DNA of 64,000 nt, taken from NCBI GenBank assembly GCA_021299875.1, contig JAJTEW010000001.1, positions 248,001 to 312,000 on the forward strand, in the 5' to 3' direction. Position numbers and translations under genes: made by a program. This DNA is from Comamonadaceae bacterium. Its GTDB lineage: Bacteria; Pseudomonadota; Gammaproteobacteria; Burkholderiales; Burkholderiaceae_C. The notes beneath the pieces are model-generated. The model did not search any database, was not told the DNA's origin, and was given only the letters and a program-made list of their open reading frames with translations. Below, piece after piece: positions 1 through 64,000 of this stretch; the stretch's first letter is position 1, and every line of letters begins with the position of its first letter.

Positions 1-120
1 TACACTAAATTTCAATAAAGACCCGCAAAATTATCTTTTCTTCGCTGTCCAGGCACCCGTCAGAGGCGGCAAAACCAAGATTCAGTGCCCTTGATCGGTG
101 CGCAGGCACCGCCCAAGCAT

Positions 121-681
121 TCAAGCCACTGCCGCACGCCATTGGCTGAGATCCTCAACCGTGAGTTGACCCATCTTTTGTCGCCAAATGCTGCTATCTG
201 CTTTGAAAAATACGGTAAATGGCAAACCACCCACCGCATTCCCCAAAGATTTGGCCAAACTTGTGCCTTCCAAGCCCGCCAAACCAACCGGGAAAGCCAG
301 GGGTTGTCGCGCCATAAACCGGCGTACCGCACTGGGCTGGTCAATGGCCAAAGCCACCACTTGATGGCCATTCGGGCTGTTTTCACGCCAAAAGGTGTTG
401 ATCATCGGCAACTCTTCAATGCAAGGGGGGCACCAAGTGGCCCAAAAATTCAAAATCAACGGCTTTCCCTTGAATTGAGCCATGCCCAAACCTTCACCTG
501 TGGGGGTCTCAAATTGCTGCGCCCACAACGGATGGCTGGCAACTTGGGCCACCGGTTCTGGCTCAAAACGCCACAGGGCCAAACCCACGCCAGCCACCGC
601 AGCAGCCGCACCTGCACCCCAAATCAAATGACGCCTGGAAGCGTCTGCATTGCGATTGTTCATGGATTGATTTTCTTTCAT
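121..681 (-). CDS. TlpA-family thiol:disulfide oxidoreductase
   Basis: A thioredoxin-fold protein of 186 residues. An N-terminal hydrophobic segment (about residues 18-37) is followed by a TlpA/AhpC-TSA-like domain with the redox motif WCPPC (Cys84, Cys87). It likely reduces or exchanges disulfides on the periplasmic side of the inner membrane. SRRHLI just before the hydrophobic stretch resembles a twin-arginine signal, so Tat export or a membrane anchor are both possible. The ATG at 681 overlaps the stop of the upstream gene (ATGA), which favours this start; a second ATG lies at 663. Downstream, a 6-bp stem (96-111) has no T-tract, so it is a weak terminator candidate. The exact partner (cytochrome c maturation or another substrate) cannot be told. 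Confidence 0.85.
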   Translation of the reverse strand: MKENQSMNNRNADASRRHLIWGAGAAAAVAGVGLALWRFEPEPVAQVASHPLWAQQFETPTGEGLGMAQFKGKPLILNFWATWCPPCIEELPMINTFWRENSPNGHQVVALAIDQPSAVRRFMARQPLAFPVGLAGLEGTSLAKSLGNAVGGLPFTVFFKADSSIWRQKMGQLTVEDLSQWRAAVA

Positions 682-1262
682 GCCGCCAACAGGCGCTTCA
701 ATGCAGCCCAATTCCCCCGGGGCGAGCGGCCTTGTGCATCGGGCAACAAAGCCCCGCGCAAATCATCCAGGTCGTAAATGCGCAGGTGCACACCCACATC
801 TTCACTCAAGGCTTCACAGAAACTGTGCAGGCTCAGCACCTCCACATCGTCCCCGTGCAGGCCGCGCACAGTTTGCACCTCGTAGCGTTGGTTTTGGTTG
901 ATCAGGGCAATTTCGGCCGATTTGGGATCGTCACAAAACAAGGCCAAGTCCACGTCGCACAGGCGGGTGGCCCAACCTTGCCAAACCGCCCCGCCCAAGT
1001 GGGGTCGAAATTCGCTCAAGCGCTCCATCCAAACCAGCGCCAATTCGCGCAAAGCCAGCAACTCGGCGGGCTGCGTGTCGGCGCAAAACAGGGCGATGTA
1101 ATCGCGCACCTCGGCCTCAAGCGCATCGTTGGTGGGCAAAGCGCTGCGGGCGGGCAGGCCCAGTTCTTTCAAGGCGCGGTGCTTGGCAGGACCAAAAGCC
1201 AGGCCTTCCTCCACCACCAAGCGAGCAGCGGTGGCGGCAATTTCAAGGGCAACATCGTTCAT
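678..1262 (-). CDS. Conserved hypothetical, nucleotidyltransferase-like
   Basis: A protein of 194 residues with no signal peptide or membrane segment. The middle holds GGAVWQG, then about ten residues later DVDLALF. This resembles the G-[GS]-x(9-13)-D-x-[DE] core of the DNA polymerase beta-type nucleotidyltransferase fold, but the assignment is by eye. The ATG at 1262 is chosen because the extension to 1295 would leave almost no room between divergent genes. Its 3' end overlaps the TlpA-like gene by four bases, so the two are probably co-translated. It is divergent from mpl (start 1331), so the 68-base gap should carry both promoters. Substrate unknown. Confidence 0.6.
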   Translation of the reverse strand: MNDVALEIAATAARLVVEEGLAFGPAKHRALKELGLPARSALPTNDALEAEVRDYIALFCADTQPAELLALRELALVWMERLSEFRPHLGGAVWQGWATRLCDVDLALFCDDPKSAEIALINQNQRYEVQTVRGLHGDDVEVLSLHSFCEALSEDVGVHLRIYDLDDLRGALLPDAQGRSPRGNWAALKRLLAA

Positions 1263-1330
1263 GGGGGCAGATTGTGCCTGCCCAGAGCGCTGCAAATGAA
1301 CTGCACAGTGTCGCCGCCTAAAATCAGACC

Positions 1331-2698
1331 ATGCATATTCATATTCTGGGCATTTGTGGCACCTTCATGGGTGGTTTGGCGGCTCTGGCGCGAGAAGCCG
1401 GGCATCGGGTCACCGGTTGTGACGCTGGCGTTTACCCGCCGATGAGCGACCAGCTGCGCGCCCTGAACATCGAGCTGATTGAGGGTTTTGGCGCCGACCA
1501 GATGGCCCTCCAACCCGACATGTTCGTCGTTGGCAACGTGGTCAGTCGCGCACGCCTGCCTGACGACACTGCGAAGTTTCCGCTGATGGAAGCCATTTTG
1601 GACTCTGGCGCGCCTTACACCAGCGGCCCCCAGTGGCTGGCCGAACAGGTTCTGCAAGGCCGCCATGTGCTGGCAGTAGCGGGCACACATGGCAAAACCA
1701 CCACCACCTCGATGTTGGCCTGGGTGCTGGAGCAAGCCGGTTTGCAACCGGGCTTTCTGGTCGGCGGCGTGCCGCTCAACTTTGGCGTGTCGGCCCGTCT
1801 GGGTGGTGGAAAGTTTTTCGTGATCGAAGCCGACGAGTACGACACGGCCTTTTTTGACAAGCGCAGCAAGTTCGTGCATTACCGCCCGCGCACCGTTATC
1901 CTGAACAACTTGGAATTCGACCACGCCGACATTTTTGACGATCTGGCCGCCATCGAGCGCCAGTTTCACCACCTGATGCGCACCGTGCCTGGCTCGGGCC
2001 GGGTGGTCGTCAATGGCCTGGAAGAAAGCCTGACCCGCGTTCTGGGCCAGGGCTGCTGGAGTGAAGTGCGCACATTTGGTTCGGCCGTGAGTGATTTTTT
2101 GGCCGAAGGCGAGCCCTCGCATTTCAAGGTCTTGCAAGCCGGTCAGTCTGTGGCCGAAGTGCAGTGGGCCATTGGCGGCGTGCACAACCAGCTCAACGCC
2201 TTGGCCACGATGGCCGCTGCCGAGCATGTGTGCGTGAGCCCCACGGTGGCAGCGCAAGCGCTGGCCAGCTTTGAAAACGTCAAACGCCGCATGGAAGTGC
2301 GCGGCATGGTGAACGGCGTCACCGTTTACGACGATTTCGCCCACCACCCCACCGCGATCCGCACCACCGTCAACGGCCTGCGCCGTCAGGTGGGCCGGGC
2401 GCGCATCCTGGCGATCTTTGAGCCGCGCAGCAACACCATGAAACTGGGCACCATGAAAGCCCAGTTGCCTTGGAGCTTGGAAGAAGCCGATTTGGCGTTT
2501 TGCCATTCAGGTGGCTTGGGCTGGGACGCCGAAGCCGCGCTCGCGTCCATGGGCCATAAAACGCAAGTGGGCGCCAACATTGACGAGGTCATTGCCCAAG
2601 TTCTGGCGCAAGTGCGGCCAGGCGACCACCTGCTGTGCATGAGCAATAGCGGGTTTGGCGGCATCCATGCCAAGCTGCTGGAAGCCTTGGCCAACTGA
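1331..2698 (+). CDS. mpl: UDP-N-acetylmuramate:L-Ala-gamma-D-Glu-meso-DAP ligase (murein recycling)
   Basis: Mpl is a cytoplasmic Mur-ligase-family enzyme. It joins the recycled tripeptide L-Ala-gamma-D-Glu-meso-DAP directly to UDP-MurNAc, short-cutting peptidoglycan synthesis. At 455 residues it has the usual length. The N-terminus has the Mpl-type motif HILGICGTFMGG, the ATP loop is GTHGKTTT at about residues 118-125, and EADEYDTAF and the C-terminal FEPRSNT region are also present. Mpl rather than MurC is favoured by GICGTFMGG and by the lack of a neighbouring mur/fts cluster. No strong ribosome-binding site precedes the ATG. Confidence 0.93.
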   Translation: MHIHILGICGTFMGGLAALAREAGHRVTGCDAGVYPPMSDQLRALNIELIEGFGADQMALQPDMFVVGNVVSRARLPDDTAKFPLMEAILDSGAPYTSGPQWLAEQVLQGRHVLAVAGTHGKTTTTSMLAWVLEQAGLQPGFLVGGVPLNFGVSARLGGGKFFVIEADEYDTAFFDKRSKFVHYRPRTVILNNLEFDHADIFDDLAAIERQFHHLMRTVPGSGRVVVNGLEESLTRVLGQGCWSEVRTFGSAVSDFLAEGEPSHFKVLQAGQSVAEVQWAIGGVHNQLNALATMAAAEHVCVSPTVAAQALASFENVKRRMEVRGMVNGVTVYDDFAHHPTAIRTTVNGLRRQVGRARILAIFEPRSNTMKLGTMKAQLPWSLEEADLAFCHSGGLGWDAEAALASMGHKTQVGANIDEVIAQVLAQVRPGDHLLCMSNSGFGGIHAKLLEALAN

Positions 2699-2769
2699 TT
2701 TCTGCCAGCCATTGCATCGGCCTGTGGCGTCGGACCAGAAGGTTCGACCTGCCAAAATCCAACTGTCCC

Positions 2770-2796
2770 ACAAAGCCCGCGTTGCGCAGGCTTTGT
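2770..2796. terminator. Stem-loop between convergent mpl and DAHP synthase genes
   Basis: ACAAAGCC (2770-2777) pairs with GGCTTTGT (2789-2796), and an inner GCG/CGC adds to the stem. It sits between two converging genes, as expected for a shared terminator, but the T-tracts on both sides are poor. Confidence 0.5.
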
Positions 2797-2827
2797 TCAC
2801 AACGTCAACCCCAACAGAGGCTCAGGC

Positions 2828-3949
2828 TCAGCGGGCGCGTCGCGCCTTGACCGCGTCCGACAGCACCTGCAACACGCCTTCGCTGTCGTCCCAACCGATG
2901 CAGGCGTCGGTGATGCTCTGGCCGTAGGTCAGCTTTGCCAAGTCGTGCTGTCCTGGCGTGAACTTCTGGGCACCGTCTTTCAGGTGGCTTTCGACCATGA
3001 CGCCGAACACCTGGCGCGAGCCACCGCCGATTTGCGCAGCGATGTCCTTGGCCACATCGATCTGGCGCTCATGTTTTTTGCTGCTGTTGGCGTGGCTGCA
3101 GTCGACCATCAGGGTGGCGGGCAACTTGGCGGCTTCAAGCTCCTTGCAAGCCGCAGCCACGCTTTCAGCGTCGTAGTTGGGGGCTTTGCCGCCGCGCAAA
3201 ATCACGTGGCAGTCTTGGTTGCCCTGAGTCTGCACGATGGCGACCTGGCCATTTTTGTGCACCGACAAAAAGTGGTGGCCACGGGCAGCAGCTTGGATCG
3301 CATCGGTCGCGATTTTGATGTTGCCGTCGGTGCCATTCTTGAAGCCGATGGGCGCCGACAGGCCTGAAGCCAGTTCGCGGTGCACCTGGCTTTCAGTGGT
3401 TCGCGCGCCGATAGCACCCCAGCTGATCAGGTCGCCGATGTACTGGGGCGAGATCACGTCGAGGAACTCGCTGCCAGCGGGCAGACCCTGGCGGTTGATC
3501 TCGATCAGCAGCTGGCGTGCGATGCGCAGGCCTTCGTCGATGCGGTAGCTCTCGTCCAAGTAGGGGTCGTTGATCAGGCCCTTCCAGCCCACGGTGGTGC
3601 GGGGCTTTTCAAAGTACACGCGCATCACGATCTCCAGTGTGCCGGCGTACTTGTCTCGCAGGGGTTTGAGGCGACGGGCGTAATCGAGAGCCGCTGCAGG
3701 GTCGTGGATCGAGCAGGGACCAATGATGACCAGCAGACGGTCGTCTTGACCGTGCACGATTTTTTGAATGGCTTTGCGGGTATTGGCGATCAAAGTTTCC
3801 GTGGCCGTGCCAGCAATCGGAAAAAAGCGGATCAAATGTTCTGGCGGGGGGAGCACGGTGATGTCCTTGATGCGTTCGTCGTCGGTCTGGCCTTTGCGGT
3901 CGGCTGCATTCGGATACCAGCTTTCGGGGGCTGCGGTTTTGGCGTTCAT
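2828..3949 (-). CDS. aroG: 3-deoxy-7-phosphoheptulonate (DAHP) synthase, class I
   Basis: Catalyses the first step of the shikimate pathway, condensing phosphoenolpyruvate with erythrose 4-phosphate. The 373-residue protein matches the AroF/G/H family in length. GPCSIHD (metal-ligand Cys79), FEKPRTT (residues 113-119) and the C-terminal DCSHANSSK motif are visible. The ATG at 3949 follows a good AGGAG site; the reading frame stays open upstream but only across the regulatory leader. Expression is probably controlled by attenuation through an aromatic-rich leader peptide and terminator at 3979-4109, directly upstream. Which aromatic amino acid feedback-inhibits the enzyme cannot be read with certainty. 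It lies downstream of tldD on the same strand but with its own leader. Confidence 0.95.
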   Translation of the reverse strand: MNAKTAAPESWYPNAADRKGQTDDERIKDITVLPPPEHLIRFFPIAGTATETLIANTRKAIQKIVHGQDDRLLVIIGPCSIHDPAAALDYARRLKPLRDKYAGTLEIVMRVYFEKPRTTVGWKGLINDPYLDESYRIDEGLRIARQLLIEINRQGLPAGSEFLDVISPQYIGDLISWGAIGARTTESQVHRELASGLSAPIGFKNGTDGNIKIATDAIQAAARGHHFLSVHKNGQVAIVQTQGNQDCHVILRGGKAPNYDAESVAAACKELEAAKLPATLMVDCSHANSSKKHERQIDVAKDIAAQIGGGSRQVFGVMVESHLKDGAQKFTPGQHDLAKLTYGQSITDACIGWDDSEGVLQVLSDAVKARRAR

Positions 3950-3978
3950 CGTGGACTCCTCGGATTGAAAAACAGGTG

Positions 3979-4011
3979 AAAAAAAACCGCCGGGCTTTGG
4001 GGCTCCGGCGG
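3979..4011 (-). terminator. Attenuator terminator in the DAHP synthase leader
   Basis: On the minus strand CCGCCGG (4005-4011) and CCGGCGG (3987-3993) form a 7-bp GC-only stem with an 11-base loop. Eight T follow immediately (3979-3986). It lies between the leader peptide and the AGGAG site of the DAHP synthase gene, inside the transcript that must be read to express it. This is the position of an attenuator rather than an end-of-gene terminator. Confidence 0.85.
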
Positions 4012-4062
4012 TGTGTGTCGAGATGTTCGGGTGCTTATGCGCTCGCCTCTCGTCCGCCGGGG
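4003..4062 (-). promoter_or_regulatory. Antiterminator pairing (regions 2:3 of the attenuator)
   Basis: CCCCGGCGG at 4054-4062 (minus-strand reading, inside leader codons 16-19) is complementary over seven bases to CCGCCGGAG at 4003-4011, the 5' arm of the terminator. The two pairings are mutually exclusive. This gives the classic choice: a ribosome stalled at the upstream aromatic codons leaves the antiterminator free to form, while a ribosome reaching the stop codon lets the terminator form. Inferred from complementarity by eye; no folding energy was computed. Confidence 0.65.
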
Positions 4063-4109
4063 ACTGAGAACCAAAAGTAAAAAAAGTAAAAAGCGATGCG
4101 CAAAGACAT
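4035..4109 (-). CDS. Aromatic-rich attenuation leader peptide upstream of DAHP synthase
   Basis: A 24-codon reading frame, starting ATG at 4109 and ending TAA at 4035. Residues 7-14 are FYFFYFWF: five Phe, two Tyr and one Trp in eight consecutive codons. The composition, the small size, and the position 24 bases before a GC-rich stem with a T8 run all match leader peptides that sense charged tRNA in attenuated biosynthetic operons (trpL, pheL type). Phe codons dominate, so tRNA-Phe is the likeliest signal, with Tyr and Trp contributing. No good Shine-Dalgarno precedes the ATG; see the promoter entry for a possible leaderless start. Confidence 0.8.
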   Translation of the reverse strand: MSLRIAFYFFYFWFSVPGGREASA

Positions 4110-4117
4110 GGTCTCAA

Positions 4118-4146
4118 TGTATCACAGCTGAATGACGGTGCATCAA
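4118..4146 (-). promoter_or_regulatory. Candidate promoter of the DAHP synthase leader
   Basis: On the minus strand TTGATG (4141-4146) and GATACA (4118-4123) are separated by 17 bases, and TG one base before the -10 gives an extended -10 element. Matches are moderate. Transcription would begin around 4110-4112, one to three bases before the leader ATG, so the leader peptide would be translated from a nearly leaderless end. Read-through from tldD is the alternative. Confidence 0.35.
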
Positions 4147-4198
4147 AGGGCAATCCGGGGACAAACCCGCAGGCCCGCTGAAAGCGTCTGGTGATGGG

Positions 4199-5668
4199 TC
4201 AGGCGGTCCCGCCCACGGTCAGGCCGTCAATGCGCAGCGTGGGTTGCCCCACGCCTACTGGCACGCTCTGGCCTTCCTTGCCGCAAGTGCCCACGCCCGA
4301 ATCGAGCTTCATGTCGTTGCCGATCATGCTGATCTTCTTGAGCGACTCGGGGCCACTGCCGATCAGGGTGGCACCTTTGACGGGGTATTGAATCTTGCCG
4401 TTTTCCACCCAGTAGGCCTGGCTGGCCGAGAACACGAACTTGCCGCTGGTGATGTCGACCTGGCCGCCCGCAAAGTTGGTGGCGTACAGGCCCTTTTTGA
4501 TGCTGGCCACAATCTCTTCGGGGCTCTTGTCGCCGCCCAGCATGTAGGTGTTGGTCATGCGCGGCATGGGCACGTGGGCATAGCTCTCGCGGCGGCCATT
4601 GCCCGTGGGCTTGACGCCCATCAAACGGGCATTCATCGAATCTTGGATGTAGCCGCGCAAGATGCCATCTTCGATCAGCACATTCTTCTGGCTGGCGTGG
4701 CCTTCGTCGTCCACGTTGAGCGAGCCGCGGCGGTCGGCAATGGTGCCGTCGTCGAGCACGGTGACCCCCTTGGCCGCTACGCGCTGGCCGATGCGGCCAC
4801 TGAAGGCGCTCGAGCCCTTGCGGTTGAAGTCGCCTTCTAGACCATGGCCTACCGCCTCGTGCAAGAGCACACCCGGCCAGCCACTGCCCAGCACCACCGT
4901 CATCTCGCCTGCGGGCGCAGGGCGGGCTTCCAGGTTGATGAGCGCGGCCGACACGGCTTCTTGCACATAGCTCTCGACCATGCCGTCGTCAAAGTAAGCC
5001 AGTCCAAAGCGACCACCGCCGCCTGCGCTGCCCACTTCGCGGCGGCCGTTTTGCTCGGCGATCACCGTGACCGACAGGCGAATCAAAGGGCGCACGTCGG
5101 CGGCCAGCGTGCCGTCGGCGCGCGCCACCATCACCACATCGTATTCGGTGGCCAAACCCGCCATGACCTGCACCACGCGCGGGTCCTTGGCTCGGGCCAT
5201 TTTTTCGACGCGGCCCAGCAAATTCACCTTGGCCGTGCTGTCCAGGGTGGACATCGGGTCGAGCGAGGGGTAGAGCGAGCGGCTGGCCGAAATTTTGCGT
5301 GCAGGCACCTTGATGCGCTTGTTTTGCGTGGCCTGCGCGATGGTGCGCACCGTCATGGCGGCGTCCATCAAGGAGGCTTCTGAAATGTCGTCGGAGTAAG
5401 CGAAGGCGGTTTTTTCGCCCGACACCGCACGCACGCCCACCCCTTGGTCGATGCTGAAGCTGCCGGTCTTGACGATGCCTTCTTCGAGGCTCCAGCCTTC
5501 AGACCGGGTGTATTGAAAATACAGGTCTGCGTCGTCGACCTGGTGGGTCTGAATGGCAGACAGCGCCCGGCTCAGATGGGTTTCATCCAGGCCAAAAGGC
5601 TCAAGCAAGAGAGACCTGGCCGTGGCCAAGCGTTCGATGGTGGGTTCGCGTGAAATCATGGTGTTCAT
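4199..5668 (-). CDS. tldD: Metalloprotease TldD
   Basis: TldD forms a heterodimeric zinc protease with TldE/PmbA. It trims unfolded or modified peptides in the cytoplasm (known from microcin B17 maturation and CcdA degradation). The protein has about 489 residues, a normal length. The zinc-binding motif HEAVGHGLEGD lies near residue 268, and the glycine-rich C-terminal half (GVGTCGKEGQ) is typical. Start is the ATG at 5668; a GTG nine bases upstream is the alternative. The TldE partner is not in this window. It lies between the dehydrogenase gene and the DAHP synthase leader on the same strand. Confidence 0.95.
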   Translation of the reverse strand: MNTMISREPTIERLATARSLLLEPFGLDETHLSRALSAIQTHQVDDADLYFQYTRSEGWSLEEGIVKTGSFSIDQGVGVRAVSGEKTAFAYSDDISEASLMDAAMTVRTIAQATQNKRIKVPARKISASRSLYPSLDPMSTLDSTAKVNLLGRVEKMARAKDPRVVQVMAGLATEYDVVMVARADGTLAADVRPLIRLSVTVIAEQNGRREVGSAGGGGRFGLAYFDDGMVESYVQEAVSAALINLEARPAPAGEMTVVLGSGWPGVLLHEAVGHGLEGDFNRKGSSAFSGRIGQRVAAKGVTVLDDGTIADRRGSLNVDDEGHASQKNVLIEDGILRGYIQDSMNARLMGVKPTGNGRRESYAHVPMPRMTNTYMLGGDKSPEEIVASIKKGLYATNFAGGQVDITSGKFVFSASQAYWVENGKIQYPVKGATLIGSGPESLKKISMIGNDMKLDSGVGTCGKEGQSVPVGVGQPTLRIDGLTVGGTA

Positions 5669-5756
5669 TGTAGGCACGGATCAAGACCCTTGCCTGATCC
5701 GGTGTGCGCATCGCCCAAGATGCCCGAGAACCTGACGGGCCCTGCTGCGCCAGCAT

Positions 5757-6644
5757 TCAACGTTGGCGCATCAGTTGCAGCAGAGCGGCATCGTCCAACT
5801 GGGCCAAGCCCTGCGCCATCGCCTGCGCAAACAGGTCTCGCGCCAAACGGCCCAATGGCGGGTCGTAGGCGACTTCGTCGGCCGCAGAAACGGCCAGCCC
5901 CGTGTCCTTGCCGAGCAAACTGACGTGTGCTCGGGGTTCAAAGTCACCGGCCAAAGCACGCCACATGCGGTCGGAGCCCACCCAGCTTTGGCCACTGGAA
6001 GCCTCAATGACCGACAAGGTCATTGCCGGATCCAGACCCAAGCGCTCTGCCAAAGCCAGCGCCTCGGCAGCACCAGCCAAATTGACCGCGGCCAGCAGGT
6101 TGTTGACCAATTTGGTGCGTGCGCCATCGCCAGCACGTACCCCCACACGAAACACCTGCTGACTCAAAGCAGCCAGCAAATTTTGGCTTCTCTGCCACAC
6201 CGGCTCGGAACAGGCCACCATCAAACTCATGGTCCCTTGTCTGGCGCGCAAAGGGCCGCCAGACATGGGCGCGTCCATGCAATCGACGCCGCGCTCGGCC
6301 AAACGTTCGGCTTGGGTTTGCACCGTCTTCGGGCCCAAAGTGGGGCACAGCATCACCGTCTGGCCAGGTTGGAGTGCAGGGCCAGCACCATCCTCACCCC
6401 ACAAAACCGCCTCGGTTTGCGCAGCTTCCACGACAGCGATCAAGAGCACACCATCGGGTGTCAAACGGTGGGCTGCATCACGCGGCGATGCCAGTGGCAA
6501 AGCACCATGCGCCAAAGCCTTCGCCTGGGCTTGGGGATCGGTGTCATACACACCCACCGACCAAGCCAAGTCTCGCAAACGCGCGAGCATGGCGCCGCCC
6601 ATATTGCCTGCGCCTGCGACCACCACAGGCAAAAAAGTGCTCAT
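5757..6644 (-). CDS. NAD(P)-dependent beta-hydroxyacid dehydrogenase (HIBADH family)
   Basis: A 295-residue soluble enzyme of the 3-hydroxyisobutyrate dehydrogenase family. The N-terminal Rossmann motif is VAGAGNMGGAM, the substrate-binding signature is DAPMSGGPLRARQG, and the catalytic Lys lies in TKLVNNL. The family oxidises or reduces 3-hydroxy acids such as 3-hydroxyisobutyrate, tartronate semialdehyde or succinic semialdehyde; which one cannot be decided here. The ATG overlaps the end of rodA by four bases, so it is probably translated with rodA, though no functional link is evident. Confidence 0.85.
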   Translation of the reverse strand: MSTFLPVVVAGAGNMGGAMLARLRDLAWSVGVYDTDPQAQAKALAHGALPLASPRDAAHRLTPDGVLLIAVVEAAQTEAVLWGEDGAGPALQPGQTVMLCPTLGPKTVQTQAERLAERGVDCMDAPMSGGPLRARQGTMSLMVACSEPVWQRSQNLLAALSQQVFRVGVRAGDGARTKLVNNLLAAVNLAGAAEALALAERLGLDPAMTLSVIEASSGQSWVGSDRMWRALAGDFEPRAHVSLLGKDTGLAVSAADEVAYDPPLGRLARDLFAQAMAQGLAQLDDAALLQLMRQR

Positions 6645-7822
6645 GTTTGCACCAACTGTTTGGATTTGGCAATCGACATCAAAATACCCAAAGCCAAGCC
6701 CAAGGTGACCATGGCCGTTCCCCCGTAACTGATGAAGGGCAAAGGCACACCGACCACGGGCAAGATGCCACTGACCATGCCCATGTTGACAAAGGCGTAG
6801 GTGAAAAAGATGGTGGCCATGCTGCCGGCCAACAAGCGGCTGAACAAGGTGGGCGCTTGCATGGCAATGACCAAAGCACGGTAGATTAAAAAGAAGAAGC
6901 TAGCGAGCAAGACCAAGCCACCCAACAGGCCGAACTCTTCGCCAAAGGCCGCAAAAATAAAGTCGGTGGTGCGCTCAGGAATGAACTCGAGGTGGGTTTG
7001 CGTCCCTTGCATGAAGCCTTTTCCCCACAGCCCGCCCGAACCAATCGCAATCATGCCCTGAATGATGTGAAAGCCTTTGCCCAGCGGATCCCGCCCTGGG
7101 TCGAGCAAGGTACACACCCTTTGCCGCTGGTACTCGTGCAAAACGTGCCAATCCACACCCGGCAGGCACAAGCTGGGTTCCATGACGACCAACACCACCA
7201 TGCCGACCAAACCCAAAACAACCGGCGGCACAATCCAACGCCAATGCAAGCCTGCAAAAAAAATCACCGACAAACCCGCGGCCAGCACCAGCAACGAGGT
7301 CCCCAAATCCGGTTGCTTCATGATGAGTCCGACAGGCACCAACAAAATCACGATCGCCACAGCGAAATCAGACATCCTCACTTGTCCCTCTCGCTTTTGA
7401 AACCAAGCGGCCAACATCAACGGCAAAGCGATTTTTAAAATCTCGCTGGGCTGTATCACCACCCCCAAATTGATCCAACGGGTGGAGCCCTTTTTGGTGA
7501 TGCCAAACAGCGCCACGGCCACCAACAGCACCACGCCCACGGCATAGATCGGCAGCGCCCAAGCCATCATTTTGGAGGGCGGAATTTGCGCCACCACCAT
7601 CATGATCACGCCCGCAATCAACATGTTGCGGCCATGGTCCACAAAGCGGGTACCGTGGTCAAAACCGGCCGAATACATGACCAACAGCCCCAACCCCACC
7701 AAGCAACCCACAGCCACAGCCAACGGACCGTCAAAACCCTTAAACAAGCGCCAAAGCTGTTGGGCCAGGGTGGGCTTTTGAAAGACGGACCCCTTGAACA
7801 AGGGCGGTTGTCGGGCAATCAT
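6641..7822 (-). CDS. rodA: Peptidoglycan glycosyltransferase RodA (SEDS family)
   Basis: A polytopic inner-membrane protein of 393 residues that polymerises lipid II for side-wall synthesis with PBP2 and sets rod shape. SEDS features are visible: several hydrophobic helices, KKGSTRWINLG after the early helices, QPDLGTS, and near the C-terminus GVPLPFISYGGTAM. RodA rather than FtsW is favoured by SGILPVVGVPLPFISYGG and the overall length. mrdA (PBP2) and mre genes are not adjacent on this side; gpsA lies 13 bases upstream on the same strand. Confidence 0.93.
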   Translation of the reverse strand: MIARQPPLFKGSVFQKPTLAQQLWRLFKGFDGPLAVAVGCLVGLGLLVMYSAGFDHGTRFVDHGRNMLIAGVIMMVVAQIPPSKMMAWALPIYAVGVVLLVAVALFGITKKGSTRWINLGVVIQPSEILKIALPLMLAAWFQKREGQVRMSDFAVAIVILLVPVGLIMKQPDLGTSLLVLAAGLSVIFFAGLHWRWIVPPVVLGLVGMVVLVVMEPSLCLPGVDWHVLHEYQRQRVCTLLDPGRDPLGKGFHIIQGMIAIGSGGLWGKGFMQGTQTHLEFIPERTTDFIFAAFGEEFGLLGGLVLLASFFFLIYRALVIAMQAPTLFSRLLAGSMATIFFTYAFVNMGMVSGILPVVGVPLPFISYGGTAMVTLGLALGILMSIAKSKQLVQT

Positions 7823-7835
7823 GGCGGGCTAGGGC

Positions 7836-8837
7836 TCAGGCGAACTCGCCTTTGGGGTCTCGGCCCATCAAGGCTTGCACCGCTTGTTGGGCGCTGCAGG
7901 TGCCATCGAGCAAGCCCACCACAGCCGCCGTGATGGGCATGTCCACGCCCAGCAAATGGGCCCTTTGCATCACCGTGCGGGCCGTGTAGACGCCCTCGGC
8001 CACATGACCCAAAGAGGCCACAGCCTGGTTCAAAGTTTGTCCCTGCGCCAACAACAAACCCACTTTTCGGTTGCGACTCAGATCGCCAGTGGCGGTCAAC
8101 ACCAAATCGCCCAAACCGGACAAGCCCATGAAGGTGTCATTTTGGGCCCCCAAAGCGATGCCCAATCGGGTCATCTCGGCCAGGCCCCGTGTGATCAGTG
8201 CGGCCCGTGCGTTGAGGCCCAGATTCAAACCGTCGCACAGGCCCGTGGCAATGGCCAAGACGTTTTTAACAGCCCCGCCCACCTCCACCCCCACCATGTC
8301 GTGGTTGGCGTAAACGCGCAAAGAAGGTCCGTGGAACGCGTTCACCATGGCATCGCGCACATGGGCATGGGGGCTTGCCGCCACCAAGGCCGTTGGTTGT
8401 TGACGTGCGACTTCCAGAGCAAAACTGGGGCCACTCAAGGCCCCCGCACGCAATTTGGGCGCCACTTGGGCCTGCACCTCATGCGGCATCAGGCCAGTGC
8501 CCGATTCAAAACCCTTGCACAGCCAGGCCACAGGCGCATCTGCACCGGCCAAAGCCGTCAAAACCCCTCTCAAACCCGCCATCGGCGTGGCCACCACCAC
8601 CAAATGGGGAGTACTGCCACAGCCATCGGCGCTGGACCATGGCTCGGACGAGATATGTACTGCCTCCGGCAGCCGAACACCGGGCAGGTAGCGGCGGTTT
8701 TCTCGGGACTGCTGCAGGGCGACGGCCTGCGCCTTGTCCCGCACATGCAGATCCACTTGATGCCCGTCCGGATGGCGACTGGCCGCCATGGCCATGGCGG
8801 TCCCCCAAGCGCCGGCACCAATCACGCTGATGTGCAT
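7836..8837 (-). CDS. gpsA: Glycerol-3-phosphate dehydrogenase [NAD(P)+]
   Basis: GpsA reduces dihydroxyacetone phosphate to sn-glycerol 3-phosphate, the backbone precursor of phospholipids, in the cytoplasm. The protein has 333 residues from the ATG at 8837; a TTG at 8855 would add six residues and is less likely. The dinucleotide motif [10 protein letters not shown] begins at residue 7, and [18 protein letters not shown] and the catalytic Lys in [12 protein letters not shown] are visible. The order secB-gpsA on one strand is a common arrangement in proteobacteria. Confidence 0.95.
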
Positions 8838-8864
8838 CACAGGGTGTCCGGGCAAAACCGATGT

Positions 8865-9344
8865 TTACTGAGGCAAAGAACCGGCTTGCTGTGCTTGTTG
8901 CAATTGCTGCTGCTCGTACATGGCCTGGAAGTTGATCTCGGCCATGTGCACAGGCGGAAAACCTGCGCGGGTGATCAAGTCGGCCACATTGCCGCGCAAA
9001 TACGGGTAGACAATTTGGGGGCAGGCAATGCCCATAACAGGTCCCATTTGGTCGTCAGGCAGGTGGCGAATTTCAAAAATGCCCCCTTGCTTGCACTCCG
9101 CCAAAAAGACCGTCTTGTCGTCAATTTTGGTGTGCACCGTGGCCGTCACACACACTTCAAAAACGCCGTCCGCCACCGGTGTGGCTTCAACGCCCAACTG
9201 AATGTCCACGCTGGGTTGCTGCTGGTCAATCAAAATGGCAGGAGAGTTCGGCTGCTCCAGCGAGGCTTCTTTCAAGTAAACACGCTGAATCTGAAAAACA
9301 GGCGCTTGAACTTCGTTGTTGGATGTGGCTGCGGTATCGGTCAT
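8865..9344 (-). CDS. secB: Protein-export chaperone SecB
   Basis: A cytoplasmic tetrameric chaperone that keeps precursor proteins unfolded and hands them to SecA. At 159 residues it has the family length. The core is clear: [14 protein letters not shown] near the N-terminus, [10 protein letters not shown], and [19 protein letters not shown] near the C-terminus. The tail is rich in Gln. It lies in a minus-strand run with grxC upstream and gpsA downstream. Confidence 0.97.
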
Positions 9345-9461
9345 GGTGTTTCTTTGAAAAAAGCCGCGGGCGAATGCCGCGAGGGGGAAAGTTGAGATTA
9401 TGGAGGAAGCCCGGCCCGCGCAGCGCCCTAAAGCACTGTCCGGGCCTGAGCAAAACCCCCG

Positions 9462-9722
9462 TCAGGCCGCTTGCAGCAAAGCTTGCAAGCCGCCTTTGGC
9501 ATCGAGCGCCATCAGATCGTCACAACCACCCACATGGGTAGAACCAATGAAAATTTGGGGCACTGTGCGGCGGCCTGTGGTCTGCATCATGTGGTCACGC
9601 TGCACCGGGTCGGTGTCGATGCGAATTTCCTCGATCTGCTCAACGCCTTTGGCCTTGAGGATTTGCTTGGCACGTGTGCAGTAAGGGCAAACGGCAGTGG
9701 TGTACATCTTGACGGATTGCAT
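9462..9722 (-). CDS. grxC: Glutaredoxin 3
   Basis: An 86-residue cytoplasmic thiol-disulfide oxidoreductase that uses glutathione to reduce protein disulfides and mixed disulfides. The dithiol active site CPYC is at Cys12 and Cys15, with the family motifs TVPQIFIG and GGCDDL later. AAGG-type ribosome binding precedes the ATG. It sits between the rhodanese-like gene and secB. Confidence 0.95.
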   Translation of the reverse strand: MQSVKMYTTAVCPYCTRAKQILKAKGVEQIEEIRIDTDPVQRDHMMQTTGRRTVPQIFIGSTHVGGCDDLMALDAKGGLQALLQAA

Positions 9723-9765
9723 GTCAGAACCTTGCGATAGGGGTCAGTAAAAACAGAACGGGAAA

Positions 9766-10167
9766 TCAGGCTTTTTCGGTGGGCATGGCGGCCGCGACCC
9801 ACGCACGCAGGCCGCCGGACAAAGACTGGACGTTTTCATAGCCCAGTTTGCGCGCTGCCGCGGCGGCTCGGGCTGAGCGCGCGCCCACCTGACAGACCAT
9901 GATCACATGGGTTGACTTGTTCTTGACCAACTGAGCCAATTTTTCGTCGACCTGGGCCAATGGCAAATTTTTGGCACCAATGACATGGCCACGCGCAAAC
10001 TCATCGGGCTCGCACACATCGATCACCACCGCTTTGTCGCGGTTCATCAGTTGCACCATGGTTTGGGGATCCAGGCCGCTGCCTTGGGTCAACACGGGCA
10101 ACATCAAAGCGACGCCTGAGGCCAATGCAACCAACAACAACATCCAGTTTTCGAGGAGAAAGTTCAC
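9766..10167 (-). CDS. Membrane-anchored rhodanese-like sulfurtransferase
   Basis: A 133-residue protein with one N-terminal hydrophobic helix (about residues 5-26) followed by a single rhodanese domain. Cys92 in CQVGARSA is the candidate catalytic residue of the six-residue loop, and VIDVCEPDEFARGHVIGA is the usual rhodanese entry motif. It may carry or transfer sulfur as a persulfide, or act in thiol homeostasis with the neighbouring glutaredoxin. The start is a GTG at 10167. It is the first gene of the minus-strand run and is divergent from gpmA. Confidence 0.85.
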   Translation of the reverse strand: MNFLLENWMLLLVALASGVALMLPVLTQGSGLDPQTMVQLMNRDKAVVIDVCEPDEFARGHVIGAKNLPLAQVDEKLAQLVKNKSTHVIMVCQVGARSARAAAAARKLGYENVQSLSGGLRAWVAAAMPTEKA

Positions 10168-10280
10168 AAATCAGACCTTTTGGGGCAAAAAAACAAAGGC
10201 CTGTCAGTAGGCCGCCAGCACCGATTCTAAAATGAGCAGCTCAAACCTTGTCTCCACACCCCAAAGCGCCCCTTTTACCC

Positions 10281-11024
10281 ATGTACAAAATTGTCCTCAT
10301 TCGCCATGGCGAGTCCACTTGGAACCTGGAAAACCGATTCACGGGCTGGACCGATGTGGACCTGACCCCCACTGGGGTGAGCCAAGCCATGTCGGCAGGC
10401 CAACTGCTCAAAGCCGAGGGATGGGACTTTGATGTGTGCTTCACATCGGTGCTCAAACGGGCCATTCACACTTTGTGGTTCGCACTGGACGAAATGGACC
10501 GCACTTGGCTGCCCGTGGTCAAGGATTACCGTCTGAACGAGCGCCATTACGGTGCTTTGCAAGGCCTGAACAAAGCCGACATGGCCAAAAAATTTGGCGA
10601 AGAACAAGTGCTGGCTTGGCGCCGCAGCTACGACACACCTCCCCCCGCTTTAGAGGCCAGCGATCCCCGTTGTGAACGGGGTGACCGCCGCTATGCCCAC
10701 ATCGAACCTCAAAACCTGCCCCTGACCGAATGCCTCAAAGACACCGTGGCCAGGGTGCTGCCCTGTTGGCAAGACGCCATTGTCCCCCGCATTCAAAATG
10801 GCGAACGCATTTTGATCGCCGCACACGGCAACTCCATCCGTGCGCTGATCAAATACCTTGACAACGTCTCAGAGCAAGACATTGTGGGGCTCAATATCCC
10901 CAACGGCATCCCCTTGGTCTATGAATTGGACGCCGAACTCAAGCCGATTCGGCACTACTACTTGGGAGACACCCAAGCAGCAGCCCACGCCGCCGCCGCA
11001 GTGGCCAGCCAAGGCAAGGGTTGA
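10281..11024 (+). CDS. gpmA: 2,3-bisphosphoglycerate-dependent phosphoglycerate mutase
   Basis: Interconverts 3- and 2-phosphoglycerate in glycolysis. The protein has 247 residues from the ATG at 10281, where the family N-terminus [12 protein letters not shown] begins; the frame stays open upstream but without family similarity. RHGES holds the phosphorylated His9, [10 protein letters not shown] and ENRFTGWTD are substrate-binding motifs, and [10 protein letters not shown] holds the second catalytic His. No clear Shine-Dalgarno is visible. Confidence 0.96.
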
Positions 11025-11122
11025 GCTTTCGGGGTCTTTACAGGAAATTACAGGTCAAGCCCGTCGCTTCAGGGCTTGCGGGTGTATATTGATTTCACAT
11101 TCACCGAACACGCACACGCACC

Positions 11123-12571
11123 ATGGGACACAAACTCAAGATCGCCGGATGGCTCAGCATTGGTGCCTTGGCAGGCGCGCTGACCACTGTTTCATTGCAA
11201 ACCGTGGCGCGCGGCAACATGGCTCCGCTGCCCTTGGAAGAGCTGCAGCAATTGGCGGCCGTTTTTGGCATGGTCAAAAGCGATTACGTAGAGCCGGTCG
11301 ACGAGCGCAAACTCATCACCGAAGCCATTTCCGGCATGGTGGCCAGCCTGGACCCTCACTCGCAGTATTTCGACAAAAAAAGCTTCAAAGAATTTTCTGA
11401 AGGCACGTCCGGAAGATTTGTGGGCGTGGGCATCGAAATCAGCCAAGAAGATGGTGTCGTCAAAATCGTCTCGCCCATTGAAGGGTCGCCGGCTGACCGT
11501 GCGGGCCTCAAAACCAACGACCTGATCACCAAAGTCGATGACACGCCGCTCAAGGGTCTGCCACTGAGTGAAGCCGTCAAGCGCATGCGTGGTGAGCCCA
11601 AAACCAAAGTGGTCTTGACCGTCTTCCGCAAATCCGAAAACCGCACATTCCCGGTCACCATCATCCGCGAAGAGATCAAGACCCAATCGGTCAAATCCAA
11701 ACTGATCGAACCGGGCTACGGCTGGATCAGGGTGTCTCAGTTCCAAGAACGTACCGTGGATGACTTCGCCCGCAAGGTTGAAGAAATGTACAAACAAGAC
11801 CCCCAGATGAAGGGCTTGGTGCTCGATTTGCGCAACGATCCGGGCGGTCTGCTGGACGCCGCTGTGGCTCTTTCAGCGGCCTTTTTGCCGGACAACGTCA
11901 CCGTGGTCACCACCAATGGACAGCTCGAAGAGAGCAAGTTCACCTACAAGGCTTCACCCCAGTTTTGGCGTCGCAACAGCACCAACGACCCGATCACCCG
12001 CATGACCCAAGCCACAGGTGGTGCCCTGAAAAAAATTCCCCTGGTGGTGCTTGTCAATGAAGGCTCTGCATCGGCCAGTGAAATCGTAGCGGGTGCTTTG
12101 CAAGACTACAAACGGGCTACGCTGATGGGCAGCCAAACCTTTGGCAAAGGCTCGGTACAAACCGTGCGTCAACTCGGCCCGGATACAGCGCTGAAAATCA
12201 CGACAGCGCGTTACTACACCCCCAGCGGACGCGCCATTCAAGCCAAAGGCATCGTGCCTGACGTGATGCTGGATGAAACCGAAACGGGCAATGTGTTCGC
12301 GGCTCTGCGCACCCGCGAAGCCGACTTGCAAAAGCATTTGTCCAATGGCCGGGAAGCCGAAGAAAAGAAGGACCCTGCCCGCGAGCAAGCCCGCGAAGAA
12401 GCCATGAAAAAATTGGAAGAGGAATCGCGCAAACCCGTGGCAGAGCGCCGCTTGCCCGAGTTCGGCTCTGACAAAGACTTTCAGTTGGCTCAAGCCCTAA
12501 GGCAACTCAAGGGCCAGACGGTCAAGGCCAGTTCAACCTTGGCCGAGCGCAAAGCCGACAAGAAAGAGTGA
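11123..12571 (+). CDS. C-terminal processing peptidase, S41 family
   Basis: A periplasmic serine protease of the CtpA/Prc family, 482 residues. Order: an N-terminal signal or anchor segment (about residues 7-25), a PDZ domain (about 90-175, with GVGIEI and GSPADRAGLKTNDLI), then the S41 catalytic core. The catalytic Ser lies in NEGSASASEIVAG (near residue 317) and the Lys in TFGKGSVQ (near 341). The C-terminal tail after residue 400 is charged and probably flexible. These enzymes trim C-termini of envelope proteins or regulate murein hydrolases. The following MoeB-like gene begins just after its stop. A 7-bp stem without T-tract lies upstream at 11056-11078. Confidence 0.93.
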   Translation: MGHKLKIAGWLSIGALAGALTTVSLQTVARGNMAPLPLEELQQLAAVFGMVKSDYVEPVDERKLITEAISGMVASLDPHSQYFDKKSFKEFSEGTSGRFVGVGIEISQEDGVVKIVSPIEGSPADRAGLKTNDLITKVDDTPLKGLPLSEAVKRMRGEPKTKVVLTVFRKSENRTFPVTIIREEIKTQSVKSKLIEPGYGWIRVSQFQERTVDDFARKVEEMYKQDPQMKGLVLDLRNDPGGLLDAAVALSAAFLPDNVTVVTTNGQLEESKFTYKASPQFWRRNSTNDPITRMTQATGGALKKIPLVVLVNEGSASASEIVAGALQDYKRATLMGSQTFGKGSVQTVRQLGPDTALKITTARYYTPSGRAIQAKGIVPDVMLDETETGNVFAALRTREADLQKHLSNGREAEEKKDPAREQAREEAMKKLEEESRKPVAERRLPEFGSDKDFQLAQALRQLKGQTVKASSTLAERKADKKE

Positions 12572-12597
12572 TCCGACGCCCCGGATGGACACCCCGC

Positions 12598-13353
12598 ATG
12601 GATGACACCCAATTGCTGCGTTATTCGCGGCACATTTTGCTGAACGAATTGGGCTTTGACGGTCAAGAAAAACTCCTGGGCTCGCATGCTTTGGTCATTG
12701 GAGCAGGTGGCTTGGGTTCACCGGTGGCCTTGTATTTGGGCAGTGCGGGTGTGGGTCACATCACCGTGGTGGACCACGATGAAGTGGACGCCACCAACTT
12801 GCAACGACAAATTGCCCATACGCTGGACCGCGTGGGTCAATTCAAGGCCGAATCCGTGCGCACCGCCATTGCACAGATCAACCCGGATGTCACCGTCGAT
12901 GCGGTCACCCAACGGGCCGACCAAGCCCTGCTGAATCAACGGGTGCCGCTGGCCGACGTGGTCATCGACTGCTGCGACAATTTTGAAACCCGCCAAGCCG
13001 TCAACCTGGCTTGTGTGACCCACCGAAAACCCTTGGTGTCTGGCGCGGCCATTCGCATGGACGGCCAAGTGTCGGTGTTTGACAGCACCCAAGCCGATGC
13101 GCCTTGCTATGCCTGCATCTTTCCGCCCGAGCAGTTGCCCGAAGAAACCCGCTGCGCCACGATGGGCGTGTTCGCGCCCTTGGTGGGCATCATCGGCACC
13201 GTTCAGGCCGCTGAGGCCCTCAAGATCTTGAGTGGCATGGGCAGCCACATGGCTGGGCGTTTGCTCATGCTCGACGGCCGCGAACTGTCATGGACCGACA
13301 TTCGGATGCAGCGCAACCCGGATTGCCCGGTGTGTGCCTCTGCCAGAACCTGA
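12598..13353 (+). CDS. MoeB/ThiF-family adenylyltransferase (E1-like)
   Basis: An E1-like enzyme that adenylates the C-terminus of a small sulfur-carrier protein (MoaD or ThiS type). The protein has 251 residues. The ATP-binding glycine motif GAGGLGSP, the NLQRQ motif, and two CxxC pairs for a structural zinc (CYAC and CPVC) are present, and CATMGVFAPL holds a candidate active Cys. The ATG at 12598 begins the conserved LLRYSRHILL; a GTG at 12568 overlapping the protease stop is the alternative. Whether it serves molybdopterin or thiamine synthesis cannot be told, since neither pathway is adjacent. Confidence 0.88.
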   Translation: MDDTQLLRYSRHILLNELGFDGQEKLLGSHALVIGAGGLGSPVALYLGSAGVGHITVVDHDEVDATNLQRQIAHTLDRVGQFKAESVRTAIAQINPDVTVDAVTQRADQALLNQRVPLADVVIDCCDNFETRQAVNLACVTHRKPLVSGAAIRMDGQVSVFDSTQADAPCYACIFPPEQLPEETRCATMGVFAPLVGIIGTVQAAEALKILSGMGSHMAGRLLMLDGRELSWTDIRMQRNPDCPVCASART

Positions 13354-13356
13354 ATC

Positions 13357-13866
13357 CTATTGGCCGGTATTGGCTTGGCAAGCGCCGTGAAAGCGCCTGA
13401 ACACGGGAGGTGACATCGCAGCTTCAGAGGCAGAAAACACCCCTTTTTTCTGTTTCTGTGCCTCGCGCTGCAAAGCCGCATAAGGGCCTCGGCTTGTTCT
13501 GAAATGGTAGGCCCAAGCCATGCCAGAGCGCACCATTTCGCCCCCCACATCGATCCCGTCCACCGACACGCGGCCCAGTTGACGGCCATAGTTGTCCAGC
13601 CCCAAATCGGTCACCAGAACCGACTTTCGAAGGGTCAGGCGAATCATGGCGTCTCGTGACGCCATGCCGCCGGGCTGACAGGTCTCGGGGGCATCAATGC
13701 CGTCAATGCGCAATTTGACAGGCTCCGACTGACCCTGCCGCACCAACAAAACCGTGTCACCGTCCATCACCCAACTCACCCAAGCAGGCCAGGTCTCGGC
13801 CGCATGCAGCCCACAGGCACCGAACAAGCTCGCGGCGACCCCCCAAGCGCGCAAGCTTTTCATCAA
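13357..13866 (-). CDS. Secreted thermonuclease-like (SNase) protein
   Basis: A 169-residue protein with a signal peptide (about residues 1-22, ending LHAAE) followed by one staphylococcal-nuclease-like domain. LRIDGIDAPE, NYGRQLGRV and GMAWAYHF are the usual active-site segments, and RIDGIDAPE and YGRQLGR supply the expected Arg/Glu residues. It probably hydrolyses DNA or RNA in the periplasm or outside the cell using calcium. The start overlaps the end of a short upstream frame (ATGA). It converges with the MoeB-like gene, with only three bases between stops. Confidence 0.82.
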   Translation of the reverse strand: MMKSLRAWGVAASLFGACGLHAAETWPAWVSWVMDGDTVLLVRQGQSEPVKLRIDGIDAPETCQPGGMASRDAMIRLTLRKSVLVTDLGLDNYGRQLGRVSVDGIDVGGEMVRSGMAWAYHFRTSRGPYAALQREAQKQKKGVFSASEAAMSPPVFRRFHGACQANTGQ

Positions 13867-14018
13867 CGGGCCTTGGTCCGCTGGCCTGGGCTTCGATGGG
13901 CTTTGGGCCCATCAGGACGCAGGCTAACCAAAAGCGCATGCACTTGCTCCTGCAAAGCAGCCCAAGCTTGGTAAAAGTCTTCGATCAAAGAAAGGCGTTG
14001 CGTAGGCATCAGAGGCAT
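13863..14018 (-). CDS. Possible small protein coupled to the nuclease gene
   Basis: A short frame of 51 codons from the ATG at 14018 (48 from the ATG at 14009), ending in TGA that overlaps the start of the nuclease gene by four bases. The sequence has an amphipathic stretch (SLIEDFYQAWAALQEQVHAL) and a basic tail. It is not recognised. The stop-start overlap and the absence of any other gene here argue for it; the lack of a visible ribosome-binding site argues against. Confidence 0.3.
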   Translation of the reverse strand: MPLMPTQRLSLIEDFYQAWAALQEQVHALLVSLRPDGPKAHRSPGQRTKAR

Positions 14019-14133
14019 CAGGGTTTTCAGGGGTGTTGATGGATGAGAACAAGGGCTCAAAACAAGATTACATTTTGGCTTGATTTACCCATTTTTCCGA
14101 CCAGTCGGTGCACTACACATTCAGGAGACTTTC

Positions 14134-15114
14134 ATGCCTATTTTTCAACGCACACAACGCCGGGGATGGGTCTTGGCATTGGCTGCCTTGTCCATGTCTG
14201 TGCTGACCTCTGGGGTTGGGGCCCAAGACAAACCCCCCTTGAAAATTTTGGTGGGTTTCCCACCCGGTGGTTCGGCCGATGTGCTGGCCCGCATGGTGGC
14301 CGATGCGCTGAAAGACGACTTTAGCCCCATCGTAGTGGACAACAAACCGGGCGCAGGCGGGCGCATCGCCTTGAACATGGTGAAAGCCGCCAAACCCGAT
14401 GGCCAGACCGTGATCATCTTGCCCAGCGGCCCCATGGTCTTGTTTCCCCACGTCTACAAAAAGCTTGATTACGACGCCGTGAAAGACTTCACGCCGATTT
14501 CTCAAATCGCCCGGTTCCAGTTTGGTGTGGTCTCTGGCCCCGCCAGCAACGTCAAAACCGTGGCCGAGATGGTGGCCAAAGCCAAATCAGACCCCAACTC
14601 TGCCAGCTACGGCACCCCCGGTGCAGGCACCCTGCCCCACTTCATGGGCGTGTTGATGGAGCAATCGGCGGGCATCAACCTGAACCACATCCCTTTCCAA
14701 GGCGGCGCGCCTGCCAACACCGCTTTGTTGGGGGGGCACATCGGCTACAAATTTGACGTGGTGTCTGAAACCGCGGAAATGCACAGGGCAGGCAAAGTCC
14801 GAATCATCGCCGTGACCGGTAACCAACGCGACCCGCAAGTGCCTGAAGTGCCCACCCTCAGGGAGTCGGGCGTCAACATGGACGCCACCGCCTGGTTTGC
14901 CATGTACGGTCCTGCAGGCCTGCGGGGCGAGGCCCTGTCACGGCTTGAAAAAGCCATGGTGAAGATCGCCCGCGACCCGGCTCTGAAAGAAAAAATGGTC
15001 AAGCTGGGCTACGAGGTAATTGGCTCCAACTCGGGTGATTTGGCAGCTGCACAGCGCGCAGACCTGGCCCGCTGGGAAAAACCCATCAAAGCCACAGGCG
15101 TGCAACTGGACTGA
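14134..15114 (+). CDS. Bug-family solute-binding protein (tripartite tricarboxylate transporter type)
   Basis: A periplasmic binding protein of 326 residues of the Bug/TctC family, which captures carboxylates and similar small molecules for TctA/TctB transporters. It has a signal peptide (about residues 1-30), then the signature KILVGFPPGGSADVLARM, DNKPGAGGRI, SYGTPGAGT and HIPFQGGAPANTALLGG. AGGAG at 14123-14127 sets the ATG at 14134; the upstream in-frame ATG at 14080 would hide the signal peptide. A sulfatase gene follows four bases after the stop, which suggests that the ligand is related to a sulfate ester. No TctA/TctB genes are in the window. Confidence 0.92.
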   Translation: MPIFQRTQRRGWVLALAALSMSVLTSGVGAQDKPPLKILVGFPPGGSADVLARMVADALKDDFSPIVVDNKPGAGGRIALNMVKAAKPDGQTVIILPSGPMVLFPHVYKKLDYDAVKDFTPISQIARFQFGVVSGPASNVKTVAEMVAKAKSDPNSASYGTPGAGTLPHFMGVLMEQSAGINLNHIPFQGGAPANTALLGGHIGYKFDVVSETAEMHRAGKVRIIAVTGNQRDPQVPEVPTLRESGVNMDATAWFAMYGPAGLRGEALSRLEKAMVKIARDPALKEKMVKLGYEVIGSNSGDLAAAQRADLARWEKPIKATGVQLD

Positions 15115-15118
15115 ACAC

Positions 15119-16459
15119 ATGACAAGCACGAGCACCCCGCGCCCCAACATCATCTTCATCGTGGCCGACGACCTCGGCTTTGCAGACCTTGGCTGCTACG
15201 GCGGCCGCGACGCACAGTTTGGCAGAGTCTCACCTGTGCTCGACCAGTTGGCAGCAGGCGGCCTCAAGTTCACACAGGGCTATGCCAACTCGCCCGTGTG
15301 CTCGCCCACACGCTTTGCGCTCATGACGGCCCGCTACCAGTACCGGCTGCGCGGCGGTGCCGACGAGCCCATCAACAGCAAAAGCAAGGGCAGCAAAGTG
15401 CTGGGCCTGCCGCCCGAGCACCCCACACTGCCCTCGCTGCTCAAGGCCAGCGGCTACCGCACGGCCTTGATCGGCAAATGGCACCTGGGTTACCCACCCC
15501 ACTTCAGCCCACTCAAGTCGGGCTATGAAGAATTTTTTGGCCCCATGTCGGGCGGGGTGGACTACTTCACCCACGCCAGCAACAACGGCACACACGACCT
15601 CTACACCAACGATGAAGAAAAGCACGAAGACGGCTACCTGACCGACTTGATCTCGCACAAGGCAGTGGACTTTGTCGAACGCATGGCCCCGGGCGCTGCA
15701 CAAGGCACACCCTTCTTTTTGAGCCTGCACTACACCGCGCCGCACTGGCCCTGGGAAACCCGCGAAGACCACGCGCTGGCCCAAGAGGTCAAAGACAACC
15801 TGTTCCACCTGCATGGCGGCAACATCCACACCTACCACCGCATGATCCACCACATGGACGAAGGCATTGGTTGGCTGGTCGAAGTTTTGAGAAAAACCGG
15901 GCAGCTTGAGAACACCCTGATCGTCTTCACCAGCGACAACGGCGGCGAACGCTTTTCTGACAACTGGCCCTTGGTGGGCGGCAAGATGGACCTGACCGAA
16001 GGCGGCATCCGCGTACCCTGGATTGCACATTGGCCAGCGGTCATCGCTCCCGGCGGCACATCGGCCCAACACTGCATGACCATGGACTGGTCGGCCACCA
16101 TGGTCGAGTTGGCGGGTGCCAAGGCCCATGAGGACTTGCCCTTTGACGGCGTGTCCATGCTCCCCGTGCTGCACGACTCGAATCACCTGTTCGATCGGCC
16201 TCTTTACTGGCGCATGAACCACAGGGGCCAGCGCGCCCTGCGCATGGGCAACTACAAATACCTGCGGGTGGACGGCAACGACTACCTCTTCAACATCCCG
16301 GCCGACGAGCGCGAACGCGCCAACTTGGCCAAGCACCAGCCCCAGAAACTTCAAGCTTTGCGTGATGCCTGGGAAACTTGGGACGCCACGGTGCCCGCCA
16401 TTCCTGAAGACGCCACCGTCAGCCTGGGCTACTCGGTCAAGGACATGCCCCAGCGCTGA
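15119..16459 (+). CDS. Sulfatase (type I, Cys-type), first of three
   Basis: Hydrolyses a sulfate ester; alkaline-phosphatase superfamily, 446 residues. IIFIVADDLGFADLGCYGG at the N-terminus holds the metal-binding Asp pair, CSPTR (Cys61) is the C-x-P-x-R core that must be oxidised to formylglycine, and GKWHLG plus FTSDNGG complete the active site. There is no signal peptide, so it should act in the cytoplasm on imported substrate. It starts four bases after the Bug-type binding protein and is followed by a SulP anion transporter, giving a plausible capture, hydrolysis and sulfate-handling unit. Substrate unknown; no formylglycine-generating enzyme is in the window. Confidence 0.92.
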   Translation: MTSTSTPRPNIIFIVADDLGFADLGCYGGRDAQFGRVSPVLDQLAAGGLKFTQGYANSPVCSPTRFALMTARYQYRLRGGADEPINSKSKGSKVLGLPPEHPTLPSLLKASGYRTALIGKWHLGYPPHFSPLKSGYEEFFGPMSGGVDYFTHASNNGTHDLYTNDEEKHEDGYLTDLISHKAVDFVERMAPGAAQGTPFFLSLHYTAPHWPWETREDHALAQEVKDNLFHLHGGNIHTYHRMIHHMDEGIGWLVEVLRKTGQLENTLIVFTSDNGGERFSDNWPLVGGKMDLTEGGIRVPWIAHWPAVIAPGGTSAQHCMTMDWSATMVELAGAKAHEDLPFDGVSMLPVLHDSNHLFDRPLYWRMNHRGQRALRMGNYKYLRVDGNDYLFNIPADERERANLAKHQPQKLQALRDAWETWDATVPAIPEDATVSLGYSVKDMPQR

Positions 16460-16482
16460 AGCTCTGGCGGCTAAGATCGGAC

Positions 16483-18168
16483 ATGGCTTATATCGATCGA
16501 TTCCTCACCTTCCGCGACTGGCCCCGCCTGACGGCACCGTTGGTTCGGACCGAGGTGGTGGCGGGCCTGACGGTGGCATTGGTAATGATTCCCCAAGCCG
16601 TTGCCTATGCAGGCCTTGCGGGCATGCCCTTGGTCACGGGGCTGTACACCTGCCTGATTCCCGCACTGCTGGCCGTTTTGTTTGGCAGTGCCAACCGCTT
16701 GTCGGTGGGTCCTGCCGCACTCACTTGCGTGCTCATTGGCGCCTCGCTCACCGGCATGGCCGAACCCGGCTCGCCCGAATGGGTGGCATTGGCAGTGTGG
16801 CTGTCCTTGCTGTCCGGGGCCATCCAACTGCTGCTGGGCTTGGGTCAGTACGGCTGGCTCATCAACCTGGTCAGCACCCCGGTCATGACCGGCTTCACGC
16901 AAGCCGCAGCCTTGCTGATCATGGCCTCGCAAGTTCCCGGCTTGCTGGGTGTCAAAGCCTGGAGCTGGAACGTGCAGACCTGGCCCGCCTGGTTCAGCAG
17001 TTGGCCAGCCTTGTTTGGTCTGGGCAGCTTGGCCGTGCTCTTGCTGCTGCGGCATTTCAAGCCACGCTGGCCCGGCATCATGATCGTGATGGGCGCCGCC
17101 TCAGCCATTGCATATGCCACCGATTACCAGAATCACGGTACGGTGGTCGGCCTGCTGCCCTCGGGTCTGCCCGATTTTTACTGGCCCGCATGGCCAGGCC
17201 TTGAGGTGATCAACCAGCTGTGGGTACCGGCCATGGTCATTGCACTGGTGAGCTTTCTGGAAACAGCGTCCAGCGCTCGCATCGAATGCCGCCGCGACGG
17301 CAAACGATGGGACGACAGCGCCGAACTCTTCGGCCAAGGCTTGGCCAAACTGGCCTCGGCGTTTTCGGGCAGTTTTGCCACCAGCACCTCGTTTTCGCGC
17401 TCGGCCCTCCTGCTCTACACCGGTGCGCGTTCGGGTTGGGCGGTGGTCGCCTGCGTCAGTTTTGTGCTGTTGGCTTTGCTCTTGCTCATGCCTGCACTGC
17501 AGTTCGTGCCGCGCTCGGTCTTGTCGGCTGCGGTCATCATGGCGGTGCTCAACTTGTTCCAACCCCGCCAGTTCTGGAGTCTCTGGCGCGTGGGTCGTGT
17601 CGAAACGATGACGGCAGGCATCACCTTTGCCATGACCCTGTTGACCGCACCGCGCATTTACTGGGGCGTGATGACTGGGGTGCTGGTGGGTTTGAGCCAC
17701 TTTTTGCACACCCGCTTGCACCCCCGCATCATCGAAGTGGGTTTGCATCCGGACGGCAGCCTGCGCGATCGGCATCTGTGGAAACTGCCGCCACTCGCGC
17801 CACATCTTTATGCGCTGCGCATGGACGCCGAATTGGACTTTGCCGCGGCCAGCGCCTTTGACCGCGCCATCACCGACCACTTGGCCCAGCACCCCGATGT
17901 GAAACATGTGGCGCTGTTTGCACAACCCATCAACAGCATCGACGTGACGGGTGTAGAAACCTTTGGCCAGCTGCACCGCCAACTGACCAGCATGGGCGTC
18001 ACTTTGCACATCGTCGGCATCAAGCTGCCGGTCGAGACCACCTTGCGCAGAGCCGGCGAGCTGGTCGAGGGACAGCACCTCAAGCTCTACCGCACCGATG
18101 CCGAAGCCCTGCAGGCCCTCGAAGAGCTGCACCCGCTGCCAGCCGACATCAGCGCTGCTGCTATCTGA
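16483..18168 (+). CDS. SulP-family anion transporter with STAS domain
   Basis: An inner-membrane transporter of 561 residues. The first ~420 residues hold the 10-14 hydrophobic helices of the SulP/SLC26 family (PQAVAYAGLAGMPLVTGLYT, NRLSVGPAALT, FSGSFATSTSFSRSALL); the last ~120 form a cytoplasmic STAS domain (HVALFAQPINSIDVTGVETF). Family members move sulfate, bicarbonate or carboxylates. Its place 23 bases after a sulfatase suggests sulfate, but that is inference. It converges with the SRPBCC gene, with six bases between stops. Confidence 0.92.
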   Translation: MAYIDRFLTFRDWPRLTAPLVRTEVVAGLTVALVMIPQAVAYAGLAGMPLVTGLYTCLIPALLAVLFGSANRLSVGPAALTCVLIGASLTGMAEPGSPEWVALAVWLSLLSGAIQLLLGLGQYGWLINLVSTPVMTGFTQAAALLIMASQVPGLLGVKAWSWNVQTWPAWFSSWPALFGLGSLAVLLLLRHFKPRWPGIMIVMGAASAIAYATDYQNHGTVVGLLPSGLPDFYWPAWPGLEVINQLWVPAMVIALVSFLETASSARIECRRDGKRWDDSAELFGQGLAKLASAFSGSFATSTSFSRSALLLYTGARSGWAVVACVSFVLLALLLLMPALQFVPRSVLSAAVIMAVLNLFQPRQFWSLWRVGRVETMTAGITFAMTLLTAPRIYWGVMTGVLVGLSHFLHTRLHPRIIEVGLHPDGSLRDRHLWKLPPLAPHLYALRMDAELDFAAASAFDRAITDHLAQHPDVKHVALFAQPINSIDVTGVETFGQLHRQLTSMGVTLHIVGIKLPVETTLRRAGELVEGQHLKLYRTDAEALQALEELHPLPADISAAAI

Positions 18169-18174
18169 AGCGCA

Positions 18175-18618
18175 TCAACCGGGAATTTCGGCCTCGACCA
18201 AAAAAGCCAGCAATTGCAACGACTCCTGCCACCCCAAACAGCAAGCCTCTGGAGGAATCGGATCAGGAATACCCGTCTGCTCGATGTTCACCTCGGTGCC
18301 CACCGAGACCGTTTGAAATCGGATGGTGGTGACCATCTCGCCCAACACATCGGCAGCATCAAAGCGGTCGGTGTGGCTGAGTAATTCAGCAGGGCGAAAC
18401 TCCAGAAATTTTCCACCAAAGCTGTGCGATTGGCCATTGCTCAAGTTGGTGAACGACATCCGGTAAACGCCACCAACCCGGGCATCCATCTCATGCACAC
18501 GGCCCGTGAATCCATGGGGCGGCAACCACTTGGCCATCGCATCGGGATCGATGAAGGCGCGAAAAACGCGCTGTGCAGGCGCACGAAAAACACGTTGAAA
18601 TTTGACGGTATGGGGCAT
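18175..18618 (-). CDS. SRPBCC/AHSA1-domain protein
   Basis: A soluble protein of 147 residues with the Bet v 1-like START fold of the AHSA1 group. RVFRAFIDPDAMAKWLPPHG at the N-terminus and ELLSHTDRFD in the middle are typical. Such proteins bind small hydrophobic ligands or act as stress-related co-chaperone-like factors; the ligand is unknown. AGGA before the ATG at 18618 supports this start over the longer frame. It follows the SbmA-like gene on the same strand. Confidence 0.82.
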   Translation of the reverse strand: MPHTVKFQRVFRAPAQRVFRAFIDPDAMAKWLPPHGFTGRVHEMDARVGGVYRMSFTNLSNGQSHSFGGKFLEFRPAELLSHTDRFDAADVLGEMVTTIRFQTVSVGTEVNIEQTGIPDPIPPEACCLGWQESLQLLAFLVEAEIPG

Positions 18619-18651
18619 GGTTTTTCCTAAGGAGCGGCATTTTGCCAAGGA

Positions 18652-19608
18652 TCAGGCCAAAGCCTTTTCAAACTCCGACAAGCGCTTGTAAATCGAGCGC
18701 AGCTCGGTGATGTCGGTCCAGCGCTCGATCAGATAAGAAAACGCGTCGTTCACTTTGTTGAAGGCATTGCTCACCTGTTGAATCACCCCCAAGGTGATCA
18801 GGCCGGTGAACAGCGAGGGCCCCATCAAGAGAAAAGGAAAGATCACCATCATCTGGCTGTACAAGTTACTCCACAGGTGAAAGTAAGCGTAGTGGTTGAA
18901 CAGCCGGAAATTGTTCAGCCGCACCCCCATGAACAACTCCAGCACGGTGGGCAAATGCATGCGGCTGCGCTCGTCCTCGGCGAACACCAAATCCTTGCGC
19001 AAGGCTGCCTCGGTTTTCTGGTTGTTGTACTCCAGACCCGGCAAACGGATACCCACAAACCACGAAATGAGGGTGCCGCCCAGCGCCGTGACCAGTGCCA
19101 CCCAAAACAACGAGCCCTCAAACTGCAGCCAGGCAATCGCCATGCCCGCGGACAAAGCCCACAAAATCGGAATGAAGGACACCAGCGTGAGCAGCGCACG
19201 CACCAGCCCGAGCCCCAAGTTTTCGGTCTGGCGTGCAAAGCGCATGCAATCCTCCTGAATGCGCTGCGACGCCCCCTCCACCGTCGCCTCAGTGCGTTGC
19301 CAGCGCGGCAGGTAGGCCTCGGTCAAGGCCTGACGCCAACGAAAAGCGAAGTGAGAGGCCAGATACGTCTCCAAACTGCGCAGCAACATGAACGGAAACG
19401 CAATCCACGCGAACTGCAGCATGAAGCCCCAGAACTTCTCCAGCCCGCCAGCTTGTTCGGGCTTTTGCAAGAGGTCATAAAACTCGCCATACCAAGCGTT
19501 GAGCTTGACCGTCTGCTGCACGGTGATGAACACCAGTGCCACCAAGACCAACAAACCACCCCAAGCCCAAAAGGCCCAGCGGCGTGAGAGAAAAAAACTT
19601 CGGAACAT
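18652..19608 (-). CDS. SbmA/BacA-like inner-membrane transporter
   Basis: A polytopic membrane protein of 318 residues resembling the SbmA/BacA family, which imports proline-rich peptides and other bulky compounds using the proton gradient. Visible are several hydrophobic helices, LNAWYGEFYDLLQ near the N-terminus, WRQALTEAYLPRW, RIQEDCMRFA and the C-terminal VNDAFSYLIERWTDITELRS. It is shorter than SbmA of E. coli (about 400 residues), and like SbmA has no fused ATPase. A role in peptide uptake or cobalamin-type import is possible but not shown. Confidence 0.85.
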   Translation of the reverse strand: MFRSFFLSRRWAFWAWGGLLVLVALVFITVQQTVKLNAWYGEFYDLLQKPEQAGGLEKFWGFMLQFAWIAFPFMLLRSLETYLASHFAFRWRQALTEAYLPRWQRTEATVEGASQRIQEDCMRFARQTENLGLGLVRALLTLVSFIPILWALSAGMAIAWLQFEGSLFWVALVTALGGTLISWFVGIRLPGLEYNNQKTEAALRKDLVFAEDERSRMHLPTVLELFMGVRLNNFRLFNHYAYFHLWSNLYSQMMVIFPFLLMGPSLFTGLITLGVIQQVSNAFNKVNDAFSYLIERWTDITELRSIYKRLSEFEKALA

Positions 19609-19621
19609 GGGGTCTTCTTAT

Positions 19622-20011
19622 TCAGGGGTTGACGCTGTCCACCGTCTCAGTCTTGAAGTTGGCGGGCAGGACGACTTCGAGCAACTCCAGATCCTCGCTG
19701 TGGCCCAGTTCACGGTGACGGATGCCCGGCGGTTGGTGCACACAGGAGCCGGCCTCCAGCCGCACCACACCCTGCCCTTCATATTCAAACTCGATCCACC
19801 CCTTGAGCACATAGACCAGCTGAAACTCAACATGGTGAATGTGAGGCTGACTGGAAAATTCATGCCCGCCTGCGGCGCGGATCACACTGGCCGTGACACG
19901 CCCTAGCGTGGCCTGATTCATGCCTAAATCACGGTACTCAAAAAACGAGCGCAGACCACGTTCGAACTGCGCATCTTTGGCATGCGTCACCACAAAACCT
20001 TGTGTCGTCAT
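19622..20011 (-). CDS. Cupin-domain protein
   Basis: A 129-residue single-domain cupin. The two cupin motifs are visible: H-x-H-x(3,4)-E around HIHHVEFQLVYVLKGW, and the second around AGSCVHQPPGIRHRELGHSE. These His/Glu residues probably bind a metal. AGGAG lies six bases before the ATG at 20011, which is preferred over the ATG six bases upstream that abuts the AGGAG. It lies 13 bases upstream of the SbmA-like gene on the same strand and so may be co-transcribed. Function (sensor, isomerase or dioxygenase) unknown. Confidence 0.8.
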   Translation of the reverse strand: MTTQGFVVTHAKDAQFERGLRSFFEYRDLGMNQATLGRVTASVIRAAGGHEFSSQPHIHHVEFQLVYVLKGWIEFEYEGQGVVRLEAGSCVHQPPGIRHRELGHSEDLELLEVVLPANFKTETVDSVNP

Positions 20012-20134
20012 GGGCATCTCCTAGGGTCAATCAATTCGGTTGCACAAAGCCACCCATCCTAAGGCCAGTCAAGAGTAAAGGCTGTCACCCTGAAACATCG
20101 CCATTGAATCCACAGCAGCAAGCGCTTGCGTCTT

Positions 20135-20848
20135 CTAGCCAACCCCGTCCATCAATCCTCGCAAATTCAACACCTCGATCCAGCCGCGACCCAGTTTCAA
20201 AACGCCATCGCCTTCCAGCGCTTTGAGGGCAATGGAGGCCTTCGGACGGCTGATACCACAGCTGGCCGCTATCTGTTCATGTGTTGCGACGACAACGGCA
20301 CGGCCGTCGGAGCGGCTGGGCAAATCAGCCGCCATGCGCCCCAAGCCGGCACAAAGCCGGGTTTGCACGCCTCTTGCAGCCCAACTGCGCTCACGTGCCT
20401 GTACCTCCCGCAGACGCTGACCGAGAAAACGCACCAGCATCAACAGCAAGCCCTGATCATTCAGCAGACAAGCCTCCATGTCTTTCAGCGGGAGCCATTG
20501 AATGGTGCTGGGCTCTCCCACCACCAAGTCGCTGCCGCTGGGCAGCTGGTTGAACAAGTAAGACAGAAAAGCCATTTCACCCGCGCGAAACGAAATCGGA
20601 ACGATTTGACCACCTTGAACGCCCGGCACATGCACCACAGCATCGAGGCGACCGCTCATGACATAGGGCAATTGCGCCACGCGATCTCCCGCTTTGAACA
20701 AGCTGACGCCAGTTTCAAAGCGGTGCAGCGGTCTGCTCTTGAGGGCCATCGGTTGCGCCAGGGCGTTCGCAAACTTGCGGCCCAATTGACGGCTTTGCAA
20801 AAGTTCTGCCGCGAACCGATCACTGGCATTGGGGTGACTAGGGGTCAT
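20135..20848 (-). CDS. Crp/Fnr-family transcriptional regulator
   Basis: A 237-residue regulator. The N-terminal part (to about residue 150) is a cyclic-nucleotide-binding-like beta roll (LFKAGDRVAQLPYVMSGRLD). The C-terminal part is a winged helix-turn-helix with THEQIAASCGISRPKASIAL as the recognition region. There is no Fnr-type Cys cluster, so the signal is not an Fe-S cluster; it may be a nucleotide or another small molecule. It is divergent from the second Bug/sulfatase cassette (start 20977), so it is the natural candidate regulator of that cassette. ATG at 20848 chosen; a longer start at 20896 is less likely. Confidence 0.88.
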   Translation of the reverse strand: MTPSHPNASDRFAAELLQSRQLGRKFANALAQPMALKSRPLHRFETGVSLFKAGDRVAQLPYVMSGRLDAVVHVPGVQGGQIVPISFRAGEMAFLSYLFNQLPSGSDLVVGEPSTIQWLPLKDMEACLLNDQGLLLMLVRFLGQRLREVQARERSWAARGVQTRLCAGLGRMAADLPSRSDGRAVVVATHEQIAASCGISRPKASIALKALEGDGVLKLGRGWIEVLNLRGLMDGVG

Positions 20849-20897
20849 CCCTGTATTGTTCCCGAAGATACTGAAGCAAGTACAAGCCCCGTACATG

Positions 20898-20915
20898 ATT
20901 GGCTTGCTCACCAAT
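20898..20915. promoter_or_regulatory. Inverted repeat between the Crp/Fnr regulator and the second sulfatase cassette
   Basis: ATTGG and CCAAT flank an 8-base spacer (18 bp total) in the 128-base divergent gap. Size and spacing would suit a dimeric regulator such as the adjacent Crp/Fnr-type protein, but it does not match the classic Crp or Fnr consensus and could be chance. Confidence 0.25.
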
Positions 20916-20976
20916 GGGCTTTACAGCAAATCTGCCCACCTCCAATGCTGATTGCAGCATCCATGAAAGGACCATC

Positions 20977-21945
20977 ATGTTGAATCGCCGCCACTGCTTG
21001 ACCTACATCGGAACCAGCGCTGTCGCAGGCCTCGCGCCCAGCCTGGCCTTCGCGCAAGGCAAACCCTTGAAAATCCTCGTGGGTTACCCCGCCGGGGGCG
21101 CTGTGGACGTGGTGGCTCGCCAAGTCGGTGAGGAGCTTCGCGCCGCAGGCTACAACACGATCATAGAAAACCGCACGGGTGCCGCTGGGCAACTGGCCAC
21201 CGAGGCCATGCTGGCCGCACCCGCCGACGGCAGCACGATTGTGATGATGCCAGGGGGCAATGCAACGATCTTCCCTCATGTCTATCCCAAACTGCGTTAT
21301 ACGATGGGTGATCTCGCACCGCTGGCAGGTGTTTGCTCTTTCCAGTTTGCTTTGGGGGTCGGACCGGGTACACCGGCCAAGACACTCAAGGAATTTGTCG
21401 ATTGGGCCAAGGCCAACCCCGGTAAAGCCAGCTACGGTACGCCTGGCGCTGGCACGGCCATGCACTTCATGGGTGTGATGTTTGGGCGCAAGGCTGGCAT
21501 CGATTTTCAGCATGTGCCCTATCGCGGTGGTGCAGCCGCGATGACGGATCTGTTGGGCGGGACGATTCCCTCTCTCGCCACGACACTGCCCAACTTGGTG
21601 ACGCATCACAAGTCCGGCAAAGTTCGCATTCTTGGCTTCAGCGGCGACAAGGCCTTACCGGGCCTGCCGGGTGTGCCCACCTTCAAAGAGCAGGGCTACC
21701 CTGAATTACAACTGAGCGAGGTTTTTGCGTTTTTTGCATCGAGCAAAACACCCAAAACGGTTCAACTTGAACTGGAAGCAGCGATATCCGCTGCGGCCCG
21801 CAGCCCACGCTTGGTCGCTGCCATTGAAAAACTGGAGTTTGATTCAGACGTCAAGTCTTCGGCTGATTTGGCTCGCCATCTCAAAGAAGATTTTGAGCGC
21901 TGGGGACCGGTCATCAAAGCGACTGGATACACCGCTGACAACTGA
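20977..21945 (+). CDS. Bug-family solute-binding protein, second copy
   Basis: A periplasmic binding protein of 322 residues, paralogous to the one at 14134. The signal peptide is residues 1-26 (cut after AFA); NRRHCLTYIG carries a twin-Arg pair that could mean Tat export. Signature blocks are KILVGYPAGGAVDVVARQ, ENRTGAAGQL, SYGTPGAGTAMHFMG and HVPYRGGAAAMTDLLGG. AAAGGA precedes the ATG at 20977. Two sulfatase genes follow on the same strand, repeating the binding-protein/sulfatase pairing seen upstream. Ligand unknown; membrane components absent from the window. Confidence 0.92.
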   Translation: MLNRRHCLTYIGTSAVAGLAPSLAFAQGKPLKILVGYPAGGAVDVVARQVGEELRAAGYNTIIENRTGAAGQLATEAMLAAPADGSTIVMMPGGNATIFPHVYPKLRYTMGDLAPLAGVCSFQFALGVGPGTPAKTLKEFVDWAKANPGKASYGTPGAGTAMHFMGVMFGRKAGIDFQHVPYRGGAAAMTDLLGGTIPSLATTLPNLVTHHKSGKVRILGFSGDKALPGLPGVPTFKEQGYPELQLSEVFAFFASSKTPKTVQLELEAAISAAARSPRLVAAIEKLEFDSDVKSSADLARHLKEDFERWGPVIKATGYTADN

Positions 21946-21978
21946 TGCATTTCCATTCGCGAACCTGGGTGACACGAT

Positions 21979-23550
21979 TTGAAACGACCTAACATTTTGC
22001 TGATCATGAGCGATCAGCACCGCGCTGATTGCTTCGGATTCGAAGGGCGCAGGGTGCGCACGCCGCACCTTGATTTGCTGGCCCGGCAAGGCACGCGATT
22101 CACCCAATGCATCACACCCAATGTGGTGTGCATGCCCTCAAGAAGCGCCATCTTGACCGGTATGCTGCCGCTGACGAGTGGGGTTCACGACAACGGCATC
22201 GATCTGGACGAGTCCATCGCTGCGGGAGGCTTTGCCGGATCACTGAGCCAAACGGGCTACGACACGCGATTCATCGGTAAGGCGCATTTTTCGAGCAACC
22301 ATTCCTACGCCAACCGTCCAACCGGCCGTTGCGAGAACATTCCCAGTTCGCATTGGTTCGCTGACGATTGGCAAGGCCCTTACATGGGCTTTGAGCAAGT
22401 CGAGTTGATGCAGTTGGGACACAACTACTGGCTGCCCGAGGCCAGCCCCGGCGGCTTGCACTATGAGCGTTGGTACCACCGCGATGGCTTGGGCGCCATG
22501 AAAAACGCCTTGTACAGCCAGCGCCTTGACCCGTCAACGCAGGCGGCGCAAACGCACAACAGCGCCCTGCCCACGGCTTGGCACAACAGCACTTGGGTGG
22601 GGGATCGCACGGTCGATTACATCGCTGAACAAGGGCGGCTTCAGCGACAAGCCGCCGATGCCCAAGCGACAGCACAGCCGTTTTGCGCGTGGGTGTCGAT
22701 GGCAGACCCGCATCACCCTTTTGATGCACCAGCGCCCTGGTGCTGGATGCACCGCCCTGATGAAGTGGATCTGCCTCCGCATCGGAGCCGAGATTTGGAC
22801 AAACGCCCGTGGTGGCACCGAGCCGCACTGGAAAACACCCCGGGTGGCACACCAGAAAGCCGAAAAGTGCGTGAGGAATACTCGCGCATGCCACCGCAAA
22901 CCGATGCGCAGTTGCGCGACATCATTGCCAATTACTACGGCATGATTTCTTTGGTGGACCACCAGGTGGGGCGAATCTTGTCTGCGCTGGACGATGCTGG
23001 CTTGGCTGACAACACGCTCGTGGTGTTCACCTCTGACCACGGTGAATTTCTGGGCGATCATGGCCTCATGCTCAAGGGACCGATGCATTACGAGGGCCTG
23101 CTGCGCGTCGGCTTGATCATGCGCGGCCCCGGGATCGTCGCCGGTCAACAGAACGATCAACCCGTCTCCACGCTGGACCTGGCAGCCACCTTTGGCGACT
23201 ATGCAGCCACACCTGTGCCTTCTGCCGTGCACAGCCAGAGCCTGCGCCCGCTGCTCACCGGCATGGGGCCTGCAGAGCGCGATCACGCCTACAACGAATG
23301 GCGTCTGGGTCCATCGCGTTGTGGTGTCGCCTTGGACTTGCGCACTGTGCGCACACGCAGCGCCAAGCTGACGTTTGAATTGGCCAGTGGGGTCGGTGAA
23401 ATGTATGACCTGAGCAACGACCCCCATGAGTGCATCAATTTGTTTGACGATCCAAAACATCGCGGCTTGCGCGATGAGCTGATGCAGCGGCTCATGAGCC
23501 GACCGGACGACATCCGCACGCCACTGCCTGAGCCGGTTGGCCCCGCCTGA
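21979..23550 (+). CDS. Sulfatase (type I, Cys-type), second of three
   Basis: A 523-residue sulfatase. NILLIMSDQHRADCFG holds the first metal ligands, CMPSR (Cys51) is the formylglycine site, GKAHF follows, and VVFTSDHGEFLGDHG holds the later Asp/His ligands. These features resemble choline-sulfatase and phosphonate-monoester-hydrolase relatives (SDQHRAD type), but the substrate cannot be assigned. No signal peptide, so probably cytoplasmic. The start is a TTG at 21979, preceded by GGTGA; there is no ATG or GTG nearer the conserved N-terminus. It follows the binding protein by 33 bases and precedes the third sulfatase by nine. Confidence 0.9.
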   Translation: MKRPNILLIMSDQHRADCFGFEGRRVRTPHLDLLARQGTRFTQCITPNVVCMPSRSAILTGMLPLTSGVHDNGIDLDESIAAGGFAGSLSQTGYDTRFIGKAHFSSNHSYANRPTGRCENIPSSHWFADDWQGPYMGFEQVELMQLGHNYWLPEASPGGLHYERWYHRDGLGAMKNALYSQRLDPSTQAAQTHNSALPTAWHNSTWVGDRTVDYIAEQGRLQRQAADAQATAQPFCAWVSMADPHHPFDAPAPWCWMHRPDEVDLPPHRSRDLDKRPWWHRAALENTPGGTPESRKVREEYSRMPPQTDAQLRDIIANYYGMISLVDHQVGRILSALDDAGLADNTLVVFTSDHGEFLGDHGLMLKGPMHYEGLLRVGLIMRGPGIVAGQQNDQPVSTLDLAATFGDYAATPVPSAVHSQSLRPLLTGMGPAERDHAYNEWRLGPSRCGVALDLRTVRTRSAKLTFELASGVGEMYDLSNDPHECINLFDDPKHRGLRDELMQRLMSRPDDIRTPLPEPVGPA

Positions 23551-23559
23551 GGGCATTGG

Positions 23560-24993
23560 ATGATGCCTTTTAACACGCTGATTCTTTTGACCGACGAGCA
23601 AGATGCGCAGGCATTGGGCTGCGCTGGGCACCCTTTCGTCAAGACCCCCCATCTGGATGCCCTGGCTGCCCGTGGCACGCGATTCACTCAAGCCCTCACA
23701 CCCTCGCCCATCTGCGTCCCCGCACGGGCCGCACTGGCCACAGGGCGCTGGGTGCATGACATCGCTTATTGGGACAACGCCATGGGCTACGACGGGCGTA
23801 TCGCCGGTTGGGGGCATGCACTGCAAGCGGCTGGCCACTGCGTCGAGTCGATGGGCAAATTGCACTATGTCCATGCCACTGCACCCACCGGCTTTTCCAA
23901 GCAGCACGATCCCTTGCACCTGGCCGATGGCATCGGCCAGGTCTGGGGCTCGGTGCGCAACCCCTTGCCCAACACGCCGCGCCCGTCGCGGTTGTTTACT
24001 GAACTTGGCGCTGGGCTGTCCAGCTACAACCGGTATGACATCGCCTCGGCAGAGCACGCAGCGCAATGGCTGCAAGACAAGGCCGCAGAAAAAGATGCCG
24101 CACCGTGGACCTTGTTCGTCGGTTTCGTCGCGCCACATTTCCCATTGGTCGTGCCCCAGCGTTACCTGGATGCCATCGACATGGATGCCATCGCCGATCC
24201 ACGGCTCCATCCGCTGAGCGGCTACCAGCGCCACCCTTGGGTGCAGCGGCATGCGGATTTTTCAAATGCAGACGATGAGTTGGGCACGCCTGAGCGCCGC
24301 CGCTTGGCTTTGACTTGCTATTACGCGTTGACATGCTTCATGGACGAGCAAATCGGCAAAGTGCTGCAAACGCTTGAACAAACCGGTTTGCAAGCATCCA
24401 CCCGCGTGATCATGAGCAGCGATCATGGCGACAACCAAGGTGTGCGTGGGATGTGGAACAAATCAACGCTCTACCGCGAAGCCACCCACGTCCCTTTGAT
24501 CTTGGCTGGGCCGGGCATCCCGGAGGGCAAAGTCTGTGCGACCCAAGTCAACCTGGTCGACATCGCCCCGACCGTACTCGACAACGCGAACCTGCCCGCA
24601 GACACCATGTTGCCGGGCCGATCGCTGGTGGCGATCGCCAACGAGAACGATGATCCTGCGCGCATCGGCTTCAGCGAGTACCACGCCGTGGGTTCGCCCA
24701 GCGCAGCCTATTTGGTGCGACAAGGCCAGTGGGCGTATCACCACTACGTGGGCTACGAACCAGAATTGTTTGACATGGCGGCCGACCCGGGCCAAAGCGT
24801 GAACCTTGCTGCGCACGATGGCTATCGGTCAATTCGTGAACACATGGCATCGCTTCTCCACCAAATGCTCGACCCTGAAGTCACAGACCAGCGGGCCAAG
24901 GCCGATCAAGACGCACTGGTCGCCCGATTCGGCGGCCGCGAAGCCGCTTTGGGCAAAGGACCCATGGGCGCAAGCCCAGTGCCGCCGCGCTGA
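23560..24993 (+). CDS. Sulfatase (type I, Cys-type), third of three
   Basis: A 477-residue sulfatase. The N-terminal block is TLILLTDEQDAQALGCAGH, with CVPAR (Cys52) as the formylglycine site, GKLHY, and IMSSDHGDNQGVRGMWNK. As in the second sulfatase, there is no signal peptide. ATGATG offers starts at 23560 and 23563; GAGGG lies at the right distance. Its pairwise resemblance to the second sulfatase looks limited beyond the motifs, so the two probably take different substrates or act in sequence. It is the last gene of the cassette and converges on the GNAT gene 99 bases away. Confidence 0.9.
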   Translation: MMPFNTLILLTDEQDAQALGCAGHPFVKTPHLDALAARGTRFTQALTPSPICVPARAALATGRWVHDIAYWDNAMGYDGRIAGWGHALQAAGHCVESMGKLHYVHATAPTGFSKQHDPLHLADGIGQVWGSVRNPLPNTPRPSRLFTELGAGLSSYNRYDIASAEHAAQWLQDKAAEKDAAPWTLFVGFVAPHFPLVVPQRYLDAIDMDAIADPRLHPLSGYQRHPWVQRHADFSNADDELGTPERRRLALTCYYALTCFMDEQIGKVLQTLEQTGLQASTRVIMSSDHGDNQGVRGMWNKSTLYREATHVPLILAGPGIPEGKVCATQVNLVDIAPTVLDNANLPADTMLPGRSLVAIANENDDPARIGFSEYHAVGSPSAAYLVRQGQWAYHHYVGYEPELFDMAADPGQSVNLAAHDGYRSIREHMASLLHQMLDPEVTDQRAKADQDALVARFGGREAALGKGPMGASPVPPR

Positions 24994-25092
24994 CGCTGAA
25001 AGCAGTCGGCGGATTTCACCCAACTACATCGCCACTTGCTGCGGCTTGACTCCACATGGGCATGCAAGACGATGTGCCAGCCCTGATGACTG

Positions 25093-25548
25093 TCATGGTT
25101 TCAAAGCCAAGTGGTAAGCATAGAATTTTTGATCACGCTCCCAACCTATGGACGCGTACAAAGACTGAGCTGGCAAGTTTTCCACGTTCGTGGTCAAGGA
25201 CAAGCGCACCGCGTCCAGTTGGCGTGCATGGTCCGCAGCAGCTGTCAACAAGGCCTCGCCCACGCCCAGGCGTCTGGCCGTGGGTGCCACAAACAGATCA
25301 TTGAGCACTAACACCCGCGCCATCGACACCGAAGAAAAGCTCGGGTACAGCTGCGTGAAACCCACGGCTTGGCCTTGTGACTCGGCCAACAGCACCACCG
25401 ATTGACCATGCTCAAAGCGTGCTTGCAGAAAAATTTTGGCCGCTGCTTCATCGCTGGCCTGACCATAAAACTGGCGATAAGCATCGAACAAGAGGGTCAC
25501 CGCATCGAGGTCAGCCAACACAGCTTGGCGGATGGTGATTGAACTCAT
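25093..25548 (-). CDS. GNAT-family N-acetyltransferase
   Basis: A 151-residue acetyl-CoA-dependent acetyltransferase. The acetyl-CoA loop RRLGVGEALL follows VLNDLFVAP, and YASIGWERD is the usual C-terminal motif. AGGAG precedes the ATG at 25548. The substrate is unknown. A short upstream frame ends at its start codon (ATGA). Confidence 0.85.
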   Translation of the reverse strand: MSSITIRQAVLADLDAVTLLFDAYRQFYGQASDEAAAKIFLQARFEHGQSVVLLAESQGQAVGFTQLYPSFSSVSMARVLVLNDLFVAPTARRLGVGEALLTAAADHARQLDAVRLSLTTNVENLPAQSLYASIGWERDQKFYAYHLALKP

Positions 25549-25664
25549 GGTTTCTCCTGTTCTGAAGCTTGGACTTTGTAGGTTCGCATGGCTGATGCCA
25601 CTTGCGAAGCTTCGGTGGTTTCGTCGGGATAAAAGCGGTAACTCGGTGCCACGAGGGGTGCCAT
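25545..25664 (-). CDS. Possible small reading frame coupled to the GNAT gene
   Basis: A 39-residue frame whose TGA overlaps the GNAT ATG (ATGA). The frame remains open further upstream, without ATG, through a hydrophobic stretch (WLAIIHSVLVISV). It may be a small membrane protein with a GTG start, the remnant of a longer gene, or chance. Not recognised. Confidence 0.22.
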   Translation of the reverse strand: MAPLVAPSYRFYPDETTEASQVASAMRTYKVQASEQEKP

Positions 25665-25974
25665 GGACGTGACGCTTATGACCAGCACGCTGTGGATGAT
25701 GGCCAGCCATTTGAGTTGAGCGGCAGTTTAAACAGACCGGCGCGCAAAGTTCTTCGGTGTTTCATGCTGATGTCTGGGATGCCATCTCAAAGCCCTGACG
25801 GCCAGTTCAAATTCCCCCAGGCAGCGCCGTCAGATAATGACGTTTCCGGATAGACGACCCAGCGAGCCGCCGCCTTATAACCATCTAACGGATCAAACCT
25901 TATTTGGTCAAGTGATCTGTTCATCTTCAAAGAGAAGATGGAGATCAAATTGACCAATCCGCAAGGGTGACAAA
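25665..25974. other. Intergenic stretch between the GNAT gene and glucokinase
   Basis: No gene is supported here. Its only notable content is the long hairpin at 25904-25957 downstream of glucokinase and the upstream open part of the small frame described above. Base composition is AT-richer than the flanking genes. Confidence 0.5.
25904..25957. repeat. Long interrupted hairpin downstream of glucokinase
   Basis: Three nested stems: TTGGTCAA/TTGACCAA (25904-25911 with 25950-25957), TGATCT/AGATCA (25913-25918 with 25942-25947), and CATCTTC/GAAGATG (25922-25928 with 25934-25940), closing a 5-base loop. In total 21 bp of stem within 54 bases. There is no T-run on the minus strand, so it is not a textbook intrinsic terminator; it may still end or protect the glucokinase transcript. 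Confidence 0.6.
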
Positions 25975-26976
25975 TCAAAGATTCATGGGTTTGACACCCA
26001 GTGCCATGGCACAACCAATCAATGCCGGTTGCTCTTTGCGTACGACATAAGTTGGGATGTCCATCAAGTATTTGTCAAAACGGCCTTTCGCTTCAAAAGC
26101 AGCTCTGAAACCCGATTGTGCAAAGTACCCGCCCAATTGACCGATGACGCCACCACCGATGTAGATGCCACCCCTAGCGCCCAAAGTCAAAGCCAAATTG
26201 CCTGCTGTATTCCCAAGGAAGCGGCATAGCCGGTCCAAGGCCTCCTCACATGCTGGGTCAGTGGCGGCCATACCACGCTGACTCACCTGCACCGCATTCA
26301 AGGGTTCGGCAGCTGTTGCATTGAGCAGGCAAATGGCCTGATACAAATTCTCTAAACCCATGCCAGAGATAACTCGCTCAGCCGAAACATGGGGGAATAT
26401 CTGCCAAAGGGTTCGCAAAATGTCAGCTTCACGCTCGCACGATGGTGAAAGACTTACATGTCCGCCTTCACCAGCAATTGGAACCCAATCACCACGGCGG
26501 GACCGAACCAAAGACGATACGCCTAATCCAGTACCAGGTCCAATCAGGCCTTTGGGTGCATTGTCTACAGGCGAACCCTTGCCAATTTGCTCTAGATCGA
26601 TGGTGCCAAAAGCTGGTGCGGCCATCGCCATGGCTTCCCAATCGTTCAGCATGAGCAAGTTTTCAAGCTGTAAAGTCTGTCGTGTTTTTTCAATCGAAAA
26701 TCGCCAGTCGTTATTGGTCATCTCCACGACGTCGCCAAGAATAGGGTTGGCTATGGCAATGCAAGCATCACCCACCTTTGGATTGCCAATTTGATGCAGA
26801 TAAGCAGTCACCGCACTGGCCAAGTCTGGGAACTGCCCGGTTGAAAGGACCATGACCTGTGAGATCAGGGCATTGTTGCCGCACACCAATGCAAACCGAG
26901 CATGGGTTCCGCCCACATCTCCGAGCAGAGAGGGTAATGTTGAAGTTGGCATCGTTTGATTCTCACGCATCGGCAT
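25975..26976 (-). CDS. glk: Glucokinase
   Basis: Phosphorylates glucose to glucose 6-phosphate with ATP in the cytoplasm. The protein has up to 333 residues and belongs to the non-ROK Glk family. GDVGGTHARFAL is the phosphate-1 motif, GPGTGLGVSSL and GEGGHVSLSP follow, and IYIGGGVIG is near the C-terminus. Possible starts are 26976, 26970 and 26952; GAAGG upstream fits 26970 best by spacing. It lies six bases after the LacI-type regulator gene and is probably co-translated. In this locus it would trap glucose released by the GH1 beta-glucosidase. Confidence 0.93.
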   Translation of the reverse strand: MPMRENQTMPTSTLPSLLGDVGGTHARFALVCGNNALISQVMVLSTGQFPDLASAVTAYLHQIGNPKVGDACIAIANPILGDVVEMTNNDWRFSIEKTRQTLQLENLLMLNDWEAMAMAAPAFGTIDLEQIGKGSPVDNAPKGLIGPGTGLGVSSLVRSRRGDWVPIAGEGGHVSLSPSCEREADILRTLWQIFPHVSAERVISGMGLENLYQAICLLNATAAEPLNAVQVSQRGMAATDPACEEALDRLCRFLGNTAGNLALTLGARGGIYIGGGVIGQLGGYFAQSGFRAAFEAKGRFDKYLMDIPTYVVRKEQPALIGCAMALGVKPMNL

Positions 26977-26982
26977 GAGCCT

Positions 26983-28044
26983 TCAACGTCGATTGATTCG
27001 CGTTGACTCTCGCACCACCAATTCAGCAGCAACCAACCTGGAAGGTGGGTTTTGCTTATTCAAGATGTCAATCATCGCTTTAGCCGCCGAAACTCCGATT
27101 TCATAAACAGACTGCCGAACCGATGTCAATGGCGGCAATGTGAAAGCGGAATGCGGAAGATCGTCAAAGCCGATCAATGAGATGTCCTCTGGCACCCTCA
27201 AGCCCGATCTGTGCAAAGCCAAACGCGCTCCATAGGCCATCTGATCATTGGCCGCCAGCACGGCGGTAAACTGAACGCGTGCATCGAGCAAGGAGTTCAT
27301 GGCTCGAAATCCACCAGCCTCTTGGTAATCGCTGTAGACGATCAACTCATCGTCCAATGCCATCCCTTTTTTGGATGCCTCTTCTTTGAAGCCCTGTAAG
27401 CGCTCCGTGGCATCCGGGTGATCCAACGGCCCAGAGATAAAAGCCACACGCGTGTGACCCAAGGCATGCAAGTGGCGAACGGCCAAACTGGCACCCTCGG
27501 TATTGTCGAAGTCAATACTGAACAACCCGCTGGCACTCAAACGTCTACCCGTGACCACGACCGGGATTTTGGCGGCCATCTCGACCAAGGTTTCGTTGGC
27601 CAATTTGCCCGTCAAAACAATGATGCCGTCCACCTTGCGCTCTTGCAGCATGAACAGCCTGTTTTTTTCCTCGGCTTCGTTCCAATGCCCGCTGACAAAC
27701 AATGGCACGTAATTGGCTTTGTGCAGTTCGTCTTCGATGCCGCGCAAGGCCTCACCGTAATATGGACTGTCAATAAACTGCGTCAACACGCCTATGCTCA
27801 TGGTGCGTCCGCCGGCCAAACTGCGGGCAGCCGGATCGGGCCGAAAACCCAACTCCTCGATCACGGCCTTCACCAAGGCCTGTTTTTCCTCACTCACCTG
27901 CGCCGTACCATTCAAAATGCGCGAGACGGTGCTGGGTGACACGCCGGCTTGCTTGGCGACCATGGTGAGGGTGGCGCGATGTTCCGAACCTCGCATGACC
28001 GTTGTACGCGGCTGATGCAAAGCTGCGATGTTTACCTTTGACAT
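26983..28044 (-). CDS. LacI-family transcriptional regulator of the beta-glucan locus
   Basis: A 353-residue regulator. The N-terminal helix-turn-helix is at about residues 26-48 (TMVAKQAGVSPSTVSRILNG) with the hinge RPDPAARSLAGG, followed by a periplasmic-binding-like sugar domain (residues ~75-350). The repressor probably senses a glucose-containing sugar or phosphate and binds the palindromes of consensus TGAAAgCgCTTTCA before the porin, GH16 and binding-protein genes. No such palindrome precedes its own gene; a different inverted repeat (28073-28101) does. It is upstream of glk and downstream of GH81 on the same strand. Confidence 0.92.
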   Translation of the reverse strand: MSKVNIAALHQPRTTVMRGSEHRATLTMVAKQAGVSPSTVSRILNGTAQVSEEKQALVKAVIEELGFRPDPAARSLAGGRTMSIGVLTQFIDSPYYGEALRGIEDELHKANYVPLFVSGHWNEAEEKNRLFMLQERKVDGIIVLTGKLANETLVEMAAKIPVVVTGRRLSASGLFSIDFDNTEGASLAVRHLHALGHTRVAFISGPLDHPDATERLQGFKEEASKKGMALDDELIVYSDYQEAGGFRAMNSLLDARVQFTAVLAANDQMAYGARLALHRSGLRVPEDISLIGFDDLPHSAFTLPPLTSVRQSVYEIGVSAAKAMIDILNKQNPPSRLVAAELVVRESTRINRR

Positions 28045-28072
28045 GGTTCTTTTCTTGTTTTACCTGTTAGCT

Positions 28073-28101
28073 GTTGATTATGACGGTGCATCATAGTCAA
28101 C
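28073..28101. promoter_or_regulatory. Inverted repeat upstream of the LacI-type gene
   Basis: GTTGATTATGA (28073-28083) and TCATAGTCAAC (28091-28101) form an 11-bp inverted repeat with one mismatch and a 7-base spacer. It lies 29 bases before the regulator ATG and just after the GH81 stop. No T-run follows, so an operator is as likely as a terminator. Confidence 0.4.
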
Positions 28102-28123
28102 AACCATGCGGATCATGATCAGT

Positions 28124-30481
28124 TCATGGTCCAATCCAACGCGTTATTTTTTTGGGTTGAACCGACACCACGACGCCATCGGAGAAACGAACTTCAAGGG
28201 GCTTTTCCGACGGGTTGTATGCCAAATATGTTTTTTTCTTGGTAGTGGGATCCACAAAAACCGCGTGCGACATCACATTGGCCCATACGGATCTATCCGG
28301 CACGCCCATTTCTGCGAGCGCGTACAACCAAAAATATGTTCTTGATCGCGTTTCACCAACTTCTACTGAACCCCTGGGATTCCAGCTTTCCAAAGCCTTG
28401 ACCGGATTTTTAAGGGCTAACAAGCTTGCATAAATGTCTTGCCAGATGTCCAGGGTCGTGCCGTCAGATTGACCCGAGCGATCGTAGAGTCGTCGCGCCT
28501 CTTCAGCTGCGCGACCAAAATTTTCGACATAACCGGTGGGCAGTTGGGTCAAGTAGACCGATGCTGGAGTTATGGGCAGCAAGTTGATGCCCATGATTTG
28601 CCGGGGTTCCTCTGTCCACCAAGTACTGAACCCATACCCTCCGCCAAAAACCATGCTGGCAATAGGTTGGCGATAGTCTGCATGGAAAACGTCACCGTGG
28701 GCATTGAACCAATAATGCAAAACCGAGGCCGACTCGGTAGCGTACAAATACATGCCCAAAGCTTTGAGCGCAGGGTCAGCGGTGGCCTGCCCCCACTGCG
28801 CAACGGCGGCCCAGGCATGGATGGCTTCGGAGGAAGATTCCTGGTCGTTGCCCAGCCCAAAAAACTCGCTGTTGCCACGCGCCCAGGAGTGCCCCTCATA
28901 GACGTCGAAATTCCTCAGGAAGGGAAAGTCCACACGTTTTCGCTGCGCCGTGGCGATGTCACGGACCAGCAGGTTGACCATACCGCCCCAGCGCTGGGCC
29001 GAGGCCCACTGTGGGTCGCGCCGCGCCAGGTGGGCCGCCGCCATGATCCAGTAACCGTAGTGGAAGTGGTGGTCGTTCATGGCCGAGACGCTGAAATACT
29101 CCTCTGGATAGCCCAGCACCGTGCCCACGCCCGCATCGTGGGCAAAGTAGCTCAGGCCTTTGCCAGAAAACCAGGACTCTAGGCGCTGCTTGAGCACCTT
29201 CTCCATCTCTGCGGCGGTCGACTCATCGCCTTGCTGCTCAGCGATGGTCATCAGCTGGGCCACCGCGCCGAGCGCCTTGCCCGTCCAGTACGTGCCATTG
29301 CCCATCTTGCCAAACAAGCTGTTGGCGCGGCGCCGGTCGCCCACCAGCAATTCATTCAGCGTCTGGGCTGGCTGCTTGTTCATCAGCGCAGGCCACATGG
29401 GAATCAGCCCATTGACCCTGAGTTCGGTGCGAAACGTGTGCCCGCTGGCAATCGCAATCGGGCCGCGCACCGAGGGCAATTGCCCGAGTACGTGCGCATG
29501 GCTGACCTGAGCGCGCCGGTGGTGCAGGTACAGGCCCATCAAGGGCTCGGCCACCACTCCGTCCATGGGCCGAGTCTTCATGCGGTAGTCGGTGGTGACC
29601 AGGCTTTGGGCCTCGTCATAGGCCCAATGCACCTGGGTGTCGTCGACAAACACAAAGGCCGCGTCGACATAGGCCTTGAGTGTGGCCGCGTCGGATTTGG
29701 GCAAGATGCCGATCGAGAAGTAACGCGCCTGCTCACTGAATTTGACGCTGACCTTGTCCGCTGGGCCGCTCGCCAGTTGCGCGCTTGGCGGCAGGTACAG
29801 GCCATACAGCTGGCCGCGTGCTTTGAAATAGTGAACTTGCTTGTTGCCCGTTGTGGTCGTTGGCATGTCCACAGCCTGCACGCCCGCGCCCAATTGGATG
29901 TGCACACCACCGCTGCTGATCTCGAAGTAGCCAAACGGGCTGCCATGCAAGATGTGGCTGCGCAAATAAGCCTGCTCGCGGGCCATCTCGACCGTGATGT
30001 TCCAATCGCCCGCATTGTGCAAGCGCGCGTCCTGGGGCTCAAAGTCCGAAGGTGTGACCGTGAAGTCCGCTTGGTGCGGGAAAGTCACGGCAGTGGTGCC
30101 CGTGCTGCCCGCTGCCCAATGCTTGAGGCCCGAGATCGCACCGGTACGCCCTTGTGGCAAGCCCATTTCCATGCCTTTGGGCGTAGCCTTGAAGGTCAAA
30201 GGGTGGGCGTGCAAAACGTCGGACCAAGGCCCATAGGCCAGAGATGAATACCAGGTGTTGGTGGTCACCGCCCGCTTGAGCATGTCGCCGGACCGAAAGG
30301 GCGCCGGCTTGGGCCGCACCGATTCGCCCGGCTTGGGCGCCAGCCAGATGGCCCCGGCCCCCACGGCAGCGGTGGAGCCCTGCGCCATGGCTGGGCCAGC
30401 AAAAAAAGCGGTCATGAACGCCACCAAGCCAGTCGCCAGAGTGGTCCGCCGATCCCATGTGGATCGCGTCAGAAGGTCCAT
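28124..30481 (-). CDS. GH81 endo-beta-1,3-glucanase
   Basis: A 785-residue enzyme of glycoside hydrolase family 81, which cuts beta-1,3-glucans such as laminarin and curdlan internally by inversion. The family core DVYEGHSWARG followed by NDQESSSEAIHAW, with the candidate catalytic Glu residues, is near residues 525-560. The N-terminus is a signal peptide ending in PAMAQ (about residue 33); WDRRTTLATG could be a twin-Arg motif. The start overlaps the last 13 bases of the porin gene, so translation is probably coupled. Family 81 is known mostly from fungi and Gram-positive bacteria; its presence in a betaproteobacterium is worth noting. Confidence 0.88.
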   Translation of the reverse strand: MDLLTRSTWDRRTTLATGLVAFMTAFFAGPAMAQGSTAAVGAGAIWLAPKPGESVRPKPAPFRSGDMLKRAVTTNTWYSSLAYGPWSDVLHAHPLTFKATPKGMEMGLPQGRTGAISGLKHWAAGSTGTTAVTFPHQADFTVTPSDFEPQDARLHNAGDWNITVEMAREQAYLRSHILHGSPFGYFEISSGGVHIQLGAGVQAVDMPTTTTGNKQVHYFKARGQLYGLYLPPSAQLASGPADKVSVKFSEQARYFSIGILPKSDAATLKAYVDAAFVFVDDTQVHWAYDEAQSLVTTDYRMKTRPMDGVVAEPLMGLYLHHRRAQVSHAHVLGQLPSVRGPIAIASGHTFRTELRVNGLIPMWPALMNKQPAQTLNELLVGDRRRANSLFGKMGNGTYWTGKALGAVAQLMTIAEQQGDESTAAEMEKVLKQRLESWFSGKGLSYFAHDAGVGTVLGYPEEYFSVSAMNDHHFHYGYWIMAAAHLARRDPQWASAQRWGGMVNLLVRDIATAQRKRVDFPFLRNFDVYEGHSWARGNSEFFGLGNDQESSSEAIHAWAAVAQWGQATADPALKALGMYLYATESASVLHYWFNAHGDVFHADYRQPIASMVFGGGYGFSTWWTEEPRQIMGINLLPITPASVYLTQLPTGYVENFGRAAEEARRLYDRSGQSDGTTLDIWQDIYASLLALKNPVKALESWNPRGSVEVGETRSRTYFWLYALAEMGVPDRSVWANVMSHAVFVDPTTKKKTYLAYNPSEKPLEVRFSDGVVVSVQPKKITRWIGP

Positions 30482-31875
30482 GTCAGCCCCGCTGTTGCAC
30501 CATAGCCAACGCGGTCATAAAGGGGATTGACTTCCAAAAAGTTGTTGTTGGGCATACCCACAGGAGCGGGACCTATTTTCTGAAATTGCGAGCGTGCGAG
30601 TCCCAAGGTGACGGTCAGCCCTTTGTCGATTTCCGGGACCTTGCGGGCAATGCCCACATTCAGGCGCAAGGCGGAATTGCTTTGTCCCCACTCCTGTGGG
30701 TTTTTGGACGAAGCCTTGCCAAAGTAGGCAGCGCCCACGGTATAGGTGTAGAGACCTTGGTAATGGCTCCAGCCCAGCATGGCGTCGAATGTGGTCGCTT
30801 GGAAGCCCAAATAGGCACTCGATTTGGGCCCGTAGTTGAAACCTGTATCCAAACCATAAATGCAATTGGCCGTCGCGAAACTGTAGTTACACATCGCAGC
30901 AGAACCCGACCACTGGCTGCGCCTGACACCCCAGGTCATCATGTTGCTGGGGTTGGGCCAATGGTTGCCCTGCAGGGTCACCACACTCTGGCTCGGCTTG
31001 GCAGCTTTGCGTGGGGTACCGTCAATATCATCGGGGTCACCAATCCAGCCAACCAGGGCCGATTTGCCAAAAGCGGTCTGCTTGGCCCCCTGGGCCGACT
31101 GGACTATCAGCTCGACCAAGTTCTTGGCGTTCGAATACTGCAGAAACAGCTCGATCGCCTTAGGCCGAATGGGGCTACTGCCTGCGGAGGTGAGGGTGGG
31201 CTCGACCATGAAGGTGTTGAGCTTATTGGACGCGGCGGTCAACTCGACTGTCAGTTTGCCAGAGCCATCTTCAAAGGTGGGGGAGGTCAACCGCAACGCC
31301 CTGGGCAATATGCCATAGCCCGCACCGGAGTCGGCCCAAACGCCTGACAACCCGACGGGAAAGGAAAACGCATCGGACCGCGACCAAGAGCGAGACAACT
31401 GTGTGCCCAGCTTGAGCGCACCCAGATCGGGCCGACTAATGCCCACAAAACGCTCCGTGTAATCCTGGTTCAAAAGACCGCTGTCGCCGGATCGGTAGTC
31501 CAGGTCTGGCGCTTTGAACAAGCGGGTGGCTTGGTCGCCGCGCCAGCGGTAGGTCAGCCGAGATTCAAAACTCACCGCGCCGGCGGTCTCTTTGGCCCAG
31601 CCCAAGGACAGCTGTTGCATGCTCAACTCGGAGGACCTGCCAGCCCGGGTGGTATTTTCAACACCCGGCTTCGACTCGGCATTGCGGCTGTCTGACTTGT
31701 AGGTCGAGTCATCGTTGGAGACGATGCGTGCCCCTTCAGCGCTGCGGGACCACTCGTGCTTGGTAAAGCCAGTGATGTCGAACTTGCTGCCATCCGGCGC
31801 TTCGAAGGAGGCCGCCAACAGCGATACTGGGGAAGCCAGGACCAGGGCCAGAACACGAGGTTGAAGTGAGTGCAT
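30469..31875 (-). CDS. Outer-membrane beta-barrel porin of the beta-glucan locus
   Basis: A 468-residue outer-membrane protein: a signal peptide (residues 1-22), alternating amphipathic segments, and a C-terminal GLTWTF ending in Phe as in barrel proteins recognised by the BAM machinery. Its family could not be named with certainty; the organisation resembles large carbohydrate-related or DUF1302-type barrels rather than 16-strand OmpC porins. It probably lets beta-glucan oligosaccharides into the periplasm for the ABC importer. The ATG at 31875 is preferred over the upstream TTG at 31938. A palindrome and promoter lie at 31955-32003. GH81 follows with a 13-base overlap. Confidence 0.78.
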   Translation of the reverse strand: MHSLQPRVLALVLASPVSLLAASFEAPDGSKFDITGFTKHEWSRSAEGARIVSNDDSTYKSDSRNAESKPGVENTTRAGRSSELSMQQLSLGWAKETAGAVSFESRLTYRWRGDQATRLFKAPDLDYRSGDSGLLNQDYTERFVGISRPDLGALKLGTQLSRSWSRSDAFSFPVGLSGVWADSGAGYGILPRALRLTSPTFEDGSGKLTVELTAASNKLNTFMVEPTLTSAGSSPIRPKAIELFLQYSNAKNLVELIVQSAQGAKQTAFGKSALVGWIGDPDDIDGTPRKAAKPSQSVVTLQGNHWPNPSNMMTWGVRRSQWSGSAAMCNYSFATANCIYGLDTGFNYGPKSSAYLGFQATTFDAMLGWSHYQGLYTYTVGAAYFGKASSKNPQEWGQSNSALRLNVGIARKVPEIDKGLTVTLGLARSQFQKIGPAPVGMPNNNFLEVNPLYDRVGYGATAGLTWTF

Positions 31876-31954
31876 TTGCGTCGACACGAGTGAAGAGGTT
31901 GGCAGTCCAAAGGACAAGAAAGGACCTGAAATTGGCAAAACTGGCTTTATTTCA

Positions 31955-31968
31955 TGAAAGCCCTTTCA
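31955..31968. promoter_or_regulatory. LacI-type operator upstream of the porin gene
   Basis: TGAAAGCCCTTTCA: perfect 6-bp arms TGAAAG/CTTTCA. It shares both arms with the palindrome at 41771, with only the two central bases changed. It lies at the expected transcription start of the porin promoter, a repressing position. Confidence 0.7.
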
Positions 31969-31974
31969 AGCCAT

Positions 31975-32003
31975 AGTTTCCTACCTGCCCACACCACAGT
32001 CAA
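31975..32003 (-). promoter_or_regulatory. Candidate promoter of the porin-GH81 operon
   Basis: TTGACT (31998-32003) and GAAACT (31975-31980) with a 17-base spacer, minus strand. The -35 is good (5/6), the -10 poor (3/6). The layout, with the operator palindrome just downstream, mirrors the promoter of the ABC-importer operon, which uses the same -35 hexamer. Confidence 0.45.
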
Positions 32004-32251
32004 TCGGCAATCGGGGCCGATCACCTAGAGAAAACCCTTGGTTTTGATCCGACTGAGCAGTCGAGAAATCAGGCCTCTTACTCACAAAATTCCTTTCATG
32101 ACCGTCTTTTTGCAAGGTTTGTCCAACTTAGATTTGGAATTGGGTGGCCATTCCGCACGGGCGAAAGTCTTGGTCCGCTTCAGAATAATTCATTGAATTT
32201 AGGGAAAACGCCAATGGAATGGCCCGTTAATCACCTCTATCGTCTTATTTC

Positions 32252-32265
32252 TGAAATCGCTTTCA
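32252..32265. promoter_or_regulatory. LacI-type operator upstream of the GH16 gene
   Basis: TGAAATCGCTTTCA: one arm mismatch from the perfect palindrome at 41771. It lies 61 bases before the GH16 ATG. A matching promoter was not clear by eye. Confidence 0.62.
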
Positions 32266-32326
32266 TAACGTCATTTCAGCCTCTGCGAACTCGACTTCAG
32301 TCGCCTCCACTGTCACAAGGAAGACC

Positions 32327-35300
32327 ATGGCTCAGAAAAAGCTGCCCGACACGCACAACCTAGCTGTAATCGAAATTGCAGCGACGGCATCACCTTCTGG
32401 GTCGCAGCCCCCCGTATTCACCATGAATTCAGCGTCAATACCATTCCCAGCCACCGACAGAGCCGCGCGCGCCGCAAAGCCGGCGAAACACCTGAAAAAT
32501 GGCAAGCGTCTGACGGCTGAAGAGATTTCATGGCAGGCCGAAGCCAGCGACCAACAAAGTGCGCAGGCGGCAGAGGGCGCAACGCTTGCACACGCCGCCG
32601 TGGGCGCAGGCGCCGAAACAGCAAACCCACTCAGCCCCCTGAGCACGGCCAGCGACTGGGCCCACAGCCCAGCCGGTGGCTTTCAGTTGGCACAGCTCGA
32701 ACTGCCCGTGCCACCCTCCACCAGCGCCGGCGGCGGCACGGTCATCAGCACTACCGCGGCATCGACCGCGTCCTTCGGTGGCTTGGGAGGAGTGTTCGCG
32801 GGTGCTGCGGCGCTGGCCTTTGCTGGCGGTGGTGGCGGTGGCGGCAAATCTGCAGGCTCGACGGTGCCATTGAGCGATGCCAATCCCGCGCAAACCACAA
32901 TACCTGGCCGCCTGGTCAATGGCTACATTGAAGGTGCGATCGTGTTCCAGGACAACGACGACGACGGCATTCAGGACGCTGACGAGCCTTCCGACGTAAC
33001 TGATTCCGAAGGCAATTTCACCCTGGTTGGCGCCAGCGCGACTGGTGGCCCCTTGGTCTCCAAATCAACCACCGACACCATCGACAAGTCCACCGGTCTG
33101 CCCGTGACCAATGTCTTCAAGGCGCCTGCCAACGCCAGCGTTATTTCTCCATTGTCCACGCTGATCGAAGCCGGTGTCTCTGAGGCCAGGATCAAACAGA
33201 TTTTCGGTATCAGCGTTGAATCGCTGCTGGACTTCAACCCGGTCTCCACAGCCCTGACGGGTGACGATGATCAGGCCATCGAGGCGCTCAAATTCAAGGC
33301 CGCAGCGATCATGGTGTCCAATTTGATGGATGTGGGCAGCAGCCTGATCCAGGGAGCCAATGGGGGAGCGGCCAGTGACTTTTCAGCCCAAATGGTCAAC
33401 AGCTTGGTCGAAACCATTGGCACAGCCGGTGCCGTCAACCTGAGCGATTCCCAAACAATCACTTCTGTGCTCACCCAGGCCGCTCAGGCTGCGCAGGTGA
33501 CCATCACGGCACAAATGACGGCCGTCATGGAAGAAGCCGGTGCCCAGCTCGAAAAAGCCAGTGACCTGTTGGCGACATTTTTGAATCCCTCTGAGACTTC
33601 GCTGGACAGCGGAGCCCGCCAAGATGCACTGCTGCGGATGGCTCAGATCGAACTGGTCGTGCAAGACAGCGTGGCAGAAAAAGTCAATGCTGCGGCCGGC
33701 TCGGGTAACCTGGCTGAGCTTGAAGACCTGCGCGATTTCGGCGAAGTTTTGGAACAAACGGTTGATGACGCAGAACCCCCTCCAGTCGTTTTCTTTGAGA
33801 CTCTGGACTTCGAAACGGGGCAGTCGATCACATTCACCGCCTTGCAGAACGCCATCGCTTCGCGTTCAGTGCAAGCCGATGGCAACCACGTGATGAAGCT
33901 GATCAAGCCTGCTGGTGATGGTGGAAAGTTCGCGCACGTCACCTTGTCGAACGGGGAAACATCAAGTATCAAAACCATCACGCCGCTGGATTTTTCAAGC
34001 ACGACCGAGTTGGGTATGTGGGTGCATTCCGCCCAAGTGGGTACCAAGGTGCGTTTAGAAATTGGCGACTCCGCCAGCGGCGGCTATGAAATCAACGACA
34101 AAAACTGGGTCGCTGTCGAGACAGCAACTACCAAGGCAGGTTGGGAATACCTCACGTTTGACTTCAGTGAGCCTTCCAGCCGCTGGATCAACAATGCTGG
34201 CAAAGGTTACGCCTTCACCACCCCATTGCAAGACGGTGTCAAGTACGACATGCTCAACGTCTTTTTTGACTTGGACTCGAGCAAGTTAACGGACCAAACC
34301 TATTACTTCGATCAACTGGGCTACGCTCAATCAAGCCCAAGTCAGGCACCTCTGGACATTGCCTACCAAAGTGCCTCCGCCATACCCGTCGGTTACACCC
34401 TGGCCTTCCGCGAGGAGTTTGGCGGCGACATCTCTACCTCTGGCAGTACAACTAAAACCGCCGTCGACACCAGCAAATGGACCTTGGAAACGGGCAATGG
34501 TCCCAACAACGACGGCTGGGGCAATGGAGAATCACAGACCTACACCAACACCTTGGACAACGCCTACGTGCAAAACGGTGCGCTGCACATCGTGGCGAAC
34601 AGGACAGGCAGTGACATCACATCCGCGCGCCTGAAGTCTGTTGTTGACCTGGAGCCTTATGGCTATATGGAGGTCAAAGCGAAATTTTTTGACCCATCCA
34701 CAACGCTGACCACGGCCAACACCGATACCTACATGACAGGCGCATGGCCGGCCATCTGGTTGCTGGGGAAGGGCACCTGGCCAGACACGGGTGAGATCGA
34801 TGTGATGGAGTGGACGCAGCAGTACTTCAACACCAGTGAAGTTCAATCTGCATTGCATTTCAAGGGAACCAACAATCCAATAGACGACTTAACGGCTTGG
34901 ACTTACGGCAATACCCAAATAAAGGATAGCACCATCCTGAGCAGTCCAGTCACCGACTTCCACACCTACCAGGTGTGGTGGACCCAGGACTACATCCGTT
35001 TTGGCGTAGACAGCAACAACGACAACGCCTACTACGAATACAAAAAACCCAGCGGCGCCACGCCGGACAACTGGCCGTTCGACAACCCGATGGACATCAT
35101 CCTGAATATGGCCATCGGCGGAACCTATGGAGGGACCGTACCGCAAAACAATTTCACATATGTGATGGCGGTGGATTATGTGAGGGTTTACCAAGGCACT
35201 GATGAAGACAATCCGCTGACGGACCGTCAACTGTTCTCCAGCACCGCAGCCTCAGAAGACTTCGCCACCCAGTTCACCGGCGTCGATACTTTCGGCAACG

Positions 35301-36259
35301 GCGCCACCTTCAACTTCGCGACCGCCGACGACCCCAACGATGTCTACGCACGCGTGGGCTCCGTCGTCTCCGGCGAGGGCTATGGCAACGACATCAACGT
35401 CGCCTTCGCCGCCTTCACCGCACTCGGGGCTGGATTTGCCGACGGCTACGAAGCCTTCAGCATCAAGGTCGCTGGCACCCCCAACGGCCGCTTGGAGGTC
35501 AAACTGATCGGCGGCGGCTCAGACAGCGTGGCCGACATCGTCCTGGACACCTACGCCGGCGCCACCGACCTGGGCAACGGTTGGTTCGACGTGGCCATCC
35601 CCTTGGCCGACTTCACCAACCCCGCCAACATCGCCAAACACTCGGGCTACCTCATCGGCATGCCCGGCGACAACGGCGCCACGCAGTTCACCTTCTACTT
35701 CACCGACATCGAACTGCTCACCGATGTCCCAGCAAATGAACCGGCTCCGACACCCACGGTGGCCGCAGACAAGGTCATCTCACTGTTCAGCGACATCTAT
35801 GATGACGTACTCGTGGATACTTGGTCCACCGACTGGGATAATGCAGATTTAGCAAGTCTCATTACCGCGGGTAATGAAGTAAAGAAATATTCTGATCTCA
35901 CTTTTGCGGGAATTGAATTTAAAGTTGAGCCTATCGATGCCAGCAGCATGACCCATTTGCACTTGGATGTCTGGAAAGAGAATCCGGACACTGCCTTCAA
36001 GATCAAGCTGGTGGATTTTGGAGCCAATGGCGTATGGGAAGCCACCGACAGTGACAACGTAGAGGCCGAACTCAGCTTCAATAACGCTGGCAATCCATCG
36101 ATTGAAGGAAATCAATGGTTTGGACTCGATATTCCCTTGAGTGATTTCACCGAATTAACTTCGCGGGAGAGCTTGGCACAGCTCATTATCTCCGGAGGGG
36201 GTGCTGGTGATGTTGTCTGGCTAGACAACATCTACCTGTACAACAACGCAGTGATCTGA
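32327..36259 (+). CDS. Multidomain GH16 beta-1,3-glucanase (laminarinase)
   Basis: A 1310-residue protein built around a GH16 catalytic domain (about residues 690-957). Its active site is GEIDVMEW (nucleophile Glu823, Asp825, acid/base Glu828), the laminarinase/lichenase motif. Order: a low-complexity, Ala-rich N-terminus (1-150); a hydrophobic Gly-rich stretch ending in seven Gly (167-173); a DNDDDGIQDADEPSD calcium-binding-like loop (about 208-222); a helical region (250-470); a carbohydrate-binding-like module (484-667); GH16; and two further beta-sandwich-like modules (966-1131 and 1148-1310). No Sec or Tat signal peptide is visible, so the secretion route is unclear. AAGGAAG precedes the ATG; a LacI-type operator lies 61 bases upstream. 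It is transcribed opposite to the porin-GH81 operon. Confidence 0.9.
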   Translation: MAQKKLPDTHNLAVIEIAATASPSGSQPPVFTMNSASIPFPATDRAARAAKPAKHLKNGKRLTAEEISWQAEASDQQSAQAAEGATLAHAAVGAGAETANPLSPLSTASDWAHSPAGGFQLAQLELPVPPSTSAGGGTVISTTAASTASFGGLGGVFAGAAALAFAGGGGGGGKSAGSTVPLSDANPAQTTIPGRLVNGYIEGAIVFQDNDDDGIQDADEPSDVTDSEGNFTLVGASATGGPLVSKSTTDTIDKSTGLPVTNVFKAPANASVISPLSTLIEAGVSEARIKQIFGISVESLLDFNPVSTALTGDDDQAIEALKFKAAAIMVSNLMDVGSSLIQGANGGAASDFSAQMVNSLVETIGTAGAVNLSDSQTITSVLTQAAQAAQVTITAQMTAVMEEAGAQLEKASDLLATFLNPSETSLDSGARQDALLRMAQIELVVQDSVAEKVNAAAGSGNLAELEDLRDFGEVLEQTVDDAEPPPVVFFETLDFETGQSITFTALQNAIASRSVQADGNHVMKLIKPAGDGGKFAHVTLSNGETSSIKTITPLDFSSTTELGMWVHSAQVGTKVRLEIGDSASGGYEINDKNWVAVETATTKAGWEYLTFDFSEPSSRWINNAGKGYAFTTPLQDGVKYDMLNVFFDLDSSKLTDQTYYFDQLGYAQSSPSQAPLDIAYQSASAIPVGYTLAFREEFGGDISTSGSTTKTAVDTSKWTLETGNGPNNDGWGNGESQTYTNTLDNAYVQNGALHIVANRTGSDITSARLKSVVDLEPYGYMEVKAKFFDPSTTLTTANTDTYMTGAWPAIWLLGKGTWPDTGEIDVMEWTQQYFNTSEVQSALHFKGTNNPIDDLTAWTYGNTQIKDSTILSSPVTDFHTYQVWWTQDYIRFGVDSNNDNAYYEYKKPSGATPDNWPFDNPMDIILNMAIGGTYGGTVPQNNFTYVMAVDYVRVYQGTDEDNPLTDRQLFSSTAASEDFATQFTGVDTFGNGATFNFATADDPNDVYARVGSVVSGEGYGNDINVAFAAFTALGAGFADGYEAFSIKVAGTPNGRLEVKLIGGGSDSVADIVLDTYAGATDLGNGWFDVAIPLADFTNPANIAKHSGYLIGMPGDNGATQFTFYFTDIELLTDVPANEPAPTPTVAADKVISLFSDIYDDVLVDTWSTDWDNADLASLITAGNEVKKYSDLTFAGIEFKVEPIDASSMTHLHLDVWKENPDTAFKIKLVDFGANGVWEATDSDNVEAELSFNNAGNPSIEGNQWFGLDIPLSDFTELTSRESLAQLIISGGGAGDVVWLDNIYLYNNAVI

Positions 36260-36262
36260 TGC

Positions 36263-36287
36263 AAAAGGCCCCCTTTCGGGGCCTTTT
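36263..36287. terminator. Bidirectional intrinsic terminator between GH16 and the ABC ATPase genes
   Basis: AAAAGGCCCC (36263-36272) and GGGGCCTTTT (36278-36287) form a perfect 10-bp stem with a 5-base loop. Flanking A and T runs serve both strands. It sits between convergent genes. Confidence 0.9.
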
Positions 36288-36331
36288 CATGGATGGCGCA
36301 CAAGCACAGGCCAAGGCGGCCAGCCGCCACT

Positions 36332-37408
36332 TCACACCGCCCTGTCGTCTGCCCCAAAAATCAGCACGTCCGAGTGTGTGTAACTCAGGTTCACGGCTTG
36401 GCCGATTTTCAGCGCTGTGCTGCCTTGGTTGATTTTGACTCTGACGTGTTCCGGCACGCCGGGCAGTTGCAGATAGGCCAGAATCGTATCGCCTAAGTGC
36501 TCCACAAACTCAACCGTACACCCCAAGCCCGCGACCTGATCGCTCAAAACGAAATGCTCGGGTCGGATGGCAAGGCAGGTGCCTTGCGCGAGCCGGACGG
36601 GGTCAGTCCGAAAGAAGGATGGGTCGAGCGCGCTGCCGTCACCGACCAAAATCTTTTGCGTACCGGCATCCCAACGGTAATTAATCACATTGATCTTGGG
36701 CGATCCTAAAAATTCAGCTACGAAACGGTTGATTGGTTTTTGATACAAATCCATCGGCGCTCCCACCTGCTCAATCCGTCCTTGATTGAACACCGCAATG
36801 CGGTTGCCCAGCGTCATGGCCTCGGTCTGGTCGTGGGTGACGTAAATCATGGTGGTTTTCAAATCGGCATGCAGCTTGGCCAGTTCAATGCGCATTTGCA
36901 CGCGCAATGAGGCGTCCAAATTGGACAAGGGCTCGTCAAACAAAAACACTTTGGGGCGGCGCACGATGGCGCGGCCAATGGCCACACGCTGACGTTGACC
37001 GCCCGACAATTGCTTGGGGTAACGCTTGAGCAAAGAGGCCAGCTGCAAACGTTCTGCCGTGTCTTGAACGAGCTTGGCGGTTTCTGTTTTGGAGATACCT
37101 GACATGCGCAGGCCAAAACCCATGTTGTCTTCCACGGTCATGTGCGGGTAAAGCGCATAACTTTGGAAGACCATCGCAGCGCCGCGCTCCGAAGGCCCTT
37201 TGGCGCTGACGTCATCGCCGCCGATGTGGATGCTGCCGCTGGTCATGGTTTCAAGTCCGGCAATCATGCGCAGCATGGTGGATTTGCCGCAGCCCGATGG
37301 CCCTACAAAGACCATGAATTCGCCATCATGGACTTGCAAATCCAGGTCCGGAATGACCACGGTTTCACCAAAGTTTTTGGTGACGCCTTTGAGTTCGATC
37401 GATGCCAC
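36332..37408 (-). CDS. Sugar ABC transporter ATP-binding protein (MalK/MsmK/UgpC type)
   Basis: The cytoplasmic ATPase of a carbohydrate importer, 358 residues. Walker A is GPSGCGKST, the signature LSGGQRQRVAIGRAI, Walker B VFLFDEPLSNLDA and the switch VTHDQTEAM. A C-terminal TOBE-like region (residues ~240-358) is typical of sugar importers. The start is a GTG at 37408, one base after the GH1 stop, giving the family N-terminus ASIELKGVTKNFG; a GTG at 37420 overlapping GH1 is the alternative. It is the last gene of the five-gene importer operon, ending at a strong terminator. Confidence 0.93.
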   Translation of the reverse strand: MASIELKGVTKNFGETVVIPDLDLQVHDGEFMVFVGPSGCGKSTMLRMIAGLETMTSGSIHIGGDDVSAKGPSERGAAMVFQSYALYPHMTVEDNMGFGLRMSGISKTETAKLVQDTAERLQLASLLKRYPKQLSGGQRQRVAIGRAIVRRPKVFLFDEPLSNLDASLRVQMRIELAKLHADLKTTMIYVTHDQTEAMTLGNRIAVFNQGRIEQVGAPMDLYQKPINRFVAEFLGSPKINVINYRWDAGTQKILVGDGSALDPSFFRTDPVRLAQGTCLAIRPEHFVLSDQVAGLGCTVEFVEHLGDTILAYLQLPGVPEHVRVKINQGSTALKIGQAVNLSYTHSDVLIFGADDRAV

Positions 37409-37409
37409 G

Positions 37410-38735
37410 TTATTTCTCACTCAAAAAGTTTTGATACCACAGGGCACTGTTTTTGAATGTCCGTTGCTGTGTCTCAAAGTCCACGTGCACCAAACCGAAG
37501 CGCTTGGCGTAGCCGCTGGCCCATTCAAAGTTGTCCATCAAGCTCCAAGCAAAGTAAGCCCCCACCGGTACGCCTTGCGCCATGGCGGCATGTGTGGCGG
37601 CAATGTGGTCGCGGATATAAGCCAATCGCTGCACGTCATCCACCACGCCGTTGACCAGTTGGTCTTTGAAAGCCGCCCCGTTTTCTGTCACCCACAGCCG
37701 CAAGGGTTGGTAGTCGGCGTGCAAGCGACACAACAATTCGGTCAAGCCTTGGGGGTAAACCTCCCAGCCCATGTCGGTCACGGTGTTGCCGGTGCTGGCC
37801 ACATCCCAAGGGTTGCCACACGAAGAAAAATTGCGGGTGTAGTAATTGACGCCCAAAAAGTCATTGGGCTGTGCAATGGTTGCCAAATCACCAGGCTGCA
37901 CTAGCGGCGCATCGGCACCCAAATGCTCGATCACATCCTGTGGATAGAACCCTTTGAACAAAGCATCCATGTAAAGGCGCAGGATCAGGCCATCGTCCAG
38001 TTTTGCCTTGGCCACGTCCTGGGGGTTATCACTGGCGGGGTAAATGGGTGACAGGTTCAGCACAATGCCCATGGCGGTGGCCAGCCCCAAGCCACGCATG
38101 GCTTGCAAAGCCATGCCATGGCTGAGCAACAGATGGTGTACCGCTTGCATGGCTTGTTTTCTGGACTGAATGCCCGGCGCAAAAATACCCTGCTCGTAAC
38201 CCAAGATGGCGATGACCCAAGGCTCGTTGTGCGTACAGATGCTGTGCACGCGGTGGCCAAATCTGCGGGCCACTTCGGTGGCATAGCGCGTGAAATGCGC
38301 GCAGACTTCGCGGTTGACCCAGCCGCCTTGGTCTTGCAGCGACTGCGGCAAGTCCCAATGGTTCAGGGTCAAATGCAATTCAATACCGCGCTGGGCAAGC
38401 GCCGAAATCAACTGGTCATAAAAAGCAAAGCCCGCTTCATTCCAGGCGCCTTGACCATCGGGCTGTACGCGTGGCCAGGACATCGAAAATCGGTAAGCAT
38501 TGACGCCTATGCGACTGATCAACTCAACGTCATCGGACCACCGTTCGTAATGCTCGCAAGCCACGTGTCCATTACTGGCATCGGCAATTTTTCCATCCAC
38601 GGCACAAAAGGTGTCCCAGATGGATGGGCCCTTGCCATCGCGGTCGTGCGCACCTTCAATTTGAAAAGCGGATGTGGCAACACCCCACTTGAAGTCTTGT
38701 GGAAAATGGTCGCGAGAGACGGTCATGGTGCTCAT
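37410..38735 (-). CDS. GH1 beta-glucosidase
   Basis: A 441-residue family 1 glycosidase that releases glucose from beta-linked oligosaccharides. The N-terminus has DFKWGVATSAFQIEGA. The acid/base Glu is in THNEPWV (about residue 171) and the nucleophile in VTENGAA (about 350). TLNHWDLPQ is another family motif. There is no signal peptide, so it acts on imported sugars in the cytoplasm. It lies inside the importer operon, between a permease and the ATPase gene, which fits a role in splitting laminari-oligosaccharides. Starts at 38735 or 38726. Confidence 0.95.
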   Translation of the reverse strand: MSTMTVSRDHFPQDFKWGVATSAFQIEGAHDRDGKGPSIWDTFCAVDGKIADASNGHVACEHYERWSDDVELISRIGVNAYRFSMSWPRVQPDGQGAWNEAGFAFYDQLISALAQRGIELHLTLNHWDLPQSLQDQGGWVNREVCAHFTRYATEVARRFGHRVHSICTHNEPWVIAILGYEQGIFAPGIQSRKQAMQAVHHLLLSHGMALQAMRGLGLATAMGIVLNLSPIYPASDNPQDVAKAKLDDGLILRLYMDALFKGFYPQDVIEHLGADAPLVQPGDLATIAQPNDFLGVNYYTRNFSSCGNPWDVASTGNTVTDMGWEVYPQGLTELLCRLHADYQPLRLWVTENGAAFKDQLVNGVVDDVQRLAYIRDHIAATHAAMAQGVPVGAYFAWSLMDNFEWASGYAKRFGLVHVDFETQQRTFKNSALWYQNFLSEK

Positions 38736-38751
38736 GTTCAGAGGGGGATTT

Positions 38752-39594
38752 TTAGCCGCGTACAGCGCCTGAAGTCAGGCCTTCGATCAGTCGGCGCGAT
38801 GAGAAAATGAAGATGATCAACAAAGGGATCACTGCGATGGCCGATCCAGCCATCAAGGCACCCCACTCGGTGTCGACCGGGCTTTGCACGCTGCGCAGCG
38901 CCAAAGGAAAGGTGTACATCTCGGGAGATCGCATCACGACCAAAGGGCCAATGAAGTTGTTCCACGAGGCAATGAATGCGATGAGTCCCAGCGTGCCAAA
39001 TGCCGGTCCAAGCAAAGGCACAACCACACTCCAGTAAATTCTGAATTCACCACAGTTGTCCATGCGGGCCGCTTCAATCAATTCTTTGGGAATGGCCGAA
39101 ACGATGTATTGACGCATCAAGAAAATTCCCATGGCGGGGGCTGCACCCGGCAGATACAACGCTCGGGGTTGGTCGATCCAGTTGAGCGCATCCATGATCA
39201 AGAAGGTGGGGATCATGCCCAAAAAAGATGGCACCAGCATCGTGCCCATGACCAGTGCAAACAACAGTTTTTTGTAGCGAAATTCGTATACCGCAAAGGC
39301 AAAACCCGCCATGGAGCAAAAAAACAGGGTCAGCGCCGTCCCCATCAAGCCCACATACAGTGACCATCCCAGGTTTTTCCAAAATGGAATTTTGGCCATC
39401 AATATCTTCATGTTTTCGAAGAAGTGATCACCAAAAAACAAAGGGGGGGGAACACTGAAAATGTCTGCCCGCGATTGCGTGGCAAAAACGAACATGAAAT
39501 AAAACGGGCCCAGCATCAACAAAGCGCCCAGCACGATGAAGATCCACCCCATCACACCCAGTGTAGATTTGGCTTCTGACATGGCCTGGCTCAT
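38752..39594 (-). CDS. Sugar ABC transporter permease (MalG type)
   Basis: An inner-membrane permease of 280 residues with about six hydrophobic helices. The EAA loop (ELIEAARMDNCGEFRIYWSVV) that contacts the ATPase is near residue 190. The start overlaps the end of the other permease (ATGA), so the two subunits are co-translated. It is the third gene of the importer operon. Confidence 0.93.
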   Translation of the reverse strand: MSQAMSEAKSTLGVMGWIFIVLGALLMLGPFYFMFVFATQSRADIFSVPPPLFFGDHFFENMKILMAKIPFWKNLGWSLYVGLMGTALTLFFCSMAGFAFAVYEFRYKKLLFALVMGTMLVPSFLGMIPTFLIMDALNWIDQPRALYLPGAAPAMGIFLMRQYIVSAIPKELIEAARMDNCGEFRIYWSVVVPLLGPAFGTLGLIAFIASWNNFIGPLVVMRSPEMYTFPLALRSVQSPVDTEWGALMAGSAIAVIPLLIIFIFSSRRLIEGLTSGAVRG

Positions 39595-40514
39595 GCTTGA
39601 CCTTCTTTGTTTTTAAACGCTTTGTTCGTGGCCAAGGTCATGACCAAAATGATGACGAAGAGCATCCACGAAATCGCGCTGGCCAAGCCAAAATCATTGA
39701 AATCAAACGCCGTTCGGTACATGTACATGGCGGTGGTCATACCGGCATATTCGGGGCCCCCTTTGCCACCCGTCAAAATGAATGGCTCTTCAAACAGCTG
39801 CAGCCCCCCAATGACGGTCAAGGTGACTCCAAAGAACATCATGGGCTTGAGCTGGGGCAAAGTGATGTACAAAAACTGTTGCCAATTTTTGGCGCCATCC
39901 ATGCGTGCCGCTTCGTACAAATCACGCGGAATACTTTGCATCGCCGCGACGTACAAGATCACATTGAAGCCCAAGTAGCGCCAGAACACCACGGCGGAGA
40001 CCACGGGTTTGATGGCTTCTGGACTGCCCAGCCAATCGATGTTTTTCTCGGGCATCACCGCGCTCAGCCATGGCCATTGCGCCATTTCGGCCAAGGCGGC
40101 ATTGACCATGCCGTAGTCAGTTGAAAACAAGGTGCTGAACATGATGGCAATCGCCACCGTGGAGGTGATGTAAGGCAAGAAATACGCGCCCATAGCGGCA
40201 TTGCGCCAGCGACCCATTTTCTCGTTGATCAAATAAGCCAAGGGAATGGCGACAAGGTGTTGCGGCATGCCCGACGCCAGGGCCATCCACAAGGTGTTGC
40301 CCAAGGAGATCCAGACCAAAGGGTCCTCAATGGCAAACATCAAATTTTCCAAGCCCACGAATTTCATGGAACCGAGTCCCTGTACCGGATCCCACATGTG
40401 AAACATCAGCATGAATGAAAAAACAATGGGAAACAGCCCGAACACCATGAATAGCAACAGAAATGGGCTGATCAGCACGTAAGGTGCCAACGCAGGTGTC
40501 AGCACGGGTTTCAT
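39591..40514 (-). CDS. Sugar ABC transporter permease (MalF type)
   Basis: An inner-membrane permease of 307 residues with about six helices; the EAA loop is DLYEAARMDGAKNWQQFLYI. The ATG at 40514 shares a base with the stop of the binding-protein gene (TGATG), which fixes the start and implies coupling; the frame is open far upstream but overlaps that gene. With the MalG-type subunit it would form the pore of the oligosaccharide importer. Confidence 0.93.
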   Translation of the reverse strand: MKPVLTPALAPYVLISPFLLLFMVFGLFPIVFSFMLMFHMWDPVQGLGSMKFVGLENLMFAIEDPLVWISLGNTLWMALASGMPQHLVAIPLAYLINEKMGRWRNAAMGAYFLPYITSTVAIAIMFSTLFSTDYGMVNAALAEMAQWPWLSAVMPEKNIDWLGSPEAIKPVVSAVVFWRYLGFNVILYVAAMQSIPRDLYEAARMDGAKNWQQFLYITLPQLKPMMFFGVTLTVIGGLQLFEEPFILTGGKGGPEYAGMTTAMYMYRTAFDFNDFGLASAISWMLFVIILVMTLATNKAFKNKEGQA

Positions 40515-41755
40515 CAACGGCTCGCTCGTCTTTGCACCAACCGGTGTGCGTCTTTGAGCGCTTGATCTATGGGCTTGTTTTTGTTTAAAACCAAGTCCAG
40601 TTCGGCGTTGACGATTTCTTCTGCGACGCTGTCGTTCTTGAAAACCATGGTGGGCTTGATTTGGGCCGCGGTGTTTTTCCATTCAAGTCGTGCTTTTTGC
40701 CCACCCAAGAACGCCACGGGTTGATTGAAAAAATCTCCGTTTTGCGCATCGATCAGGGCAGGAAATGCATTGAATTTCTCAAACGCCATCTGTTGCTGCT
40801 TGCTGTTCAAGGTCAAGTGCTGCATCAAGTCCCAAGCCAATTCCTTATGCACTGCTTTTTTAGGGATGGCATAAAAGGTACCGCCCCACGAGGTGGCGAT
40901 ACGCTCGGGCAGCACGGTCGAACGCCAAAGCCCACTGGTGTTGGGAGCCAACCAATTTTGCAAATGCCCACCCAGCCAAGCGCCCATCATCTGCACCGAC
41001 ACCGTCCCACGTTTGAGGGACTCACCCCATTCGTTGGACCATGCGTTGATTTTGGCGTCTAAGCCTTGCGCTCTGATTTGCTGAGCGATCTCAAAACCGC
41101 GTTTGAATCGCGGAGAGGTGTCAATGACGGACTTGCCTTGGTCATCAAAGTAAACACCGTGGCCAGCGGGGATGCCCGTTCTGATCACGATGTCTTTGAC
41201 ATCCCGGGCATGTGCCACCAAATAATCGCCACTTTCTTTTTTGATTTTTTGCCCGCTTTGGATAAAGCTTTCCCAAGACTGCGTCAGCTCCGCTTCTTTG
41301 ACCTTGGCCTTGTTCAATATATCTTGTCTGTAAAACATGGCCCCCGGCCCAATGTCAGTCGGCACAGCCACTTGACCGTGGCTGGTTGAGCGGCCTTGCG
41401 CCAAGGCGTAGGGCACCATCTTTGATGCATGCTGGCCGATTTGGTAAGGTGCTTTGGCCAAATCTTCAAGCCCCCCGCTTTGGGCAAATCGACCCAAGTA
41501 GCCGTATTCAATGGTCATGACATCGGGCAGACCTGTCGACGTAGCCAATGCCGTGGTCATGGCGGTGTGGTGGTCTGCATACTCGCGACTGACCACCTTC
41601 ACTTCCACATGGGGGTTTTTCTTTTGCCACTCTTGCAGTGCTGCTTTGACAATGTCATCGACGGCAGGAAATGCAGCCACCGTGATGCTTGTTTTTTGAG
41701 CAGAAGCCATGCCAATCGCAAGGACGCAAAGCCAAAAAATAACTATTTTTTTCAT
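40514..41755 (-). CDS. Sugar ABC transporter substrate-binding protein
   Basis: A periplasmic binding protein of 413 residues of the extracellular solute-binding family 1. It has a signal peptide (residues 1-20, MKKIVIFWLC to ASAQ), a typical LPDVMTIEYG motif, and a C-terminal lobe with WDLMQHLT and AFPALIDAQ. It is the first gene of the operon binding protein, two permeases, GH1, ATPase. AAGGG precedes the ATG at 41755. A promoter with an operator overlapping the start site lies directly upstream (41771-41812). In this setting the ligand is probably a beta-1,3-gluco-oligosaccharide. Confidence 0.93.
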   Translation of the reverse strand: MKKIVIFWLCVLAIGMASAQKTSITVAAFPAVDDIVKAALQEWQKKNPHVEVKVVSREYADHHTAMTTALATSTGLPDVMTIEYGYLGRFAQSGGLEDLAKAPYQIGQHASKMVPYALAQGRSTSHGQVAVPTDIGPGAMFYRQDILNKAKVKEAELTQSWESFIQSGQKIKKESGDYLVAHARDVKDIVIRTGIPAGHGVYFDDQGKSVIDTSPRFKRGFEIAQQIRAQGLDAKINAWSNEWGESLKRGTVSVQMMGAWLGGHLQNWLAPNTSGLWRSTVLPERIATSWGGTFYAIPKKAVHKELAWDLMQHLTLNSKQQQMAFEKFNAFPALIDAQNGDFFNQPVAFLGGQKARLEWKNTAAQIKPTMVFKNDSVAEEIVNAELDLVLNKNKPIDQALKDAHRLVQRRASR

Positions 41756-41770
41756 GAAAACCCTTATTCC

Positions 41771-41784
41771 TGAAAGCGCTTTCA
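41771..41784. promoter_or_regulatory. LacI-type operator upstream of the ABC importer operon
   Basis: TGAAAGCGCTTTCA, a perfect 14-bp palindrome and the best copy of the motif in the window. It overlaps the -10 end and the expected start of transcription, so bound repressor would block the promoter. Confidence 0.78.
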
Positions 41785-41812
41785 TTTTTGTTCCAATCGT
41801 CTCCAAAGTCAA
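41784..41812 (-). promoter_or_regulatory. Promoter of the ABC importer operon
   Basis: TTGACT (41807-41812), a 17-base spacer and AAAAAT (41784-41789), minus strand. The -35 matches five of six consensus bases, the -10 four of six. Transcription would start within the palindrome. Confidence 0.55.
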
Positions 41813-41879
41813 GTCACTCTAGGGTTTCTACCAAACCTGTGCTTTTTCAGTCACCCGTGTGTGACCACCGACCCGGCAC

Positions 41880-42899
41880 TCAACCATTACCCGTTTTTAA
41901 CGGTTGGCAAATAACTTTTGCCATTTCTAGACATTTATTCGAATAACCCCATTCGTTGTCGTACCAAGCCACTACTTTGACAAAGGTATCGTCCAGTGCC
42001 ATGCCCGCGTCTGCATCAAACACACTGGTACAAACTTCACCACGAAAGTCTGTAGATACCACTTTATCGCTTGTATATCCCAACACACCATTGAAGGCGC
42101 CTTCGCTTTGATTTTTCATTTCTGCACAAATTTCTGCATAGGTAGCAGGGCCGTTTAGTTCAACGGTCAAGTCCACGACTGAAACATCGGAGGTTGGAAC
42201 CCGAAACGCCATACCAGTCAACTTTCCGTTCAAGTCAGGAATGACCCGACCTACAGCCTTGGCTGCTCCTGTGCTGCTTGGGATGATGTTTTCCAGGATA
42301 CCTCTTCCTCCACGCCAGTCCTTCGTGCTGGGACTGTCCACCGTTTTCTGAGTTGCGGTGGCTGCATGAACAGTGGTCATTAGCCCGCGCTTGACCCCCC
42401 ACTTATCGTGAAGTACTTTGGCAAGAGGGGCAAGGCAATTGGTCGTACAACTCGCATTGCTGATGATGGCTTGGTCAGCATAGGTGGTGTGATTGACACC
42501 ATAAACAAACATAGGGGTGTCGTCTTTTGAGGGGGCCGTCATGATCACCTTTTGGGCACCTGCCAACAAGTGTTTCCCCGCACTTTGTTGATCCAAAAAT
42601 TGCCCTGTTGATTCAATCACCAAATCGGCACCAACCTCATGCCATCTCAAATGTGTCACGTCGCGTTCTTGGGTCAACCGAATTTTTTGACCATTCACCA
42701 CCATGTGCCGCCCTTCAACACGCACAGATCCTTTGAAACGGCCATGAACACTGTCGTATTGAAGCAGGTAAGCCAAGTACTCTGGCTCCAGAAGATCGTT
42801 AATTCCGACAATATTGATATCGGTGAAGTTTTGCAGTGCTGCCCTCAAGACCATACGACCGATTCGACCAAAACCATTGATGCCGATTTGGATGCTCAT
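41880..42899 (-). CDS. gap: Glyceraldehyde-3-phosphate dehydrogenase, type I
   Basis: A glycolytic enzyme of 339 residues. The NAD motif [10 protein letters not shown] is at the N-terminus and the catalytic Cys is in [13 protein letters not shown] near residue 150. It catalyses NAD-dependent oxidation of glyceraldehyde 3-phosphate. Codon use is more AT-rich than neighbouring housekeeping genes, as in other parts of this locus. It lies at the boundary of the glucan cluster and probably serves glucose breakdown, perhaps as a second, catabolic GAPDH. A 15-bp palindrome lies 35 bases upstream, unlike the LacI-type operators. Confidence 0.95.
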
Positions 42900-42933
42900 A
42901 TGTTGTTCACTCGCTGAAGGTTATTCGACCGAA

Positions 42934-42948
42934 AACCAAACTTTGGTT
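42934..42948. promoter_or_regulatory. Palindrome upstream of gap
   Basis: AACCAAACTTTGGTT: 7-bp perfect arms around a single C. It lies 35 bases before the gap ATG and is a candidate operator for a regulator other than the LacI-type protein of the glucan locus. Confidence 0.45.
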
Positions 42949-43193
42949 GTCCACCCGTGTAACCATGGGGCTACAGGTTGGTAACTTTATTTCATATCCG
43001 GTGTTTTGCTGAATTCGTTCGGGGTTTGTAACTGCAACGAACTGATTGGGCATTGTTCCAAGGTTCGCAAGCCTCGCCATCAACCCCAACGGGTAACCGA
43101 TAGCCCAAAGGTCAAGGACATCGGTCGAAGATTAAGCCTCCTCAGCGCTCTGCGTATCCAGAATTCGGCGGCCAACAGAGTCCTGTTACTCGC

Positions 43194-44009
43194 TCAAGCC
43201 GTGACGATCCAGCCCTCCAGCGGATCACATGGCGGCAAGCCGTATTGCGGATGCCCATCTTCGTGCTGCTGCTGCGCCCAAGCTGCTTGCATCAGGCACA
43301 GGGTGGCGTCCAGGGCGTCGCCACTGGCGTCGTCGGCCAAGCGTCCCATCAGCGTGTTGCTGGCCACCAGACGCAGGCCCAGGCGCGTCTCTCCCCGCTC
43401 AAGAGCCCCCAGCAGCTCCCGCCGAGCCAGCAGGCGCTCGGGCGTTTGTTTGGCTTTGTCGTCGCTTTTGTAGCTTTGATTGCCCAGCACCTCGCGCGCC
43501 AGCAGTCCGGGGTAGGCCTCCAGCGCCACACGCCGCACATCGCCAGGGTGCAGACCAGGAAAATGCACGCCGGCTTGGCGCAACAACGGGACACCGGCGT
43601 GCAGCATGTAGGCCACGGGCGGGTTGACCCATTTCATAGACGGGCTGGAGCCTGCGGGTCGGTCGGCGGCGCGGTGCGCGAACTTGCCGCCTGCGGGGCG
43701 GGCGTTGCAAAACGCCGCAAACTGTTCGCGAATTTGGCTGCGCTCCAGCGCGCAGTAATGGTCCATGCAAGCGACCCAGTCGGTGGGCCAGCCCAGCGTT
43801 TCGACCAGTTCACGTGGCAGGCCAAAGGACAGGTCAAAGCCGCCCACCCAGTCGGCAGGCTGCGCCAGCCAAGTGCCAAAGGCGTTCAGGGTGTCAAAGG
43901 TGTGCAGGGCCTGCAGCTGCACCCTGCCCTGCTTAGCCTGGCCCAGCGCCAGCACGATGGGCTTGCGTTTGGAGGGGCTGCTGGAGAAGTCGCAGCCAAT
44001 CAGGTTCAT
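43194..44009 (-). CDS. DUF429-domain protein
   Basis: A 271-residue soluble protein of the DUF429 family, with an RNase H-like fold. The N-terminal block LIGCDFSSSPSKRKPIVLA and WVGGFDLSFGLP carry conserved Asp residues, and ASGDALDATLCLMQAAWA near the C-terminus has the matching Asp. Function unknown; a nuclease-like activity is only an inference from the fold. It lies downstream of the BLUF gene on the same strand. Confidence 0.8.
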   Translation of the reverse strand: MNLIGCDFSSSPSKRKPIVLALGQAKQGRVQLQALHTFDTLNAFGTWLAQPADWVGGFDLSFGLPRELVETLGWPTDWVACMDHYCALERSQIREQFAAFCNARPAGGKFAHRAADRPAGSSPSMKWVNPPVAYMLHAGVPLLRQAGVHFPGLHPGDVRRVALEAYPGLLAREVLGNQSYKSDDKAKQTPERLLARRELLGALERGETRLGLRLVASNTLMGRLADDASGDALDATLCLMQAAWAQQQHEDGHPQYGLPPCDPLEGWIVTA

Positions 44010-44046
44010 GGTTCACTTCGCGACGCGGGCGTCGCGCCTACAAGGC

Positions 44047-44469
44047 TCAGGCGCGGCCAATGATGGACGCGGTGGCCATCAGCTCTTCCAGCAAGGCCAG
44101 TGAGACTTTGCCCGAGACGTTGTATGGGTCCAACTCGGCGCGCTCAGAGTACTTGAGCAAGATGTTGGTGTTCACGCGCGAGGCGTCCACCTGGCCCATG
44201 GTCCAGCCGCCAAAGCGTCGCTCAGAGATTTCTTCGTAATGCAACAAAACCACGTCTTTGTGGCGCGCATCTTTTTGGATGTGGCCATACAGTTCGCTCA
44301 CCGCGCTGCGTCCGCCTTCGATGGCTTGCAAAAAGATACCGCCGCCATAACAAAGGATGCCGGTGATGCCGGTGCTGGGGTTGAACTGGCGCGAGCGCGC
44401 CAAAATGGCTTCGATGGTTTCAGGACGGTCATCCACCACACGGCTGGCGTAAAGCAGGCGTACCAACAT
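44047..44469 (-). CDS. BLUF-domain blue-light photoreceptor
   Basis: A stand-alone BLUF protein of 140 residues that binds FAD and senses blue light. The key residues are present: Tyr7 (LLYAS), Asn30 (FNPSTGITGIL) and Gln48 (GGIFLQAIEG), with WTMG later. No output domain is fused, so it must act through a partner. The ATG at 44469 follows the folE stop by two bases, implying co-translation; a TTG at 44475 would overlap that stop. The remaining C-terminal ~40 residues are helical. Confidence 0.9.
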   Translation of the reverse strand: MLVRLLYASRVVDDRPETIEAILARSRQFNPSTGITGILCYGGGIFLQAIEGGRSAVSELYGHIQKDARHKDVVLLHYEEISERRFGGWTMGQVDASRVNTNILLKYSERAELDPYNVSGKVSLALLEELMATASIIGRA

Positions 44470-44471
44470 GG

Positions 44472-45182
44472 TCAATCCTTTTTGGGAATCAATGACAAAA
44501 ATTCGCGGCGCAGGTTCGGGTCTTTGAGAAAGGCACCGCGCATGACCGAGTTGATCATCTTGCTGTCCATGTCTTTCACGCCGCGCCAGCCCATGCAGTA
44601 GTGGCTGGCTTCCATGACGATGGCCAAGCCATCAGGTTGGGTTTTGCGCTGGATCAAATCAGCCAGCTGAACGACCGCTTCTTCTTGGATCTGGGGGCGG
44701 CCCATGATCCATTCGGCCAGTCGGGCGTATTTGGAAAGGCCAATCACGTTGGTGTGTTCGTTGGGCAACACGCCGATCCAGATCTTGCCAATCACCGGGC
44801 AAAAGTGGTGGCTGCAAGCGCTGCGCACCGTGATGGGGCCGACGATCATCAGCTCGTTCAGGTGCTCGGCATTGGGGAATTCGGTGATCTCGGGAGCTTC
44901 GACATAGCGGCCCTTGAACACTTCTTTCAGGTACATCTTGGCCACGCGGCGAGCGGTATCGCCGGTGTTGTGGTCGTTCACGGTGTCGATCACCAAACTG
45001 TCCAAAACACCGGCCATTTTGGTGGTCACCTCATCCAACAGCTTTTCCAATTCGCCGGGCTCAATGAACTCAGCGATGTTGTCGTTGGCGTGAAAGCGTT
45101 TGCGGGCAGCGTGGATGCGCTCGCGGATCTTGACGGATACGGGTACGCCTTCATCGTCGGGCGTGGCGGCAGAAGCAGTCAT
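44472..45182 (-). CDS. folE: GTP cyclohydrolase I
   Basis: Converts GTP to 7,8-dihydroneopterin triphosphate, the first step of tetrahydrofolate synthesis. At 236 residues it is slightly longer than E. coli FolE (222). Zinc ligands are in SACSHHFCPV and HYCMGWRGV, and GLSKYARLAEW is the other conserved block. The following pathway phosphatase gene nudB lies about 2 kb away on the same strand. The BLUF photoreceptor gene follows directly. Confidence 0.95.
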   Translation of the reverse strand: MTASAATPDDEGVPVSVKIRERIHAARKRFHANDNIAEFIEPGELEKLLDEVTTKMAGVLDSLVIDTVNDHNTGDTARRVAKMYLKEVFKGRYVEAPEITEFPNAEHLNELMIVGPITVRSACSHHFCPVIGKIWIGVLPNEHTNVIGLSKYARLAEWIMGRPQIQEEAVVQLADLIQRKTQPDGLAIVMEASHYCMGWRGVKDMDSKMINSVMRGAFLKDPNLRREFLSLIPKKD

Positions 45183-45267
45183 GGCATCTGAGGGTTCATT
45201 AACATGGGGATGATCCTAACAGCGATTGATCGACGCACACGGATCAGGGGTTTGCCTTTTCAGCCCC

Positions 45268-46494
45268 TCAATAACGGTGCCCCGTGATGAAAAGCGCCAG
45301 ACGCATGAGGCCAAATGCCACGCGGTCTCGCCAACGCTGGTGCCAATAGCGGTGCTTGAAAGACTCGGCCACTGGCGTGCTTTGGGTGGCGATCACGTCG
45401 CTCAAACGCAGGTCCAAACGTTGCGCAAACACGCGATCGGCCACCACCACATTGGCCTCGCGCGCCAACAGCAGGCTGAGCGGGTCCAAATTGGACGAGC
45501 CCACCGTGGCCCAAGGACGCTCGTGGTGGGCATCGACCACGGCCACTTTGGCATGCAAAAAACTGGCGTCGTACTGGTAAATCTCAACACCCGCTGCCAA
45601 CAAGGTCCCGTAAACCGGACGAGCCGCGTGGTATTGCATGAAGTATTCGTATCGCCCTTGCACCAGCAACCGCACACGCACCCCACGCCGCGCGGCATGG
45701 ACCAAAGCTTGGCGAAGCCTGCGGCCCGGTAAAAAATAGGCGTTGGCGATCACCACCTCGTGACGCGCCAGACCGATGGCTTTGAGGTAAGCCCGCTCAA
45801 TTTGGTTGCGGTGCAGCACGTTGTCGCGCAATAGCAAAGCCGCCCGGATGGAGGGCAAAGACCCGTCGGGCAGGGGCGGTGACTGTTTCCATGGCAGGGG
45901 CAAACCCGCCGCTTTGAACGAACGCCAAGCTTGCGGAATTTGTCGATCGCGTGCGTGCTGTGCGCCCTGCAAACGCCACCAAAGCTGCGTCATGCTGTCC
46001 TGGATGAGGCCTACCAACTCGCCTTGCGCTCGGACCGCAAAATCAAGCCGCGGTCGGGCCAAGGTTCCGTGGTGCGGGTCGTACCAGTCATCCAAAATAT
46101 TGATGCCCCCGCAAAAAGCAGTGTGCCCATCGACGATGCACAGCTTGCGGTGCAGACGACGCCAGCGGCTGGGAATGAGCAAACCCAAGGTGCCCAATGG
46201 CGAATAGGTCCGGCATTCAACGCCCGCTTGCGTAAACCGCGTGCGCCAGTCATCGGGCAGCTGCGGTGTGCCCACGCCATCCACCACCAACCACACCCGC
46301 ACGCCTCGCAGGGCTGCCCGCTCGAGCGCTTCGGCCACACCCACAGCGGCCCCATGCACATCGAAAATATAGGTTTCCAACAGCACATGCGATTGCGCCT
46401 GGTCCAAGGCCTGGGTCAAGCTTTCGAAATACGCTTGACCGCCTTCGATCAATTGGATGTGATGGCCATCGGTCAAGGTGGGGTTGTGCCGCAT
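45268..46494 (-). CDS. clsB: Cardiolipin synthase B
   Basis: A phospholipase-D-superfamily enzyme of 408 residues that makes cardiolipin at the inner membrane. Two HKD motifs are visible: HRKLCIVDG near residue 115 and HAKVAVVD near residue 320. The ATG at 46494 lies two bases after the stop of the endonuclease/phosphatase-family gene; the longer open frame upstream overlaps that gene. The pairing matches the ybhP-clsB (ybhO) order of E. coli. Confidence 0.92.
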   Translation of the reverse strand: MRHNPTLTDGHHIQLIEGGQAYFESLTQALDQAQSHVLLETYIFDVHGAAVGVAEALERAALRGVRVWLVVDGVGTPQLPDDWRTRFTQAGVECRTYSPLGTLGLLIPSRWRRLHRKLCIVDGHTAFCGGINILDDWYDPHHGTLARPRLDFAVRAQGELVGLIQDSMTQLWWRLQGAQHARDRQIPQAWRSFKAAGLPLPWKQSPPLPDGSLPSIRAALLLRDNVLHRNQIERAYLKAIGLARHEVVIANAYFLPGRRLRQALVHAARRGVRVRLLVQGRYEYFMQYHAARPVYGTLLAAGVEIYQYDASFLHAKVAVVDAHHERPWATVGSSNLDPLSLLLAREANVVVADRVFAQRLDLRLSDVIATQSTPVAESFKHRYWHQRWRDRVAFGLMRLALFITGHRY

Positions 46495-46496
46495 GC

Positions 46497-47252
46497 TCAA
46501 TCGTTCCAAGCAAACTCTGCCACCAAAGGCAAGTGGTCCGACATGCGTTGCCAAATCCGTCCTGTCGGCACCATGGCGTGCACCGGCGTGAGGCCACGGG
46601 CGTACACATGGTCCAGTTGGTTCAAGGGCAGCCGCGAGGGGTAAGTGGGCGTGGGCTTTTCGCGCCATTCACGAAATCCGGCTTGCGCCATGCGCTTTCC
46701 AAGGCCCGTGCCCCAGTCATCGAAGTCGCCCGCCACCAACACCGGAGCGTGTGCCGGGATGTCTTGCTCAATGTGTGCCAGCAGCATGATCACCTGACGC
46801 ACGCGGCTGGCGGGCACCAGTCCCAAATGCACCACCAGCACATGCACCACACGGTCAACGACCTCCACTTGGGTGTGCAAAAAACCCCGTTGTTCAAATC
46901 TGTGGTCTGACATGTCGCGGTGTTGGTGCGTCAACACAGGCCAACGCGAGAGCATCGCATTGCCGTGTTCGCCGTGGCGCGTGATGGCATTGGTACGGTA
47001 AATGGCCTCGTAACCCTCCGGCGCCAAGAAATCGGCTTGCGGCTGGTTCGGCCAATGGGCAAAAAAACGCTCTTCCCGACGGTGCACGCTGCGCACCTCT
47101 TGCAAGCAAACCATGTCGGCATCCAGCTGCTCCACAGCGTGGCCCAAGTTGTGGATTTCCAGACGTCGCGCAGGGCCCAAGCCCTGCACACCTTTGTGGA
47201 TGTTGTAGGTGGCCACCCGCAACACCGGGTGTTCGTGTCGCTCGGGCTTCAT
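46497..47252 (-). CDS. Endonuclease/exonuclease/phosphatase-family protein (YbhP-like)
   Basis: A 251-residue metal-dependent phosphodiesterase-fold protein. VATYNIHKGVQG, CLQEVRSVHRREERF, GDFDDWGTGLG and SDHLPLVAEF are the conserved active-site blocks. It is always found next to clsB in the gene pair known from E. coli (ybhP), which suggests a role in phospholipid metabolism rather than DNA repair; the reaction is not established. The ATG at 47252 overlaps the nudB stop (ATGA). Confidence 0.88.
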   Translation of the reverse strand: MKPERHEHPVLRVATYNIHKGVQGLGPARRLEIHNLGHAVEQLDADMVCLQEVRSVHRREERFFAHWPNQPQADFLAPEGYEAIYRTNAITRHGEHGNAMLSRWPVLTHQHRDMSDHRFEQRGFLHTQVEVVDRVVHVLVVHLGLVPASRVRQVIMLLAHIEQDIPAHAPVLVAGDFDDWGTGLGKRMAQAGFREWREKPTPTYPSRLPLNQLDHVYARGLTPVHAMVPTGRIWQRMSDHLPLVAEFAWND

Positions 47253-47716
47253 GGCCTCAGATCCGTCATATAGCGGGGCAACATCAATATGGCTTCTGCA
47301 TTGGAGGCCGAGAAACAATGGTCAGCCGCAGCCTGCCAATCGAGCCATTGCCATGCGGTGTGCTCGCTAGGGCTCAAGGTGATCGGCATTTTTTGGGATA
47401 CACGCAGCCCAAACACGCGCTCTGTGTTGCGGCAAACATCGGGGTGATAGCGCCAGCGCCAAGCCGGGTAGATGTCATACACATTCTCAAGATGCCAATC
47501 TTGCAAATGACAGTCGGGGTGCAGTGCATCCAGGCCGGTTTCTTCTTGAACCTCGCGAATGGCCGTTTCGGCCCAGGTTTCAGCCCCGTGGTCTTTGCTG
47601 CCTGTGACCGACTGCCAAGTGCCTGCATCGGCACGGCGGATCAACAAGACCTCGCGCTGGGGGGTGTAAATCACCACCAACACGGATTCAGGAATTTTAA
47701 AAATGGTGTCACTCAC
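47249..47716 (-). CDS. nudB: Dihydroneopterin triphosphate diphosphatase (Nudix)
   Basis: Removes pyrophosphate from dihydroneopterin triphosphate, the step after FolE in folate synthesis. It has 155 residues, with the Nudix box spanning GAETWAETAIREVQEETG. VPESVLVVIYTP-like N-terminal sequence and WLDWQAAADHCF fit the NudB group. It is the first gene of the minus-strand group nudB, ybhP-like, clsB, followed by folE; overlapping starts suggest one operon for at least the first three. Confidence 0.9.
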   Translation of the reverse strand: MSDTIFKIPESVLVVIYTPQREVLLIRRADAGTWQSVTGSKDHGAETWAETAIREVQEETGLDALHPDCHLQDWHLENVYDIYPAWRWRYHPDVCRNTERVFGLRVSQKMPITLSPSEHTAWQWLDWQAAADHCFSASNAEAILMLPRYMTDLRP

Positions 47717-47757
47717 AGGCTCATTCTAGGCAGCACAGGCCTTGGTAGGATGGCGCC

Positions 47758-48381
47758 ATGTCATCTTCCAGCCAGACAACCCCTTTGACACCACTGCTTC
47801 GCAGCCACCATTTGAGCGGCGGTCCCGCTGGTGAAACCATCATTCACGACCTGTCTTACGCATGGTGGACTGGCTTGCATTGGGTTTGCGGTGACGAGGG
47901 CAGCGGAAAGACCAGCCTTTTGCGTTTGCTGGCGGGTGATTTGCCTGCCCTCCAAGGAACTGTGGACAGGCCATCGGATGGGGTGTTTTGGACTGACTTG
48001 AAAGGCAGCGAGCACGACCAAACCACCGTGCAAGCCTGTTGGGACCAGCTCAAAGCGCTCTATCCCAACTGGCAACACCCGCTTGAGCAAGATCTGATCG
48101 AAGCCCTCGACATGGAACGGCACCGGCACAAGCCCTTGTTCATGCTGTCCACAGGCAGCCGCCGCAAAGTCATGCTGGTGGCCGCATTGGCATCGGGCGC
48201 CAGCGTCACTTTGCTGGACCAACCCTTTGTCTCTTTGGACCAGGTGTCCGTGCGCGTGATCAAAGATTTTTTGTCTGAGGCAGCTGCCCACACCGGCCGC
48301 GCTTGGATCGTGGCCGACTACGAAGTGCCACAAGACTTGAAGCCCAACAGCGTGCTGGACTTGAGTCAACTCAAGCCCTGA
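47758..48381 (+). CDS. Orphan ABC-type ATP-binding protein
   Basis: A 207-residue ABC ATPase domain without a permease gene nearby. Walker A is GDEGSGKTS; the signature is degenerate (LSTGSRRK instead of LSGGQ), and Walker B VTLLDQPFVSLD has Gln where the catalytic Glu is expected. It resembles short CcmA-like ATPases. The substitutions suggest weak or no hydrolysis, or a regulatory role. It is divergent from nudB (41 bases) and converges on katG. Confidence 0.72.
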   Translation: MSSSSQTTPLTPLLRSHHLSGGPAGETIIHDLSYAWWTGLHWVCGDEGSGKTSLLRLLAGDLPALQGTVDRPSDGVFWTDLKGSEHDQTTVQACWDQLKALYPNWQHPLEQDLIEALDMERHRHKPLFMLSTGSRRKVMLVAALASGASVTLLDQPFVSLDQVSVRVIKDFLSEAAAHTGRAWIVADYEVPQDLKPNSVLDLSQLKP

Positions 48382-48407
48382 AGGCCTCTGAGACCTAACA
48401 GGGCTTG
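48372..48407. terminator. Stem-loop between the orphan ABC ATPase and katG
   Basis: CAAGCCCTG (48372-48380) and CAGGGCTTG (48399-48407) form a perfect 9-bp stem around an 18-base loop, spanning the ATPase stop codon, between convergent genes. There is no T-tract on either strand. Confidence 0.5.
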
Positions 48408-48412
48408 ATGGA

Positions 48413-51034
<2,622 letters not shown>

Positions 51035-51463
51035 ATGGGCAATAAACTTTACGTCGGCAATTTGCCGTACACCGTTCGCGACGAAGACCTGCAGCAGGCA
51101 TTCGGCGAATTCGGCGCCATCACCAGCGCCAAAGTCATGATGGAACGCGATACAGGTCGCTCCAAAGGTTTCGGTTTTGTGGAAATGGGCAGCGATGCCG
51201 AAGCCCAAGCCGCGATCAATGGCATGAATGGCCAATCTTTGGGTGGCCGCAGCATCACCGTGAACGAAGCCCGTCCGATGGAGGCTCGTCCTCCCCGCAC
51301 CGGTGGCTTCGGTGGTGGTGGCGGTTACGGCGGTGGCGGTGACCGTTCTGGCGGTGGCGGCTACGGCGGTGGCGGTCGCTCCGGCGGCGGCTACGGCGGT
51401 GGTGGCGATCGCTCCGGCGGTGGCGGCTACGGCGGTGGTGGCGGCGGCCGCGGCGGCTACTAA
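51035..51463 (+). CDS. Glycine-rich RNA-binding protein (RRM)
   Basis: A 142-residue protein: one RNA-recognition motif (residues 1-80) with RNP2 KLYVGNL and RNP1 KGFGFVEM, followed by a Gly-rich tail (90-142) with Tyr, Arg, Asp and Ser. It binds single-stranded RNA and is of the type often induced by cold, common in cyanobacteria and proteobacteria. GAGGAG at 51023-51028 sets the ATG at 51035. The upstream in-frame extension has no coding character. Confidence 0.93.
   Translation: MGNKLYVGNLPYTVRDEDLQQAFGEFGAITSAKVMMERDTGRSKGFGFVEMGSDAEAQAAINGMNGQSLGGRSITVNEARPMEARPPRTGGFGGGGGYGGGGDRSGGGGYGGGGRSGGGYGGGGDRSGGGGYGGGGGGRGGY
51302..51460 (+). repeat. Glycine-rich tandem repeat in the RNA-binding protein
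   Basis: Codons 90-142 repeat the unit GGYGGGGDRSGGG with variations (about four copies), using mainly GGC and GGT. Such tracts vary in copy number between strains. Confidence 0.8.
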
Positions 51464-51480
51464 GCCCTGCAAATCCCGCT

Positions 51481-51573
51481 AACGGCAGCGATGCCGTTGC
51501 AAAACTTGTAGTTCAGCCTCACGGCTGAGCGCAGACATCAAAGGCTTCAAGACTTCGGTTCTGAAGCCTTTTT
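51481..51573 (+). terminator. Three stem-loops ending in an intrinsic terminator, 3' of the RNA-binding protein gene
   Basis: Stem 1 AACGGCA/TGCCGTT (51481-51498), stem 2 TCAGCC/GGCTGA (51513-51528), stem 3 AAAGGCTTCA/TGAAGCCTTT (51540-51571) followed by further T. Stem 3 is a clear intrinsic terminator. The two extra stems make a structured 3' untranslated region. Confidence 0.8.
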
Positions 51574-51639
51574 GTCTGTCGGATTGGCCTTTGGCTGAAG
51601 CAGATCACCGCAAACAATGCCCATGCCTCTTTGAATCGT

Positions 51640-51674
51640 CCGCGAAAACAACAACGCCACCCGGAGGTGGCGTT
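51640..51674 (-). terminator. Terminator of aspS
   Basis: AACGCCACC and GGTGGCGTT (51653-51661, 51666-51674) form a 9-bp stem with a 4-base loop. On the minus strand a T-rich tail (GTTGTTTT) follows. It lies 21 bases after the aspS stop. Confidence 0.75.
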
Positions 51675-51694
51675 GAGACGATGGAATACGAGGC

Positions 51695-53509
51695 TTATGC
51701 GGCTTTGGCAGCATCCAAGTTGCGCAAACGGATATGCAATTCGCGCAACTGCTTCTCATCCACAGGGCTCGGCGCTTGTGTGAGCAAACACTGGGCGCGT
51801 TGGGTCTTCGGAAAAGCGATCACATCGCGGATGGATTCAGCGCCAGTCATGAGCGTGACGATGCGGTCCAAACCAAAAGCCAGGCCACCGTGCGGCGGCG
51901 CGCCGTATTGCAGCGCGTCGAGCAAGAAGCCGAACTTGAGTTGGGCTTCTTCGGGCGTGATCTTCAGGGCATCAAACACTTTTTGCTGCACGTCGGCGCG
52001 GTGGATACGAACAGAGCCGCCGCCCATTTCCCAACCGTTCAAGACCATGTCGTAGCCCTTGGAGATGCACTTCTCGGGCGCGGTGACCATCCAGTCTTCG
52101 TGGCCGTCTTTGGGCGCGGTGAAGGGGTGGTGCACAGCGGCCCAGCGGTCGTTCTCTTCGTCGTGCTCGAACATGGGAAAGTCAACCACCCACATGGGGG
52201 CCCAACGGTTTTCAAACAAACCGTTCTTCTTACCGAATTCACTGTGACCAATCTTGATGCGCAGAGCACCCATCGCATCGTTGACGATTTTTTCTTTGTC
52301 GGCGCCGAAGAAAATCAGGTCGCCGTTTTGCGCGCCCGAGCGCTGCAATACCGCATTCAATGCAGCGTCATGGATGTTCTTGACAATGGGTGACTGCAAA
52401 CCGTCACGGCCTTTGGACAGGTCGTTGACACGGATGTAAGCCAGACCCTTGGCACCATAAATCTTGACGAACTCGGTGTAAGCGTCGATCTCGCCTCGGC
52501 TGATGCCACCGCCTTCGGCCGAGCCACCCGGCACGCGCAGGGCCACCACACGGCCACCCTTCATGTTGGCCGCACCTGAGAACACTTTGAAATCCACATC
52601 GCCCATCACGTCAGTGACTTCGGTGAACTGGAGTTTGACGCGCAGATCAGGCTTGTCGGAGCCGTAGAGGTGCATCGCATCCTGATAGGTCATGACCGGG
52701 AATTCGCCCAAGTCCACGCCAATGGTTTTGAGGAATACCCGTTTGATCATGCCCTGGAACATGTCGCGGATTTCTTCTTCGGTCAGGAAAGAAGTTTCGA
52801 TATCGATCTGCGTGAATTCGGGTTGACGGTCGGCGCGCAAGTCTTCGTCGCGGAAACACTTGGTGATTTGGTAGTAACGGTCGTAACCTGCCACCATGAG
52901 CAACTGTTTGAACAGTTGGGGCGACTGGGGCAGCGCGAAAAACTGGCCATCGTGCACACGGCTGGGCACCAGATAATCGCGTGCGCCTTCGGGTGTGCTC
53001 TTGGTCAGCATGGGGGTTTCAATGTCCACGAAGCCGTTTTCATCCAAGTACTTGCGCACTTCCATGGCCACTTTGTAGCGCAGCATCAGGTTGTTTTGCA
53101 TGTAGGGACGGCGCAGGTCCAGCACGCGGTGCGTGAGGCGTGTTGTCTCTGACAGGTTGTCGTCGTCGATCTGGAAGGGTGGCGTCACCGATTCATTCAA
53201 CACGATCAGCTCGTGGCACAACACCTCGATCTTGCCGCTTTTGAGGCCTTCGTTGGTGGTGCCATCGGGGCGAGCGCGCACAGTCCCCTTGATTTGGACG
53301 CAGTACTCGTTGCGCACGTCTTCGGCCACTTTGAACATGTCGGGGCGATCAGGGTCGCACACCACCTGCACATAACCTTCGCGGTCGCGAAGGTCGATGA
53401 AGATCACGCCGCCATGGTCACGGCGGCGATTCACCCAGCCACACAGGCTCACGCTTTGATCGGTCAAGGCTTCGGTCACTTGACCGCAGTAATGGGAGCG
53501 CATGGACAT
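51695..53509 (-). CDS. aspS: Aspartate--tRNA ligase
   Basis: A class II aminoacyl-tRNA synthetase of 604 residues charging tRNA-Asp (possibly also tRNA-Asn). The N-terminal OB-fold anticodon domain ([20 protein letters not shown]) is followed by the catalytic core with motif 2 ([18 protein letters not shown]) and motif 3 ([10 protein letters not shown]). A bacterial-type insertion domain lies between them. It is followed by a terminator and preceded by the DUF502 and fmdB-type genes. Confidence 0.97.
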
Positions 53510-53554
53510 GTTGTACTTTCTGAAATCGCAAAAACAATTCGGTAAAAAGGGGGC

Positions 53555-54226
53555 TTAGGCAGCAGGGGGCTTCAAGGCGTCTGCGCTTGGCTTGGTGCCA
53601 CGGATGGGGGGCACCATGACCCCCATGGAAATGATGTACTTGAGGGCATCATCCACGGTCATATCGAGCTCGACCACGTCGGCTTTGGGCATCATCAAAA
53701 AGAACCCCGATGTCGGGTTGGGCGTGGTCGGCACATACACACTGACCATGGGCTGGTCCATGTGGGTGGCGACTTCTCCGCCTGGGGTGCCCGTTAAAAA
53801 GGCCACGGTCCACGAACCTTGTCGGGGGTATTGCACCAACAGCGCCTTGGAAAAGGCATGGCCGCTGCCCGAAAACAAGGTGTCGGCCACCTGCTTGACG
53901 CTGGTGTAGATGCTGCGAACCACGGGAATGCGGTTCATCATGCCGTGCCATTTGCGCAACCACCATTGGCCAAACATATTGGCCACAAAGACACCCGTGG
54001 CAAAAATGAACACGGCCACAATCGCCACACCCAAACCGGGCACACCACGCAGGTATTCGGCATTGGCATGAATTCCTGGGATCAGGGTATCGGCTGCATG
54101 CAACACGGCCAAGAAAATGGCGTCCAGCATGCCCACCAGCCACATGATCACCCAGACGGTGATGCCCATGGGCAGCCACACCAGCAAGCCGGTGATGAAG
54201 TATTGTTTGAAGCTGCGGTTTTTCAT
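53555..54226 (-). CDS. DUF502-family membrane protein
   Basis: A 223-residue inner-membrane protein with two N-terminal hydrophobic helices (about residues 8-30 and 60-88), followed by a soluble domain (GQWWLRKWHGMMNRIPVVRSIYTSVKQV). Function unknown. The gene lies between fmdB-type and aspS genes, a conserved order in betaproteobacteria. The ATG at 54226 is preferred; the frame extends to 54253. Confidence 0.88.
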   Translation of the reverse strand: MKNRSFKQYFITGLLVWLPMGITVWVIMWLVGMLDAIFLAVLHAADTLIPGIHANAEYLRGVPGLGVAIVAVFIFATGVFVANMFGQWWLRKWHGMMNRIPVVRSIYTSVKQVADTLFSGSGHAFSKALLVQYPRQGSWTVAFLTGTPGGEVATHMDQPMVSVYVPTTPNPTSGFFLMMPKADVVELDMTVDDALKYIISMGVMVPPIRGTKPSADALKPPAA

Positions 54227-54269
54227 GCGGACGATCGGTGGGGCAAGGCTCAATGAATTTCAGGCAACG

Positions 54270-54605
54270 TCAATGGCAGGCGCAAGAAGCAGCACAAGCC
54301 CCTGCACTGCTGGAGCTTGTCGAAGTACCGGAAGTGTCACCACCCGAGGGGGCAGCAGTTGCAGGCGATGCCACAGCGTCGGCTGTGGCTGCAGCGGCGG
54401 GCACCGGAGTGGTTGCAGCACCGCCGCCCTTGAAGTCGGTGGCGTACCAACCCGTGCCCTTGAGTTGAAAACCAGGGGCTGTGAGTTGTTTGTTGAATTT
54501 GGGCGCACCGCAAACCGGGCAATCGGTCAGGGAATCGTCGCTCATTTTTTGCAGGACATCCTTGGCATGGCCGCAGGCGTCGCATTTGTAAGCGTAAATG
54601 GGCAT
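54270..54605 (-). CDS. FmdB-family zinc-ribbon protein
   Basis: A 111-residue small regulator-like protein. MPIYAYKCDACGHAKDVLQ and DCPVCGAPKF provide two CxxC pairs for one zinc ribbon (residues 8-34). The tail is Ala/Ser/Thr-rich and ends in CAASCACH, a possible extra metal site. Function unknown; it starts the fmdB-DUF502-aspS group. Confidence 0.88.
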   Translation of the reverse strand: MPIYAYKCDACGHAKDVLQKMSDDSLTDCPVCGAPKFNKQLTAPGFQLKGTGWYATDFKGGGAATTPVPAAAATADAVASPATAAPSGGDTSGTSTSSSSAGACAASCACH

Positions 54606-54710
54606 GGAAAGAGCCTTTGAAGGTGATGCAAGAAAACCTTCAATTATAGGCTCGACCGAGCCATCATGGCCCGGTCAACGCCGGTTTAACGGCCCGCTCT
54701 GGCCACAGGG

Positions 54711-56186
54711 TCAACGGCCCGTCGGCTCTTGGTCCGCATGGCTCAAAGCACTGGCCATCGATTGACCCCGATTTGGGAAAATCGCCGGCAACAAAGAACC
54801 CAACAACATGCCCACGATAGAGGCCATCAAACCCAGCAAGTTGGCAGGTATGAGGGTATCGGGTATCCAAAAGTTGAACACCAGCCAAGTGCCCACGCCC
54901 AACACCACCGACATCAAAGCACCCTGCGTGTTGGCGCGTCGCCAAAAGGCCCCCGCCACCAAGGGCACAAATGCGCCGGTCAAGGTCACGTTGTAAGCGT
55001 TTTGCACCATTTCATACATGGTGCTCGTGCTGTTCATGGCAAACAACAAGGCGCACGCCGTGAAGCTGACCAATGTCACCCGCAAAAGCAGCAAAAACTG
55101 GCGATCGCTCATGTGGGGCACAAAAGGCTTGAGCACGTTTTCGGTGAAGGTGGCGGTGGGCGCCAACAAAGCGCCACTGGCGGTAGACAAAATGGCCGAG
55201 AGCAAAGCACCAAAAAACAAGATTTGCGCCCACATCGGCATCTGCCCCAAGACCAAATCGGGCAAGATGCGCTGAATGGTGCGGGCATCCTCTGAATCAA
55301 ACAAAGCCTTTAGCTCGGGATGCGCCATCAAGGCCGCGTAGGCGATGTACAGGGGAATGAAGGCAAAAACAAAGTACATCATGGCGCCAATGACCGTGCC
55401 ACGAACCGCGGTTTTTTCGTCTTTGGCACTGGTCATGCGCTGGAACACGTCTTGTTGCGGAATGGAGCCAAAGGCGAACGCGAAGAATGCACCCGCCATG
55501 GCCCACCAAGCGGCGGCGTCCATGTCGGACGGGAACATGTCGAATTTGCCGTCGGCTGCAGCTTGGGCAATGACTTTGTCAAAGCCACCGGCGTTGCCGC
55601 CCACCAGCAAAGCCACGGCCATCAGACCCACCACGATCACCACCGTCTGAAACAAGTCGGTGAAAGCCACCGACCACATGCCGCCAAACACGGTGTAGAC
55701 CAGCACAACGGCAGCACCCATCATGATGGCGTGGTTCAGGTCAATGGCCCCCGAAGACAACACATGGATGACCAAGCCCAGCGCCGTCAGTTGCGCCGAA
55801 GTCCAGCCCAGATAAGACACGACAATCGCCACACTGGTCAAGACCTCCACCGATTTGCCGTACCGAACCTTGTAAAAGTCACCAATGGTCAAAAGGTTCA
55901 GGCGGTAAAACAGCTTGGCAAACAACAAAGCGGCCAACACCAGACACACCGTGGCACCAAAGGGATCGCCAGGAATGCCATTCAAGCCGTCTTTGGCGAA
56001 TGTGGCCGATACCGACAACACCGTTTCGGCACCGAACCAAGTGGCAAACACCGTGGCCACGTTCATGTAAAGCGGCAAACTTCGGCCTGCCACCAGATAG
56101 TCCTTGGCCCCATGGACCCTGCGTGCTGCAAACAGACCAATGCAAATGGTCACTGTCAAATAAGCGATCACAAAAGTCAGCAACAC
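54711..56186 (-). CDS. Sodium:solute symporter family protein
   Basis: A polytopic inner-membrane transporter of 491 residues with about 13 helices of the SSS family. LVAGRSLPLYMNVATVFATWFGAETVLSVS is the typical first block and TLTGAFVPLVAGAFWRRAN is near the end. It couples sodium entry to uptake of an organic solute; the substrate (proline, pantothenate, sugar or acetate type) cannot be read. It follows ubiB by about 25 bases, though no role in ubiquinone synthesis is expected. Confidence 0.9.
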   Translation of the reverse strand: MLLTFVIAYLTVTICIGLFAARRVHGAKDYLVAGRSLPLYMNVATVFATWFGAETVLSVSATFAKDGLNGIPGDPFGATVCLVLAALLFAKLFYRLNLLTIGDFYKVRYGKSVEVLTSVAIVVSYLGWTSAQLTALGLVIHVLSSGAIDLNHAIMMGAAVVLVYTVFGGMWSVAFTDLFQTVVIVVGLMAVALLVGGNAGGFDKVIAQAAADGKFDMFPSDMDAAAWWAMAGAFFAFAFGSIPQQDVFQRMTSAKDEKTAVRGTVIGAMMYFVFAFIPLYIAYAALMAHPELKALFDSEDARTIQRILPDLVLGQMPMWAQILFFGALLSAILSTASGALLAPTATFTENVLKPFVPHMSDRQFLLLLRVTLVSFTACALLFAMNSTSTMYEMVQNAYNVTLTGAFVPLVAGAFWRRANTQGALMSVVLGVGTWLVFNFWIPDTLIPANLLGLMASIVGMLLGSLLPAIFPNRGQSMASALSHADQEPTGR

Positions 56187-56211
56187 CTTCGTACCCTCCA
56201 GATATCAAGAA

Positions 56212-57789
56212 TCACATGAACAGTTGCAAATGCATGGCAAGTTGCAAAACCGCCAAGGAAACCACAAAACCAAGCCCAGCGTAAATCAGGGTTTGCAGCA
56301 GTTTGTTGGTTCTGCGCTGCTCTGCCAACAAGTGCTCGATCTGCGTGGCATCTTTGGTCCGCGGTTGCTTGAGGTAATCGCTCAGCAAACGCGGCAACTG
56401 GGGCAATAACTTGGCGTAATGGGGAGCCTGGGCTTTGAGCTCCTCCCAGAGCTTTTTGGGTCCGATTTGCTCCAGCATCCAGGTTTCCAGGAAAGGCTTG
56501 GCCGTGCTCCACAGGTCAAGCTCAGGGTCCAGATCGCGACCCAAACCTTCGATGTTGAGCAAGGTTTTTTGCAACAACACCAACTGCGGCTGGATTTCAA
56601 CTTGAAAACGGCGTGACGTCTGAAACAGGCGCATCAACACCATGCCCAAAGAAATCTCCTTGAGCGGACGATCAAAGTAAGGCTCGCACACCGCGCGAAT
56701 GGCCGACTCCAACTCGTCCACCCGCGTCTCAGCAGGCACCCAGCCCGACTCGATGTGCAACTCGGCCACGCGCTTGTAGTCACGGCGGAAAAAAGCCGTG
56801 AAGTTTTGCGCCAGGTACTCTTTGTCGTATTCGGTCAGCGTGCCCACGATGCCAAAGTCGAGCGAGATGTAACGGCCAAAGGTCTCCGGAGCCAGACTGA
56901 CTTGGATGTTGCCCGGGTGCATGTCGGCATGGAAGAAACCGTCGCGAAACACCTGCGTGAAAAACAGCGTCACACCATCTCGTGCGAGCTTGGGAATGTC
57001 GACACCCGCTTCGCGCAAACGGTCAACCTGGCTGATGGGCACCCCATGCATGCGCTGCATGACGATGACCTCGGGGTGGCAAAAGTCCCAGATCATCTCG
57101 GGGATCAGCACCAAATCAAGACCTTGCATGTTGCGTCGCAACTGCGCCGCGTTGGCAGCTTCTCGCACCAAGTCCAACTCGTCGTGCAGGTATTTGTCAA
57201 ATTCAGCCACCACCTCACGGGGTTTGAGGCGCTTGCCATCGGTACTCAAACTTTCGACCCAACCCGCCATCATGCGCATCAGGCTGAGGTCTTTGTCGAT
57301 GACGGGCAACATCCCCGGGCGCAAAACCTTGACCGCCACCTCACGCACTTCGCCCGATTTACCGCGCAAAGTGCCAAAGTGCACCTGTGCGATCGATGCG
57401 CTGGCCACCGGCTCACGCTCAAAGGTTTCGAAAATATCGTCAACCGGGCGGCCAAACGCCCGCTCAATCGAAGCCACAGCAATCGCAGAGCTGAAAGGTG
57501 GCACCCGGTCTTGCAACTTGGCCAGCTCTTCAGCGATGTCGGGGGCCAGCAAATCGCGGCGGGTGGACAGCACTTGGCCAAATTTCACAAAAATCGGGCC
57601 CAAGCGTTCCAAGGCTTCGCGCAAACGCACGGCACGGGGCGAGCGCAAGTCACGTCCGACCGAAAGCACTCGGGCCAGCAGGCGAATCCAGGGCTTTTGA
57701 AAGCTCGACAACACCAACTCGTCCAGGCCGTAGCGCAAGACGATGAAAACAATGAAGGCACCGCGCCCGAAACGGCCCCAGCGCATCAT
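56212..57789 (-). CDS. ubiB: Ubiquinone biosynthesis kinase-like protein UbiB
   Basis: An atypical kinase-like ATPase of 525 residues that supports ubiquinone assembly at the membrane. The KxGQ motif is KFGQ at residues 69-72, the Ala-rich loop is [11 protein letters not shown], and [11 protein letters not shown] and SLDFGIVG are the kinase-like catalytic blocks. Two C-terminal hydrophobic helices anchor it. ATGATG at 57789/57786 overlaps the stop of the UbiJ-like gene, so the start is well fixed and translation coupled. Confidence 0.95.
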
Positions 57790-58358
57790 GCTGCGCTGCC
57801 CGTGCGCAACCCGGTACCAGGGCGCTGGGCGACATAACTGCGCAAGGCCGTCATGGCCTGACGAGCAGCCTGTGCCAAGGTGTGCGCAGGGGCATCCCCG
57901 ATCAAGCGCGCCAAATCTTCCTCGGCGTCCCAACGCACATGGTCAATCAACCAATTGACCTCAGCGGCCAGTTGGACATCGCCTTCGATGCGTACTTTGG
58001 GTTTGTCACCCCGCGCCAGGGCCGAAGCCAAAGAAACGGGCGACTCTTCGGTCACCGTCAAGCGCAAGTCAAACCCCTCAAAGTGCCCTCTGGACAGCAA
58101 TCCTGCAGGAGTCGGAGTCAGCTGTAGCTGCACACGATCCCAAACCAGCTCGATGCGCTGGCCTTTTTGACGGGCCAAACGGGCCATGGCTTCAGGCTCA
58201 CTCATCAAGACATGGTTAAGGAACAGCACCATGCGGTTGACCGCTTCGTCCACCACCCATTCAGGCGGCTGGAAGGAGGTGCTGAATTGGTGGGCCATTT
58301 GGGCGGCCAGGTCGGGAAACGCCTGAGCGGCCCAAGAAAAAGGGGACTGTGTTGCCAT
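57786..58358 (-). CDS. ubiJ: Ubiquinone biosynthesis accessory factor UbiJ (SCP2 domain)
   Basis: A 190-residue protein whose middle is an SCP2 lipid-binding domain. UbiJ, with UbiK, gathers hydrophobic ubiquinone intermediates for the Ubi enzymes. It precedes ubiB with overlapping codons, as in the ubiE-ubiJ-ubiB operon of many proteobacteria; here a Tim44-like gene lies between it and ubiE. Sequence similarity is low in this family, so context carries much of the call. Confidence 0.82.
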
Positions 58359-58418
58359 AGTCCCCGATTATTCCCGAAAGTCCCGACCCCGAAGCGTCAG
58401 GGCTTTATGTCACGGGAT

Positions 58419-59456
58419 TCACTGCAAGGCTTGCACGCCGGCCACCAACCAACCACCGCCTTGCTTGGATTTGGTCATGTTCCAGACCTCGCGGAATGGG
58501 CTGGGGCCCGAAGACGCGTCTTCGCGGATCATGCCGTTGAACTCGACGCTGGCCATGTAGTCATCGGCCTGCTCTTCGATGCCCAAAAGCTGGGCTTCCA
58601 ACATGACGACTTCGGTCTTGTTGGGCTGACCTGGGAACTGGGCTTCGCGCTCAGCCAACTGGTTGCGGATCTCCACCACCATGGCGTCGGTCATCATGGA
58701 GCGCAATGCGCTGATGTCCGAACGGTCCCACGCATCTTGCAAGGTCACAAAGTTGCGCTTGGCAGCAGTGATGAAGCTGTCCACATCAAAGCCTGCAGGG
58801 ATGCCCCAGGTTTGCGAGCCGCTCAGGCTGTCACTGGCACTGGCACTGGCATTCAGGCCGGAACCAATGCCCGAGCCGATCATGGAGCCGGTCGAGGCCG
58901 ATGCAGCCGAGCTGTCGAAGCGGGTGTTTTGACCTTCCCATGGTCGCGCAGATGCATCGTTGCCCACGTTGTTGGGGCTGTACTGCTTGTAAGTGGCAGG
59001 GTTGTCGGCCGAGGCACCAGCGCCTTGGTAAGCCAGGCCACCGTTACCCCCTGTTTGCGCAGCACCACCGCGACGGGCACGCAAAATCATGCCGATCACG
59101 GCAACAACGGCCACACCGATCAACAAGGCCATCAAGATGTTGCCAAAGGCTTCACCCAGGCCCAGCGAACTGGCCAACCATGCCAAACCCAGACCCGCTG
59201 CCAAACCACCCAGCATGGCGCCCCAAGGCTTCTTGGGCGCTGCAGCAGCGGGGGCTGCAGCAGGTTTTGCGGCGCTGGTGGGCGCGGCATTTTGAGCCGG
59301 CGCGGCAGGCGTTTGTGGCGCAGCGTCGCGCTTGGTCACTTGGTTGGATTGCTGCCCGACAGACTTGCCGCCACCCATGCGGCGCGCAGCCTCTGCGTTC
59401 AGGCTGCCCAAGGCCATCACGCCAGCGAGCATCAGAGTCAAAAGTTTGTTGTTCAT
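58419..59456 (-). CDS. Tim44-like domain protein
   Basis: A 345-residue protein. It has a signal peptide (residues 1-24), an Ala/Pro-rich segment, two hydrophobic segments (about residues 82-130) with GGLAAGLGLAWLASSLG and IGVAVVAVIGMIL, and a C-terminal Tim44-like domain (about 215-345: FITAAKRNFVTLQDAWDRSDISALRSMM). The bacterial role is unknown; Tim44 in mitochondria is part of the import motor. It lies between ubiJ and ubiE on the same strand. Confidence 0.87.
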   Translation of the reverse strand: MNNKLLTLMLAGVMALGSLNAEAARRMGGGKSVGQQSNQVTKRDAAPQTPAAPAQNAAPTSAAKPAAAPAAAAPKKPWGAMLGGLAAGLGLAWLASSLGLGEAFGNILMALLIGVAVVAVIGMILRARRGGAAQTGGNGGLAYQGAGASADNPATYKQYSPNNVGNDASARPWEGQNTRFDSSAASASTGSMIGSGIGSGLNASASASDSLSGSQTWGIPAGFDVDSFITAAKRNFVTLQDAWDRSDISALRSMMTDAMVVEIRNQLAEREAQFPGQPNKTEVVMLEAQLLGIEEQADDYMASVEFNGMIREDASSGPSPFREVWNMTKSKQGGGWLVAGVQALQ

Positions 59457-59491
59457 GGGGTCTCCAACTCAGGAAATACAGGTTTTGGGCG

Positions 59492-60223
59492 TCAACATTT
59501 AATGCCCATGTGCAAGGCTACCACCCCCGCCGACAAATTGTGAAAGTCCACATGGCCAAATCCGGCATTTTTCATAAGGGTTTTCAAATCCTCTTGGCTC
59601 GGGTGCATGCGAATCGATTCGGCCAGGTAGCGGTAACTGTCGGCGTCACCCGCCACCAACTTGCCCAATTGGGGCAGGATCTTGAAGCTGTACCAGTCGT
59701 AAGCTTTTTCAAGAGGCTTGGCCACCTTGGAAAACTCCAACACCAGCAACTTGCCCCCCGGCTTGAGCACCCGGCACATTTCTTTGAGCGCCGCATCCTT
59801 GTGCGTCATGTTGCGCAGGCCAAAGGCCACACTGACCACATTGAAGTGGCCATCTGGAAAGGGCAGCTTCTCGGCATCACACACCAGCGTGGGCAAGGCC
59901 AAGCCTTGGTCGACCAGTCGGTCTCGCCCGGTGGACAACATGGCCTCGTTGATGTCGGTGTGCACCACACGACCCGTGGCCCCCACTTTTTTGGCAAACG
60001 CCATCGACAGGTCGCCTGTTCCGCCTGCGATGTCCAGCACCTGATCGCCTTCTTTCAGGTTGGCCACCTGCACGGTGTAGGCCTTCCACACGCGGTGCAG
60101 ACCCATGGACATCAGGTCGTTCATCACATCGTATTTGGATGCAACCGAGTCGAATACGCCACGCACATGCTTGGCTTTTTCGCTTTCGTCGACGGTTTTG
60201 AAACCGAAGTGGGTGGTGCTCAT
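59492..60223 (-). CDS. ubiE: Ubiquinone/menaquinone C-methyltransferase UbiE
   Basis: An S-adenosylmethionine-dependent C-methyltransferase of 243 residues acting in ubiquinone (and menaquinone) synthesis. [36 protein letters not shown] (motif I) and [21 protein letters not shown] are diagnostic. It lies with ubiJ and ubiB in one transcription direction. Confidence 0.96.
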
Positions 60224-60233
60224 GGCAACTTTC

Positions 60234-60653
60234 TCAATGCTTGTGACCGCAACTGCCGCCCGCTGCGGCTTCGATCATGGGCGCATCACGGCTCATGCCG
60301 GCAGCTTGCAGGCGGTCTTCGTACTGTTTCCAGAGCGCGTCTTGCTGGTCGCCTAAAAAGTACAGGTATTCCCAGGTAAATAAACCCGACTCGTGTCCGT
60401 CAGAAAACGTCGGCTTGACCGCGTAGTTGCCGACAGGCTCAATCTCCACAATGCCGACCTCGCGCTTGCCCGTTTGCAGCACTTCCTGACCAGGGCCATG
60501 GCCTTGCACCTCGGCCGAGGGCGAATACACGCGCATCAGCTCAAACGGGATGCGGAACTGTGCCCCGTCTGAAAACCCGATTTCCAGCACCTTGCTCTGA
60601 CCATGCACGGTCAGAGCATCGGGGGTGGGCATGTCTTTTTTCAATCCGGCCAT
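60234..60653 (-). CDS. DUF971-family protein
   Basis: A 139-residue protein of the DUF971 family, similar to the N-terminal domain of gamma-butyrobetaine hydroxylase. [23 protein letters not shown] and [10 protein letters not shown] are the conserved blocks. The tail GGSCGHKH may bind metal. It lies 10 bases before ubiE, a conserved neighbour in betaproteobacteria, but its biochemical role is not established. Confidence 0.85.
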
Positions 60654-60695
60654 CTTTTGCTTTCGAAATCTTGCTGTCAGGTTGCGCGCACGGGC

Positions 60696-63600
60696 TTACA
60701 CCAGCACACGCTCAATGCCACCGGCATTGGCGGCACCCACGTATTCGGACATCCATTCATCACCCAGGATGTGCTTGGCCATCTCGACCACGATGTAATC
60801 GGCTTCGAGCAGGCCATTTTTCATGTCGTCGCCAAAGCGCGACAAACCTTGCAGGCAGCTTGGGCAGCTGGTCAGGATTTTCACATTGGCCTGTGGGGCC
60901 AGCGCGCCACTGTTGCGCAAAGCGGCTTCGCCCTTGAGCAGCTCTTCTTCCTTGCGAAAGCGCACCTGTGTCGAAATGTCCGGTCGCGTCACGCCCAAAG
61001 TGCCCGACTCGCCACAGCAACGCTTGCTCTCGATCACGTTGTCGCCCATCAAGGCCTTGACGGTCTTCATGGGCTCTTGCTGCTTCATGGGGCTATGGCA
61101 GGGGTCGTGGTACAGGTAAGCGCCGCCCGCGCTCAGCTTCATGCCTTTTTCCAGCAAAAACTCGTGGATGTCGATGATGCGGCAGCCGGGGAAGATCTTG
61201 TCGAACTGGTAGCCCTGCAGCTGGTCATAACAAGTGCCACAGCTCACCACCACGGTCTTGATGTCCAAGTAGTTGAGCGTGTTGGCCACGCGGTGAAACA
61301 GCACGCGGTTGTCGGTGATGATCTTCTCGGCCTTGTCGAACTGACCCGAGCCCTTTTGCGGGTAGCCGCAGCACAGGTAACCTGGGGGCAACACGGTCTG
61401 CACGCCCACATGCCAGAGCATGGCCTGGGTGGCCAAACCCACCTGGCTAAACAAACGCTCCGAGCCGCAACCGGGGAAATAAAACACCGCTTCTGATTCA
61501 GACGTGGTGGCTTTCGGGTTGCGGATGATGGGCACGTAATCGTTGTCTTCGATGTCGAGCAAAGCGCGCGCCGTTTTCTTGGGCAGATTACCCGGCATCT
61601 TTTTGTTGATGAAGTGAATCACCTGCTCTTTGATGGGCGCCGTGCCCACCGAGGCGGGCGGCGCGCTGGTTTGCTTGCGGGCCACGCCCTTGAGCAAACC
61701 GGCCACAAAACGCTGCGCCTTCATGCCCACACCCACCATGGCCATGCGGGCCAATTTGATGGTTTCGGGGTTGGTGGCGTTGAGCATGAACATGGCCGCT
61801 GCGTTGCCGGGCCGGAAGCTCTTTTGACCCATCTTGCGCAGCAGGTTGCGCATGTTCATGGACACATCACCAAAGTCGATGTTCACCGGGCACGGCGACA
61901 GGCACTTGTGGCACACGGTGCAGTGGTCGGCCACGTCCTCAAACTCTTGCCAATGCTTGATGGAGATGCCGCGACGGGTTTGCTCTTCGTACAAAAAGGC
62001 TTCGACCAGCAAGGATGTCGCCAAAATTTTGTTGCGTGGGCTGTAAAGCAAATTGGCTCGGGGCACATGGGTGGCGCAGACGGGTTTGCACTTGCCGCAA
62101 CGCAGGCAGTCTTTGACGCTGGCGGCAATTTCGCCAATGTCCGACTGCTGCATGATCAGCGACTCGTGGCCCATCAGGCCAAAGCTGGGGGTGTAGGCGT
62201 GGGTCAGGTCAGCGGCGTGCACATCGTCGCCCAAACCGGCCAGAGCCGCACCGCGCAGCAGCTTGCCTTTGTTAAAACGCCCTTCGGGGTCCACTTTGGC
62301 TTTGTAGGCGGTGAAGTTGGCCAACTCGGCGTCGGTCAAGAACTCCAGCTTGGTGATGCCGATGCCGTGTTCGCCTGAGATGACGCCATCCAGGCTGCGG
62401 GCCAGCACCATGATGCGGGCCACCGCTTCGTGCGCGGTTTGCAGCATCTCGTAGTTGTCGCTGTTGACGGGGATGTTGGTGTGCACATTGCCGTCACCCG
62501 CATGCATGTGCAGCGCCACCCAAACGCGGCCCTTGAGCACACGCTGATGAATGGCCGTGACCTCGTTCAGGATCGGCAAAAAGGCCGAACCCGAGAAGAT
62601 GTTCTGAAAAGCCGGGCGAATTTGCGTTTTCCAACTGGCGCGCAAAATGTGCTCTTGCAGCTGAGGGAACAGTTCATCGACTTGCGTCAACCAGCCTTGC
62701 CACTGGGCCTGCACCTCGCGCACCACCGCCAAAGCTTGCGACACACGGTCTTCCAGCAACTCGGCCGACGGGATCTCTCTGGCGTCGTCCTGTTTGCCCA
62801 GCGGCAAGTTGCCACGCTCCAAGAAAGCTTCGATTTCGCGGCACAGCTTGAGCTTGTTGCGCAAGCTCAGCTCAATGTTGATGCGCTCGATGCCGTCGGT
62901 GTACTCGGCCATGCGCGGCAGCGGGATCACCACGTCCTCGTTGACCTTGAAGGCGTTGGTGTGGCGCGAAATGGCCGCGGTCTTCTTGCGGTCCAACCAG
63001 AATTTTTTACGCGCCTCGGGGCTGATGGCAATAAAGCCCTCGCCGCTGCGCGAGTTGGCGATGCGCACGATCTCGGACGTGGCCTTGGCCACGTCGTCGG
63101 CGTTGTCACCGGCGATGTCACCGATCAAGACCATCTTGGGGAAACCGCCGCGCTTGCTCTTGGTGGAGTAACCCACGGCGCGCAAATAGCGGTCGTCCAA
63201 GTGCTCCAGGCCCGCCATCACCGTGCCGGTGCGCTTTTGCTCGGCAAACATGAAGTCCTTGATCTCGACGATGCTGGGCACCGCCTCGCGGGCGTGGCCA
63301 AAGAATTCCATGCACACGGTGCGGGTGTGCGCGGGCATGCGGTGGACCACCCAGCGGGCGCTGGTGATCAGGCCATCGCAGCCTTCTTTTTGCACGCCAG
63401 GCAGACCGCTCAGAAACTTGTCGGTGACGTCTTTGCCCAGGCCTTCCTTGCGGAAGGTTTTGCCCGGAATGACCAGGGTCTCCGTGCGGATCGGTGTTTT
63501 GCCGTCGGCTTTGAAGTAGCGCAGCTCAAAAGTGGCCACTTCTGCGTCGTGGATCTTGCCCATGTTGTGGTCCATGCGCACCACATCCAGCCACTCGGCA

Positions 63601-64000
63601 TCGGGCGTGACCATGCGCCAGCTGGCCAGGTTGTCGAGGGCTGTGCCCCACAAAACCGCCTTCTTGCCACCCGCGTTCATGGCAATGTTGCCGCCAATGC
63701 AACTGGCTTCAGCGGATGTCGGGTCCACCGCAAAGACAAAACCACCGCGCTCGGCTGCATCGGCCACGCGCTGGGTCACCACACCAGCTTCGGTGAAGAT
63801 GGTGGGGATTTTGTGCGCGATGCCCGGCAGATCGACCATCTCGACTTCGGTCATGGCTTCGAGCTTTTCGGTGTTGATGACCGCGCTCTTCCAGGTCAAG
63901 GGAATAGCGCCGCCGGTGTAACCCGTGCCGCCGCCTCGGGGCACGATGGTCAGGCCGATCTCAATACAGCCTTTCACCAGACCGGCCATCTCGACTTCGG
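60696..64000 (-). CDS. Large FAD-linked oxidase fused to Fe-S and CCG domains (5' end outside window)
   Basis: At least 1101 residues; the frame runs off the right edge, so the N-terminus is missing (an ATG at 63989 is internal). Order in the visible part: an FAD-binding domain with [14 protein letters not shown] and NIAMNAGG; an FAD-oxidase C-terminal domain; a dicluster 4Fe-4S module ([11 protein letters not shown] and [12 protein letters not shown]); then two CCG domains ([19 protein letters not shown]) typical of heterodisulfide-reductase-like or glycolate/lactate oxidases. It probably oxidises a 2-hydroxy acid such as D-lactate or glycolate and passes electrons to quinone. The substrate cannot be assigned. 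Confidence 0.85.

Follow-up and report, generated by a model that had tools for sequence, protein, structure and literature searches.

The classic attenuators of E. coli form mutually exclusive hairpins, and the pheL, pheST and trp leaders of this organism have a 5' UTR with a Shine-Dalgarno sequence. Attenuators of the proteobacteria were reportedly the subject of a comparative study by Vitreschak and others in 2004. The E. coli pheL, pheST and trp leaders are named as attenuators in a source that also places the DAHP synthase genes of E. coli under TyrR and TrpR (PMC11802643). In C. glutamicum, aroR attenuates the aroF (DAHP synthase) operon, which is boosted by ribosome stalling under Phe limitation (PMC11802643, PMC4046766); the aroR leader is noted for its Phe-Tyr-Phe, and Tyr availability is described as without effect (PMC11802643). 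Four of eight small mRNAs in one of these studies were leaderless (PMC4046766). The trpL/rnTrpL RNA of S. meliloti, an attenuator of trpE(G), begins at the ATG of its leader ORF and is thus leaderless as well (PMC7298713). A further candidate, the uORFC-13-1 motif before aroF, is represented by 24 sequences from Acholeplasma and environmental DNA (PMC8632094).

Here we analysed a 64,000-nucleotide stretch of a Comamonadaceae genome (assembly GCA_021299875.1, contig JAJTEW010000001.1, positions 248,001 to 312,000; hereafter the window), whose context is Limnohabitans-like, the nearest named Limnohabitans DAHP synthases being 93–97% identical. An element of about 150 bases upstream of the DAHP synthase gene (Table 1) is, judging from its sequence and from comparison with related loci, very probably a ribosome-mediated transcription attenuator of the single DAHP synthase gene of this genome, with a transcript predicted to start at or near the leader AUG.

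Table 1. Features of the element and of its neighboring genes, in window coordinates
Feature	Position	Strand	Remarks
tldD	5677-4199	minus	upstream gene
Extended -10 promoter box, TGATACATT	4116..4124	minus	TGnTAnnnT; spacer GAGACC (6 nt) to leader ATG
Leader peptide ORF, MSLRIAFYFFYFWFSVPGGREASA	4035..4109	minus	without Shine-Dalgarno core; direct reading and family comparison
Codons 7-14, all aromatic (F Y F F Y F W F)	4068..4091	minus	sole such run in the window
Region 1, UUCUC-A-GUCC, codons 14-17, 5' arm of the putative protector hairpin 1:2	4061..4070	minus	folds, co-variation
Region 2, CCGGCGGACGAGAG, able to pair with region 1 or region 3	4047..4060	minus	motif GGCGGnnGAGAG kept; co-variation
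Region 3, UCUCG...CCGCCGG, of which CCGCCGG doubles as terminator 5' arm	4005..4023	minus	antiterminator 2:3 energy, co-variation
Intrinsic terminator 3:4 with T8	3979..4012	minus	-18.6 kcal/mol; family conservation
DAHP synthase, AroFGH type, predicted regulated gene	2828..3949	minus	TIGR00034

Direct reading of the minus strand places the ATG of the leader at 4109 and its TAA stop at 4037-4035, giving 24 codons with a run of eight consecutive aromatics (five Phe, two Tyr and one Trp), exactly as the original prediction had described them. Among 3701 ORFs of 8–60 codons in the window, counted from every ATG, GTG or TTG start on both strands, only the leader frame, which was found from two nested starts, has at least eight aromatics in ten residues, and 20 first-order Markov random versions of the window contained no frame of this density. 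The stem of G and C only, followed by eight T, was also found where it had been predicted, on the minus strand between the upstream gene and the ribosome-binding site of the DAHP synthase gene: its arms are CCGCCGG (4011-4005) and CCGGCGG (3993-3987), with a closing pair A4012-T3986 and the T8 at 3986-3979. The DAHP synthase gene starts with an ATG at 3949, has its own ribosome-binding site, GAGGAG, at 3961-3956, and encodes a product that matches TIGR00034 (aroFGH) with 545 bits and an E value of 5.1e-164. A second CCGGCGG, at 4060-4054 in leader codons 17–19, had been proposed to pair with the terminator 5' arm, and it is indeed its full complement over 7 bp. Because this part of region 2 is a repeat of the terminator 3' arm, both copies are possible partners for region 3, which supplies the 5' arm.

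If this arrangement is functional, the leader frame and terminator were expected to recur upstream of orthologous DAHP synthase genes, and they do. We gathered 110 upstream regions from the family (80 named records and 30 other family genomes), of which 104 were distinct; a short ORF with four to nine aromatics in its best ten residues was present at 103 of these 104 loci, and GGCGG (one further G allowed) followed by at least four T at all 103 loci other than L065. At that one locus (L065, locus 1-178) there is no leader upstream of the DAHP synthase gene, and the stretch in its place seems similar to the 3' terminus of a group II intron. A covariance model (R1) built from 89 family loci matched 194 of 200 sampled family genomes, among them 176 of the 179 complete and clean ones; 137 of 141 genera are represented, and all of these are counts of model matches only. 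The six family genomes missed by R1 are 55–90% complete, and two of them (G055 and G161) are also without a DAHP synthase match. In many genomes of the family, DAHP synthase is matched twice and the leader once, and the second copy usually seems to be without this leader.

Beyond the family, 125 of 399 genomes sampled from the order matched R1 at E 0.01 or better, many of the weak matches covering only the terminator end of the model. Of 79 order matches that were looked at, 76 were full-length and one (L149) belongs to the family itself; the order loci span 14 families, this one included. Since these loci were found by a model of the element itself, their motif content is partly present by construction. 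All but one (78 of 79, the exception being L216) lie upstream of a DAHP synthase gene, with a best stretch 58–83% identical. Our script found no leader frame at L150 and L216, and at least four aromatics per ten residues occurred in 75 of the 77 order leaders with a frame. Two loci of one family (L214 and L220, f44) have lost the aromatic run (1 in 10) but kept the ORF, the terminator and a -10-like stretch, possibly through decay or a change of signal. Of 77 order rows, 74 had a terminator hairpin of at most -11.9 kcal/mol, and in the other three (L174, L195, L211) the script had chosen the wrong hairpin. A sample of 274 genomes of the class yielded six matches, three of them in the same family, two in another order and one partial. 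Both other-order matches are full-length and stand upstream of a DAHP synthase gene (63% and 61% identical), one with a GTG start in the same place, and the partial match has no DAHP synthase beside it.

Examination of the sequence before the leader revealed a promoter box at a nearly constant distance from the start codon. In the family, the extended -10 pattern TGnTAnnnT ends 5–9 nt short of the leader's start codon in 102 of 104 sequences. The same pattern and distance occur at 4 of the 2372 ATGs of the window, one of which is that of the leader itself. The family count was obtained after reassigning four start codons, before which it was 96 of 104 at 6–8 nt. The two exceptions are L082, which has TACATT without the TG, and L057, with its box 10 nt from the start. 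One leader (L020) has a GTG start in place of ATG at the same position. A Shine-Dalgarno core (GGAG, GAGG, AGGA or AAGG) was found between -18 and -4 of the leader start in 0 of the 104 family sequences. Sigma-70 RNA polymerase starts about 7 nt downstream of the -10 box, and this spacing would place the first base of the transcript on or close to the leader AUG. For the window, transcription is predicted to start on or close to position 4109 (the A of this start codon), and the leader mRNA is probably leaderless.

In other families, TGnTAnnnT occurs at 5–9 nt in f4 (7/9), f23 (7/8), f44 (6/8) and f40 (1/1), and in none of the leaders of f8, f20, f32, f3, f10, f11, f13, f30 and f12, some of which have the shorter TAnnnT (f10 6/9, f13 5/7, f30 1/2, f12 1/1). 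Neither a -10 box at 5–9 nt nor a Shine-Dalgarno core was present in f8 (0/8), f20 (0/7), f32 (0/6) and f3 (0/4). Shine-Dalgarno cores do precede the leader in f4 (4/9) and f11 (2/6), which either argues against leaderless starts in these two families or reflects chance. Within the genome of the window, TACATT-N5-9-ATG occurs at 26 places (10 forward, 16 reverse), compared to 17 for the reversed pattern, and only the one at the DAHP synthase gene opens an aromatic leader. TACATT boxes also stand 7–8 nt before two long ORFs, one of 406 aa that looks Dfp/CoaBC-like by eye (L112, G000:C4:293137-293153) and one of 304 aa (L130, G000:C13:403553-403568), which suggests that this genome may have further leaderless genes.

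To quantify the competing structures, we compared the energies of terminator and antiterminator, as the original prediction had recommended. Both fold better than shuffled sequences, at -18.6 kcal/mol (z -5.0) for the terminator hairpin 3:4 and -22.1 kcal/mol (z -3.93) for the antiterminator 2:3, and the whole leader region has a folding z of -3.15. The putative protector hairpin 1:2 taken alone in the window has an energy no better than shuffles (z -0.66); in the fold of the whole leader it is extended by codons 3–6 pairing with codons 22–24. RNAalifold returned no consensus pairs for 40 sequences of the 1:2 hairpin, which we think is due to shifts of the stem register between families. When arms were swapped between 12 families, in permutations that treat families as exchangeable and ignore their relatedness, own arms paired better than foreign ones for 1:2 (p 0.00065) as well as for 2:3 (p 0.0012), each time in 9 of 12 families, compared to p 0.60 and 6 of 12 families for the control pairing 1:3. 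The remaining three of the 12 families had own arms no better than foreign for 1:2 and 2:3 alike, and a 2:3 swap with slightly different segments gave 0 of 20000 permutations. Pairings 1:2 and 2:3 thus co-vary between families, in agreement with the mutually exclusive structures of classic attenuation that had been predicted.

Position 6 of the arm and the base before GGCGG formed G..C in 104 rows, A..T in 33, G..T in 8, A..C in 8 and other combinations in 25 (n = 178; the motif rule that places region 2 went wrong in L186 and perhaps in further rows). In rows with CCGCCAG as the arm in place of CCGCCGG, a matching change in the terminator 3' arm is usual (exceptions L202, L213 and L226), and region 2 is often altered along with the arm. 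On a DAHP synthase tree of 91 rows with both traits, for which the family of the window was thinned to every third row, the change at arm position 6 provided only four independent pairs when supported branches were counted, on average 3.7 of them in the same direction and none against (p 0.125 in a sign test). Inside the family the GGCGG/CCGCC core is nearly invariant, and therefore holds little co-variation information. One row (L021) has GACGA in region 2 and CCGTCGG as terminator 5' arm, so that one G-C of the antiterminator is replaced by A-U; its antiterminator also has one mismatch elsewhere, and its terminator keeps a G-U.

From these features we propose a mechanism, of which four elements are predictions: where transcription starts, that the ribosome stalls, which state is the default, and how the switch responds to each of the amino acids. 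RNA polymerase would start at, or a base or two from, the leader AUG, and a ribosome would load on the leaderless 5' end. With Phe-, Tyr- or Trp-tRNA in short supply, the ribosome would halt on the last aromatic codons (Y11 F12 W13 F14) and cover region 1, while region 2 (CCGGCGGACGAGAG) would stay exposed and could pair with region 3; this pairing would block the terminator, and the DAHP synthase gene would be transcribed. With all three tRNAs charged, a ribosome at the stop codon would cover region 2, hairpin 3:4 would form, and transcription would end after about 131 nt. If the leader were not translated, hairpin 1:2 would form and termination would follow by default.

A block model, with a 27-nt ribosome whose footprint we assumed to be -15 to +12 and with everything 5' of the ribosome barred from pairing, is consistent with these steps. 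In the window leader the probability of 2:3 pairing was 0.03 for the ribosome-free RNA and 1.00 for any A-site position from Phe7 to Phe14, and it fell to 0.02 at Ser15 and 0 at the stop; the model also yields 1.00 at codons 3–6, because upstream sequence is barred from pairing. Averaged over 178 leaders, the probability was 0.97 at -15, 0.86 at -12, 0.09 at -9 and 0 at the stop. The ribosome-free average of 0.34 over the 178, compared to 0.03 in the window, makes default termination less clear outside the window leader. The boundary in the model follows from the assumed footprint, and its informative part is that the aromatic run ends exactly there; the last aromatic codon before region 2 ends 8–12 nt upstream of GGCGG in 149 of the 178 leaders.

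Which of the three amino acids the leader responds to is a separate matter. In the window leader Phe, Tyr and Trp codons all lie in the predicted critical zone, and a response to each is plausible. The suggestion that all three end products are sensed at once agrees with the codon content of this leader, from which it is read, and appears to be only partly general, Trp being absent from 59 of the 178 leaders. Every one of the 178 contains Phe, compared to 168 with Tyr, 119 with Trp and 115 with all three, and the residues total 820 Phe, 309 Tyr and 126 Trp. It is conceivable, at somewhat less than even chances, that Phe alone is the main signal and that the Tyr and Trp codons are largely passengers, as these counts and the precedent of C. 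glutamicum aroR, for which Tyr is reported to be without effect (PMC11802643), would suggest; this would be a refinement within attenuation, and the odds of the two overlap. What argues against it is the retention of YFWF, inside the antitermination zone of the block model, in 83 of 104 family sequences. Changes at these codons are mostly silent (TAC/TAT, TTT/TTC): in these 83 leaders Tyr is TAC in 59 and TAT in 24, the first Phe TTT in 77 and TTC in 6, Trp TGG in all 83, and the last Phe TTC in 79 and TTT in 4.

The fixed distance between promoter box and start codon could give attenuation a second input. In this rather unlikely elaboration, the switch would respond both to charged Phe, Tyr and Trp tRNA and to the capacity for leaderless initiation, and hence to initiation-factor and stress state, and the 131-nt RNA may act in trans. 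If so, a failure of leaderless initiation would let 1:2 form and turn DAHP synthase off, and the terminated 131-nt RNA would be a tiny leaderless mRNA that may act like rnTrpL.

Far less probable is an arrest of the ribosome by the leader peptide itself, which would sense free ligand as TnaC does instead of a shortage of charged tRNA. Although much of the peptide looks conserved in the family (FWFS..GGRE), the GGRE reflects a constraint on the RNA. The region 2 motif GGCGGnnGAGAG persists in another reading frame in L008, L010, L011 and L069, the last three of which read APAVER or APAVES in place of GGRE, and it contains the stop codon in L092 and L109. A motif kept across frames and over a stop indicates that region 2 is conserved as RNA and not as peptide, and across families the order of the aromatics varies and the remaining peptide differs. 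Arrest at the level of the peptide was rejected as the main reading since region 2 is kept in other frames. We likewise rejected, as the least probable of all, a terminator that merely ends the tldD transcript beside a chance T-rich ORF: intergenic terminators are ordinary and T-rich DNA encodes Phe, but the random windows held no such frame, the aromatics are kept through mostly silent changes, the promoter box holds its distance from the leader start, and region 2 co-varies with regions 1 and 3.

In the genome of the window (99.94% complete) we found one DAHP synthase of the AroFGH type, and family searches that were positive in control genomes found no match in it for type II DAHP synthase, TrpR or a TyrR-type HTH. 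Attenuation would thus control all of the DAHP synthase that these searches detected. A plasmid search gave no match. The view that this is a solution different from that of E. coli is supported by the single gene and by the lack of TrpR and TyrR-type matches in the genome; an aromatic attenuator of DAHP synthase does have a precedent in C. glutamicum aroR. If the proposed mechanism is correct, the first step of the shikimate pathway would be controlled at the level of RNA in a wide range of bacteria, in a group whose regulation, judged from the searches in the window's genome, does not resemble that of E. coli. The 178 compared leaders provide a natural set for finding which stalled codon matters, and the element would be a target for raising aromatic production in Burkholderiales.

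No Rfam family reached its gathering score anywhere in the window; at E values up to 10 there were three matches between 3700 and 4400, each well short of the threshold of its family (CC0196, the best of them, at 16 of 35 bits). In a search of literature titles and abstract openings that excluded most subscription journals, no DAHP synthase attenuator of Burkholderiales was found. The features that define an attenuator and can be judged from sequence, namely leader, terminator and antiterminator, appear to be present, with L065, L214 and L220 as exceptions. Attenuators of this kind are already known, and what seems distinctive here is the wide spread in Burkholderiales together with the lock between promoter and start codon.

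The element combines three traits, a leader of mixed Phe, Tyr and Trp codons, a -10 box that is conserved, and translation that is probably leaderless, and each described system matches it in part. The pheL, pheST and trp leaders of E. coli share with it the codons of their end products. The aroR leader of C. glutamicum, which belongs to another phylum than Comamonadaceae, is similar in that an aromatic leader peptide precedes DAHP synthase. The rnTrpL of S. meliloti shares the leaderless leader ORF, and differs in having a Trp leader and trpE(G) as target; its RNA and peptide also act in trans. The uORFC-13-1 motif of Acholeplasma resembles the present element in its predicted uORF with one or more Phe codons beside a terminator before a DAHP synthase gene, and differs in that its uORF has a ribosome-binding site and a minimum of one Phe codon (PMC8632094).
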